Positions 1 through 64,000 of a stretch of DNA of 64,000 nucleotides are shown here, piece by piece; positions within the stretch are counted from its first letter, which is position 1; every line of letters begins with the position of its first letter. Source of the DNA: Terana coerulea (Eukaryota; Basidiomycota; Agaricomycetes; Polyporales; Phanerochaetaceae). The notes under the pieces are model-generated. The model ran no database searches. It saw only the letters and a program-made list of their open reading frames with translations, and was not told the DNA's origin. The DNA lies in NCBI GenBank assembly GCA_024811115.1, contig JAKOGH010000051.1, positions 62,001 through 126,000 of the forward strand, given 5' to 3'. Made by a program: the position numbers and the translations under genes.

Positions 1-848
1 ACAAGAACGCGAAGGAGTTCTGGTATCGCTTGTGCCAGCGTAACGGACTCGGATGCCTCGACGGCGAGATTTCGGAGACCGTAGACTGGAACAAGGTCGC
101 GATTGACGCGGTCGCTCACGCCTCTGTCTGCCAGCATCCCGCGTGCGGTACTGCCAGACTTCTGGAAAACGGTACGCATCATCTCTTGGTTGGTATGGAC
201 CCTCTTCAAGCGCACACACTCAGCTGGTTTTATTCCAGCGCAGAAAATGGACGCGATCCGCTGGAACGGGGCTCCCCATCTCGATGCGGTTACAGAGGCC
301 GAACATGATTTACAAACGGGCGACATCGAAACATGCATGGTGTTTGGGCACATCGGCTTCAAGGTCTCCTCCACCCCCGGTTCCAGCATAAAGGTCTACA
401 CCCCGTACCTGCGTCCGGTAGAGCAAGACCTGTGCCAGACTCCGCCGGACGACGTCCTCGCGGACCACATCGTTGCCCAACGCACTTTTGCCACATTCCC
501 AGTGTTCCCCGACTTGCATCTCATGCATTTCTTGGGTGTGGCGCTCCCGGTATCAATCAGCGACCCCTCTGGAATAACGGTGGATAGCCTCTTATCAATC
601 CTTGCTAAGAGGTTCGTCATCAGATTAACGTCGTGAGGTGGTGCTAAGTCATTCTTTTGAACAGCCTCCCTAACAATCTAATGGCACACGAGATTACTCA
701 AGGACTTGCCTACAATGTCGGACAATTCACCACATATATTAATGACGGCTCTAGCAACGAGATCACAACGCACATACCTAGCGCTTGGTCCTACCAGGAC
801 GGTATGGCTTTCCTGGAGACCTTCGCGGGGTGGTTTCAGCTGTTGTAA
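1..848 (+). CDS. F-box-like family protein, copy 1 (5' end outside window)
   Basis: Reads into the window from the left; exons <1-171, 239-611 and 665-848 join in frame with 53-67 nt introns. It belongs to a six-member family seen only in the first 16 kb. Visible family marks: the RNGLGC segment, a conserved H-x2-VC-x-HP-x-CG-x-ARL motif (here HASVCQHPACGTARL), a first intron directly after the E-N-G codons, a central F(A/G)TFP block, and a last exon ending in an aromatic WFQLL tail. The N-terminal F-box-like helix pair seen in the paralogues lies outside the window. The exact biochemical role is unknown; F-box proteins usually recruit substrates to SCF ubiquitin ligases, but that is inferred from the weak N-terminal similarity of the paralogues. 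It is the only copy on the plus strand. Confidence 0.7.
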
Positions 849-1282
849 GTTATGTTCTCCTCGCGGGTTGCATTGGGTATCTGACGAGTATCGACAGCCG
901 CTGGACTGGAGTCAGGTACTGTGGTCACGACGCGCAAAACGTTCGAACATTGGTCTGCACTTTTGACGCGAGGGAACTTCCGGAGGATCCAACCCAACTC
1001 GTACGGTAGCTGGTTCAACGTCTTTGCTTTCACGTCTATCTGTACACAATACAATATTCTTGTCGGATTTTTGTCATTCGAGACATCCACACTCAGCACT
1101 TAGTGAAGCCTTATCATGACGGCACACCAGACATTATCGTCGATGAGAAGTAGTGCGCTGCACTGATCATTGAGAGACATAAGCATGCGAAACATAGTAC
1201 ATGATGCAGGAATGAGATGAATGCAGACTAGAGATTATAAAGTAAGAGTCATACGATACGATGCAAGAAATCGAAAGAAAAA
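849..1282. other. Intergenic, nothing recognised
   Basis: Between the stop of F-box-like copy 1 and the stop of the minus-strand Ser-rich gene. Convergent 3' flanks; short reading frames only, no RNA gene or repeat recognised. Confidence 0.5.
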
Positions 1283-2404
1283 TCATGAACGGCTGCTCTT
1301 CTTGAACATCCCCTTCAGCTTGAGACCGGCACGCTTGGACGAAGAGACATCGAGCGAGACGGTGGACTGCATGGCAGGGGCGTGCGCGACGGTAGGGGTG
1401 GACGACGACTGGAGGAACTCGTTGCGCGCTTCCGCAGGATCGACGGTGCGCGTGCGGTGCGTCGCGTGCGGCCGCGAGGGCGTGAGGTCCAGTGGCTCGG
1501 GACGCCGCTTCGCCTTCCCGTGGTACCGCGGGTCGTGGTTCTCGCGCGACGCCTCCGTCTCGCTGCTCCCGCGCGGCGCGTCCTCGCGGCGCGCGATGAG
1601 CCGCCGGTGCTCCCACTCCTCGGCCTCGTCCCGCCACAGCCGCCCCTCCGCGTCCCGCCAGCCCGCGCCGACGCCGACGACCTGCCCGTTCTTCGCGCGC
1701 GCGGCGCCCGCCCGCCGCGCCTCCTTCTCCGCGGCCTGCCGCATGTGGTGCTCGATCGAGCCGCCGCCCATGAACTGCGCGAGCGCGAGCTCGGTTGCGA
1801 GCTGCGCGGGCCGGTGCTCGTCGTACTTGGACTTCTCCTTCTTCGGCTCGGACACGGACTTGGAGCGGCTCGAGGACTTGATGAACCGGCTGAGGCCCCT
1901 GCGCGACGGGCCCGCGGGCGCGTCCGGCGGCGACGCCAGGTCAGCGGGTGGTGTGTTCGGCAGGTTGACGTAGACGGACGTGTAGCCGCCGACGGTCTTC
2001 AGCTCCGACTTGAAGCCCGGCTTCGTCGTCGGCGTCATGGAGCTGTCACTGCTCGAGGGCGACTCCGGGATGTACCCTATCGGAGACGGCGGTGAGGGCT
2101 TCACAGAGTGACGGCGCGCGGCGCGGGCCTCGGATGGGTGGGGTGCCTCGCTGAACTTGGCCTTGGCCGGCGACAGCGGCGCAGGGGCACCGGGCTGCAC
2201 GCTCGATGCCCAGTTGCTGATGGCGGCGAGCGACCGTCTGCGCGGGTGCTGTGACATGGCATCGTGTGATGGAAGCGTTTCGTGCGGTGCCTGTGCCAGG
2301 AACGGATACGCGTGCGGTGCAGCTTGCATGGTCGCGATCGACTCAGAGCGGTGCGGCATTTTCTTCTGATGATATGGATGATATGGATACACTGCCTCAT
2401 ACAT
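1283..2404 (-). CDS. Ser/Ala/Arg-rich protein of unknown function
   Basis: Single uninterrupted frame of about 373 residues, counted from the ATG at 2404; an in-frame ATG at 2359 is an equally good start. No catalytic domain is recognised. Composition is low-complexity: a Ser/Pro-rich N-terminal half containing RRRSLAAISNWASS and SPPSPIGYIPESPSSSD, then a central charged segment with the best-conserved look (EHHMRQAAEKEARRAG, GWRDAEGRLWRDEAEEWEHRR), and a basic C-terminal end (KLKGMFKKSSRS). Such a layout suggests an intrinsically disordered regulatory or cytoskeletal protein, which is inference. The GC-rich third positions match the other real genes of the window, and the opposite-strand frames across the same interval are shadows. 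Confidence 0.65.
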   Translation of the reverse strand: MYEAVYPYHPYHQKKMPHRSESIATMQAAPHAYPFLAQAPHETLPSHDAMSQHPRRRSLAAISNWASSVQPGAPAPLSPAKAKFSEAPHPSEARAARRHSVKPSPPSPIGYIPESPSSSDSSMTPTTKPGFKSELKTVGGYTSVYVNLPNTPPADLASPPDAPAGPSRRGLSRFIKSSSRSKSVSEPKKEKSKYDEHRPAQLATELALAQFMGGGSIEHHMRQAAEKEARRAGAARAKNGQVVGVGAGWRDAEGRLWRDEAEEWEHRRLIARREDAPRGSSETEASRENHDPRYHGKAKRRPEPLDLTPSRPHATHRTRTVDPAEARNEFLQSSSTPTVAHAPAMQSTVSLDVSSSKRAGLKLKGMFKKSSRS

Positions 2405-3767
2405 CAGTTCATGAACGCTTTGAGAGCTACAGTCGTACGTACCGTGCAAGGATTCTAGTAGACAATTGGGAAGCAAGGATACAGGCGAAGCAGAGTGGAT
2501 ATGCGTGGAATGGAAAGCGAACTGTTAGCGATGAGGAGGCGAAAGCAGCGAAGTAGGAGCGTAGGCGACGTGAAAGTCCAGTAAGGGCCGTGGCCAGAGG
2601 CTGGAGGAGATCCTGAGGAACCCAACCATGTTCGAGTTGCTTTTGAGCAGTTGGCGGACGACAAGGCGGAGCACGAACGCCCATCGCGAAACAATAAGGG
2701 CAACGGCCGATCACGTCCACTTTCCGTGGCGTGGCTGGGCGGCAATCCCGACTTGCGGATGCTCAGAAAAGCAGTGGAGGAATGTGCTGGGACCCCTGGG
2801 CCTGTGGCCTACGCGACCAGCGTCTGCGGATCTTCCATCAAGAAGGCCTCTTACCAGCCCTCTTCGCCCACTGACTGTGAGACAATCTTCGCTAACCTAC
2901 GAGCTAGCATCTCAGCTAAGCCATACGGATTTAATACAGGGTGGTGCACGGGGTCCTTACCGAGGATGCTCCTTCCTCGAGGCCACTTGAGAACAAGGCC
3001 TTCCTTTCCTGGACAAAATGCACGTGCAGCGGTATGCCGTTCAGACAATAAGGGCTTGACACGCTTTGAAGTCATGAGATAAACGCGTCCGTTAGGGCTT
3101 TCCGGAGGGCGTCGTTAACAATTAGGACTACGTTCCCTAGAATTCCAACATCAGTTCTCTCATTACATCCGGGGCGGGGGTGTACTCACCTAATTGTCTC
3201 AACATTGACCAAGCGCGCCGAGAAGCCAGCGGTCAATGTTGCCTGGAGCGGATATGCGGAATGAGTTGGCGTCAGCCCGCCGAATAATAGCCTGTAAAGC
3301 CTCGAGGGAAATCTCTCTCATCCGAGCATTGAGAAGCTAACGAAATTGTATGCGCCGCGGCCACATGTATATCCTGCCGACTGTTGGCGTGATTGTGGAA
3401 GGCGTACCGCCAGGAGCCGACAGCGTTCTGGCGCCCCACAGACAATAGTTATCCCCAGACGCAAGAATGAGGGTGACATGTCTATTCGGGGGCACAACTA
3501 CAGTATACTGGGCAACGAATGTATCTATATGTGTTCGTCATTAGTTCAGAGCAGTAACAATAGATGGATGAGTAAATCGAACCTAAATGACACAGACAAC
3601 GAGATGAAGCACAGTTTACCACCGTACGAGCTCGGGATCAGAGGGGAGCTGTCGTGGTACGAAGCGAAACTGGAACCAACGATACTGATCAATGTTATGC
3701 GTATAGTGAAACCCGATCCAGTGTCTAGAGGGACATCAGATTGTGTAATATCCGCAAAATATCAGAC
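2405..3767. other. Intergenic, no supported gene
   Basis: Contains the upstream flank of the Ser-rich gene. A plus-strand open stretch at about 2634-3082 has somewhat coding-like composition (RPLSVAWLGGNPDLRMLRK) but no ATG in frame, no splice partners I could establish and no family match. From 3.1 kb on nothing is recognised up to the stop of F-box-like copy 2. Confidence 0.4.
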
Positions 3768-4723
3768 TTACACAACCTTAAACCAGTCGCTCAATTTGGT
3801 CATGTGCTGAAACGCATCTGCAATCGTCCATGTTTTGGGGAATGTATTCTCGTGGTCACATTCGACGAAGGAGAAGGCACCGCGGAGAATGACAGCTCCG
3901 TATTTATCCATCCTGTGGAAGCATAGAAATGTGATCGTGGAATCATTACTGCAGCGAGAACGTACGTGGTAGCTACCGCTGCCTGTACATCGTGCACAGT
4001 CACACCTTCCTCGTTTTCCGCATCATCGAAGTCAGCTTCTTCTGCAACATTGAGCAATGCCATGCATTTGATGGCTGGGAAGGTTGCGAACGAACGTGAG
4101 ATGATTGGATGGTCCACCAATGTACCTTTGGGAGGGACCTGGTCGAAAGCCTCGTTGTCAGGGCGTAAATAAGCCGTTTTCGCGCCGAGCAACCGACTAG
4201 GTGTCTCAAAAGCGACGTGCTTGAAAGCGTCACTGGGCACGATCTCGCCGAGGTCTTCATCTGTAGACACAACTTCCAAACGGTTGCATCCGTTCCAACA
4301 GATGGCTTCCATAGCTTTGACTTTACGGGAAAGAAGATAGGGTCGGCCATGCAGTCCTTGATTAGCATCGCGCAGGGCCACTCACCATTTTCCTCTAGTC
4401 GTGCTATCCCGCACCCCGGATGGTTGCACACACTCACATGCTCAGCGCACTCATAAGCGATCACCCTCCAAGAATCCATGTCTTCGTCGTCTTGCTCCTC
4501 GACATACCGGCCCAGCCCGTTGGTACGGCACACGCCAACGCCAGTAGCCCTCTTGGTAGAACGCGGCAGCGCGTCTCGAGACCTGGTGAAAACGCGCGTT
4601 GAACACCAGGTCGGTGGTGGGAAACTGATTTCGGATTATGTTGAGTAGTTCGTTGGGTAGTCGATCCGTTAGGTTGACGGTACGCTCGCCGTCTTCGTAC
4701 GTGTTCTCATTTGCGGAGGTCAG
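3768..4723 (-). CDS. F-box-like family protein, copy 2 (start codon changed, one frameshift)
   Basis: Three exons, 4723-4386, 4320-3966 and 3912-3768, line up codon by codon with the intact copy 4. Conserved parts: DRLPNELLNIIRNQFP at the N-terminus (F-box-like), CAEHVSVCNHPGCGIARL, the central RSFATFPAIK block and the last exon ending FPKTW...LSDWFKVV. Two defects: the codon aligned with the ATG of copy 4 is CTG (4721-4723), and one extra G in a GG pair at about 4535-4536 shifts frame inside exon 1, so exon 1 is 338 nt where copy 4 has 337. Corrected, the protein would be 278 residues. The base insertion may be an assembly error; the lost ATG is less easily explained that way. No function is assigned beyond family membership. 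Confidence 0.65.
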
Positions 4724-5801
4724 GATGGTGGATGAAGTTGAGATGTGCGCTGGCGACGCGTGGCCGACGCGACTGGCTAACTAGCGCAGGGGCGTTATCG
4801 GGGCGCCGGGACAGAAAAGAGTGAGGTTCAGCAATGGAGAACGTGTCGTCGCGTGAGGAGAGTCAAAGAGCCGCATATATGCTGGTTTCGGGGGCAAGAT
4901 TGGTCGACCATGCTTTCGCCATCTGATCCCGCGAGAGTAACGCGATGAGGCGTGGGCTAATAGTTTAAAAGTGTAAGAAAGACCATCGCAGTAACACGCT
5001 TATGTGACAACTTGCCAGGTCTTGGAGTGGGGAGCTATCGCGTTCTCAGCATAGCCCAAAGCGCAGGCGCCTCGAAGGCTTCAAGCTTCATTCGCTGAGC
5101 CTCTAGGCGCCGCTTGAAGGGTCCCCAGTCGCTAGTTTGCCACAAGCACGTCTCATTGTATATCCAGTTTCCTGATAGCGACAAAACGAGGCAATGAGGC
5201 TTCATAGTGTGGCAAGGTTGGGTCATGAGTGGAGAGAGAGGACAAGAGCTGAAGTCGTCGGGAACAAGGGCTCGGAGCAGTTAAGCGTCTAAGCCACATT
5301 ACAGTAATGGCTGACTGTGCTTGCTTACGGCCTCAGCTTTCTTCCACAAGGCATTATCTGAGCCGTACACGCAGCATACACGATGTATATTAGTAGCAAA
5401 TGCCAGAAGACGACGGCGTTCTAGTGTCCCAAATATACGGAGTACGATTGCATGTAAGAACGAACATATTACATATATTTTGGGGACGAACACTGAACAG
5501 AACTGGAAGTATGTTGAGCAATGGGAACGAACGCATCTGCATATATCCGTCGTCGGTTTATAGCAAGCAGTAGCAGATAGACAAAGGAATAGGACCTGAA
5601 ATGAAACACAACAGAAAAGCTTGAGAGCGTAAGAAGTTCACCATCGGACAAGATCTGGTCGAGCGGGAAGCTCTCGCGGTGCGAAGCGGAACTGGAACCA
5701 ACGACTGTGACCGTCCGAGTGGTTTTCTAATATATAGTCGAATCCGATCCAGTGTCTAGAGCAACGTCAGATTGGGCAGCATCCCTAGATCAAAAAATGA
5801 C
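4724..5801. other. Promoter of copy 2 plus duplicated module M1
   Basis: Upstream flank of F-box-like copy 2, with sequence shared with the flanks of copies 3 and 4 (for example GCATATATGCTGGT and ACGCGATG..GGCGTGGGCTAA). The stretch at about 5035-5330 is the first of four homologous roughly 300-bp modules (others near 7.05, 8.86 and 9.52 kb). The module carries a minus-strand peptide signature related to QRLKPQRMPxxWAxLR; its role is unknown. Confidence 0.5.
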
Positions 5802-6724
5802 TTACGCAACCTTAAACCAATCACTCAATCTGGTCACATACTGAAACGCATCTTGGATCGTCCATGTTTTGGGAAATATATCATGCTGCAGGGTACCTTT
5901 GATCAAGCAAAAGGGACGGCGGGGGCGACGGTATTGTATTTATCCATCCTGTGGCAGCATATAGACGTGGTTATGAAGTCAAGATTACGATGAGAACGCA
6001 CGTGGTAGTTATCGCTGCCTGTACATCGTGGACAGTCACACCTTCCTCGTTTTCCGTATCATTGAAGTAAATGTCTTCTGCAACGTTGTAAAACACCATG
6101 CACTTGATAGCTGGGAAGGTTGCGAAGGAACGTAAGATGATAGGATGGTCCGCCAATATGCCTTCAGGCTGAGGGAAGACCTGGTCAAAATATGCGTGGG
6201 GGCGTAAATAAGCCGTGTGCTTGTCGTAGTGCGTTTGCGGCCTCTCAAAAGAGATGTACTTGAAAGCATTGCTGGGCACGATGTAGCCAAGGTCTTCCTC
6301 GCCGGACACAACTTCCAAACGGCTACACCCATTCCAACGAATGATTTTCATAGCGTGGGCTTCGTGGAGAAGAGAGAGGATCAGCCATAAAATCCTCAAT
6401 TAATATTGCGCAGGGACACTCACCATTGTCCTCCAATCTCGTGATCCCGCACCCCGGTTGGTTGCATACACTGACATGCTCAGCGCCCTCGTAAGCGATA
6501 ACCCTCCAAGAATCCATATCCTCAGTCTGCTCCTCGATGAACCGGCCCAGACCATGGGTACGGCACACGAAACGCCAGTAACTCTCTTGGTAAAACGCGG
6601 CGGCACGTTTTGAGACCTGGTGAAAACGCGCGTTGAACACCAGGTCAGTGGCGGGAAACTGATTTCGTATCATGTCAAGTAGTTCGTTGGGCAGCCGATC
6701 TATAAGGTTCGCAGGACGCCCCAT
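5802..6724 (-). pseudogene. F-box-like family protein, copy 3, damaged last exon
   Basis: Exon 1 (6724-6424) and exon 2 (6359-6002) are intact and have the same phase as in copy 4: ATG, NLIDRLPNELLDMIRNQFP, GAEHVSVCNQPGCGITRL, then WNGCSRLEVV, RSFATFPAIK and NEEGVTVHDVQAA. The last exon (5948-5802) keeps the family end (FPKTWTIQDAF...LSDWFKVA) but in a shifted frame, after an in-frame TGA about 14 codons into the exon. The product would lose the conserved C-terminal segment. Either this is a decaying copy or the exon contains assembly errors; several changes separate it from copy 2 here, so true decay is plausible. The first two exons alone could still give a protein of about 230 residues. 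Confidence 0.6.
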
Positions 6725-7573
6725 GTCTTTTGTGGTTTGTTGCTCGCGGAATGGTGGTTGAAGTTCAAGTGTGAGTTAGGGGCGCGTAGCCAAGGCGACC
6801 GGGGCAGGGCGCCGAAACAGAAACGGATAGAGTTTACCAAGAGTGGAGCCGATGAGCGATGCCTCGCCGTGTAAGAAAGGTCAAAGGCCAGCTTATATGC
6901 GGGTGAGAGGCGAGAATGGCGCGAACCATGGTTTTACCATCCCGCTAGAGCAACGCGATGTGGCGTGGGCTAAAAATCAAGAAGTATAAAACCACCGCGG
7001 CAAGATGTGAACATGAGGAAACTCACTGGGCCTCGGAGTGTAGGGGTGATCCTTTCCTCAGCACAGTCCCATGTGTCGGCATCCGGAAGCTCCAGTCGCT
7101 GAACCTCAGGCGTGCTTGTCGCGAAGAGAACGAGCGAGGACCCTCGATACGATGCCCTGACTTCCTTGAAAGGGCGCTAATCTGGCTCTCCTGCAAGCCG
7201 GCGATGCCTTGCCCCAACCTTGCGTCCAGCAGTCAAAACATGCAGAACATTGAGAACAATTCCCCATCTATTGTGGTGCAAATAACCCCTGGGTTGTAAT
7301 GTATGTGGCGGGTAATGGAGCTGTCTATGTTCCCGCAGTAAGACTAGAAGACGTAGCGATAGGCGGATGAAGGAATAAACTATCAGGTCAAAGATCAGCT
7401 AGGAGCGCAGTCTACCACCGCACAAGATGCGGCTGAGCGGGAAGCTGTCGTGGTTCGAATCGAAATGCGAAGTAACGGTTGTCGTCATCATTGTCCTCGT
7501 AACGGAATCCGGTCCAATGCCTAAAGTCATGTCAGAAACGGCGGATAACTTTCTCTTTTGGATGTGGGACAAC
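6725..7573. other. Promoter of copy 3 plus duplicated module M2
   Basis: Upstream flank of copy 3 shares blocks with the flank of copy 2, including the ACGCGATG..GGCGTGGGCTAA stretch near 6952. A diverged copy of the duplicated module follows at about 7040-7240 (SDWSFRM on the minus strand). Nothing else is recognised. Confidence 0.45.
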
Positions 7574-8542
7574 TTACACAACTTTAAGCCAATCGCTCAT
7601 CCTCGTCACATAACGCATAATATCTGAGATCTTCCATGTTTTAGGGAAGACGGTATCCTTGTCGCCTTCGACAAAGTAGAACGCGGAGCCCAGGCCAACA
7701 GCCGAATGGTTCTCATGCATGCTATGAAAGTATATGTAGATGATACTATCATCCCTATTAACTGGCACTGCGCGTGGACTTACGTATTGACCACCGCCGT
7801 CTGTACGTCACGTACGGTCACGCCTTCCGCATTCTTCGCACCATCGAAATAAACACCATCTGCGAAGCTTAAGAGCCGCATAGTCTTGATGGCGGGAAAA
7901 GTTGCGAATGAGCGCATGACGATGGGGTGGTCCGCCAATGTGCCTTCGGGAGGAACCTGGTTGATATCCTCGTCCAGAGGGCGCAGATATGCGACATGTT
8001 TTCCGCGATCGAAGCCTCGCAGCGACTCGAAGGCGACGTGCTTGAAGATATCGCTGGCCTCGACGTTGCCAAAGTCTTCACAGGTAGGGACGACTTCCAA
8101 GCGGTTGCATCCGTTCCACGAGACGGTCTGCATAGCCTTGACTTGACAGGGGAAAACGATGGTCAACCACGAAGTCCTGCAGAAATGTTGCGCACGACGA
8201 CTCACCATTCTCCTCGAGCCTCTCCGTCCCGCACCCTGGATGCTCGCACACACTGGCGTGCTCCGCGCACTCATAAGCGATCATCCTCCACGAGTCCGCA
8301 TCCCCATCCTCCTGCTCCTCGACGAACCGGCCCAGTCCGTTAGTACGGCACAAGCAGGACCAGTAGTCCTCCCGGTAGAACGCGGCAGTGCGTTTCGAGA
8401 CCTGATGGAAACGCGCGTTGAAGACCAAATCCGTGTCGGGGAACTGGTTTCGTATGATGTCGAGCAGCTCATTGGGAAGTCGATCCATGAGGTTTGCGGG
8501 ACGCTCCATGTCTCTGGACGGGTTGTCGTTTGCGGAGGCCAT
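7574..8542 (-). CDS. F-box-like family protein, copy 4 (intact reference copy)
   Basis: Best-preserved member: exons 8542-8206, 8141-7784 and 7721-7574 (337, 358 and 148 nt) join to 281 codons with no break, giving a 280-residue protein. The ATG at 8542 is followed by NLMDRLPNELLDIIRNQFP, an F-box-like two-helix start, then CAEHASVCEHPGCGTERL, whose Cys/His spacing could bind metal (inference). Exon 2 holds WNGCNRLEVVPTCEDF, the repeated-looking HVAYLRPLDED and RSFATFPAIK. Exon 3 ends FPKTWKISDIMRYV...DWLKVV. Both introns are in the same place and phase in copies 2 and 3, and the first is also shared with the more distant copies 1, 5 and 6. Tandem neighbours in the same orientation point to local duplication. 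Confidence 0.8.
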
Positions 8543-10612
8543 GATGGTGGTTGGTGTGGAAGTGTGAGCTGGCAGCGTGTGCCCGACGCGACCGGCTAAT
8601 TAGCGCAGGGGCCGTGGCGGGGCGCCGGAACAAAAATGGTGTGCTTTGGCGATGGTTGGTACGTCGCGGTGTGGGGAACGCGTAATAGCAGTATATATGC
8701 TGGTCTTGGAGGCAATATTGCTTCAATCACGAACTCATCGTTTGGTTTCATCCAGAGTGACGGGATGTCGAGTAGCCTGAAGTCGACTGGGATAAAAAGA
8801 CCGCAGCGAGGTGTATTTACTCCGACGCTCACCTGGTCTTGGGGGATAAAGGCGTGCCATCTTCCTCTCAGAACAGCCCAAACCCGAGGCATCCTTTGAG
8901 GCTTCAATCTCTGGGCCGCCAGAGGCACTGTGTCAAAGGGCCTTGATCGTTCCCTTCGTCACAAGCATATCTGGTGGGATGTCCAGTTTCCCAAGAGCGA
9001 AAAAGGTTGCATTGAAGTTTTACAGTATCGCAAGGTCAGATTACGAGAGATGAAAGAGGACAAGAGATGAAGCTCTGAAGTCTGTCGGGAAAGGGACAAA
9101 TGGGCGTCTATGCTAGATTGATGGGTGGCTGTATTTGCTTACGTGCTTCGTTCTACCGTCCAGCAACGAAATTTACCGCACGCAGGAATGAGCACAAATA
9201 AGGACTACCACCCAAGAGCCTGTACCCGGCAAAAGCATTTTTATGACACACTATTGTCACTTTGTTCATACCCACTGTAGACAAGAGAGAACATATCATG
9301 TCTATTACCGTTCTTGTACAGTAGGTTGTCGTTCGCACAGATCGTGGTTGGAGTTGAAGTGTGAGCTGGCAGCGCGTGGCCGACGCGACCGGCTAAGCAG
9401 GGGCGCAGGCGGGACGCCGAGTCAAAAGTGATGGGGCTCAGTGGGCCACGGATTGTAGAGGATTAGGCCATTAGAGCTCAAGATCTTGACGCAGAGCTTC
9501 ACCGGATAGTATGAAGACATTGCCTTTTCCTCAGCCTAGGGCGAATCGAAGGCATCCTCAGAGGCTTCAGTCGCTGAAGCCTGAGGTTTTGAGCGTCGCT
9601 TCGAGGGTCTTCGGTCGGCGATTTGTTCATCACGAGCTTGTAAGGCCAGAAATCCATGTTCATGAACGCAGTAAAAAGACTGACATTGACTGGGTTCGCA
9701 TGGCGCAGCAAGCTCGGACTGGGACACGGAGTGGCAAGAGAGAGGACAAGGACTGACGAAGCTTGAAGCTCATGAAAGCATCTTGGCGGGAACGGGATGC
9801 AAGTGGGCGTCTGGACTAAATTGATGGGTGACTGTGTTTGCTGACGTCCTCGTGTTTTACCGCATGACGGGCGCCAAGTGATTTTGCTCCTGCCACCACT
9901 CCCTCGTCGTCCATCAGTGCTGTAAAGCAGAGACGAACGGAAATTCTGATTTAATTCCTTCGAATATCGTGCTTATGTCTTTCTGGCGACGGAAAAATCG
10001 GTTGGCACTCCACAACGGTGTGTCCCTATGCAACATCATTTTTGGGTATGTTTAACCGAAAATCAGGGCACTCGTCACAGGTACACCCATTCGTCATAAG
10101 ACAACCGTCTCCCGCAACAGTGCAGAAGTCGGCAATGCACGCGCTGCGGGCGTGCACGGTCTTCGATGCATCGATACAACATCGATATGAACTTCAGTTT
10201 AAAGTTGTCCCTCTCCTTGTTCAATAAACGAACACAGAAGACGATCCGCCGTGGTTCTCGAGCGAGCTATTATGGTCTTGGCCGGCTTTGCTCTACCTCT
10301 AGAGCGCATCTGTACTCCGCCCCTCGTCATTCGAGGTCGGAATGGGATGATCTGTCGCGGATGTCGAAGTCACGATGGGCTCAGCGGCGCTTTGAAATTA
10401 CCGCCTTCCCCCAAAGCTCCACTTGCCGCCACCAGAGGCGGTCTCCAGCCAAGACCGTACACGTCCTCGATCCGGGCGAACTGCGGGCGGTGATATCATA
10501 CCCCCATGTCGCCGCGTATAAAGAGCCTGGATCGCAACCTCCTGAGCCCCTAACAAACCACCATCACTCCTCCAAACCCTCTCACCCCTCTACACCAACC
10601 CAACACTTCGCA
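8543..10612. other. Gene-free stretch with modules M3, M4 and an orphan F-box promoter copy
   Basis: Holds two further copies of the duplicated module (about 8860-9150 and 9520-9850). At about 9340-9425 there is a copy of the sequence that lies directly upstream of copy 4 (compare 8545-8635: GAAGTGTGAGCTGGCAGCG and CCGACGCGACCGGCTAA), but no F-box-like reading frame follows it on the minus side. This looks like the scar of a deleted seventh family member. The last 300 bases are the promoter region of the lectin gene. Confidence 0.5.
10517..10523 (+). promoter_or_regulatory. TATA box of the lectin gene
   Basis: TATAAAG lies 96 bases upstream of the lectin ATG, in the spacing seen for the other TATA-containing genes of this window. 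Confidence 0.55.
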
Positions 10613-11261
10613 ATGGCCAACGTTGAAAGCGGCACCGTCTACAGGATAATCAACGCCAAGGCGGGCAACGTCATCGATCTCTCCGGAACCGACGGCCACT
10701 CTGTCATCGGCTTTGACTGGCACGGCGGAGACAACCAGAAGGTATGCTCGTTGACCACGGCGCTACACACCGCGTCCTCACCGTTATCTGCATATAGTGG
10801 CGCTTTGAGAAGCTGCACGACGGTCCTGGCTGGGTCATCCAGAACGTCGGCACCGGCAAGTTCTTGTCCGTGAACGAGGGCGCCAACGACGGCGTGCAAG
10901 TCTTCGGCAGCAGCGACCCTACTCAGTGGGAGATCCGGCAGGACGAGCAAGACGGATCCCTGGTCAGGTCGGTTTTCGATATGCTCCCCGTTCAAGGGCG
11001 TTGCTCACCCCATTTGTAGGCTCTTCCTCCTGAACACGAACTTTAACCTCGACTTGAGCGACCACGGCAACCCTACTCCGGGCACTGTGAGTGTCTTCTT
11101 ACGCCGATAGCGCCCGTGTAAAGTCTGACATCTCTATAGCCCGTATCTATCTGGGGCCATTGGGAGGGTCGCAACCAGGCCTGGCGTCTTGAGCGCGGTA
11201 AGCAGGCGTAGTAAACACCATCTATCTGAATGTGCACCTAACGCACTCCTCTTCAGCTTAA
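10613..11261 (+). CDS. Ricin-B-type beta-trefoil lectin
   Basis: Five exons (10613-10741, 10798-10967, 11020-11086, 11140-11197, 11257-11261) join to 143 codons including the stop; all introns are 50-60 nt with GT..AG ends, and the last exon is only five bases long. The 142-residue product has no signal peptide and carries three Q-x-W-like motifs (NQKWRF, TQWEI, NQAWRL), the mark of a ricin-B beta-trefoil. It also has DLSGTDGHS..GF..HGGDNQ, close to the carbohydrate-binding repeat of mushroom lectins of the Clitocybe nebularis lectin type. Such cytosolic mushroom lectins bind glycans and act in defence against animal feeders; the precise sugar cannot be read here. Only the first trefoil repeat keeps an obvious sugar-pocket pattern (inference). 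Confidence 0.88.
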
Positions 11262-12484
11262 ACGCCGCGACTCTGCATCAGCCGAACTGTGTGAAAGAGA
11301 AGAAACCCAATTTGTACCATACCACGAACTTTGCAATCATGTAAAACATCAGTCTCGCCCATGCATGAGTTCCACACGAGTTTGGCCGTCTCCAAATGAT
11401 GCCTCGTATAGTTAGGCTTTAGCCCATCACGTTCTTATTTCACACAATACTCAGGCTAATTCCATGCATGGCCATGGTCGTGTCTCCCAGTCGCTTGTAC
11501 TTGCGCCGTTCTTTAGGTCTCACAACGGAGCGGCTACGACTTCATGAGCCTGAGAGCGACTCCTTTGTGGCGTTGACGCGCTGATGCGCTTCCCCCTTGG
11601 GGCGCTTGTATCGAGCCGTCGTTTGCCTCTTACTACCATGTCTTCGCCCAACGGTGCCTGCATTCGGTTGGCACCTGCTATTAATGTTTGGACATATGGA
11701 CCACAACTATCGCAACTAATCCCTCATGCGACATCTCCCTGTGCGTTCTGCTACGCATCTGCTGCAGCGCCGCTGAACTTCGCGCACAACTTGAACATGT
11801 CGAGCGATTCGTTAGTAGTTCCTGCATGTTGTCGCCTGCATTTTTCTCTGAGCTCATTTCAGATTGTCCAGCTTTCCCACGCTCCTCTTCATGAACAAAC
11901 AAAACGGCATCGCATTACAAGTGCGGCGGCACTGAACCTTCCGTGGCAGTGCGTCTTCCAGGGTGGCCCCTTGATCGTCAGTATACAAAACCAGAAGCCT
12001 GCATCCGATCTCATAATTCCCGGGAGAAAAGATTTCTGTCACTCTAACGCCCTGATCATTCTGTAGCAAGAAAGCTGCACAGGGGGCGGATGTACTGGAT
12101 CGGGTCGATCAACGATCGCCAGGAGACTCTCCTGAAGATCGGACTCCTGAACGCCACAAAGAGAGACCCACCGTGGTTTTGTGCCCACACCCGTTTCTGG
12201 AAGACTCAGGTACGCCCTTAGAAGATTCAGTGCGCTTCGTACGGATAGGTATTGGTTGGGTATTAGCTAGGAGAGGGCGATTATTTAAAACGCTAGCTCC
12301 TAAGCAGTTAGGAGGGTACTCCTGCTCTGTAGCCCCTGATGTTTTCGAATGATGCGAGGGCGGGCTCTGGAAGGGTATAAAAGCCCGGTGAGTTCTGCGC
12401 TCAATTCTCAAGCCAGTCTCACCTTCGAGCCTTCGCTTACAGTCGCACCCAAGCACCACACCAACCCACCGCTTCATATCTACC
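11262..12484. other. Intergenic between lectin and Gly-rich gene
   Basis: No gene supported. A plus-strand frame at 11584-12066 lacks any family feature. The right end holds the promoter of the Gly-rich secreted protein. Confidence 0.45.
12375..12382 (+). promoter_or_regulatory. TATA box of the Gly/Ser-rich secreted protein gene
   Basis: TATAAAAG, 110 bases before the ATG at 12485, followed by a pyrimidine-rich leader. Confidence 0.55.
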
Positions 12485-13178
12485 ATGCGCTCTTCATTCT
12501 TCGCTCTCGTCGTCCTTGCCGCGGTCGCAGACTCCGCTGTCGCCGCCCCAACGAGCTTCATCCCCATATTCAGCTCCGGCGCCGGCGGTAGCGGTGGCAG
12601 CGCGTCCACGGGCAGCTCGGGCAGCGTCAACGGCGGATCCGTGACGAACAGCGGCTGGGGTATCGCAATATCGGTACCTGTGAGTATATCGCACATCGTG
12701 ACGCGCCGCGTATCCTTTATTGATGTTTCTCATTACAGCCAAGGGGAGGCAGCGGTGGCGCCTCCGGCACGGGCAGCGCAGCCGGCGGCGACGGTGGCTA
12801 CGGCAGCCTCTTCGGCGTTGGCACCGGAGGAAGCGGCGGCAGCGCGAGCACCGGCAACTCGGGAAGTGCCAATGGCGGCTCGGTCACCAACTCGGGCTCT
12901 GGCGTCTTCAACGTCGGCTTCGGCACCGCGAGCAAGGGCGGGAGCGGCGGGCTCACCCTCAGCGGAAGCGCAGCTGGCGGCGACGGCGGCAGCGCGGGCC
13001 TCCTCGGAGGGAGCGGCGGCAGCGGTGGGAATGCGAAGACGGGGAGCGCTGGGAGCGCGGATGGCGGCTCGGTGACGAACGCGGGCTACGGGATTGTGAA
13101 CCTGGGGGCAGCTCGGGTAGTAACGGCGGTATCACACTGTCGGGCAGCGCGATGGGTGGCCAGGGCGGCCGGGCATGA
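12485..13178 (+). CDS. Secreted Gly/Ser-rich protein with internal repeats
   Basis: Exon 1 is 12485-12679, then a 59-nt intron, and exon 2 runs from 12739. A signal peptide is clear: MRSSFFALVVLAAVADSAVA with cleavage before APTS. The mature protein is made of Gly/Ser-rich repeats in which the core GGSGG-x-A-x-TG-x-SGS-x2-GGSVTN-x-G recurs three times (residues about 34-60, 95-122 and 157-185), separated by GSAAGGDGG spacers. The frame breaks at a run of five G (13104-13108): with six G the next codons continue the pattern (GSSGSNGGITLSGSAMGGQG) and end at the TGA at 13176-13178. I therefore place the end there. The role is unknown; a structural cell-wall or mucilage component is a guess. Confidence 0.75.
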
Positions 13179-13723
13179 ATGCGCAGGTGCATCCTCCCAG
13201 TTCTACTATTTTTATGGGACTTTGGGTCTTATGATGTATCTTGGATTTCTATTGGGCTTTTGGCGAATTCAATACCTTTATCTGTCCGTGTTCAAGATAG
13301 CTGGCCCGTTGAAAAGACCGTCCGACTCGGACGTAACATTTGCTGTGCAGATCGACGCCATACGGAGGGATGGAAGGCTCACATCGCAGCACGACCAAAG
13401 GAGTCAACAAGTGAACCTGATTAATGAAACATTTGTATACACTTGTTCAAACCGATGTAGTCCTTCACAGCCAGATTTCTGACACAACCATTCCTGCAAC
13501 CGCTTGGCCCACCCTCACGATGGGCTACTTGAAATCGCTAGTACGGTCCGGTGTCATGGTGCCGATACGGGTGGAGCCCGTAGACTGGCCCAGCTACATC
13601 CGCACCCTGGACCTCGGGATTGCGACGACGGAAACGCAAGACGTATACGTCGATACCGGCCGCGTCGCTCAGATCCGCGTCGATTTGTATACCATCCCAG
13701 TCGCTGGATTGTGTCAATGGTCG
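13179..13723. other. Intergenic; weak plus-strand frame
   Basis: 3' flank of the Gly-rich gene and of F-box-like copy 5. A plus-strand frame from about 13520 (MGYLKSLVRSGVMVPIRVE, then DLGIATTETQDVYVDTG) looks protein-like, but it runs into the antisense of copy 5's last exon, has no clear promoter or partner exon and no recognised family. Confidence 0.35.
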
Positions 13724-14726
13724 TCACCAGGAAAAGTAAGAGGCGGCGTACAATTCTTTCGTCCAGTCGCGCAGCGTGTGGACTTTGCGACGCAAGTGCT
13801 GCTTGAACGAATTCATTCCTTGCATCTCTTGATCTTGATAAAGTCGCTCCTCAGGCCAAGTCAAAGACATCCAGAGACGTTCAAAGAGTTCATCATCAAC
13901 CACTCTGTCCAGTCTGTAGTATCCAAGCATCGTTAATGAGTGTGGTTCAAGGCTAGAATGTGAGAAGTGCAACATACCTCGGCGCTAGCGTCTTCAAAAA
14001 AATCTCAGTGGTTACACCTGCGCTATTCAGCGCCAGCCCCCAGTTCTCGTGGTCGTCTACTAGAGCAACTTCATAACGAACTTGGTCCATGGGTGGAAAC
14101 ACCGCAAAGCTCCTGAGAACAATCGGGTGGGGATTGATCGTCCAGTTCGTGGCATTCCCTGGGCGCGCCATACCCTCTGCGTCCTTGAGACAGGGGATGT
14201 CCCAGACGCCACCAAGAACAGCGCGAGCTTGAGAGAATTCGATAAGTTTGAAGAGGGAGTTGGGCTTGACCACGTCGACACGGTCATCGCCGTCGTCGTC
14301 ATAACATGTGAGAGGGAAATCCCACTCTGGCATTTGCTCTTTCAGCTCCAGCATATCCTTAACTGTGGCATACCACAATATCAGATCTGCGGTAGATTCC
14401 GTGGTGCAGTGGGGAGACTCACGGTTCTCTGCAAGACGCGCTCTGCCACAGGCGGGGTGCTCGCAGACCCACGCATGAGCCGCACACTGCTGCGCCACCT
14501 TTCTCCAGTCCACCCGCCGCTCGCGCTCGCCTTGGAGGCAGCCAAGCCCGTGGGCCCGGCATTGTTCCCGCCAGAAATTCGGAATAGCATCATAGAGTGC
14601 CGCCGCGCGAGGGCATTGTTGATCGAAGTGGACATGAGAGAGCAGATCGTATGGGTCAATGTTCCTTTGGATCATCCGGAGCAGCTCGGTAGGAAGCCGG
14701 TCCATCAAGTTACCGGGTCGCAACAT
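13724..14726 (-). CDS. F-box-like family protein, copy 5
   Basis: Exons 14726-14423, 14362-13978 and 13913-13724 (304, 385, 190 nt) join to 293 codons without a break, 292 residues. The start is MLRPGNLMDRLPTELLRMIQ, F-box-like as in the other copies. The Cys/His motif reads HAWVCEHPACGRARL. The centre has PHPIVLRSFAVFPPMDQV, and the last exon ends LRDWTKELYAASYFSW. The 60-nt first intron is a multiple of three without a stop, so an unspliced reading is also open. It diverges strongly from copies 2-4 and has Asp-rich DDDGDDRVDVV where they are shorter, so this is an older duplicate. Function unknown. Confidence 0.72.
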
Positions 14727-15218
14727 GGCTCCTGGGACGGCAGAGAAAGGGGAGTGGCCTGAGAACGAGGAGTGCGGAGACAACAGAGAAATGAGAGTGG
14801 CGCGTAGACAATGCTTCGAGAAGCCAGGAAGCCACTCGAAAGATATAGAAAATTCCATTTCACGTGCGCATGCAACGAGTACAAGACATCAAATTTCAAA
14901 GTTACAAGGCGGTTTCCAGGCGCTAGTTTCGAGGAAACAAAGCATGAGGCGCAGAACGACGAAGCCACTAATTACAAGAATCTACGCACCGCTTTCAGCT
15001 GCGAACTGAGACGCTCAGAGACCATTGCATTGCGCTTTGTTGTAGTCGCGGATGCTGTCTTGGCCGGGGTCCGTCAGTGTCTCCGGTTAGTCGCTGTAGT
15101 AAGTGAGCCCGAAAACATCAGCGGCATTGTCGGGCAGCTCCTGGGCAGCGAAAGAAAGGCTGAACACCCGTTGATTATTGGGCATGTGCTCCAAACCTGT
15201 CCACCGCCTGAGAAACAT
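14727..15218. other. Intergenic between F-box-like copies 5 and 6
   Basis: Promoter side of copy 5 and 3' flank of copy 6. No further gene or repeat recognised. Confidence 0.45.
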
Positions 15219-16173
15219 TCAGTCAGAGCTGCCAGAAATGCGAGCGAGGATTGGAAGAGAGACATACACAATTTGAAACCAGTCTCTCTGTTTTTGTACC
15301 GAGGAGACGACTTTCATCGGATTCCAACTTTTTGGAAATATGGCTTCGGCATCATCCACGAGCTCCATATACTGCAGTAAATCATACGTAGAGATATCTT
15401 CGCAAAGACTATCTACGGTGAGCTCGAGTTGAAGCAGGTGAGATGGAGAAGCCACGCACAAGGGGATAAGGGTCTCGGTCACAGCGCGAACTGTTGCGCC
15501 GAGATTATTGTGTACAGCATCAAGGGCGACGACTCCGAACAGCATCACAGATAGAGGAGGGAAAGTAGCGAAGCTCTGCAGTGCAATAGGATGATAGTCC
15601 AGTGCGTCCAGCGTAGGAAATAGAACAATGTCGCTGGGAAGTTGGTCCGGTCGGCGAAGGTACGGTATGTCGCTGTCGTCGACGTTAAGAAAGAAGCCGA
15701 TGTGGCGAAAAATCGAGTTTTTCCGGAAAGGACCTTCATTGGGGCCTTCAACTATTGATACTGTTTGAAAGTTCGCCCAAGAACTCCAGTCCTCTTGCGC
15801 TTTCTGCATCATACTGGCTGGTACCCAAGTCAGCTATAAGTCATTGAAGCAGCATCGTGAAGTTCTGCTCACCATTCTCTTCAAGCCTCGCTCTTCCACA
15901 CGCAGGATGCCTGCACACCCACGCGTGCCTCGCGCACTCCAACGCAGTCCTTTTCCAATCAGTCGCGTCCATCCCCGCCGTGAGGCAGCCGAGCCCCTGA
16001 GCGCGACACATCATCATCCAACACACGTCGGGTATCCCTTCGTAGCAGGCGGCGGTACGGTTGCAGAGTGCGTAGTAGCACGCGTTTCCGAGTAAGTCGC
16101 AAGGGTCGAAGGCGTCCTTAATCATCGCAAGTAGTTCGTTCGGGAGGTCGAGCAGTGTCTTCACGTTCGCCAT
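15219..16173 (-). CDS. F-box-like family protein, copy 6
   Basis: Two exons, 16173-15873 and 15817-15219, join to 300 codons (299 residues). The start MANVKTLLDLPNELLAMIKD resembles an F-box. The family motif reads HAWVCRHPACGRARL, the intron again follows E-N-G, the central block reads LQSFATFPPLS, and the tail has FPKSWNPMKVV...QRDWFQIVY. Unlike copies 2-5 it appears to read through the position of the second intron, keeping an extra Leu-rich stretch (SHLLQLELTVDSL). Splicing there would meet a stop in the phase I tried. Function unknown. Confidence 0.72.
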
Positions 16174-16594
16174 AGTTTGGTGCAGGAGTGTCAGATGCAA
16201 CTGCGTTGAAAGTAACGTCCGGACTTGAAGACACCCAATTCACGGTTACGCCAAGACTCCGGTCGGTGGACGCTAGCTTTCGTGAGATGAAAATGGGTGG
16301 AAGGGATGTGGTGGTAAGCGGTAAGGCATGACGGGCGCTCTCACACACTTCTCACACCGCGACATTCGCCATTCGCTCTTGATCAAGTCTTGTTCGCTGC
16401 AGTCTCAAGCTAAGTACTGTACTGTACACCTAAGCTCAGATAATCCTTGGACTTAAGCTAGATTACTCTTAATAGCTTCCGCAATATCCGCCTCATGGTG
16501 ATTTCCGCAGCCAGCCGGCGCAGAACTTGTTCGTTGCAGCGAATGTCAATGGATATAGAAATGCATATATTCTTGTATCACAAGCATATGTATA
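16174..16594. other. Promoter side of copy 6, edge of inverted arm
   Basis: Unremarkable sequence up to the first base shared with the right-hand arm. AT-richer towards 16.55-16.60 kb, where the structured repeat block begins. Confidence 0.4.
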
Positions 16595-18065
16595 CAGCAA
16601 TTTAAGGCACAGGTTAGTTTCGTTCCCAGGTCCAAGAACCTGAGAAGTACTCGTCCAGGCGACCACGAAGAGGTCTGTGCCAGGACGACCAGACGTCGCC
16701 CTCCGCCAGGAATATATCTCCCTAAGCCAACAAATTCCGAGTCATCCCATCTACGCTACGTTGACGTCGTCAGCTGGTCCTAAAGCTTGGAGCTCTATGC
16801 ATTCAGAGCGGGGCCCAAAGGTCGAGAACGTCCGGGTTGCCATGTTGAGGGTCGGCCATGGGGTTTGGAATCAGCAGCCTGAGGCTGTCCAGTGCAGACT
16901 GGAGGGTAGGCTCAGGACGATGCCCGAACCTTGGGAAATCAGTGCAGCCCCTGATATGTTCCCTTGCCGTAGAGTGGACCTTGTCCATCATCTCGAAGAC
17001 AGGACGAGCGCGAGCTCTACCTCTGTCTGTTGAAGTGGGTACGAAGCCCAGTTCCTGGAGAGGCTGGACCTTGTCCCCACGCGATTTCTCGCGTGACCTC
17101 TCCTTGTCGTGAAGTGGACCTTGTCCATCATCCCGAAGACGGGGCGAGCGTGAACCCGACACCTGTCTGTTGAAGTGGGTACAGAGCCCAAATCCTGGAG
17201 AGGCTGGACCTTGTCCCCACGCGATTTCTCGCGTGACCTCTCCTTGTCGTGAAGCGGACCTTGTCCGTCATCCCGAAGACGGGGTGAGTGTTAACTCAAC
17301 CCTCATCTGGTGAAGTGGGTACAGAGCCCAAATCCTAGAGAAGCTGGACCTTGTCCCCACGAAGTTGCCTTAGTGACTTCTCTTTGTCGTGAAGTGGACC
17401 TTGTCCATCATCCCGAAGACGGGGCAAGCGCGAACGCAGCGCCCGTCTGTTGAAGTGGGTACGAAGCCCAAATCCTGGAGAGGCTGGACCTTGTCCCCAC
17501 GCGATTGCTCGCGTGACCTCTCCTTGTCGTGAAGCGGACCTTGTCCGTCATCCCGAAGACAGGGCAAGTGTAAACTTGACGCCTGCCTGGTGAAGTGGGT
17601 GCGAAGCCCAAATCCTAGAGAGGCTGGACCTTGTCCCCACGCGATTACTCGCGTGACCTCTCCTTGACGAGAACTGGGCCGAAGCCCAGCTCTCGGAGGC
17701 AGAGAGAAATTAAATAATCTCAGCTCCAACCTCGTACAGAGCCTAAACCCAGGTGATGGTCAAGAACGGCTCGGGAGGGGAAGACCCGGAAGAGTAAGCA
17801 GAAGTAGCTTACCTCGATGGCCAGCACTAGAGTTGTTTCTGGTATGGAAGGAAGATGGAGAGGGACAGGAGAACTGGGGAGTCAAGTCGAAGTAGGCCAG
17901 TCTTTATACCCGTGGAGGCTGGCGGGGTCACGCGTCTGGCCGTTTGTTTGCAGTAAACAGGCTCGATCGCGACGCGTCGTTGATAGGCGCCCATGCCTTA
18001 GGCCCGGCAGTGGCCGGTTGGTGGCCGGTGCTTCGACGTGGTGGCGTTGGCGAGTCCGGCTTCCT
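16595..18065 (-). repeat. Structured-RNA repeat block A (left outer block)
   Basis: Reverse-oriented partner of 58765-60195. Read on the minus strand: ACGCGT boxes and a TATA box (17902-17908), a pyrimidine-rich leader, five units spaced exactly 140 bp (hairpins at 17638, 17498, 17358, 17218 and 17078), then a conserved 3' stem region near 16.62-16.70 kb. Every unit has a 7-bp stem of the CACGCGA/TCGCGTG type capped by GAAA, GCAA or GTAA, an outer helix GGAGAGG/CCTCTCC or AGAGAAG/CTTCTCT, and TGGAC-AAG-GTCCA or CGGAC-AAG-GTCCG hairpins. The pairs covary between units; one of the hairpins (17358) has a single mismatch. 140 is not a multiple of three, so the short frames it contains are not a protein repeat. 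Confidence 0.8.
17902..17908 (-). promoter_or_regulatory. TATA box of repeat block A
   Basis: TATAAAG on the minus strand, in the same place relative to the units as the TATA of block A' (58930). ACGCGT motifs lie within about 80 bases upstream on that strand. Confidence 0.5.
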
Positions 18066-18149
18066 AACCTGCCGACCGCTCCTCAGTACACACGCATAGG
18101 GCGAATATTCTCATGAATAACCGAAAGCATGCAATAGCGTAAGATGATT

Positions 18150-18480
18150 AAATGTTATTTAGGGGAGTTGGCAGTGCTGTCTGCTGGCAGACGACTACGT
18201 GCCAGGGAGGGCTCAAAGCTGTAAGTCACCAGAGGGCTGTTGCAGGGCGACCAGTGAAAGTCATACAAAACGGGCACCGGGGCAGCTGCTGATAATGACG
18301 GTAAACGCAAGCGTAGAGACTGAGCGGGTGCGGTATTGTATTTGGCGATGTACGGCTTTCGCAGGTTGATATTTTCGTCGAGACAAATGTTCGAGTGGAA
18401 CGCGGTCGAGAAGGTGATGATGGGGCGACCTGGCATCCCCACTATTATAAATGACAAGGTTATTGAGGAATATAATATGG
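18150..18480 (-). pseudogene. Lignin peroxidase relic (exon 3 part)
   Basis: The minus strand reads IITFSTAFHSNICLDENI and LRKPYIAKYNTAP, matching the haem-peroxidase segment [19 protein letters not shown]...[13 protein letters not shown] of the full gene at 22.1-23.5 kb. Frame is lost soon after; no start, no exon 4 in phase. Counterpart on the right arm: 53333-54440. Confidence 0.7.
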
Positions 18481-18989
18481 TGAGCTCGCTAGCCTCGACG
18501 TTGCAATAGCCACGAGCGAAGAGGCTCCGTTCGATATCCTTAGCAACGGGAACAGAGCGCGGGAAGCGGGGTTGGCGGTATGTTGTCTACCGCTGAAGCG
18601 AGTGACAATCCTCGTAATCACGCTTAGCATAAGCACGTGAAACGACTAGCTGGCAAGGAGAACAGAAGGTCTGTACGTTGCGTGACCTGAAGGACGACCA
18701 GGACGACAGAGAGTCCGGGGAGTAGCCGGGCGGGTCCGCAAGTCTACGGTAAGCCTGAAGCTGAGAGTCGTAGCGAGGATATAGATGTCATAAGAGTTGT
18801 AGAGCTGGTCGAGTACGCTTGTCGTACCTGTCGCTAAGCCTGCAGGCCGACATTTTATGGCTTACCAGGAGCAGGTGTGCGACCCCAAAATTGCCGATCG
18901 ATGCATTTTTATTTATTAATGAGCTGCGCCAGTGCTATGAAGAATACCCGAAAGTCGATGGTAAGTTTGCATATATAGCCCATAGACGA

Positions 18990-19480
18990 CGGTCACTCAC
19001 AGGTCATTGAGCTGTCTGGCGCAAATCCGCCGCGCGATCAAGTGGTTAGGCTGCAGACGCATTTCGCCAGGTAGAGGTAACTCGATTTCACTTTGGTTGC
19101 CACCTGAGCCAGGGAAAGCAGTTCCAAGGAGATGAGTCTCGACATAGAACTCGACGTCAAGTTGGCCGCGGGTCGGGTTGAAGAACAGACCCTTTTTGTT
19201 GGAACGACATCGTTGGCGGTCACAATCTGATTGCTGCGTAAATAAGATGTGAGAACGGTCAGAATGGGCGCATATAGTCAGCAAAACTCACACATAGCGC
19301 ATCCAGACGGTCTCAAACTGCCAATGTCAGTGCGAGTGGTCGTCGGGATACCATCGGGCAACCCAGTAGCGGAGCCGACAAAGAGCAGAGAGAACTTGAC
19401 TATATTTGCGCCAGCATCGTTCAGAAGCTGACATACGGTGAGTATGGGTTTCAGGCAGGGAAGTGAGAGCCACATACAGG
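18990..19480 (-). pseudogene. Lignin peroxidase relic (end of exon 3 and exon 4)
   Basis: About 19290-19460 keeps LLNDAGAN and QFETVWM (compare [17 protein letters not shown], including the Trp of the long-range electron-transfer site). About 19040-19220 keeps [18 protein letters not shown] and [16 protein letters not shown] of exon 4. Stops and frame changes interrupt it. Mirror-image counterpart at 52.5-53.1 kb. Confidence 0.7.
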
Positions 19481-20399
19481 TATTTCGAGCTCTTAGTCAC
19501 GTCATCCATAACATTGGAATGGGATGATTGCGGCACACTTCTTCTGAGGAGCAAACAAATTTCAAGAGGAAGTTGACCAGAAAAGTGAGGGCATAACATA
19601 CCTCTCCCATTGATGTAGAAGTCGAAATAGCCGAAATTCAGTTGGGCTTGTAGGCCGGTCACTGAGGGCCTAATGTGATATTGCTGCTTGAAGGTATTCC
19701 CAGGAGCTCTCATTCGTCTCGTTATCAATACGCTTTCCCCGTCATTCCGGCTGCTACTGATGTAAGCCTTCGACGACCAATTCAGCAGCGAAGCACTCTA
19801 CTCACCCTTTTCTTTCAGCTTTGCTCTCCGACGTACAGCACGATTGCACATGCATAAGTGCGTCGACAGCAGCACTGCGCTAACCGACCATCCGTCGCTC
19901 TGTCTTCTCCGTACGCCGAAGCTCTCACGCGCGACATATCATCCCTCAGAACCGGCCGGTCGACAGGGTGAGTGTAAAGTTCGTCATGGCGCGTCCACCC
20001 GCAATTTCTGAGGTTTCATTGTTCCAGGAAAGCGGGGTAAGGTTGACGGCGTTCGTGGTAATACCAAGTGGCGTGTACAGAAGTCGAGCAGCGGTTTCAC
20101 GCTGAGCCTTGGCTAGGTACGGGAGGTCGGATCTGACTGCACTAAAAGCTGCGTCCGAGACAGAGGACGTCTTCATCACATATGCGCACCGACACGAGCA
20201 TGCTACCGTTCGCAGTACGAGAACGGGTCGTGGTAGAGGAGCAGTGTCGTGGTGGTAAGCGGCAAGATATAATGAGCGCCGACGAATCTGTTGCAGTGAC
20301 CAAGTACTAAGCGCACATGCCCAGATCTCAGACCTCGCACGCGGAAAGAAAACGTCAGGAAAATAATGAAATATATTATCCCCGAGCGCATATACACAC
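19481..20399. other. Degenerate sequence shared with the right arm
   Basis: Mirrors 51.73-52.5 kb (for example the stretch around 20.05-20.17 kb against 51.97-52.07 kb). No intact gene. The minus frame near 19946-20179 has no peroxidase motif and no recognised family. Confidence 0.5.
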
Positions 20400-21800
20400 T
20401 AACTTAAGGCACAGGTTAGTTTCGTTCTCAGGCCCTAAGACCTGAGAGTTACTCGTCCTGACGACCGCGAAGAGGTCTGTGCCAGGACGACAAGATGCCG
20501 CCCTTCCGTCAGGAATACATCTGCCCCGATCAACATGAACAGCCCATCCACTCCTCTACACCATCCATCTCCGGCGCCCAAGACATTGAAGATTAGTTGA
20601 TTGAGGCCCTTGTCCGAGTGTCGAGGATTGATCGCGCGCGTGTGCCGAGACCAGGAGGGCTTGACCCCGGCGGACCCGGGACGATGCCCGAGCCCTGAGA
20701 AGGTAGGTGCGACCCCGCGCCCGAAGGCAACCTTCCCTTGCCGTACAGCAAATGTTGCTCGTACTCTGAGACGGTGCGAGCATACACTCGACGCTTGCCT
20801 GTTGATGTGGGTACAGAGCCCAACATCCTGGAGAGGCTGGACGTTGTCCCGGTCACGATTGCTCGGACCACCTCTCCTTGTCGTAGAGCGGACTACGTCC
20901 ATGCTCCCGATGACGGTGCGGGCTCGCGCCCTAAGTCCACCTTTGAAGTGAGCATGAAGCTCAAATCGCGGCAGGGTCATAATTATCCTCGTCGTAGTGA
21001 CTCGGACGACCCCTCCTTGCCAGGGAGGTGAAAAGCTTCACCTCCCCGAGAGGCAGAGCGTGCCACCGGCGCAAACCACGACACCTGCTCTGGATGGGGA
21101 ACAAACCTAACACCGTCGATGCTAGGCAGTTCCCCGAGACAGGGCGGGCTACAAGCGCAGGGCTCAACAGCTGCTTTTGAAGTGGGTACTGAGCCCAACA
21201 TCCTGAAGAGGCCGGAAATCTCCCGGACACTCTTCTTGTCAAAGGGCTGAACATTTACAGCGCTCTGGGAGGCAGCTCGAGCCACGAGTGCGGGCTCAGA
21301 GCTGCCTTTTGAAGTGGGTACTGAGCCCAACATTCTGAAGGGGCTGGAAAGTTTCCCAGACACCCTTCTTGTCGAGACCTTGGGTCCGGCCAGCGAACCC
21401 AAGGTCTCGCAGGTGGAGCAAGACTAGGCTTTACTCCAGCCTGGCAACGAGACCGGCCTGGGAGGAAAGTGAGTAAAGAAAACTAGAGGAGTAGATGAAA
21501 TGCGCGCACGGCGAGCTCAGGCTCCAGTACTGGGAGGAGGAGATGGGGGATAGAAGGAAGGGGGATGAGGAAATACGGTCGAGGTGGGCAGGCTCTTATA
21601 CCTTTGGGGCTGACGAGTCACGCGTGAGTCTGTTTAGTCGCAGTCAACGGCCTCGATCGCGACGCGTGACGCGTCAACTGCACGCGTCGTGTCAAAGCGC
21701 CCGTCCGGTATCTGCCGGTGGTTCGACTTTGTGGCGTTCCCTGGATCTGGCGATTTTTGGCGCTTCATCTTCGACGCGTCCAGCTCCCTCTCACGCTGCA
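20400..21800 (-). repeat. Structured-RNA repeat block B (left inner block)
   Basis: Follows the 3' end of the full lignin peroxidase gene on the minus strand and mirrors 50330-51725. It has several ACGCGT boxes, TATAAGAG (21593-21600), a pyrimidine-rich leader and diverged units of the same fold as block A. Examples on the minus strand are GAAGGG/CCCTTC enclosing CTGG..CCAG, GAAGAG/CTCTTC enclosing CCGG..CCGG, and GGAGAGG/CCTCTCC enclosing a GGTCCGA-GCAA-TCGTGACC hairpin. Each is followed by AGGATNTTGGGCT..GTACCCAC. The 3' end has the stems TCTCAGG/CCTGAGA and GTCCTG/CAGGAC in common with block A. Confidence 0.75.
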
Positions 21801-22139
21801 AGCCCTTATTCTCTGCAGTTTGAGATCTATGAGATAATAGTCACATTTGCTACAAATAAATCGCCAGAAAGTTCTTTGTCTGAACACGGTGAGAAATTTC
21901 GCAACTTCATACATTGTTCAAGTCATGTACTTACGCACTGGTCAGACTGTATCAAGTATCTTTCACAAGTAGAGGAGCCTGTAGACAGGAAGAGTGTTTG
22001 CCACTACGAAAAAATGCCGAACATGAACGTCAAGCTAAACAGCTACGATGGGCAGCGCATAGTATATATATAAACCTACGACCGTACAGTGTAACCAAAG
22101 ACCAACCAAACAGCTCAGAGACACAACTCCAGCAGCTAC
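21801..22139. other. 3' flank of lignin peroxidase copy 1
   Basis: Shared with 49971-50329 in the right arm (ACTGTACGGTCGTAGG, CTTGATACAGTC). Presumably peroxidase 3' untranslated region and spacer. Confidence 0.5.
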
Positions 22140-23539
<1,400 letters not shown>

Positions 23540-23610
23540 GGTCGTCCTGGGAGCTGGAGCTGTAGAGGAGAGACGAACGTCCTGAGGGTTGTAGAGCCCC
23601 TCGAGCTCAT

Positions 23611-23618
23611 CTTTTATA
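23611..23618 (-). promoter_or_regulatory. TATA box of lignin peroxidase copy 1
   Basis: TATAAAAG 72 bases upstream of the ATG; the same box and leader are present in front of copy 2 (48504-48511). Confidence 0.65.
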
Positions 23619-23639
23619 CCTCTCACCGCGCTCTCGACA

Positions 23640-26600
23640 GCGAATCACCATCGAGTCTGTTCATAGACTATGTCTGAGCGAAATGACCAGCCCTGATTGG
23701 TCGGCACCGTACCAATGTCAAGCGTGCCCGTCACATCGACGGTGGTAGTAGAGGAACGGGGCAACGGTTATATGTTCGATGACCTGCGAGAGTATAGAAT
23801 GTCGTCCAAAACACGGGTGTTCATTGACTGGCTTTCACGGGTGGGAGACTCCATAGCCTGAATGCGAGCGAGTGCGGGCCCTAGGCTGAGATCCCTGCCC
23901 ACTGGCACGGTGTGCCGAACTGCCGACGAGGCTGTCTCCCGCGTGCGCAGAAATCCAGCACCTATTTACGCTCATGTCAAGGTGGCTCTCATGTTGAATG
24001 GAGTGACATACCACAGACATGGCACATCATGTGCAAATCCTCCTCAAATCGGAATCCGAGCTACGGCGGCGCTCATGTCCCAAGAAAGAGCCCGGCCAAT
24101 GCGAGATACTATCCACCGATACCTTGGATCATCAGTCTGTCTATCCAGTGAACCTGAGCGCCGCTGTGAGAGTCGCTTCATGGCGGTCGGCGACACTGTA
24201 GGAGACATACGACACGGACAAAGATGAGCTTGAGTGCCACATTCATGGCAAGGCAGTGGCGTACGAGGTGCGTGCGCTTCACTAACATGCATCTATATGA
24301 TATTCAACAGATGAAACCACCCAGCCACTGTCGATTGGTGCAGCTGAGCCCGCTTTCGAGTGCTGAACTGGGAGTCATGCTCTCGACCCTCGGTGCCGTG
24401 CATCCCTTCTTCGTCCATACAAGAGTCTGCCGATGTGTGTTTCCGATTTTAGACGTTCTCTGATTGGGCGAATGCGTCATGGTATAGAGTTGAGCGCTTC
24501 GCTGTGGTGTGCAGAATGCCCGGTGAAGGATACCCCAACGCATCCGAGGAGTCTATTTTTATGTCGGATTCGCACATGCGATCGGAGGCAGTGACTGTGC
24601 ACTCACGATGCAGGGAATGTGCAGACATCTGGATTCTGACATCCGCACGGAGAGCTGTACTCGGCCTATGTTCGGGTCTGGATTAGATGGTTATGTTGTC
24701 GACACGAAAGCCCGCGACTCACCAATTGCATCTCACAGAAAATTCGCTCTGTGCCGTCTCAGGATGTCCTTTCCATCGTTTTCACGTAGTCCACGCAAGA
24801 CCATTCTCACATACTACGACCGTTCTCACATGCTACTGGCTGTCTTGAATAGGCGGGGAGTGTCGAAGAAGCCGGCTTCCTATTCTGAACTCATCCCTGC
24901 ATAAAAGGTCATGAGCATGACCAGGGTGAACATAGAGCTTATGTCGCTGACAGAAATCGTGTGTAGTACACGTCCGCCTCCGTACCATCGGGCCCTTCGT
25001 TGGGGTCCCATGTGGCCCACCACTCAGTCGGTCTGCGTGGCTAGCATTGGCTTCACACATGCGCTTCGTATGCCTTCGTAAAGCAGTCTAAGATAAGAAT
25101 AGAACACATAATCAGACAAACTCACCGTAATCTGTGTTCAAGGGAGCAGCGACACTGCCTACGCAGTAGCTATCGTCCCAAGCCATATCACCACACGTCA
25201 CGGCGGACCTCAGATATCAGGGAGAATTGGCAAAAACTCTAGCGAGGCTTGCTTCAGTGTGTCTCACCGGTCACCTGTTTCAACATTAGATCAGAATCTT
25301 GACACCCAAGGCAGCGCATCACGGCACCTCTTCACCGAGCGCAAAATCGGTATGTCCAACTTGCTAAAGAATCCTCGTCTTGCTTGCATATGCTTGAGAG
25401 CCGAGCGGCTCAAGATACATGTATAGTTTTCGTTAATCAGCGAAACCGCGTTATACTCGCCTAGTGGCCGAAGTGAATTCAAATTCATCCAAAGAAGGCA
25501 AAGCAGCCGACATACAGGTCATCGTCCGTCATATCTCAGCGCCGGCTTGAACATACCCAACCTCTAAGGCGGTACAATATCGCTGCTTGATGCCGGTACA
25601 GGTGGTCTCCCTCCTCACACACTCGCCTAAGGCCGTCAATGAGACGGCGTAGACCGAGTCGTCGAAGTTAGGCTGGCAGGGCAGGAGACGGGGAACACAG
25701 CGGATACAGCGAGGGGGCGCACAGAATCATGGTATGTGCGCATGTGGGAGGGAGGGCAGAACGTGATCGCTCCAGTTAGAGGTGGCAAGAAGGTCGATGG
25801 ACGTTCTGGTCAAGTTTACCAAGCGCTCAAGCGAGCGGGGTCCAACGCTTTGATGACGGATCAAACGCCACAAAGCCTCACGGGGCCAAAGGCGCCCGTG
25901 GACTCGGAAACTCGAGGTGAGCCTCAGCGCATATACGACGGACTGTGCCGTCCGTACTTATCAGCATGCGGTAGGAAAATAATCTTTAGCTCTATATACT
26001 GAAGACATGTATTTATTACTGCACTTCTTAACTAAGGAGAGCACTTTTGGTGATAATTACTTACTTCAATAAATACGCCAGGAAAATGAATGGCCAATTC
26101 AGCGCGTCAGCGTAAGAATAATGAAGCTGTCACTTTAATGCATTATAGCCCACTAAAAGAAGAATTTAATTTATTTGTTCCCACACCACCGTATATACAA
26201 GCTCGGAACTAGTCACCGCGTGAAGTACTAGTGCTGCGGAAACGCTAGAAGCAATGGAACGTCTACCAAAGTAGCTAGATACATATAAGCAACGGCTCAT
26301 AGTTCTTACTAGGATGGCACTTCTGAAGATTTTCTTCCAACGAACTCTTTTGTCGGAGAATGTGTCGTTTGCCGTGGGGTACACGCCAGCCACATAGTTT
26401 AAGCCGCACGATAACATCGAGCACTTTACTCAAGTAAACTACTGCTTGAACAGTGAGCATGCAAGAAGCGAAGCATTGATGCTGCTCACGTCACATCACC
26501 GTCCTCAATACAGAGGGACCATGGTCCTGTACATCAATGTCAACGACGCCGCGGTGAGCTACGCTTAGTAAATTCACGGATCGTGTGTTGCTTTGGGCCA

Positions 26601-28030
26601 AATATTCGGGCGCATAGCAGTCTTTTTCAAGCGACGTTGCAAGATCTTGTTGATAGTGCCACTTGCAAGTCAAGCCACTCGTCATTGGCTTCCTTAGCAT
26701 CGAGTCTAGTACGGCAGCGAAATTAAGAGGTGAATGTCGGAAAATGAAACAAGCGACCCAAGACTGCTCGTACCAATGTTAATGGGCTGCCCTTGAGCGC
26801 ACGGAAGGTGCCTTCAGGTACCTATATGCGCTGCGCAGAAGAAGAGTCTTCTTCTCAGCTGACGCGGCTTTGTGGAGAAGCACAGAGGTCCCTCAGGAGA
26901 TGCCCCGTTTTGCTAGCAGGGCACATCAGCTCCTACGTGACGCCACAGGTTTTATCGAAGTACCCGTTGGTTTACGAGCGGGGTTATCATACGCATAGGT
27001 GATCGAGAAGCTCGCATAGGGGCTGGCCGCACGTCGGCCACGCATGTTAGGTGAGCTGCTGGTTCTTGTGTTAGGTGAGCTGAAGGTTCTCGTGCGGTAC
27101 GTCGTGGTTGCGACCCTAGGCCCCGCTGGCTATTGTTCGCTACAGCGATCTTGCACCCCCTGTCACAACTTAGTCAAAGACGAACACAGTGCAAGTCGAT
27201 CAGAACTCACGGGCAAGGACATACGAATGCGGGTCCATAGCAGTCCGCCCGCTCGGGCACTGGGTGAACGCAGACTAAGCAAAGTGGTCAGCTGCAAAGT
27301 GTGCCATCAATGTGATAGGGTGCTTCTCACAACGATGCCTCAGTGTCGCCGAAATGCTTCAGCTCTACAGCAGGCCCACCGAGGCTAGATCGCGGATACC
27401 TGAAGCACACTATGCGCGCAGCACGCTTGCACCAGCGCCGACAAGGTTCAGAGCAACAGAGCGGTCAGCAGCACCCCCCGCCTGGATCGACCCATCGCCG
27501 TCATTGCCACTGACCGATACGCTACGCGACGACGGGTGACGACGCGCAGCCGCGCACGCTGCTGAGAAAACACAGCAGCATGGGGTTGCGGGCACGCCGG
27601 CGTGACTCAGCTTGCGCGCCGCCTGGGAGATGGGCAGACCTGGCTCGGTCTGCGCGATCGAGAACGCCGTCGCGCGCGCGCGTGCGTGTCCACGCCGCCG
27701 CCGTCGAGGGGCGCGGGTGGAGTGGGAGCGTCGCCTGCCCCTTAGGCGTTCCCCTCCTTTCCCCGCGCCAGATCGTCGCTCCCGATGCGCCCGTGCGCCG
27801 GGCGGTGGCGTGGGGCCGCAGGCACTATCGCACTCGCATCGTCGTGGGGGCCGGGTGCAGTCCACGAAAGCTTGTTTGCAGCCGGCTGCAGGGGCGAGAA
27901 GGCCTGGCAGAGTCAGCAAGATCAGATTCCAGGAGAACCCTGGGAGAAGCGCACGCGGGGAGCGCCGGGACCCGCGAGCGGAGAGAAATGCGCGAACGCC
28001 ACGAGGGCGCCGCCGACAACACACAGAGAA
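23640..28030. other. 4.4 kb without a supported gene
   Basis: Starts with the promoter of peroxidase copy 1 (sequence shared with copy 2 fades out), then sequence not shared with the right arm. AT-richer around 25.9-26.5 kb, GC-rich from 27.5 kb. Near 27046-27095 a 21-bp motif (TTAGGTGAGCTG..GGTTCT) is repeated twice. Open frames at 27410-28106 on both strands are products of GC-rich composition around the U6 gene. Confidence 0.45.
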
Positions 28031-28056
28031 ATGTCCCCCTCGGGGTGACATACGAA

Positions 28057-28087
<31 letters not shown>

Positions 28088-28152
28088 GGCCCCTGCACAA
28101 GGATGACACGCTTTCCCGGAGTGGTGGACCTACGGGTCTCAATATTTATTTT
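28031..28152 (+). ncRNA. U6 spliceosomal snRNA
   Basis: The invariant core is present: AATTGGAACGATACAGAGAA with the ACAGAGA box, then the ATTAGCATGGCCCCTGC segment with the AGC triad and CAAGGATGACACG. A 5' hairpin GTCCCC/GGGG(T)GAC opens the RNA, and a T run (28149-28152) can terminate Pol III. The 3' part after GATGACACGC differs from the usual animal sequence: it has a GACC-TACG-GGTC hairpin with a UNCG-type loop (28127-28138). No intron is seen within the core. A TATA box is not obvious in the GC-rich upstream sequence. Confidence 0.92.
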
Positions 28153-28776
28153 GGTCCTTCACGATCACCCCGGCAGTTGCACAGAAACCGTTCACGAAGC
28201 CTGGAGACTTCACGGCTTTACCAGGCATCAAACACTGAAGACTTCGTAGAACTTTCGCCAAAGAAAACACCCTGCTCTTTCTTGCCTCAACGAGAACGCC
28301 GAAGGATATCGGAGAGGCATGTACTGTGTCCGAACACTTACTTGTTGCACCCAACTACCGCTTACGCACTTCGCGATCACTCAAGACCATCCGCAAATAG
28401 CATCCATAGATACATATACATACCGACCGCACACCGGCAGACAACACATGACTAACGCTACACAAACAACTGCGCCGCGAGCTCCCTTCACAGCGTCTCG
28501 CCAGCTGCACGACAACGACAAAGGCCCGAGCCGCCCGAGCACCCCCGGCCATCGCACCCACGAGCCCGAGGGGCCCACCGCTCCTTACTAATGTCTGAAT
28601 ACAGTCGGGCAACGCGCGTGTGCCGCCAGGGCCTGCGCTCCCAGCCGACAATGGTGCACCAGCGCGGGCGGCGCCAAGGCCGGCGCGACCGAGTCGGGAC
28701 GGGGCTCTTGGCACGACCACGACATCCACCGAGGTAAATACAGCCGGCAGGCTGACGCGTGACGCGGGGTTGGGTC
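28153..28776. other. Between U6 and the RanBP1-domain gene
   Basis: 3' flanks of both transcription units; nothing recognised. Confidence 0.4.
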
Positions 28777-30638
28777 CTACAGAGGCTGCGGCGCGTCCGT
28801 GCGTGCCGCGCGCGCGACGACCGTCTGCGCGAATGCCGTAAAGTCCGCGCGGGGGACCCTGCCCCTCTGAGAAAAAAAATGCAAACGTCATAGTGAGACG
28901 CCCGCAATTACAGTTGAGTTGAGGAAGCGGATGTACCTTCAAGGCGTAGACGACGACGTGCTGCTCGGGCTCGGCAGCAGTAGTAGGAGCAGCGCCGGCG
29001 GCGTCGCGCGGCACGGCTTCTTTCGAGCGCGACCCGCAGGACGCCCTGCTCCGCGTCGAACGCGCACCGGACCGCGGGGCGCAGGCCCACGCACATGGAG
29101 ACTTTCCACACCGGCTCGCGTCTGAACACTGCACACCATCCATCTGCTCAACGCATGCCACATACGGAGACAGGAGCACACACGCACCCAGCCGCGCAGA
29201 CCCGTCCGTCTTGTGCGCGAGCAGCTTGACGTGCCCCGCCATGCCGCTCGCGAACTCGCCCGCGCCGCGCTTCACGAAGAGCTTCGCGCCGCGGAGCTCC
29301 GCCCGCGACGTCTTCGTCTTCTTCGCCCGTCACCCCTGCGACAGGTAATCAGCCGTACATCCCATCATGAGAGATTCAGTGGAAGCGGTGCGGACGGACC
29401 TGCGAAGGCGCTCTTCGTGTACGACGTCGCGGCCAAGGGATCGCCGCGATCTGCGGTGCCTGAGAGCGGGGTGTGCGCCGCGGGCGTCCACACAGCTGCG
29501 GACGCGGTGGCATCGGCGGCGCCACACGCAGGCGCGCCCGCCGTCGACGGGACAGACCCTGTCCATTCCGTCCGTGGCGCAGCATCCTGGGCGGACCACG
29601 CAGGTTTCTGGCTGCCGAGCGTCGCGGTGGCAGCAAAACCAGACGACGCGCCCGCGAACGCAGAGAACGCGGACGTGCTCTACGGACGCCGCACCGGCGG
29701 TGTCAGCCCGCGCGTGTGAGCGCGCAACGACAGGAGGGTGCGTACCGCAGGCGTGACGGGCCCCGACTGGGCGACGGCCGGCCCCAGGGGCGGTTCCGGG
29801 ATCTGCGCGGGCGGGGTCAGCGGCACGCCAAACTGCGGTCCACGCCCGCACAGCGCACGCACGGCGGGGGCGTGGTGCCGTTCCGCGGGGCCGCTGCCTC
29901 GCCGCCGGCGCGTGGGGGCGGCGACGCAGGGCGTGGTTGAGTCCCCGGGCGATCGCCCCCGGCCGCGGCGGGTGTGGGCCCCTCGGGGTCTGCGTGGCGC
30001 TCTGAGGGCGTCCGGCACCGTTTGCGGGGCGGCGCGGGCGGCGTGGGCTGGGGGGCGTCGATGAGCATGTGTATGCGCGTGCATGAGGTCATGCCCACGC
30101 CCCGCTTACCGAGCGCGATCTGCCTGCCTCGGCGTCCGTGCGCTGTAAATAAAACCGGGCGTTTGTGATTGCAGACACGGCCGCTAATTCAGTTGGGACT
30201 GACGGCTTCCTCTTCCCTGACTTTGCGTTTGCGCGAACCGGGCGCGGTGACGTCGCCGATCTGGAGATTGGGCCCGGTGAGCAAAGAGCGTCCAGGGCTC
30301 GCCGCGCGGGATCTTCGCACCGATTCGAAGGGCGCGGGGGAGCCGACGGAGGAGCTGTCAGAGCCTTCGCGGTCGGACAGCGCTGATGCGTCTGTCGACG
30401 CTTGACTGGCGTCGCTGTGTCGCCGGCGGGGCAGCATGCGCTTCGGCAGCAGGTCAAACGGCCTAGTATGATACACCCAGGCATGTTGAGCACGCTTTGA
30501 CTGCAGCACAGGCCAAGGTACTCACCGACTCAGGCCCATCAGCCTGTCCGCCCGCCGCCTCGTATACCCGTATCCCACCGCCGCAGAGACTGTCGCAAGC
30601 GCACAGCACACCACATTGAAGTCGTAGAGTGGGAACAT
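28777..30638 (-). CDS. RanBP1-domain protein with N-terminal membrane helix and FG-like region
   Basis: Eight exons reconstruct on the minus strand (30638-30526, 30462-30204, 30142-30110, 30047-29746, 29679-29400, 29335-29188, 29128-28937, 28866-28777), about 471 residues. Order: MFPLYDFN and a hydrophobic helix (residues about 8-25) followed by YTRRRADRL; a Ser-rich basic region with RKRK and PPRKRCR; FGVPLTPP and SAFSAFAGASSGFAA (nucleoporin-like); an acidic GEEDED; then the Ran-binding domain with GAKLFVKRG, HVKLLAHKTDGSARLVFRRE, PVWKVSM and VVVYALK. Such domains bind Ran-GTP in nuclear transport (Yrb2/RanBP3/Nup50 type). The membrane helix suggests anchoring in the nuclear envelope, which is inference. 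Three single-base frame breaks: exon 4 is one base short of the expected frame, one extra base at 29299-29300, one at about 29021. Confidence 0.75.
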
Positions 30639-31258
30639 GGCGGGATCTAGGTTGTCGTTCGAGTGCAAATTCAAGGGCCAGCCGGTGATGGTGCGTCGGG
30701 GGAGAGAGCAAGGGGAAACAAGCGACAATTAACGGGCTATTCAACTTTAATACATGCGCGAGCCTGCATACCTGATCCTCGCCGCTACCACGCTGCACGC
30801 CCCGCGGGGGCACGTGCGGGGGTCCCGCCCACACCGCGCCATCCCGCCCCCACCAACGTAGCGACTGACATTGACGGCGCCAGCCGCGTTCTCGACAAGT
30901 GCCCGGGCGCGGTCGTCGGAGCCGTGCTGGGTGGTGCTGGAACAGGACGAGTATGGCAGGACGCGAGAGTGGGTGGGAAGCGGTAAACGCCGACGCCGCG
31001 CGAGCTCGCCCGTCCACGCATCCACGCACGCCGTTTCTCACGCGTCCCACCGCCTCGCTCCCAAGTGATTGAAATGCGTGGGTGCCGACGGCGGCGCGCG
31101 CGCGAGGGAGGCCTCTGCGACCCGTCGGCGACCTGCACCTCGCAACCGGGACGGTGGGAAAGTGCGCGCGGGGGATCAGCCACGTCAGCGTGTGCACCGC
31201 CGGACGGGCCTATAAGCCTCCAGCAGCCTGCCCTGCGCCTCTGCAACGACCACCAACG
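30639..31258. other. Divergent promoter region
   Basis: Shared upstream region of the RanBP1-domain gene (minus) and the PDI-like gene (plus). The minus-strand gene may have a 5' untranslated intron here, since an acceptor-like CTAG lies eight bases before its ATG. A TATAAG lies about 50 bases before the PDI-like ATG. Confidence 0.4.
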
Positions 31259-32804
31259 ATGATGCTGCTCCCCCACCTCTTGACGTTGACTCTCGCACTC
31301 GCACCCGCCTTTGCGGAGGCCGCGCTCTTCCCGAAGGACAGCCAGGTGAAGCCGATCGATGCGAAGGGGTTCCGAAAGGCGATGAAGCAGAACGTGAGTG
31401 ACCGAGGCGGGCTCTGGGGGTGAAGGACATGCACTGAGGGCTGGGGACGCTTGCAGGCCACGACGGTCGTCGCCTTCGTTGCCCCGTGGTGCGGCGTACG
31501 TACCCGCTTCCCTTGCTCGTCCGTCTCCGCCGACTCACGGGCGGAAATGACTTTGCAGCACTGCCAGAAGATGGCTCCAGAGCTGAGCAAGGCGGCTCTG
31601 GGCCTGTACCCGCTGGTGCCGACGTACGCGGTCGATTGCGATAAGGAGGGCAACAAGCGGTTGTGCGCGGAGCAGGGCGTGCAAGGTTTCCCGACGATCA
31701 AGGTACGCTCAGCGCGGCGTGCGGCCGCGAGGCACTGCCCGTATTCACGCATGCATGCTGCAGCTGTTCCCCCGCGGCGGCCGGTCCCAGCCTCTGGACT
31801 TTAATGACCACGGCTCTGAGCGGACCGCGAGCGCATTCTACTACTGGGCCTCGCGCAACATCCCGCACGGTGTGAAGAAGCTGTACCAGTTTGACGACAT
31901 CGCCCCGTGGGTCGACGAGGTGCGCATTTCGCATTCAGTGTGTGATCAGTGGCGCCGTGCGCTCAACGCTTTATCCGCGGCAGAACGTCGACCGCACGCG
32001 CGCCTTCCTCCTCAACCAAGGAAAGCACATTCCCTTACTCTGGCAGGCGCTCGGTAACAAGTACAAGGACCACATCACCTTCGGCCTTCACCGTGATCGG
32101 TATGGCAAGAGCTCGGAAAAGATGGGGTACGAGACGGGCGAGCCCGGCTCGTCCAAGGTCCTGCTCTACCCCGCGGGATCGAAGGAGCCCGTCCGCTACG
32201 AAGGTCAGTCTAGCGTAATGCGTCCCTACTCCCCACCTCCGGTCGGCCATCTGATGCCCTGAGTGCAGGCATCCAAAAGCTCGACTCGCTGTCCAAATTC
32301 CTCGACTCCGTGATCGACGGCACGGCGGATCTGCGCGTCGTCAACGAGGGCCTCAAGGAGGAGGAGTACGTGCCGACCGAGGACGAGCTCGAGATCCAGC
32401 GCAAGCAGGAGGCGCAGCGCATCGCGCTCGCCCACGGCGGCTTCAACGACCTCATCGACTTTGAGGCCGCCGTCCTCGAGCACGGCACCGACTACCACCA
32501 GAAGGCGGGCTACCCGGGCATGATGGGCGGCAGCCTGCCCAAGCCCAAAGCCGACGCCGAACCGAAGGCGGAGGACCCGATGCACAAGATATTGAAGTCG
32601 CAGACGGAGGCGCAGGCGGAGACGGCCGGCACGATGGCGGCGACGGGGCAGGGCGAGCAGGCGGTGTTCGAGGCTGCGTCAGAGACGGGCCAGCCCCGCA
32701 CGCCGACGCCTGCACCCTCAGGCACGGCGGCGGCGGCGGCGGGGAAGGAGGAAGCGACGGGGGCGCGGCGGCGCCGGCGTCTGGGGGCCCTGAAGCCCAT
32801 GTGA
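31259..32804 (+). CDS. Protein disulfide isomerase-like thioredoxin-domain protein
   Basis: Six exons (31259-31393, 31457-31495, 31559-31702, 31764-31919, 31984-32203, 32269-32804) join to 410 codons without a break. Signal peptide MMLLPHLLTLTLALAPAFAEA, then a thioredoxin fold with VVAFVAPWCGHC. An intron splits the active site between CG and HC (residues about 57-60), and the fold continues with KMAPELSKAA, VDCDKEGNKRLC and GVQGFPTIK (the cis-Pro loop). The second half is less conserved (FDDIAPWVDE, HITFGLHRDRYG), followed by a charged C-terminal extension ending ARRRRRLGALKPM. There is no HDEL-type ER retention signal. Likely role: oxidation or isomerisation of disulfides in the secretory pathway, similar to fungal Mpd1-like proteins. 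It is one of the few genes here without a frame defect. Confidence 0.88.
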
Positions 32805-35035
32805 AGGACGAATTGTGATTGTGTGTGCTTGTAATACTAGGTTCCCTTTTGCGAGACCATCGGGATTTCGGTTCTAGCGTGCATACACAACTGGGCAAGG
32901 TCCATCTCGGGGAGCTGTGCCCCTCTGATCGCGGCAGGCCATCAAAGTCAGGGCTCGCCCCGCCAGCTCGGCGCCTCCCGTCCCTGGTTCCTGCTCAGTG
33001 CTCCCACCACCGCGCTGCAGCACACCGTGGGCAGCGGCGGCCTCAGCCTGAATATTCATGCGTGTGTCGTCGTTCGGGGTGTGCAGCACCCTCGCCGGAC
33101 GTCGTGCGGGCGAGTAAGTAATTATTGCCACGACGACCCTCGCCGGACGCGCTGATGCTCCACGTCCGCATAGGGCAGGACGGTCTCGTTGTGGCGCGAA
33201 CGACCTGGATTGTCAGGGTTACCCAGCCTGGCCGGCGTCCCCGCCCACGCCTATTTCTAATCCCAACAGTGAGTTACTAAGTATCGCTCTTGGGAGACCC
33301 GCTCGAGGCCTGACATGTGCTTTCAGGAGAGGATAGTACGGAGCGCGAGGAGGGCCGCAGGGACTGAATGGCCCCCTGATTGGCGTCAAGCCCTGCGTCG
33401 AGACCTGTGGGCTGCAACACATTGCGTGCAAGGACGGGCCTGGTCTCTGCGTACGCTTGCTGCGCACTGGCAGGTACCATTATCCAGGCCTGCTCGGCGC
33501 ATCGCCGTCTCCGCCGCCCGCGTGCCTCTCTGCAGACCACAGCGGCTGCAGGCGCCGCGCGGGCTGTCCTGCGCTGCAGAGTTGGTGCCTTCGCCCGCGC
33601 GCGATGCGCTGATGGGATTCGCTGTCTGTGCACCCCACCCCCTTGATCTCGATCGGGCCTGTCCGCTCTACTACAAATCCCACGGGGACTCGGTCGGCAC
33701 AGGCTCTGCCCGTCCGCGCGGGGCTGGAAACGGGTGGCCAGCGTACGCTCGCCGAGGGGCCCAGCTGTGTACAGGCCCGTATGGTAGGCCTGAATACCGC
33801 CTAAGTTCCGCAGGCTGTGCCGGGGGCCGTCGCAGGAGTGGCCGCGACGGGGCACAGGCGCGTCTCCTGCCGGTGCATGTCCTGATAGATCTCTCCTCCC
33901 CTTCCCCAGGCACGTCTATCTGCGACCCTCCGTTGATCCTGATTCGACCCCTCTGCAGGCCCGGTGCGTCCCATCACCCGCTGGCGTCCCCCGTAATGAC
34001 GAGGGGTTTCACCGCAGAGGCCTTCTTTCGCAGCTGTCGGCTGCCGCGCCATGACTTCATAGTCTGGGAACAATCAGCCGACGCAGCACGTCCCCGCGCC
34101 CGCGCGCGCATATTTGCGTTCAGTCGAGAGTGCTCGAGAGCGGTCGAGCGGCGGCGAGAGCAGCGACGAGGCCTCCGCCGCCCGTCGTGCTGACTGCGCG
34201 CTGTACGTACGCGGTCACCAGCCCTGCGCCGCTGTACTCGCCGGCATTCACTCGCACTCTCTTCGCGCGTCGCGATAGGCTCGTGCAGCCCGCTGGCTGG
34301 ACCCTTGCCGCTGTGGGACGCACCTTGCGCATGCAGACGCGGTCGATCCCCCAGACGCTGCTCGCGCGAGCGCGAAACGGAACGGCACGGGACGCGCGCG
34401 GGCGAATCCTCTCGGACGGGCTCCGAGATAACATTCAGTCCTTACGTAGACGTGAGTCTGTCCCGTTGGGCCATCCGCGCAACGGCCACGCTGACGCGCG
34501 GGTTCAGATCTCTGGACGGCCGCAAGGCACGCAACGATTGACGGGGTCCATCCGTCACGCACATACGCACCGCGAAGCAGGCGTCGAGCACACACCCGGG
34601 CGCGCGGCGTCGCGGACCGCACCACCACGCCAGGGTTCATTCGCATTTGTAGTGCAGCACGGCGGCGGCTGCTGCGATGATGGCGCCGCCGTGGCGGACG
34701 TGGTGCGATATCGATTTCATGTTCGGGATGATCTAACGCAAGGGGCCCTCCTTCTTGCCCGTCGTCGGACACGCCCCGTGGAGCAGAAGATTCCGGCGTC
34801 CTGGGTGCGTGCCCTTGTCTGACCAAAAGGCACCGCGGCACGTCGGCTGTCAGCAGAAGGCCATCACTGGGCCCCCGCCAGGATCTGTAGGACCGTGACC
34901 GGTATGAGCTAAAGCACGGTATATAGCATGGTGGCCAATGGATGCTGCCAAAGCACAAACCACCGCCGCGTCCGTTCCCTCTCTCCTCCCAGACGCACTC
35001 CCAGCGCGCAGACGTTGCCACCTCTGCTAGTCGTC
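32805..35035. other. GC-rich intergenic, no supported gene
   Basis: Long open frames on both strands (for example 33315-34193 plus and 34248-35021 minus) have random, Arg/Ala-rich translations without domains and overlap one another. I see no RNA gene or repeat. Confidence 0.45.
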
Positions 35036-35598
35036 ATGCCCCGCGCTTCCAGCTCGACGAACAACCCCGGCGCGAGCCAGCAGACGAAATTCCGCGCCGT
35101 GCCGAAGAGGAGCTACAGCGAGCGGATGTCGGAGACGCGAGCTGAGATCCGGCGGATCGTGAAAGAAGCCCTCCGTATGTCACGGCTAAACCGTTTCCGT
35201 GCATACCACACCCCCAATCTAACCGCGCGCGCCGTTTCTTTCTCTGTGATTTTGTGGTATGTGCTGTGCAGGGGCGATCACGCAGGACCCGACGGCGTCG
35301 ATGCGCTGGCCGAGCTACTGGAAGGACATCGTCGTGAAGTACCGCGTCGTGATCGAGGGCTGGCCGCACGCGGACGTGCCCCTTCCGCAACCTCTCCGAC
35401 GTCTCGAACCTCCAGAAGCTCGAGCTGCTCCTCCGCGGCTGGCAGGCGGGCGCGATCTACTTCCGGCGCGTCGGCGAGGACGAGTTCGCGCTGCTGAGCG
35501 CGGCGCGCGCCGCGGGCGCGGGCGCGCAGGACGCCGCCGCCGCGCAGGCACAGGCGCAACATGCCGTGGGGGGCGCGGACGAGCTGGCGTGGCTGTAG
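35036..35598 (+). CDS. Conserved-looking small protein of unknown function (one frameshift)
   Basis: Exon 1 (35036-35174) encodes MPRASSSTNNPGASQQTKFR...RAEIRRIVKEAL; a 97-nt intron follows; exon 2 (35272-35598) encodes AITQDPTASMRWPSYWKDIV, KYRVVIEGWP, then PFRNLSDVSNLQKLELLLRG and YFRRVGEDEFALL before a low-complexity Ala/Gln tail ending ELAWL. Exon 2 has one extra C in a run of four (35379-35382): without it the two halves read as one frame of about 154 residues. I do not recognise a named family. Leu-rich helices after the W-P-x-W core suggest a protein-interaction role, which is a guess. Confidence 0.6.
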
Positions 35599-37574
35599 CG
35601 GCACAGAGGTGCGTCGCGCGTCGCTCCGCGTGTCGTGCGTGCTGCTCACTGACCGTTCCCCCAGGCTCGCGTCCCACCGACGCCGCCGCCTGTCAAAACA
35701 AAATAGTGTCTTGTGATCTTTCTTGTAGCATGGACGCGCCTCGGACACTCGTACAGTAGTATGCGCCTCATTGTAGTGTATTCACCCCGTTATCGTGCAT
35801 GATGTAGTTACCGGTCGGGAGCAGTCCGCCAACGGAACATTCCTCTGCGTTGTGTGTCGCGTCCCAATAGCAAACCGAAAAATTAAAGTGCATTGAAGAA
35901 GAAAAAGATCGTCCCTGCATGCTGCTACACCCGGTAACATACAGACATATCACAAGACGTGTTCGCCGCTGTCGCGATGACGCGGCGCCGGACGCATTAA
36001 TCATTTGGGGTCGCCGGTGAGGGCACGCACGGCCGCTGCGTCTGCCACCATTAACGCATATCAACGCCCCGCCCGCCATGCAGCAACAAACTAGAAAACA
36101 CCAGCCCAACGGGCAGCTGGTTTCTCATTTCTGCGAGCGGCCGTCGGAGCCGCGCCGTGCGTTCGACTCCGCGAAGGGGACGGGGCCCCTGCCGTGGGAC
36201 CAGGGCCGGGCACGCGACGCCTGCGCGGGCCCTGTACGCGCGAGTCAATGTGATTGCAGCAGGGCAGGGTCATGTATGTCTCGTGGACCCCGTCAGTCGC
36301 GCTGATGGCTCCGAAGCCCTGCGCCGTCTGCGCACCTACCGCGTCCACCTTGCCCCAGCCGCACGTTTCAGTCTTCCTTCGCGTCTCCGTCGCGTTCTCC
36401 GGACGACGCGGCAAGCCTGGGGACGTGCGCTGCTGTGGCCACGGGCACGGTCCTACCATACGCGGCGCGGCCGCGCCCGCCCCTCCCGTGAAGGTTGCGC
36501 GTGCGAGCCGGTGTGGGGCGACCCTATGCTGGGGGCTCAGGGAAGGGCGCCCCGCAGATCGCCCGCGCGCGGTCGAGGATCGCAACCTAAATGTGACAGG
36601 GAGCGCGTCCTTGGCAGACGAGCAGTGTATGACGGCGTGCGTGCGTAATGGCAGGATACGCACGCACCTGCGCTGCGGGCCAGACGCACGCGGGGGCTCA
36701 ACGTATTCGCCGCGGCGAGGGCAGCACTCGCAGCCGCAGACGCATAAAAACACTCACGAATGTCAAGGTGCGTCCGGAACACGGCGTCGATCGTGCTGTC
36801 TGGTGCGCACACGCCCTTCTCCCGCGGTCCACAGCCGCACCATACGCAGTAGCAAAAACATACCATGAGAACTCGCGTGGCCGACCATGCATGGTGCATC
36901 AACATTTGCATTATCGGCCATTCCAGGGCCATTGAATGGCTCTCTCTCCTTGACCTTGGCGAGACCCGAACGTCGCCGTTTGTAAACAACCGAACAGGCA
37001 GCAGCACTACTCCTTTGACAAGTCAGTTGGTGCAGGAGCCTCACGGGCGCTAAGCTTTAATATCAGAGACTGACCGACGAAGGTTCGCAACGGGTAACGC
37101 TGCCCGTGCCAGCCTGTCCGCGATCCCAACGATAAGAGACCCTGTCGTGAGAGGCCAGCCAATTACCGAGGACTTGCGGGCGACGTGACCCAGGACTGAC
37201 ATACGGCGAAGACATGCACATCTTCCGACCGCGCTGCCGCGTAGTGCGGCAGGGCGCCCACAGCCAGCAGGCCGCGCCGCACATTCACTCAGCGCGAAGG
37301 CCCAGGCCGCACGGGCACCCACGAACGATGAACGGACGGCGCGCGGGGCGAGCTTCACTGAGTCTCAGCGCGCGCAGCCGGCGGTAGGCTAGAAGAGGGG
37401 GGCGCGGGACCCCCGTGACTTCTGCGCGTGCGTGTTGTGTCTCAAGGCCGACCTTCGCTCCGACGCACGGAAAAGGGCACGACGGGCACTGGGCGGCAGA
37501 CGCAGAGCGCAAGCGAGATGATTCATGAACATGGGATTACGTGGGCACAGCAAGGAAATGAAAATTTTGACAAT
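35599..37574. other. GC-rich intergenic, no supported gene
   Basis: Two kilobases with overlapping open frames on both strands and no domain, splice pattern or repeat that I can support. Confidence 0.45.
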
Positions 37575-40488
37575 CTACGCAAGGGCCTTGCGCCTCACCG
37601 GAGGCTTTGTTTTCTTCCGCTTCCTGCCCTGCTCGAACGCGTTCGCGACCTTGAGGTCCCGCCCGAGCGGGTCCTCCTTCCTCACCTGGTATATACGGAC
37701 CTAATAGACAAAAACGCAATGAGTGATGCTGTCAAGGCAGCTCTAGGGCCGAAGGACACGTACAATCCAGTTTTCTGATGTGAACGCCTCGTCTGGACAG
37801 GTGCCGGTGAGTATGTAAGCAATTTGTATTTGCAGAGAAGGCGCGCACCGAGATAATCCAACGTAGGCCCGACCTTGGGCATCTGCTGTTGACGGACGCG
37901 GTCGGTCGCCGGCTGCCCCCGAAGAGCTCGTTGAAGCTGCGCCACACCCATCAGTCAGCCCGCTCCAAAACGCTACGAGGAACACCCGAGCTCTCACCGG
38001 TAGTACGACATCTTGTACATCAGGCTGTTCTTCATCGTCTCGGACGCCCGGTCGTCGACCCTGTACTCGCCCTGCTTCGTGAAGTAGTTCGGCTCCTGGA
38101 TCTCGTCCGGCCAGACGCCCTGCGCGATCCGCACCATCCAGAGGAACTTGTTGATGTCGTCGCCAGAGTAACCGAGCAGGCCGCCGAAGATGATGAGCAT
38201 ATAATCGACGTCGTGCTTGCGCAGGATGGGATAGGCCACTTCTTCAGTGCTCGACATGGCCTTGCCGACGGTGGCAATGTGGGCTATGCATATACATTAG
38301 CATATACACAGGAAAGAGCGAGAAACAGAACCCACTGTTGTTCCAGGTGTTGTTGTCGACCAGGGTCGGCCTGTCCGCCATTCCCGCGATCTGGTACCCA
38401 TAGTCCCACCAACTCATCACGACCGCGTTCTCCGGGCGTGTTCTGCCGCAGCCAGTAGTACGCCTCCCGGAAGTCGTCGATGATGTGCTGGCTCCCGTCC
38501 GCGTTCTGGGACGAGAGCACGACGGAGGGCGAGGAGTACGCGTTCGAGGTCACCCACGTGCAGTGCACGACGAAGAAGACGAGCATCCCGACGGCGTTCA
38601 TCAGCACCGCCAGACGGCTGTTCAGCCCAAACACGCCGCGCGGCTTGCCCGAGTGCCCGCTGAACTTCGCCAGGTACTCGCCGAAGCTGGGCGGGTTAGC
38701 AGGCGCGGGCGCCTTCTTGGCCTTCTTCAACGCGTCTGCAGTAGCAGCGTCCGCGGCCGCAGGGACATCTTCCGGGGCCGCCTCCGGCTCGGCGGGGTCG
38801 AGGTAGGTGTCCAGCAGCGACGAGAACGCGATCGCGGCGGCGACGCAGACGACGGGCGTCAGCGTGAGCATGAGCCGGACCATGACGCCGGCGAAGTAGC
38901 TCGCGACGACCGCGTAAAGGATGACGAAGACGTGCTCGTCGCGGAGCTGGCTGAAGCACATAACCACCCCTGCCGGGAAGAGGAACACGAGGAAGTGCAG
39001 ATCCATGAAGAAAGAAGGCCATGCCGTCGGCTGATGCTCAGATACGGAGGCGATGATGGGAATATACCTGGGACAGACGCGTTAGCCTACAAATTGGCGT
39101 TTATGGACACTGAGCTTACTTTTTAGCATAGCCAGTATCCCACAGGGAGTAGAATCGCCCAGTCCAGGGTGCGATCCAGCCCTTGTACGTTAAACCAATA
39201 ATGGCCAGCGCACCCAGAACGCCCATACCAATGACAGAAGCGTATAGAAGCGTCTTAAATTGCTTGGAGGAAATGTGCGACCGGACCAGTTCAGCAAATG
39301 CAATGATCTGGAGAAGTCCAAAGACGCCTTGTGAAGGTTCAGAATGTTAACGGGGATAGGGTATCAGAGGGCATGCGCTCCACTCACCCAAAGCACCCAT
39401 ATGCTCACTCGTACGGACCGGCTGGAAGCCGACGAATGGAACTTGCATGCTGGCCAGGGTTCCAACGGCATACCAAGAAGAGTACGCAACATACAGCCTG
39501 CTGCTAAAGCGGCCCATCAGGATAAGCGCGAGGGCGTGCAAAGGAATCATGTTGGTGATGAAAGCGTAGCCACCTTGGGAACTCACAGCGTCAGTACCGA
39601 CAAGAGACCGCTGGCGGATATGTCTCACCCCAAGCTGCGACCATGTAAAAATAGAACAAAGCAGCCAGAGTGCCAAAGAATGCGCTTCCAGTTTTCAACG
39701 CCTTGATCCAGCAGAAGAACGTGAACATGAGGAGGAAGATGGCGATGGCTTCGTTATCGTAAGACCCAGCGACGGAACGCGAGATGTAGCCTGGGACAAT
39801 GCCAATAAAGGCAGCCGCGAGCAGGCCTGCACTCTCATCCTTCATCTCTTTCGTAAACCTTTTGAATTCAGGGTCAACCTTTTTCTGTGCATAACAAACC
39901 TTGAGCTTACATGTAGGTGGACCATGCGGTGAGTGCGCTGAACCCAGGAGCCAGGAGGACACAGATGTTCCGTATATCCACCGGAAGATGGAGAGCATGG
40001 AGGATGGCATGTATGACGCCACTGGTGGCCATGAGACCTGGATATATGGTACCTCCGACTACACGCCCGAGAGGGTACCATGCCGTAGGGTCGAACCAGT
40101 TCCAGAAAGCCTGTGTCTCCCATCTGAGCATCCCCAGAGGTGCCACATTAACCCATCACTTACGTAGAATCCCTTGGCCGCCAACAGACGAGTAGCCCTA
40201 CTGCGTGGCACGGATATATGGGTGAGAACGATGTCTGACAGTTCAAGGAACGTACTAGTTGAACCATGGGTCACTGGCACGGGTCAATTAGCCAGCATCA
40301 TGAAGGGCAGCCTCGTGGTATACGCACAACTCGTGGATGATACTCTCAAAGTTGACGACGGCGAACAGTCGCGAGGCTATGGCCGCGGCTGAAATGAGTG
40401 CAAGCGCGACGATCCGCAGGAGCGAGCGAGTGTTTGCGACGGTCTCCGGCGAGATGTTTGACGGCAGTTCGTACGCCTTGGTGGCCAT
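37575..40488 (-). CDS. STT3: Oligosaccharyltransferase catalytic subunit STT3 (two frameshifts)
   Basis: Transfers the N-glycan from dolichol to Asn in the ER membrane. At least ten exons on the minus strand; the first four are 40488-40331, 40273-40256, 40200-40164 and from 40110, in phase. Visible marks: MATKAYELP start, first helix [20 protein letters not shown], then [19 protein letters not shown] and [20 protein letters not shown] (the D-P-W-F-N and F-D-x-T-A-W-Y-P elements of the first lumenal loop), [11 protein letters not shown], multiple membrane helices, the catalytic [10 protein letters not shown] motif, TWNN, and a basic tail [17 protein letters not shown]. Single-base defects: one extra G just before the WWDYG codons (38432-38433) and one G missing from a run at 37916-37920. 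Both are homopolymer changes in a gene expected to be essential, so errors are likelier than loss. Confidence 0.93.
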
Positions 40489-40953
40489 GGCCACAAACTA
40501 CCGCACCGTGGGGTGCAGGTCGGCGAAACGGAGGGAGCGGACAGTGCAGGATGTGGAGGTTGTTGCGCGGGCTGGGATGGGTTGCGGACACGTCGCGCAG
40601 CGTCTCGCACGTGGCGTAGGCGCCCAATCATTATCCCACACGGACGTCACGGCGTAGTCAGTCAGAGTGTGTCATCGTATATTGCCCCGGTGTTGGGGAA
40701 TATTGGCAAGCAGATCGTGCGAGACTATTTGAGCTGACATGCGGAAGCTAATATCAGAATTTGGGCCAAGGTTTTGTGGAGTAATGTCTGGAATCTCTAC
40801 ATCGCCCTCGATAGAGACAGTAAACACAGCGGAGCCATCAGCACACCGGGACCCACAAGGCAAACATCTTCGAGCGGTTGCAATTGCTGAGGACTGTAAG
40901 ACATTGAAGTTAGTATATCAGAGCTGTGTGTGGCAGACTTACTTATGTGCATG

Positions 40954-41489
40954 TCATGTAGGTTCCCCAGCGGCTCGCATGGTGCGTACTAGATTCTCTA
41001 GAAAGCCCGCAAAGCATTCGGCGGCCAGCACCCTCTCGTCCTCCGTCGCAACACCCACCGCGCAAAGCTCGTTCCGCACGCCAAGTCTGAGTAGCTCGAG
41101 ACTGACCGCGGCCGCCAGCACTGCATCCTCCGCCACCCACTCCCACGGCGCGACTTTGTGGTGCTCGGGTGCGCTCGTGCGCCCCAGCTTCGAGACGAAT
41201 GCTTTCACGAGCAGGATCGCCACTTTCCGAGCCCTGCTCCGCGTCTCCGACGAGGTCAGCGGGCTGCTCTCGATCGGGAGCGGCCCTTCGCCGTGGATCG
41301 TGCGCGTGGCGGGGTTCAACACGAAGAGCAGGTAGCCTGGCGGCGGGATGGGCACCACATGCAAGCCGAAAATCCATCGGTTCGGCTCGGGTCCGGAGGG
41401 TAAGGTAGGGCGGCGGGGAGAGTGTTGAACTCGTGGACGAGTGCCGTGATCTGGTCCTCGGAAAGGGCAGGTACTACCGGGTAGTTCAT
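40954..41489 (-). CDS. Hypothetical protein (one frameshift)
   Basis: Starts MNYPVVPALSEDQITALVHE at 41489 and continues, after a missing C in a three-C run (41389-41391), with EPNRWIFGLHVVPIPPPGYL, LFVLNPATRTIHGEGPLP and a long helical part (RARKVAILLVKAFVSKLG, DAVLAAAVSLELLRLG, ERVLAAECFAGFLENLVR). It stops at 40954. The join is supported because both halves are coding-like and abut. I do not recognise the family. Lies head-to-tail upstream of STT3 with about 465 bases between them. Confidence 0.6.
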
Positions 41490-43989
41490 CGAGCACACCT
41501 GCCTCCGAAATGAATAAATCGACGAGCCCAAGGAGGGGAAATGCTCACCAGGTTATTCGCACAGTTTCAGTCAATGTGTCGTGCGTTGTTGAGCGGAGGG
41601 ATGAGTTCCTCCTCTTTTATGGGCGACACGAATCAAAGATGTACTCGGTGAAAGCGCTATGGGGAGCAGCCTTTAGTCTGCTTTTCGGTAGCCCTGCACA
41701 AAACTGGCAACCGTCCCTATCAGCAATCTCCCGGGCAGAGTGGCAACTCACATCGCACGCCTCTTCTATTCGCCGGGAGAAAGCGAGAGTTGAGCGCATC
41801 TATTCGGATATGAGATGTGCACCTTATTAGCCGAGGATCGAATATTCCCTACCAGCCAACGGGTAGCAGCTTCTGCATCCTTAAACAGGGTCATAGACTC
41901 GACCCAACCAATCAGATCGCCATTTGTGAATTTGGTTATCAAGCGTACCTTGATGACTGAATCAATTGCTCATAAGTAGCGGCAAATGAGGTCACGTCCA
42001 TACGATCAAGCCAATCTCGTGGGCGTCGCACCGCCCAGGCCCCGCTGGGAGGCTCATCTGTGGCAATTCGTGTGCAGTAGAAGACGAGCCGCGCTGCACG
42101 CTGGCCGGTTCTCGAAAAGCGGTTTGCAACTTCCATGCCACCGTTTCAATAAAGAGGTGCCCTGGCCCTCCTGCTCGCGAGTCAGCGTGACGTAAATAAC
42201 ATTTAAGGATCGGTTTCGTGGGGGACGCTAACTCGCGGCGTTCTGGTTAGCCGATAGCTCAGGGAACTCGCCACAATGCACTCACCACGGTATATTACTC
42301 CGAAAACCTGTCGTGTGGTCACAGTGGCGCATGACCACCGCGGAAGGGGTCTAGAGGGACCTTGCACGTCGCTGAGTCCAAAACCCGCGCTGACACCCGA
42401 TCGCGAGACGTCGCTCCGCCCCGGATGCGGCAGACGCTCCCGTCCGCATTCACGCGGAGTGGAGTGCGCGCGCTGGAACGGCGACGCGCCTCTAGACCGC
42501 TCTGCACGGGAGAAGGGACGCATGCGCCACGGAAGCGCGACCGCACTTCTCCAGCCGGGGCGGGAGGCCCGCCCATTTTGGCTGCGACCTATCGGAGTTA
42601 TGGTTCAGCGTCGCGCACGCAGCGCACTGCTGGTTGCTGGAGCATTGTCGGAAAACATAAGATTATCGATATGACGGACTGAATGCTGGCGTCCCATCGT
42701 ATCCACTCGCTTGGGGGCATCGTGAGGACTGCGCGGTTATGTCTAGGGCCTAGATGTGACTCACAGGCACTAGCATAATTGCAGAATGCACCCCTGATGT
42801 CTGCGACCAGCACCAGAAGTCCGTGCCCACTACGAGCCAGTGAGAACAACGTGCCTGTCTTGTACAGTAAGCCAGCCCTGAGCCCTTGACAGTGTCTTGA
42901 GCTCGAGTAAGACGGAGTTGTGACTACAGACCGTAAACTGTTCTATGGCAGAATTGATTGTGAACCCTATCGAAATGAAGTGCAAGACAATAAGTGAATA
43001 GTGAGATAGAAAACGACTCTGCTTACGATTAGGCTAAGCAAAGCTTAATTGCGCATCGCAGTTCATTATCAGCGCAACGCAGATCTGAATCTCTGAGGTC
43101 TTGTAAAATTGACGTAAAGATATCCAGAAGCTTCAGACCCTGGCACAGTCTCACTGCATAGGGGCAGGGTTTGAAGTTTTCCGGAAACCTTCGGGTGCGA
43201 AGGTGAGATGCTCGTCTGAACCTCTGTTGTGAACGGACGCACCGCTCAGTTGGCGGCTGGAGGTGTGCGCTCCGTACAAACGACGCACTTGACAGTGCAG
43301 GGATTAGTTGACGCAAAATGACGTTGCATCCCATGGGTATATTGCAACTCTGATGCGTCCCCTCGTTCGCCCTACAGAAAGATGACGATGAATTCGTAAG
43401 GAGCAGCCCTTCAAGCCCTTCTTCCGCGCACATCCAATGCGAGCTGCGACTGATATATGGGGTGATGATTGCCCTACTCCACGTTGAAGGAGCAATGTCG
43501 GTGCACAAATGAATGAACAGCCCAGCCGTCGTTCGACTTCAATGCAGTCGCAGGGCTTCTAGACACGTCGCCTCGAGGATGCCCGAATTCTGAGGACTTG
43601 ATGGAAGCGCTCAAAGCACGCAAATGCGGATAGGCGGGACAAGCACGGCCAAACAACAGCGAGGGAGCTGCCGCACCCTCCTCCTCATGAAGGCAAAACG
43701 TGAATCAGCCAGCGATGATCCTGCAGCGAATGCTTACCGAGTCACCCTTGGTACTGATCGTCCATCCTTCGATGCAGCCCTAAAGGTGCGGAAGAAGCCA
43801 CATCACCGTTCCTCACCCGTTGTTCACGGCACACTCCGAGGACAAATTAGGTCGTGCATGCAATATGATATTCGACATACAGTACCCATAGACTAAAATT
43901 CCCGAGACAGTAAAAGTATATCCAGCATTCACTGACAGACAAAAGCGTAAGCGAAGGCAGAAGAAAGCGTGTACGCAAGACGTACAGAA
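41490..43989. other. 2.5 kb without a supported gene
   Basis: Frames such as 43029-43508 (minus) and 42276-42674 (plus) show no domain or splice pattern. No repeat seen. Confidence 0.45.
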
Positions 43990-44906
43990 TCAAAGAAGAA
44001 CGGCGAACGCGGCAGCGACCACCCCGAGGGTAGCAGCAGCCTGGGTAAGACGGGAGCTCATCGAGAGTCCGGCGGCGCCGTTGGCGTTCGCGGTAGAGGC
44101 TCCAGTGGTGTTCGTAGCAGCTGAGGCAGAGTGGGTGCCAGTGCCGGAGCTTGTGCCAGAGCTGGAGCTCTTCGTCACAGTGACGAGCGATGATGGAGCA
44201 GCGGAGGTAGAAGAACTGCTGCCAGAGCTCGCGCTGGGGTTGGCGGAGGCACCAGACACAGAGAGGGTGCTGCTTGCAGAGGCGCTACCGGAGGCGGAGA
44301 CGCTGGTGCTGGTACCCTTGGAAGGCGCAGGGACCGCCTGGGACGGGTCAACGAGGGCACCGATACCCCAGGGAATCTTGTCACCGTTGGGCTCGGTGTC
44401 GTTCTCCGGAGGAGTGGTGGTACCGGAGGCATCGGCAATGGCGAACCGAGTCGTCCAGAGGGTATCAGTGGAACTCGGAGAAGTGAACTGGTAGAAGTAA
44501 ATAGCGGAGTTAGGTGTAACCTGTGAGCAGTCAAGTACGTCAGTGTAATGCCAAGTGCTCGATTTCGTTTAACGCATACCTGAGGGCAGGGGTAATCGAA
44601 CGTTGCGTTCGAGGCGTTAGTGCCATCAACCATGGCAACGGCTATGATTGACCGCAACTTGTCAACAAACGATGGTCAAGAAGTTGGGTAAACTCGACAT
44701 ACTCGTAATGTGCACCATGCCCGTGTTACTACCCGACATGAGCTCGATGTTCATAACCTTCCAGGCTCCGGAGGTATCAGGGTCCCAGGCGATGTGGCAT
44801 GTTGAGCCTTCGTTGTAGACGGAGCCGGGGCCAGGCTCAGAGGGGTGGGGTCCGATTTTACGGCCGTAGCGGCAAGGACGGCAGCGACGAAGATGGAAGA
44901 GAACAT
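43990..44906 (-). CDS. Kre9/Knh1-like Ser-rich GPI-anchored cell-wall protein (one frameshift)
   Basis: Exons 44906-44703, 44641-44580 and 44520-43990. Signal peptide MFSSIFVAAVLAATAV; then, after one missing A in a run (44856-44859 on the plus strand), SEPGPGSVYNEGSTCHIAWD, KVMNIELMSGSNTGMVHIT, NATFDYPCPQ, NSAIYFYQFTSPSSTDTLWT and TRFAIADASG. This is the N-terminal Ig-like domain of yeast Kre9/Knh1-type proteins common in basidiomycetes. A long Ser/Thr-rich stalk follows, and the C-terminus (NGAAGLSMSSRLTQ then a hydrophobic stretch AATLGVVAAAFAVLL) fits a GPI-attachment signal. With the base restored it has 265 residues and all exon phases agree. Likely at the cell surface; any role in beta-1,6-glucan assembly is known only for yeast relatives. 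Confidence 0.82.
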
Positions 44907-45522
44907 GGTGATGTTTGAAGGTAGAGTCGTGTGGGTACGGGACGATTGTCTGTCAACGCGTCAGCCGCAAGGTCAACATGAAGACCCCCTTGCAGAAGAA
45001 CTCACGTGTCTTTCGATTAGACAAGGCTTGCCAAGTAGCTAAAGAGTGGTCTTAATAACGAGCGAGGGTCGAGAGCAGGTCTCTGAATGAAAAGCGGGGG
45101 CAAGGTGGAAAGACAGGACAACCTGCAGAAGCGCAGGCGTTTCAGCGCAGAATAATAACCGGCGTCTAACATCAGGAACCGTTTCCCACGCTCGCTTGAC
45201 TACGTTTAGTACTTGCGCACTGCTGCTTGAATAACACAGCCACAGCCAAGCCACAACGGGAGGCTGAGTTCGAACCAAGTCTACTGTGCATACCTATGCT
45301 ATGTAGTAATTTGCACGCACGCGGGATCAGAAGCGAAACGAAGGCATTTCAAGTAACTTCATGTACGTCTCAAGACAGCATAACGGGCCCCAATATGCAA
45401 GTACAAGTAGATAATAGCAACAACGATGGCCACAGGAGGCAGCCAGTAGGACCTTTGTTGAAAGCAGTGCAGACCGCCTGCGTGAGGCGATAAAACGAGT
45501 TGGTCAAACCCGCCGTAGCCCG
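44907..45522. other. Intergenic
   Basis: Promoter of the Kre9-like gene and 3' flank of RNase H2C; nothing else recognised. Confidence 0.4.
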
Positions 45523-46429
45523 CTACGCTTCGCCTCGGGAGCGACACAGCACCGCCGCGTGTTCTACGGCACAATGTAGAAAGGTCTACGCGAAATGCGC
45601 ATCAATCATCATGGCGATGTATCTATCAAGCAGTAAATGAGCGGCGAGCGCAACCTTATACACCAAAACCACGCACGGACACTTACCTCCGCTGCGATCT
45701 TCGTCCACTCCGTAAGTGAGCGGAGATACTCATCTCTGCCTTCGTCCGCCGGAATGTCTGGGTTCCACAGCACGAACGATGAGAAGGTCCCGGTTGCTTG
45801 CAGCACCTTCACAGGTCCTGCTGGTAGCTCGCCCTCGTGGTCCATATTCTCCTCTAACCTCTCTTCGTCAGCAGCCTGCTGCCTTTTGCTTGCGGCAGCT
45901 CTTTTTGGCCTTGTCTTCCGTTGGCTTTCATTTGTGGCAGCATCCGCAAACGACTTCCCCTCTGCAGAGTCCGGTGTACTAATTACAATGCCCGCAAAGC
46001 CCTCTGGAAGATCGACTTTGGTGCCTCGGACGGTTCGTCCCCTGAAGGCGGCTACGAGGTACTTGCCTGTGCTCGTACCCGCGACATTGGTGGCCCCCTC
46101 TCCCTCAAGCATCTCATCCACAGCAAGTGTAGCGGTGGATAAAGCTCCTGAGAGCGAAGCCTGCGACTCCTGTGACTCCGACTGGTCGACAAGAGTTACT
46201 TGGGAGTCCTCCGTCACAGGTTCTGGTCGCGTGCCACTCTGAGATGCGGCCGACGCGTTCTGGGAGGAAGAAGTCCCATGTTCTGGCGCAGGAGCTTGCT
46301 TGACACGAAAGTAGGTCGATACGGGGCGGGGCCCGTGTAGTTGATATGGAATGGCATGAGGTTTGGAGAACATGTCGGAATAGGTGTCCTCGCTGCGGAT
46401 AATTCGATGATGGGGGCTGGAGATGACAT
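45523..46429 (-). CDS. Ribonuclease H2 subunit C (one frameshift)
   Basis: Non-catalytic subunit of the enzyme that removes ribonucleotides from DNA. Exon 1 (46429-45687) begins MSSPAPIIELSAARTPIPTC and has LMPFHINYTGPAP, continuing after one missing C (run at 46323-46326 on the plus strand) with VSTYFRVKQAPAPEHG. This matches the N-terminal H-x-x-P-F/C..GPAPVSxYF pattern of the family. Then YLVAAFRGRTVRGTKVDLPE and GFAGIVIS (the fold core), a basic insert KRAAASKRQQAADEERLEEN, and GTFSSFVLWNPDIPADEGRD with EYLRSLTEWTKIAAE. A 101-nt intron precedes a short last exon (45585-45523). Total 268 residues once the base is restored. The N-terminal and central motifs make the call solid; the last 20 residues are less certain. 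Confidence 0.85.
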
Positions 46430-46636
46430 GCTTGCACAGGCTCAGGGTTCGCCAGAAGGAGAGAATCAATCCACAAAAGCTTAGTTTGCAAACTGTGAAC
46501 GAGGAGGTTTGGTGCACTTGGTCTGAATGAAGACGCGAGAAACGCGCGGAGCAAGCCTGCCGCGGAGGTGCCTGCCCTAAATCCAAATATTTGAGCGCCT
46601 CCGTCGTCTGTCTCCGTCTATCTCAGCCCATGCGAG

Positions 46637-47150
46637 TCAAGAAGCCGGTTCCTTTATGTCCTTGCCCCACACTGCGCGATCCTTTCTGTTCTTCTTAACA
46701 TGAACTGGTATAGCAAGCCTTTTCCGCAAACTGTCTCGAGTGCTCGTACGAAACTTGCTCCGAGTGGAGATTATGGAGGAGCATCGTTCTGTCCTGCGCA
46801 CAATTGTTATAAAAGCCACCCAGCTCGCCATTCGTGGGCGTCGTTGGATCAAGCTCACCTTCGATAGGCGATCTCTGTGGATGCAGCACCCAAACAACAT
46901 ACATAGTCTGCGCATGCCGCCGCGCTGACGTACACTTCACCTAGTTGTAGCCCACCATCTTCCGGGCCCGCCGCTCCCAAATGCAATAAGTACTCTAAAT
47001 GCCTCATCGTTTCGTGAGTATGAAAGCTAAGGACATGCTCTATCAGGTCAGACGTGCTACAAGTATGATTAGAACCCGGTACCTTTGTCTTTCTATCGAG
47101 TCCGCAAAGCGGAGCCACCACCCTAAATTTCTCTGGAAATTCAGTCATTT
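46637..47150 (-). CDS. Possible multi-exon gene, unknown product (3' part)
   Basis: Several short minus-strand pieces can be spliced in phase: KFRVVAPLCGLDRKTK (after an acceptor near 47147), HVLSFHTHETMRHLEYLLHL with GAAGPEDGGLQL, a tiny exon IAYRR, and a last exon RTERCSSIISTRSKFRTSTR continuing to a basic end KKNRKDRAVWGKDIKEPAS with a stop at 46637. The introns have GT..AG ends and usual lengths. I could not find a convincing 5' exon upstream, and no family is recognised. It could equally be a decayed gene. Confidence 0.35.
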
Positions 47151-48500
47151 ATCAGTCTTCAAGACTACAGCCTACACACGGTTTTGGAAGCATCAGAGGG
47201 AGCTTTGAATGACCGACTGTCGTTGCACAGGTGCGCTTGTACCCTCTCGGACGTTCAGATGAAAATTGGATCTGATATACCAATAGACCACTGCCCAAGG
47301 ATCGTCTCTGTGGGGATTGGAAGAGAAGCCATCGGTTTTATCCATGATCTACGCTGTACCTGTACCGAACCCCGCAAGCCGCTGCGGCACGAGCTGAGGC
47401 TCATGCAGAATACGGTTAGGAAGATGAAAACTTTTGAATGGTCCTTACAGCCGTGCACCGCGGGACCGAGAGGGCTTGCTAGAGAGCGCTAGAAAAACGT
47501 GGTAGAGGTTTCAACAACGTGAGTGCACAACCACCGGATCCCGATCCCTTGTGTGAATCTCTCATAAATGGGCTAAAAATAGACTCGCCGGATGCTCTGA
47601 AGATGCACTTACCGGAGGGCGCGCATATCTGCAAAGGGGTTAGTATTGAATGGTCGAGTGGATGAGATGACGTTTTCAATAAAGAAGGTGTGTACTGAAC
47701 AGATAACGAATTCCAAACCTCGCTTATTTTTGGAGGAAGCGCGTATGAGTGACCTTTTTCCAGTCTGCATCGTTAGTGACTTGCACTTTACCTCAGCGAA
47801 TCGGAAGCGACGCGTTTGCAGTATCCGCTGAATGCTATTGAGATATAACTTAGTGAAGCACCGACTAGGTATGTCTCCTTTTCATGATCAAGACCTCTGT
47901 CAAGCTGACCTGCGCTTGCACAGCTTGTTCAATGACCCTTCGGCATATGAGCTGAAGTGACTCACACGCCCGCGGATATGTTACACCCGTGCTGTCTGTT
48001 GAACCGACACATTGGGTGTCGGTAATGCCTCCTTGGCCCTCGTCTACGGTAGGAGCCGCACGTCCCTGGCCATGGCTAATTTTAGGGCTGTTCAGCCCAT
48101 AGCCCACAATGGCTCTGGTGCGTCGCGAGGTTTCTTATGGGAGTAATGCTGACGGGGCCAAGGTCAGAAGCTCAACCTCCGAGCTTTTTCGGTCAGGAAA
48201 TAGCCCATCATCGCTCCAGGCTCTGTGAGTACAAACCTGATCTTCGGGTCCGTACTCACAGCCATGTTACAGCCCATCCCTCTCTGACAAGGGAGTCAAT
48301 GAGTGAACATGTTTTGACGGCTTTCCTCACCCCTGGCACTGACCAGCGCAATAGCCACTGTACCGTTTCTCCACTTCTGCCGTCTAAGTGGGAGATGCAC
48401 TTACTCTCGGCAGGTCGCAAGCCAATGGTGGCTACTTATATGTCAAAGAGCCTGAGCGTTGCACTCAATTTCCCTGATTCGCTGTCGGGAGCTCGTCGAA
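47151..48500. other. No supported gene; promoter side of peroxidase copy 2
   Basis: Last part of the non-duplicated core. Short frames only. Similarity to the left arm becomes visible from about 48.5 kb. Confidence 0.4.
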
Positions 48501-48503
48501 AGA

Positions 48504-48511
48504 TATAAAAG
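48504..48511 (+). promoter_or_regulatory. TATA box of lignin peroxidase copy 2
   Basis: TATAAAAG 79 bases before the ATG; leader sequence GGCTCTACAAC..CTCAGGAC is shared with copy 1. Confidence 0.65.
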
Positions 48512-48582
48512 GTGTTCTCGAATGGCTCTACAACACTCAGGACATCTGTCTCTCCTCTAGAGCTCCAAGCTTCAGGACGACC

Positions 48583-49970
<1,388 letters not shown>

Positions 49971-50329
49971 GTAGCTGCTGAAGTTGTGTGTGTCTGCGCT
50001 GTCTGGTTGATGTTTGGTTACACTGTACGGTCGTAGGCTTATATATGCATATATATGCGAGCTGCCGATGGCAGCTGTTTGTCTTGGCATTCGTGTCTGG
50101 CGTTTTTGTATAGCGGCGAACATTCTTCATGTCGACAGACTCCTCTACCTGCCAAAAATACTTGATACAGTCCGACTAGTAAGTACTGGCATAACTTGAG
50201 CAATGTATGATACGAAGTTTCTCACCGTGTTCAGATCTGAAAAGTTTGCTGGCGTATGACTTGAGGTAATTGCTTTTCCCCCTCACCAATCTCAAAACAC
50301 AAAGAATAAGTGCCTGCAGTACTGCGAGA
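49971..50329. other. 3' flank of lignin peroxidase copy 2
   Basis: Shared with 21801-22139 in inverted orientation; presumably 3' untranslated region and spacer before block B'. Confidence 0.5.
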
Positions 50330-51725
50330 GGGAGCTGAAAGTGTCGAAGATGAAGCGCTAAGAATCGCCTAATGCAGGGAACGCCACAAAGTCGAACAGC
50401 CGGAGGATGCCGGACGGGCGCTTTGACACCAACGCGTGCGGCTGACGCGTCACGCGTCGCGATAGAGGCCGTTGACTGTGACTAAACAGACTCACGCGTG
50501 ACTCGTCAGCCCCAAAGGTATAAGAGCCTGCCCACCTCGATCGTATTTCCTCATCCCCCTTCCTTCTATCCCCCATCTCCTCCTCCCAATACTGGAGCCT
50601 GAGCTCGCCGTGCGCGCATTTCATCTACTCCTCTAGTTTTCTTTACTCACTTTGCTCCCAGGCCGGTCTCGTTGCCAGGCTGGAGTAAAGCCTAGTCTTA
50701 CTCCACCTGCGAGACCTTGGGTTCGCTGGCCGGACCCAAGGTCTCGACAAGAAGGGTGTCTGGGAAACTTTCCAGCCCCTTCAGGATGTTGGGCTCAGTA
50801 CCCACTTCAAAAGGCAGCTCTGAGCCCACACTCGTGGCTCGAACTGCCTCCCAGAGGGCTGGAAACGTTCAGCCCTTTGACAAGAAGAGCGTCCGGGAGA
50901 TTTCCGGCCTCTTCAGGATGTTGGGCTCAGTTCCCACTTCAAAAGCAGCTGTTGAGCCCTGCGCTTGTAGCCCGCCCTGACTCGGGGAACTGCCTAGCAT
51001 CGACGGTGTTAGGTTTGTTCCCCATCCAGAGCAGGTGTCGTGGTTTGCGCCGGTGGCCCACTCTGCCTCTCGGGGAGGTGAAGCTTTTCACCTCCCTGGC
51101 AAGGAGGGGTCGTCCGAGTCACTACGACGAGGATAATTATGACCCTGCCGCGATTTGAGCTTCATGCTCACTTCAAAAGGTGGACTTAGGGCGCGAGCCC
51201 GCACCGTCACCGGGAGCATGGACGTAGTCCGCTCTACGACAAGGAGAGGTGGTCCGAGTAATCGTGACCGGGACAACGTCCAGCCTCTCCAGGATGTTGG
51301 GCTCTGTACCCACATCAACAGGCAAGCGTCGAGTGTATGCTCGCACCGTCTCAGAGTACGAGCAACATTTGCTGTACGGCAAGGGAAGGTTGCCTTTGGG
51401 CGCGGGGTCGCACCTACCTTCTCAAGACTCGGGCACCGTCCCGGGTCTGGGTCAAGACCTCCTGGTCTTGATTCACGCACACGGACAATCCTCGACACTC
51501 GGACAAGGGCCTCAATCAACTAATCTTCAATATCTTGGGCACCGGAGATGGATGGTGTAGAGGAGTGGATGGGCTGTTCATGTTGATCGGGGCAGATGTA
51601 TTCCTGACGGAGGGGCGACATCTTGTCGTCCTGGCACAGACCTCTTCGCGGTCGTCAGGACGAGTAACTCTCAGGTCTTAGGGCCTGAGAACGAAACTAA
51701 CCTGTGCCTTAAGTTAGTGTGTATA
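50330..51725 (+). repeat. Structured-RNA repeat block B' (right inner block)
   Basis: Plus-strand mirror of 20400-21800. Four ACGCGT boxes (50432, 50445, 50452, 50494) precede TATAAGAG (50519-50526), then a pyrimidine-rich leader and diverged structured units at about 50745-50830, 50875-50950 and 51235-51320. Outer helices differ but stay paired: GAAGGG/CCCTTC, GAAGAG/CTCTTC, GGAGAGG/CCTCTCC. The third unit has GGTCCGA-GTAA-TCGTGACC (GNRA loop, one bulged T) and GGAC-AAC-GTCC. The end carries GTCCTG/CAGGAC around GACC/GGTC and then TCTCAGG/CCTGAGA. Confidence 0.78.
50519..50526 (+). promoter_or_regulatory. TATA box of repeat block B'
   Basis: TATAAGAG downstream of four ACGCGT motifs (the core of MluI cell-cycle boxes bound by MBF in yeasts). 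Same arrangement in block B. Confidence 0.5.
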
Positions 51726-52479
51726 TGCGCTCAGAGATAATATATTTCACTATTTATCTGACCTTGTCTTTCTGCGCGTGAGGTCTGAGATCTGGGCATG
51801 TGCGCTTAGCGCTTGATTACTGCAGCCGATGCGTCGGCGCTCGTTATATCTTGCCGCTTACCACCACCACCACATCACTCCTTCTGACGACCCGTGCTCG
51901 TACTAAGGCCACTAGTAATGTGCTGGCGCTCATATGGAATGAAGTCATCTTTGGTTTAGGATGCCGGCTTGCAGTACAGTCCCATCCGACCTCCCGCACC
52001 CAGCCAAGGCTCACCGTGAAACCGCTGCTCGAGCTGTACACGCTACTTAGTGCTACCACGAGCACCGCCAATCTTGCTTCGCTTCGCTGGGACACAGAAA
52101 ATACCAAGATGTGCTTGGGGCCACGCGACAAGACGAACTGTGCGCCGTGTTGATTGGTTCTGGAGGATAATATGCCGCGTTTCGAGGGCTTCGGCGTACG
52201 AAGACAGAGTGAAGGGCGATGGGTTGGAGCAGTGTTACTCTAGAGTCACTTGCGTACATGCAACCATGCTGTACTTTGGAGAGCAAGGCTGGAAGAAAAG
52301 GGTGAGTACAACGGTTCACTGCTGGTTTGGCTAGGCTCACATGAGTACTAGCCGTCGAAATCAAGGGAAGGTGCATTAATAACGGGATAAATGGGAGCTA
52401 CTGTGCATACTATCAAGCAGTACGCTTGTATTAAGCCCTCGGCGCACGACCTTATAAGTTCCACTTCGATGCTGGAGGT
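51726..52479. other. Degenerate sequence shared with the left arm
   Basis: Mirrors roughly 19.6-20.4 kb. No intact frame or recognised motif. Confidence 0.45.
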
Positions 52480-53090
52480 ATGTCATACCGTCACTTGTCT
52501 GGCCGACTTCTTCTTAACATTTGGTTGACCTGGAAAGATGTACTTCAAGTTGGCAATCATTCCAACGCGATGTCGGCGGAAGACGTGATTAAGAGCCCAA
52601 AAATCTGTCCGTGGTACTCAGTTTCCTGCGCAAAACCCAAGCTCACCGTTTGTCCACTTACGAATGATTCTGGCGCAAATATAGCCAAATTATCTCTGGC
52701 CTCCTACCGAATCCGTTGCCGGGTCGCCTGATATGATCCTGTCGGCTACTTGCCCCAACAGCCCCGGCATTTTTAGACTGTCTGGATGCGCCAAGTGTAT
52801 GTTTATTGGTTATATGCGCTCTTTCCAACCGTTCTAACAGCTCATCTGTGCAGCGACTTGAACGTAGCCGGCAGCAATGTCGGTCAGATGAAGAAGGGTC
52901 TGTACGCAACTCGATTCCTGGCTAGTTCAGCATCCAGTTCTTTGTCGAGACTCAGCTTTCCGGCGCTGCTTTCCCTGACTCGGGTGGTGACCAGGGCGAA
53001 ATCAAGTAACCTCTGCCTGGCGAGAAGCAATCGTAGCTCGGTCGCTTGATACCACCAGCAAACCGGACCTCCTGTGAGTGACCTTCGTCT
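52480..53090 (+). pseudogene. Lignin peroxidase relic (end of exon 3 and exon 4)
   Basis: TVWMRQV near 52770 and, across frame changes, KKGLY then FVETQLSGAAFPDSGG..QGEI-like codons at 52890-53010 match exons 3 and 4 of the full gene. Counterpart of 18990-19480. Confidence 0.65.
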
Positions 53091-53332
53091 ATGGCTTACC
53101 TACACAAGCTTACCGTCGATTTTTGGGTGATATTTATAGCACGGCGTAGCTCGTCCACAAAAATGCGGCAATCGACAGAATTGGGGTTGCCTATCCGCTC
53201 CTGGTGAGCCGTAGAATGTTGTCCTCACACCTCCAGCAATATTAAGTGGAGTTCGGCGACAGGTGTAACAAACTTACTTGACTAGCGTGACCAGTCTTGA
53301 TACTCTCTATAGTTTCCGCTTTTAGGAAACGC

Positions 53333-54440
53333 ATGGACTTCGCTCAGCTTCGCGCTGTACTCTCCGTCACAATGATTGCCCTTCATGTCACGCAAAGTAC
53401 GCACCTTCTTTTCTCCCTGCTGGCTAGTGCATTGACGAGTGTATGCTAAGCACGATTACTGGGCGTCTTGCTTGCCTCAGCGGTAGAAAACTGCTGCTAG
53501 CGCTGCTCGCTGCCCTCTGTTCCTGTCGTTGAGGATGTTGATCAAAACCTCTTCGCCGGCGGTCAGTGCAACTCCGAGGCCCGCGAGTTCACCTGTCTCA
53601 TCCTCAATACCATTGCTGTGTCTCGCATAATGGGGCCCCAAGTCGTTCGATCATCACCTTCCACACCATCTCGACTGCGTTCCATTTGAGTATGCGTCTC
53701 GACGAGAATCTCCATCCACAGGAACCATACCTCGCCAAGCACACCGTCTCACTCGTGAACTTCATTGTGCTTGCAGGTGCTGTCGCCGTCAGCAATTGCC
53801 CTGGTCATGCAACGTTTCACTGGTCACACAGTCATGGCCGGACTGCTGCCCAACGCCGTGTCCCTCTGGTAATCCACGCAGTCGGCCAGAGTCTCGCTCG
53901 TACGAACGATGTCAGCCAACTCTACGATTTCAAGACCGTACATGTGCGCTATGCGTGAGTTTTGCTCGCTGTATGCGCTCTTCCGTCTCATCCTCAGATT
54001 TTGTCTACGTAGCCATTCGATCACGGCTGCGACCGACGATGACCCGATGAACATCAGTCTTCATTCAGCTTGACTCCCGGACTGTTCGAGGCTCAGCTCT
54101 TTGCTGAGAGTCGGAATGCAATGCACGTCTTGCGAGTGGCGGTGATTCATGGACAACACCGACACACAGGAGTGACTTTCAGCCCGTCCTCACGCTGTAG
54201 ATGCAGCTCGATCACGACCTGGATAGAATAGTCGCCTGTTTTGAGGAAAATCCAGTGCCCAATCTCCGGAGGTTCGCGCCTGCTTTCCTTCCAGCTGACG
54301 GAACCTACAAGGACACGAGCCGGCGGCGAGTATCCATCTTCCTTGAAAATCATCTACTACTTGCCGTACACACATTCACATCCTGTCACTGTCCTTACAT
54401 CTATTCCCTTCCTGTCGCTCACTGCTGTCCCCGGTTCATA
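53333..54440 (+). pseudogene. Lignin peroxidase relic (exons 1-5 recognisable)
   Basis: Begins MDFAQLRAVLSV.. in place of the signal peptide and keeps a splice donor after TQ. It then has [15 protein letters not shown], a deletion around the distal-His helix, [38 protein letters not shown] with NCPGHA, LARTNDVSQLYDFKTV, HSITAATDDDP and FAPAFLPADGTYKD. The distal FHDA segment is missing, and stops and frame changes are frequent, so this is a true pseudogene rather than an assembly problem. Confidence 0.8.
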
Positions 54441-54732
54441 GTACACCGCTGCTTCACATTAGTCAACTATTCCCCGTATCGTGAATGCGCATATGCCACT
54501 GTTTACCTGATGCCTCGTACTATGTCCCGCTGCGAACCAGGCCACATATCAGATGGTTTGTTTGCTTGGGGCAAATAAAGGCTAAAACGGATAGGCGCGT
54601 AGCGTGGTACCGAACCTTGCCCTGAGCCTCGTCAGTTGCCCGCTTTCCTCCTCACTTTCTCGCTTTTCTTGCCTCCCGCGATCTCTAGCGTTCTCTAGGC
54701 GAAACCATCCCCGTCTCGCGCTCCTAACTGTC

Positions 54733-55895
54733 ATGACGAACTGCAAGAACTTGGAGAAGGCCTCAGCTCAAAAGAAGAAAACGCGCGAGAAGGAGAACAC
54801 TGAGGTCCTCGGACAAGCTCGTTATGCGCCGCGTCTTTCTACAACACAACAACTTGCTCTCACCCATCCCGATCCGCCTTTCAATGAACTCCCGGGGAAG
54901 ACGCTATCTTGCTCTCCAAGGACTTCAAGTACTTCCATGTCAATACCAGTCTGCTCTCGGCGGCTTCCGACCATTTTCTAGCGATATTCAACAACCTCCC
55001 TCTACTTCACATACCACTACCGGAGCGGAAAAAGCATAGAAAAATCACTGACTGCGAAGGGCTCCCGGTCTACCAGGTCGAATATCCCAGCAACGTCCTC
55101 GATCCGATTCTGCGGTATGCGCACCTTCTGGACCCGCCGACCTTTGACGATCTCAGTACCTTGCGCATCGTGGTCGGAATCATGTTCAAATACAAGATGG
55201 ATAGCTTCGCTAGAAGGGCTGTGCAAGAGTGTAAACAGTTCATCAAGGACGGCGAGGCCCTCGAGCAATTCGTCGAGTGGTGCCCAAAGTTACGGTGGCG
55301 GCGCAGGTTTCGTTGTCGGAGCGGTTCGATGCCGACGAGTTTATCAGGTCGTTCGCTATCGAAATCCCCGAAGGTCAATCTGCACCACGTCTCGCCGCCG
55401 TCAACTACCATGTCCTGACCAAGTGGCGAAAGCGTGTCACCAAGGCAGCGTGGCTCTGCGCCGGCGGAACTCTGAGGGCCTGGGATGTCTCGAAACTCGA
55501 GTGGCTGGCGGAATCTGACATCTGCCGCTGGATCTGGGTGCAATGCAGCGAGTGCGCTACGTCAAAGTCCTCTGGGCAGGTGACCGTTGCAGAAGGCAAG
55601 ACGATACAAGTTGGCGGGTGGTGGCTTGACTATCTGTGCGGGGTCCGTATACACATCAATAAGTCGCCTGTAGTGGACTGGGACGCCTGTCTCCGTAACT
55701 ACCTCTTCGTGTACGGGACCGGGTGTAGAGCATGCGACGCGACTGGAGAGGTCGTCCACGGGCTTCAAGAATTCAATCGCCTCTTGGACAACAAGATCAG
55801 AGCCATCATTGAGGCGGTGAGTATCCAGTGGTTTACGAGAATGTACGGACGCGCTGACACTGAGGCGGCAGACGGCATTTAATTGGATGGATTGA
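54733..55895 (+). CDS. BTB/POZ-domain protein 1 (two frameshifts)
   Basis: Exon 1 54733-55816 and exon 2 55872-55895. A lysine-rich start (KNLEKASAQKKKTREKE) leads into a BTB-like fold: EDAILLSKDFKYFHVNTSLL, SAASDHFLAIF, then the family's conserved follow-up GLPVYQVEYPSNVLDPILRY and MFKYKMDSFARRAVQECKQF. The C-terminal half (DICRWIWVQCSECATS, WDACLRNYLFVYGTGCRACD, EFNRLLDNKIRAIIEA) resembles the C-terminal half of the neighbouring BTB gene. One G is missing at 54894-54897 and one C at 55283-55285; with both restored the length is 369 residues and splicing is in phase. Basidiomycete BTB proteins of this kind form large families; substrate and partner are unknown. Confidence 0.75.
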
Positions 55896-56834
55896 TCATG
55901 GCGAAGACTTGTTTGAGGGAGCAAGTCCAGCCTGTCTGCGGTATCCATATGTAAGCATCGTTACGATTTCAGCATCAGGACGTGATTTTAACTGACATGT
56001 CCATAGTTTTGATTTCAAGAAGCATGCATCGTCATCAGCATTCGAAGAGCACTCCTCGCGCAAGCCAGATCTTTCCCCTTCTTCCTCCCCGTTCGTTCAC
56101 GACCCTCCTCCATATCCCAATATCATCTCTCCTGTGTCCTATAATTCGCCTGTGTTCCATCATTCACCCGTATCCTATAATTCGCTTCTGTGTCCTATAA
56201 TCGCCCCTGTGTCCCATAATTCGCTCCGCATGAACTGCTGTAACTGTCGCCCAATTTCTGTAATTCATGACCCTAGACGTGTCATTCTTTGCCTTGTCTT
56301 GTGAAACAGTTTGAGCGTGAAGACAATGGCATCCAGTCGAAACCGTAAGCAGGCTATGGGTGCGCAGCACACCCAGTGATGAGAGAAGTGCGAAAAGTGC
56401 ACTAGCTCGGGGTCTTGAAGTGCGTCGGTCGTAGGCCCACGATCTTAGCACGAGTGAAAGGGGGCATGCGCACTATATGTACTGACGCCACTCACAGCGC
56501 GGTCGCAAAGATCAGTCAGCCATAGAGGTGGGATGAAAAGGACAGTACATGGCACAACGCGTAATTATTATGATACAGACTTGGTGGTAAAGGATACGAT
56601 ATACATGTGACAAGGCAAAGATCGCTACTGCGGCGACCGAGCGGTGACAAATCGAGACCCGGGATGAGTAGATGGATGACACAGCATAGGAGTGGAGTTA
56701 GAAGTGTATCGTTATAAGCGTACAGAGCGTAGGGGTCCAGCGGAACTACCAGATGCATACAGACATCGCGGCTTTTTCGGCTTGGGAGGCGTGCGAGACA
56801 AGTCCTCAGAGGGCTCAACACAATAGACAAAGGC
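55896..56834. other. Convergent intergenic with short tandem repeat
   Basis: Lies between the 3' ends of the two BTB genes. Around 56130-56225 an imperfect 16-17 bp unit related to TGTCCTATAATTCGCC is repeated about six times. The C-terminal exon of the second BTB gene may extend into this interval if its last intron is used. Confidence 0.5.
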
Positions 56835-58082
56835 CTATGAATGGGATTCAATCTCGTTAGCCACATGTCCCATGGAACAATGCACACGACACGCACACGA
56901 CGGGCCGTCTCGACAGGTCTGGGAACAGACTCCGGCGGCAAGAATTGAAAGCGCACCTAACGCAAAGCGATTAGTACTGCGAACCGAGAACCAATAGCGG
57001 GACATCTCGCTCACAGTGTCGACCGCACGTCCGATCTCCTCTTGCAAGAGACGGGAAAGGTCTAGCAATTCGAGGGATATAGCGGGCTTCAGCTGAAGAC
57101 AAGGCAGGCAGTCGACTCCCGCGCCCTGCACAAAGGTTCGGACCACCTCCCTCCAGTCGCACATCGGGTGGGCGCGCACATGGGTTTCTGCGGCGTCCAG
57201 AAACTTGGCGAGCCACGGCGCAGCGTGGTACCTCTTGCCCGTGCGGATCTCAATCTCCAGCGGTGGAGGGCCCGTCTCCTTGTGAGCGGGACACCGGAAC
57301 AGCGAGGAGGCGTCGGCGAAATGGGACGTGATGGCGGGTATCTTGAGAGCTCCGCCTGTGTCCTGGCGTCTGAATGTCTGGACCGCAGCGTCGGTTGCGT
57401 CCACCCGCCAGTGCTGAAGGCAGTGCATGTCGTAGTCGTCGAGGTCGCACTTGCGAAGCTCGGAGTCGGCGCAGACCGGCCGCCTCAAGGTCTCAATCGC
57501 CGCCTGCTCCGCGAGGACGGTACACCCCTTACTGCACGCCGTCTTGTACAGCGCGATTGCATCTGTCTCGGTTGAATCGGAGTAGCGAGTGTACACGGCG
57601 CGCAGCTTCTTGATAGAGAGCAATTCCAGTAGTTTGAGTGCGTCGATGAGCTGGTTCGACGTTCTGATGGTGGGATAGGAAAAATACGGGTCGAGGACGG
57701 CGAAGACGGCTCTAAGGCACGTCGAGTCCTGCTCTACGGGATAGACGGGAAGGTCGTCAATGAATTCGGCTGGCTCTTGTAACTTGCGCTTCCTGGTGTC
57801 CTCTAGAGAATGTTCGATGCCAAAGAGGCTTGCAAACCATGGCGATGTTTTTCTGAGTGAGCCTTGGTGCACGTAGAAGAGCTCTCCTTCGGCCGAGCGC
57901 AGAATAGCATCATGCTCAGAATGTACGTGATGGGACCGCATAGGAGCGGGTTTCGCTTGACTGGTAGAAGCCGATGCGCCCTTGTGGCGGAAAGTGACCC
58001 GGAGATCTGAGTGGGCTTCAACATCGGCGTCTTCGCGCCGAGGTCTTTTCGCCTTCTTCAGAGGTGGAAGGGATTCAGCCAT
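56835..58082 (-). CDS. BTB/POZ-domain protein 2
   Basis: Open frame of 415 residues from the ATG at 58082. A basic nuclear-signal-like start (MAESLPPLKKAKRPRREDAD) precedes the BTB-like part: HDAILRSAEGELFYVHQGSL, RKTSPWFASLF, DDLPVYPVEQDSTCLRAVFA, then IDALKLLELLSIKKLRAVYT. The second half has Cys/His-containing stretches (DYDMHCLQHW, FRCPAHKE, CLPCLQLK) and ends LDLSRLLQEEIGRAVDTV. It is a diverged paralogue of the plus-strand BTB gene and convergent with it. A donor GTGAGC directly after AVDT suggests an intron at the same site as in gene 1; in that case the last exon changes and runs past 56835, so the C-terminus is uncertain. Confidence 0.8.
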   Translation of the reverse strand: MAESLPPLKKAKRPRREDADVEAHSDLRVTFRHKGASASTSQAKPAPMRSHHVHSEHDAILRSAEGELFYVHQGSLRKTSPWFASLFGIEHSLEDTRKRKLQEPAEFIDDLPVYPVEQDSTCLRAVFAVLDPYFSYPTIRTSNQLIDALKLLELLSIKKLRAVYTRYSDSTETDAIALYKTACSKGCTVLAEQAAIETLRRPVCADSELRKCDLDDYDMHCLQHWRVDATDAAVQTFRRQDTGGALKIPAITSHFADASSLFRCPAHKETGPPPLEIEIRTGKRYHAAPWLAKFLDAAETHVRAHPMCDWREVVRTFVQGAGVDCLPCLQLKPAISLELLDLSRLLQEEIGRAVDTVSEMSRYWFSVRSTNRFALGALSILAAGVCSQTCRDGPSCACRVHCSMGHVANEIESHS

Positions 58083-58764
58083 CTTGAAGGAGAATGTTGA
58101 AGGAAAAAGTAACGGATGCGACTCGGAGTTAGTCGAGTAAGATTTGCTAACACGAGAAGTTGAGAGCATTTCACAAGGCTCGGACGGGGGTAACAGTACC
58201 TTCAACCGACAATGCTCATATGAGTGGAGAAACACGGCAGCTTCGAGTTCAATCAAGAAAGGAGGAATAAGAGGTCAGGGAGGCGCAGAGAGAAAGGAGG
58301 TTGGGGGACGCGGCGGCAGTGAGGAAGGGTAGAAAGAGAGCGACGAGTCCAACAGACGGACGAACATGGCGGTCCTCGACGGCGCTTGACAGCTGGGGGC
58401 TGCCGAAAAGGTTGCGATGACGTGGACATCACTGGCGCATACCTGCCCAGCCCTCTACTTAGACATTGAGAGTGCGGGGGTTCGATTCCTGCGAGAGACG
58501 TACCTTGCCACCGTAATACTCGTTCATACTGCACACGCCCCGGCTCAAGGGCCTGTTGAGCGCAGCTGCAGGCTTCTCTCCAGACTGCGATGTTGGTCGT
58601 GCTCGCGTGCTAACGTCCGGTGCTGTCGCCATATCGCACTGTCGCGGCCAAAGACCGCCAGCGGTCACAGAAATGTGGGCGAATCACGGCCATTCTGCAG
58701 GAGGACTCCGGAGAGCGGCAAGAGGAGAGGACGGAGGTACACTCGATTAGTGAAGGTAGCCAGA
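58083..58764. other. Promoter of BTB gene 2 and spacer
   Basis: No gene recognised. A short T-arm-like stretch near 58475-58492 is not part of a tRNA. Confidence 0.45.
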
Positions 58765-60195
58765 TTCGTCAACGCCACCACGTCGAAGCACCGGACATTG
58801 CCGGGCCAGGAGGTCTGAGGCCCGAGGCCCGAGGCTTGGGCGCCTGTTTACGACGCGCCGACGCGTCGCGATCGAGCCTGTTTACTGCAAACAAACGGCC
58901 AGACACGTGACTCTGCCAGCCTCTACGGGTATAAAGACTGGTCCGCTTCGACTTGACTTCCCCAGCTCCCCAGCTCCCCTTTCCTTCCTCGTTCATCTCA
59001 GAGACAACACCAGTACTGGTAGGCTACTTCCACTGGCTATTCCTCCCTTTTGTTGTTGACTATCACCCGGGTTTAGGCTCAGTACGAGGCTGGAGCTGAA
59101 ATTAATTTCTCTCCACCTTCGAGAGCTGGGTTTTGCCCCAGTTCCTCGACAAAGAGAGGTCACGCGAGCAATCGCGTGGGGACAAGGTCCAGCCTTTCTA
59201 GGATTTGGGCTTCGTACCCACTTCAACAGACGGGCGTCGGGCTCGCGCTCGCCCCGTCTTCGGGATGATGGACAAGGTCCACTTCACGACAAGGAGAGGT
59301 CATGCGAGCAATCGCATGGGGACAAGGTCCAGCCTCTCCAGGATTTGGGCTTCGTACCCACTTCACCAGATGAGGGCCGAGTTAACACTCGCTCCGTCTT
59401 CGGGATGACGGACAAGGTCCGCTTCACGACAAGGAGAGGTCACGCGAGTAATCGCGTGGGGACAAGGTCCAGCCTCTCTAGGATTTGGGCTCTGTACCCA
59501 CTTCAACAGACAGGTGTCGGGTTCACGCTCGCCCCGTCTTCGGGATGATGGACAAGGTCCACTTCACGACAAAGAGAAGTCACGAAGGCAACTTCGTGGG
59601 GACAAGGTCCAGCTTCTCTAGGATTTGGGCTCTGTACCCACTTCACCAGATGAGGGTTGAGTTAACACTCACCCCGTCTTCGGGATGACGGACAAGGTCC
59701 GCTTCACGACAAGGAGAGGTCACGCGAGAAATCGCGTGGGGACAAGGTCCAGCCTCTCCAGGAACTGGGCTTCGTACCCACTTCAACAGACAGAGGTCGA
59801 GCTCGCGCTCGTCCTGTCTTCGAGATGATGGACAAGGTCCACTCTACGGCAAGGGAACATATCAGGGGCTGCACTGATTTCCCAAGGTTCGGGCATCGTC
59901 CCGAGTCTACCCTCCAGTTTTACGCTGGACGTTCCGATGGATATATATTGGATAACACCCACGGCCGACCCTCCACATGGCAACATTGACATCTTCGACC
60001 TTCGAGGCCGGCTCCTACAAGCTTCAAAACCGACTCACGACGTAGACACAACGAGTTTATTGGCTGGAGTAGATATATTCCTGGCGGAGGGCGACGTCTG
60101 GTCGTCCTGGCACAGACCTTTTCGTGGTCGGCAGGATGAGTACTTCTCGGGTTTGAATCCTGAGAACGAAACCAACTTGTGCCTAAATACCCTGT
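58765..60195 (+). repeat. Structured-RNA repeat block A' (right outer block)
   Basis: Plus-strand mirror of 16595-18065. An ACGCGT box (58861) and TATAAAG (58930-58936) lead into a pyrimidine-rich leader, then units of exactly 140 bp: GNRA hairpins start at 59161, 59301, 59441, 59581 and 59721. Stems and loops: CACGCGA-GCAA-TCGCGTG, CATGCGA-GCAA-TCGCATG, CACGCGA-GTAA-TCGCGTG, CACGAAG-GCAA-CTTCGTG, CACGCGA-GAAA-TCGCGTG. Outer helices AGAGAGG/CCTTTCT, GGAGAGG/CCTCTCC and AGAGAAG/CTTCTCT enclose them together with GGAC-AAG-GTCC. A TGGG/CCCA hairpin and a conserved CCCACTTCA follow. The 3' end has GTCCTG/CAGGAT around GACC/GGTC and a TCTCGGG/CCTGAGA stem. No conserved reading frame. Confidence 0.82.
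58930..58936 (+). promoter_or_regulatory. TATA box of repeat block A'
   Basis: TATAAAG about 70 bases after an ACGCGTCGCGATCGA palindrome-rich stretch and about 230 bases before the first structured unit. Confidence 0.5.
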
Positions 60196-62118
60196 TGTAA
60201 GCGTACAAGTAATACAGTCAATATACCGCGTTTTCTCATGCTTTTGTTGGCACTTGCCTGTTCTGACTGAAGTCTCGAGCAGCCTCATAGTTGCGAGTGG
60301 AAGGAAGCTGAGGTATGTACTCCATTCGTCGTGGAAGCCGCGCGAAATTGACATTCACTACCAAGCGAGAACAATGTCAGCGGAGATCCCGTCCTGCAAT
60401 CCCACCTGGCAACTGAAGGCGGCATCGCTTTCGTCTCGTGCACAATGCGTAGTGAGACGGACTGCCAATATGGTAGTTCATATGAAACCGCTTGTATTCG
60501 AGTGTGTGCATACATGTTGATCGCAAGTGGTAAACATCGTGCACGAGCATGTGGTCGCTGGCGTAGTCACAGATACGGCCCGGAAGTCAATAAGCACAAG
60601 CTTTGGTGCGGCTTCGCGTTCACCTATTCGCGCATCCTGGAGCATTGATCAACACGTCTCAACATGATACAGCGCACAGCCAATTTACGCACAGGGGAGC
60701 CATCGAAACAGCCATATTGCCTATCACTCCTTCCTTCAAATCCCGTGCACGCTGACTCTGAGGCTGACTATCACTGTCGGCAAGCATCGCGGCTTGGTCT
60801 ATCCTTGTTCACAGCTATGGTACACATTAATGGATCATGGCAGCTAACAGCAGCGTTACACGGCTCACCATTCCAAATCACACAGAAGCAGCTAGAGGTC
60901 TACATAGCATTGCACGACGTGGACCACGGGAGATTTGTTTCGCCCGGTGAGAAGATACTGCCAAGTTATCCACCTAGCTGCATCAATGGACTACTCGAGC
61001 GAAACGGAGCCGCGAGTGCGAAGCATCCTGGTCGGCAGAGCGCGAAGAAGACGCCTTATGTGGTGGTGATTTCACCTCTCCCCATCGTGCGCTCGAGTGA
61101 AGCCATGACTGGGTGTAGCATCGCCGCTTTCAGGTACATCGTCTCCGTCCTCTAAGTTCAGACAAGCCGGTTCGACCAATCGGCCCATGCATAGTAGCCC
61201 TTCCGCGCGCGGCGCTACATAGTCCAGATCTGCAGATATCGTTCAGTAGGAACAAACCACAAGATCAATCACACGACGCACTTCCAGATGTCCGATATCC
61301 ACTGTCAAAGCCTACGTGCCTGATCGTCCACGAAACTTCGAAGTCGCGGTCTGGCCGTACGATGTAAGCGTTCTTTCCGGTTTGCCCTCTGCCTTGTTCG
61401 CGCAACTTCTGAGGGTTCTTTTTGAGCCTTGGAAGGAGGGATAGTCTCCTGCCGCACGGAGAAGAACATAGCGCGGTGAGTGTGCTGCAGTAAGTCGCGA
61501 AAGTCAAAGCAATCACCATGTAAAACACTTAGTTAAGCCCGGGAATGATATTCACATAAGGATGGGCCGTGATGTGAAACAATGCCTATTGTGCATGCCC
61601 ATGATATGCGCAGTCGATAGCAGCTGGAAAGAGATATCGAACGTTGTGCAGGACGAGACTGAGGTCAGAGTTGGCGTGCATATAGAAGTACTGGGGGCAT
61701 AGGTCCATCTACTTGTTTCACTTCGCATCGATACCGCCGCTCTTCCGACTTAGATAGCCTTGCATCATACTCCCGAGATGCGCTGTTAGCATCGTCGTGT
61801 CAGGACTAGAGTTTCTCCTCAGGGGAAGTCAAAATGTAGCCCGAGCACATAAAATAGTGTACTCACTATTACTGTCTAATTGCACGACCTGATGACATAT
61901 TCACCTCACCATTGTAGCCCGAGTCTGTCTGCATTTGAGGCGATCGATGGCAGTATACAAACCTTGCATTAAACCTAGATCATAGTGTAGCATCTGTAGA
62001 TAGTACGGCTCGATTAAACGCTATTAGTTACTCCTCGTCACTTTGGTCACCCAGGAACGCCATGATGCTTTGCCGCGCGCTTCCGACCTACGAATAACGT
62101 TAGTGCAAATACACAGAC
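60196..62118. other. Gene-poor stretch
   Basis: Begins at the outer end of the right arm. A 163-residue plus-strand frame at 60664-61155 has no domain, no splice partner and unconvincing composition; I do not call it. Nothing else is recognised. Confidence 0.45.
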
Positions 62119-63806
62119 TTATTCAAAACAAAGAATGCGCACCCGCTTTTTCTTCGACATCATCTCTGCGTCGCTCTCTTGCTCATCTGAATCTTCTGAC
62201 CCCTTTTGCGCAGTCGTCTCTGAAGCCTTCCTCGACGTGCGGCGGGAGGCTACAGGCTCCCGAACCACGGCCTGCTCGAAGTTCTGGACATCCTCTACGC
62301 AGAGCAAGCCGCACATAGATCAATCTAACATCACGTCGGAAAATGAAGTTCAACGCACCTAGCTCCTGCGCCAACTCTCTCTTCGCCTTGATAGACTTTG
62401 CCTTTTCCATGCTCAGCCGTCCGGTCATGCCTAGATCGGCAAGGAGCGATTTGAGGCGCCGGATTTGGGCGGACTTATCGTCGGGAATGTCCTTGAACTC
62501 TTTGCTCCAGACCTTGCGGACACCACAGGCGGTGATGAAGGACTGCTCAAGGATACTCAGGTAAGCATATGCGCGAAACGCAAATGGTGCAGATTTGGAA
62601 CCTTGAGGCGTTTGATCTCCTGGTCATCAGGAGATTCCTCGCTGGTGTCTTTTGTCTTGCGCTTCCGACCCTTGGTGGCGGGCTGAGCCAGTATCTTCCG
62701 TCAAGAAACGCAGCGCATATAGTCAAGTTGGCCTTACCGCTGATGGATCCTATGTCGTGGGATGCACGTAGGATGAGGAATTGGTACGGGGCATACATGA
62801 AGTGGACTTACCCCTCTTGGAGCCTTTTTTCTGCCGTGCTTGTGGTCATGGGCATGATCCTCGGAGCCGCTGCTCTGTTTATCGACCAAGACGAAACAAT
62901 TAAGGACAAGTTTGGATAAAGTCCCAAGGGGAGACGTACCTCTGCAGTGTCTGGCCTTGGCTCTGTGACGTGTGAGATATATTGTCTCAACAAAATATAC
63001 AATTAACCCACCGGGTTCGAGGTTTTCGGCGTTTATAGCCTTTGCTTCTGCGTTTGGTGAGGCCTGCTCGGCGAATAATTTTGAATGCGATAAGCAAGGC
63101 GAACATGACGAGGACGAGGATACGAACGGCTTTTGATGCTTTCCCATTAGTCGACTTCGCAGCAGCGGAACTTGTACCATTCTCGCCAGCACCATCTTCT
63201 TCATCTGAAGACGGCACCACGGACTTCAATCAATAACGGACGCTGGCATGAGCCTTAGTGTCATCAACGTCGCTCGAACCATGACTTACGGCGGACCGCA
63301 CAATTTTCTGACCCTTGCTTTTCTCAGAGTCTGCTTTCTTCGCCCGTGTAGCCTCCTCTTTCCCTGCCCGTGGCTTTTTCTTCGCCTGAGCCGATGTCAT
63401 ATCTGACTTGCGTTTCTTCGCTTTCGAGGGCTTCTCTTCCTCGCCAGGCTGCAATTCAACCTCCATGTTCGTCGCGCGCTTGTTTTCGACCTCTACCTCT
63501 TCCTAATGTGTGTTGTTGTGTGGTTTATATCAACCCGCCCTCAGCATATTGCGTACAGCTTACCATCATTTCCTTCACCACTGCGGTCAGCTCCCGCTTG
63601 TATTGCTGCAGGGCTCCTTCATCCAAACCAAGTCTCTTCTCAACTTCATTTCGAATCGTTTTTTGCGTCCACTCGCTGTCGAGGCACTAATTAGTTCGGC
63701 GACTTCAGCATGGTCTGCGCAGCACTCACTGTATCGTATCACTCTCCCAGAGCTCTGTGGCCAGCTCTTTTGTTTTCAGCACGGCATCCTCAAGGTCGAC
63801 ATCCAT
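62119..63806 (-). CDS. HIRIP3/DEK-C-like chromatin protein
   Basis: Multi-exon gene on the minus strand. The first exons 63806-63730, 63675-63564, 63502-63290 and from 63223 are in phase and encode MDVDLEDAVLKTKELATELW, a DEK-C-like helical domain HEWTQKTIRNEVEKRLGLDE with ALQQYKRELTAVVKEMM, and long Lys-rich acidic/basic tails (KAKKRKSD, KKKPRAGKEE, SSDEEDGAGE). The middle exons (about 62.7-63.1 kb) I could not settle. The last exons encode EIKRLKSFITACGVRKVWSK, SAQIRRLKSLLADLGMTGRL, SMEKAKSIKAKRELAQEL and EDVQNFEQAVV, the conserved C-terminal helix bundle of HIRIP3-like and related fungal transcriptional regulators. It then ends SDEQESDAEMMSKKKR. Likely a nuclear histone-binding or chromatin factor. 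Confidence 0.75.
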
Positions 63807-64000
63807 TTTCGGAGAATATTGCGAAAGATTTCCGTGAATTTAGAGGGGTGTGAACGAGGAAGACGAGAACAGCAGCCTCAGCCCAACCTGAACGCGACAC
63901 GCGACGTCACAAGACCACCGGTCACTGCCGTGACGCTTCGCGCTGAAGGCGCTTAGTAGGCAACCCTAACCTCGCTTTGGGAGACAAGTCGGGGCCGGAT
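63807..64000. other. Upstream flank of the HIRIP3-like gene
   Basis: Promoter side, cut by the window edge; no motif called. Confidence 0.4.

Follow-up and report, generated by a model that had tools for sequence, protein, structure and literature searches.

What kind of gene, if any, produces a tandem array whose bases change from unit to unit while their pairing is kept? The question is raised by 140-bp repeats in a 64,000-nucleotide stretch of the Terana coerulea genome (the window; all coordinates without a contig or locus name refer to it), which an earlier note made from the letters alone had read as RNA-forming.

Structure of the repeat array

The array has a period of 140 and 5.1 copies at 59147-59854 (Tandem Repeats Finder), and its five unit starts are spaced by exactly 140 (Table 1). 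The exact 140-bp register of five units described in the earlier note is thus borne out over 59148-59847, and the helices that it quoted are present in the units. A protein-coding tandem repeat was rejected. As the note had argued, 140 is not a multiple of three, and open reading frames that begin with a start codon stay short inside the array, reaching 67 aa at most on the forward strand. The longest stop-free stretch through part of the array, 162 codons, counts against a non-coding reading. A second array lies inverted in the window at 16962-17677 (Tandem Repeats Finder) and is 92% identical to the first over 579 bases. Single or diverged 140-nt units also occur in two further genes of the window (gD, gE) and in three elsewhere in the genome (gC, gF, gG).

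Table 1 Features of the ribozyme-terminated repeat loci in the window (ribozymes and cuts are predicted).
Feature	Position	Strand	Evidence and remarks
TATA box of gA, GGGTATAAAGACTGG	58930..58935	+	same context in gB (17908, -); gC by eye
Possible 58-nt leader intron, GTAGGC..TTTAG	59019..59076	+	by eye, weak
140-nt structured unit 1	59148..59287	+	Tandem Repeats Finder, unit alignment, covariation
140-nt structured unit 2	59288..59427	+	Tandem Repeats Finder, unit alignment, covariation
140-nt structured unit 3	59428..59567	+	Tandem Repeats Finder, unit alignment, covariation
140-nt structured unit 4, CACGAAG/CTTCGTG variant	59568..59707	+	Tandem Repeats Finder, unit alignment, covariation
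140-nt structured unit 5	59708..59847	+	Tandem Repeats Finder, unit alignment, covariation
Closing domain, GGCAAGGGAA..TTTCCC and CGGGCATCGTCCCG hairpins	59848..59937	+	by eye
HDV-like ribozyme module of gA, predicted cut 60079/60080	60070..60183	+	covariation, covariance model
AT-rich stretch, presumed 3' end region, GC 0.37	60184..60243	+	base composition
gB, paralogue	16606..17913	-	TATA 17908; five 140-nt units 17668-16969; module 16720-16606, predicted cut 16711/16710
gD, diverged paralogue	50519..51708	+	TATAAG 50519; modules 50746-51377; predicted ribozyme 51593-51708, predicted cut 51602/51603
gE, diverged paralogue	20408..21600	-	TATAAG 21600; modules 21373-20743; predicted ribozyme 20523-20408, predicted cut 20514/20513

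Covariation was assessed in 15 units, 14 of them distinct, from seven paralogous genes, with 1000 shuffles as a control; one gap column of the alignment was shifted by hand in 11 rows (A/B/C). Three elements of each unit meet in a three-way junction: the outer helix, the GNRA-capped hairpin and an AAG-loop hairpin. Next come a TGGG..CCCA hairpin, which is fixed, then the inner hairpin and a second hairpin with an AAG loop. Among the 14 distinct units, the outer helix is 100% paired with five cells changed on both sides, and the 7-bp GNRA hairpin is 99% paired with all seven pairs covarying (19 cells), including changes from C-G to G-C; none of the 1000 shuffles was as good in either case. The second AAG-loop hairpin (TGGAC/GTCCA) is 95.7% paired with ten cells changed (0/1000 shuffles). 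The same level of pairing is seen in the inner hairpin at columns 93-106 (95.7%, 4/1000 shuffles), where three cells changed (7/1000), while the outer part of stem C around it does no better than shuffles (661/1000) in this set. The first AAG-loop hairpin (GGAC-AAG-GTCC) and the TGGG..CCCA hairpin are invariant across all units and hence uninformative on covariation. Because the shuffles ignore relatedness and gene conversion, the cell counts overstate the number of independent changes.

The earlier observation that pairing is kept despite base changes therefore extends to 14 distinct units from seven genes. The accompanying claim that all loops are GNRA tetraloops holds for the 7-bp hairpin, whose loop is GCAA, GTAA or GAAA in 15/15 units, but not elsewhere, the other loops being AAG, AAC, TAAC, TCGC or a 7-nt loop. 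Nor is the unit a three-helix RNA, as each contains more than three helices. Two further genes, gH and gI (contigs C177 and C164), carry a related module with, by eye, apparently a single hairpin on the junction.

Strand and known RNA families

Compared with dinucleotide shuffles, three units fold more favourably on the forward strand (z -3.90, -3.96 and -2.97), and the same three also beat shuffles on the reverse strand (z -2.76, -3.09 and -2.92), so that folding energy does not settle the strand. G.U pairs outnumber A.C mismatches by 24 to 3 in the 140-nt units and by 45 to 11 in a module found 3' of the array, an excess that favours RNA from the forward strand. The earlier claim to this effect gains support from these counts, from a TATA box upstream and from the downstream module on the same strand; on these grounds we have fair confidence that the gene would be transcribed from the forward strand. 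The note had also placed the array outside the described RNA families and proposed a search of Rfam, which agrees with it in giving no family match for the array: over 58.5-60.5 kb there is a single match at chance level (E 8.1). Our data thus support the array as a structured RNA of the forward strand outside any described family. The only match above the gathering threshold in the whole window is a U6 snRNA gene at 28033-28149 (85.5 bits), which at 117 nt against a 105-position model contains a small insertion.

Organization of the gene

The array makes up the body of what appears to be a non-coding RNA gene, gA. Downstream of a TATA box at 58930 come a leader, the five units, a closing domain, the 114-nt module and finally an AT-rich tail. 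At the site equivalent to the putative leader intron, the paralogue gB has GTAAGC and gC has no GT. A counterpart of the closing domain is recognizable by eye 3' of the last unit in gA to gI. Across 28 distinct module copies, the 100 nt that precede the module have a GC content of 0.55, the module itself 0.59 and the next 70 nt 0.36, with a still lowish 0.46 at 300-400 nt; the fall directly after the module is what a nearby 3' end would give. Homology between gA and gB spans approximately 58754 to 60187 and ends there, with little in common beyond the gene.

Upstream of gA, the reverse strand contains a 473-aa open frame (56835-58256) that belongs to no Pfam family; of 8000 candidates scored against it, none is a homologue at E 0.001. 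The diverged paralogues gD and gE lie in an inverted segmental duplication of ~5.3 kb with 82% identity (48475-53738 and 18342-23647), which also holds a gene for a class II peroxidase (22343-23170 by Pfam), of a kind suggestive of a white-rot basidiomycete. A peroxidase-linked regulator was considered and rejected, since only 3 of the 37 peroxidase matches in the genome lie within ~6 kb of the modules listed.

A predicted HDV-like ribozyme at the 3' end

A relaxed regular expression recovered 22 distinct copies of the module, compared with five for a stricter earlier one. In these 22 copies a structure with a pseudoknot is paired in 96.3% of 679 cells; changes on both sides affect 12 of the 31 pairs, in 66 cells altogether, and the covariation score of 0.318 exceeds the 0.209 of shuffles (0/500 reach the observed value). 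Sliding the strands by 1-3 columns lowers pairing to 38-49%. One of five measures, the number of further standard pair types, falls below shuffles (27 versus 30.5). P4 is paired in 91.8% of cells, with changes on both sides at five of its nine pairs.

A covariance model added distant copies from among the collected loci, giving 28 distinct sequences of 42 matches after duplicates and the partial copy L051 were dropped. These served for a test of the HDV layout, for which the P1/P3 register was chosen after viewing the distant copies. The order of elements, P1, extra hairpin, P2, P3, P3', P1', P4, P4', P2', is HDV-like with an insertion in J1/2. P1 comprises 7 bp, formed in 25-28 of the 28 copies and with C-G at its foot in 28/28. 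The P2 pseudoknot pairs form in 26-28 of 28, four of the six with changes on both sides, and P3 is paired in every copy. L3 contains a U in 28/28 and a G in 27/28 with four bases between them, as far apart as the HDV signature pair, described as U23/G28 of the antigenomic ribozyme (PMC3386971). Loop E of P4 reads AGUA in 27/28 and GAA in 28/28 copies, and the flanking pair 78-103 forms in just 9/28. HDV-like ribozymes have a J4/2 consensus of the catalytic C followed by N-R-A; here J4/2 is C-N-A-A in 28/28. With P3 read as 3 bp, a single extra G stands between P2 and P3 in all 28 copies.

Further positions were counted in the 100 listed of the 130 core matches in the genome. The P3 pair 51-63 is A-U in 78, G-C in 14 and G-U in 8 of these and never A.C, which the search pattern permitted. 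Between L3 and J1/4, U56-A71 is invariant and positions 55/72 are C.C or U.U in 93/100; the control columns 55/60 and 60/72, where no contact is expected, reach 81 and 82 agreements per 100, so that relatedness accounts for much of the 55/72 agreement. A P1.1-like contact between bases 55 and 72 is only suggested, and P1.1 would not consist of two standard pairs.

The HDV models of Rfam give no match to the module at E up to 10. The conserved layout is that of an HDV-like ribozyme of the fungal-variant type, with self-cleavage predicted. A tRNA-like or SINE origin was rejected: P4 of gA resembles a tRNA T arm by eye, but P4 varies freely among copies, and a search of the window with ARAGORN gives no tRNA.

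A genome-wide family

The core pattern of the module has 130 exact matches in the 48-Mb genome, compared with none for the reversed control. A stricter pattern matches four times in the window and never in 100 shuffles of it. It also has no match in viral contigs or prokaryote genomes, sets that contain no fungi and hence serve as a specificity check only; a prokaryotic or viral origin was rejected on the same counts, within these fungus-free sets. In searches of the genome, the 3' end of gA matched many more places than the array did.

Of 37 loci inspected, 28 have a tandem array 5' of the module, though the loci are not independent because near-identical duplicates are included; Tandem Repeats Finder places an array upstream in 26/31 module loci. 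Array periods differ among loci, being 140, 124/242, 105/137, 67/68, 97 or 223 bp. Six further loci (L050 and L083-L087) include an array in L086 (Tandem Repeats Finder) and one of 15 units in L050, 14 of which were recovered by a regular expression; at one stem position of the L050 units C-G occurs in 8, A-T in 7 and a mixed pair in 0 of 15, so that a second array family follows the pattern of kept pairing. Of 26 array loci, 18 have a TATA box no more than 450 bp 5' of the array, a count without a chance control. The gene gC (L012 4294-5637; C42:130.3-131.6 kb) has the gA promoter and one 140-nt unit, followed by a 124/242-bp hairpin array and the module. Its make-up looks as if arrays had been exchanged between genes; gC would then be a natural array swap.

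At L083-L085 the module has no tandem array upstream. Between TATA box and module, L083 contains a 184-aa open frame (1392-1946, with an upstream in-frame ATG). L085 has one that is similar but smaller (44 aa, 1648-1782), and the two have a motif in common by eye (SLDEAKRDPSIV and PLSEARKNPNIV). These frames suggest that the predicted ribozyme perhaps lies in the 3' UTR of small-protein genes at L083 and L085. Ten of the many open frames flanking modules were compared with Pfam, and 10/10 matched no family.

The modules also cluster. At L030 two of them lie 1.2 kb apart on opposite strands (130-257, +, and 1504-1617, -; C42 at ~26-27.5 kb). On the short contigs C608, C628, C627, C305, C713 and C714, several modules of different subfamilies recur at distances of a few kb, C608 alone having at least seven core matches among the matches listed. 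Close module copies have 3-kb flanks in common and belong to a larger repeated block.

Proposed mechanism and alternatives

The observed repeat, unit structure, pseudoknotted module, order of parts and genome-wide family are best explained, with good probability, by a ribozyme-terminated repeat RNA gene, the structured part of which would be set free lacking a poly(A) tail. RNA would be transcribed from the TATA box through leader, five folded units, closing domain and ribozyme. The ribozyme would fold as a nested pseudoknot and cut at the foot of P1, freeing the array RNA from the poly(A) tail and leaving a 2',3'-cyclic phosphate end; we have fair confidence in this predicted self-cleavage. 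The repeated units would then offer the same binding site many times over, on an RNA that is stable, lacks poly(A) and is probably nuclear. The identical repeated folds suggest multivalent protein binding, and ribozyme-ended transcripts tend toward nuclear retention. Both faintly point to a nuclear RNA that might serve as a protein scaffold.

Alternatively, the loci may be non-autonomous mobile elements whose ribozyme aids their spread, the arrays being selfish baggage. The 130 core matches would fit such elements, as would a 2.7-kb query from L087 that has the module alone in common with 35 of 41 matched stretches (four other places match over most of its length), and HDV-like ribozymes are described as often lying upstream of reverse transcriptases (PMC3774820). 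The nearest pair of reverse transcriptase and module is nevertheless 6.3 kb apart (among 150 of 249 candidates scored and 100 of 130 modules listed), the close copies compared are mostly homologous into their flanks as in segmental duplication, with gA/gB as an exception, and the compensatory changes imply selection on the RNA bodies; we regard mobile elements as an unlikely account, if one to be taken seriously. It is rather improbable, too, that the module is HDV-like but non-cutting, a stabilizing or protein-binding knot of an ordinary polyadenylated lncRNA. It departs from a standard HDV ribozyme in the contact between J1/4 and L3, in the loop-E flank and in the Rfam score, but the cleavage-linked positions (C-G foot, U and G of L3, C-N-A-A of J4/2) are intact in 27-28 of the 28 copies, diverged as these are.

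A small-RNA precursor would account for the tandem hairpins in several array families. The stems of the 140-nt unit, at 4-7 bp, are short for a Dicer substrate, and conservation covers junctions and loops in addition to stems, which makes such a precursor very unlikely. That the inverted repeats act as DNA, as binding or recombination sites, is scarcely credible: GGACAAGGTCC and similar sites are near-palindromic, but the G.U excess noted above (24:3 and 45:11), GNRA loops in 15/15 units, the pseudoknot of the module and the constant order of parts downstream of a TATA box all argue against it.

A wider interpretation of the ribozyme-terminated genes is more tentative, and we hold it with somewhat less than even confidence: they would constitute a new class of RNA gene, with about a hundred or more loci, swappable folded arrays, a TATA promoter and a terminal HDV-like ribozyme, supplying a pool of poly(A)-less architectural RNAs. 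As part of the same tentative whole, array types would be traded between genes like protein domains, and the RNAs might possibly be ligated into circles through their cyclic phosphate.

To our knowledge, self-cleaving ribozymes are scattered across genomes and the job of most is unknown. In T. coerulea a single ribozyme fold keeps to one place, the 3' end, at many loci, and what these loci visibly produce is mainly repeated RNA structure, so that the roles of ribozyme and repeats are both testable in one fungus. Confirmation of the predicted cut would make these loci a new kind of RNA gene. Large multi-domain structured RNAs are best known in bacteria; if the wider interpretation is true, they would make up a big eukaryotic gene family. 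The literature searched, mostly outside subscription journals, held no description of ribozyme-terminated repeat RNA genes in basidiomycetes.

Comparison with known systems

In the proposed role of their tandem RNA repeats as protein-binding modules, the T. coerulea genes resemble repeat lncRNAs of the Xist type as described in PMC8786293. The T. coerulea arrays bear no sequence relation to these RNAs. We know of no Xist-type lncRNA with a terminal ribozyme.

Retrozymes, as described in PMC9695139, likewise do not code for protein and combine a promoter with a self-cleaving ribozyme, the latter predicted in our case. They carry hammerheads in two LTRs and circularize, whereas each T. coerulea gene has one HDV-like module and no LTR that came to notice. 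With R2-type HDV-like ribozymes (as described in PMC3774820) the module has in common the double pseudoknot, a short L3 and a long, variable J1/2. R2-type ribozymes form the 5' end of a reverse-transcriptase element; in contrast, the T. coerulea module ends its unit, and there is no reverse transcriptase nearby among those scored.

In layout, the module also matches the fungal HDV variants. A screen for structured RNAs in fungi used Ascomycota only, by its description (PMC8216456). As described in PMC5640933, 230 representatives of the fungal variants come from 26 species, two were shown to cleave, and they were likewise missed by earlier HDV criteria, from which they differ by a C-G foot of P1, a loop E and an extra base. 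Unlike these variants, the T. coerulea module has an extra hairpin in J1/2, its extra base is G rather than mostly C, and it stands behind tandem folded arrays at many loci, genes of a kind that the main text of PMC5640933 does not describe. Like them, it combines a C-G foot of P1, a loop E in P4 and an extra base between P2 and P3.
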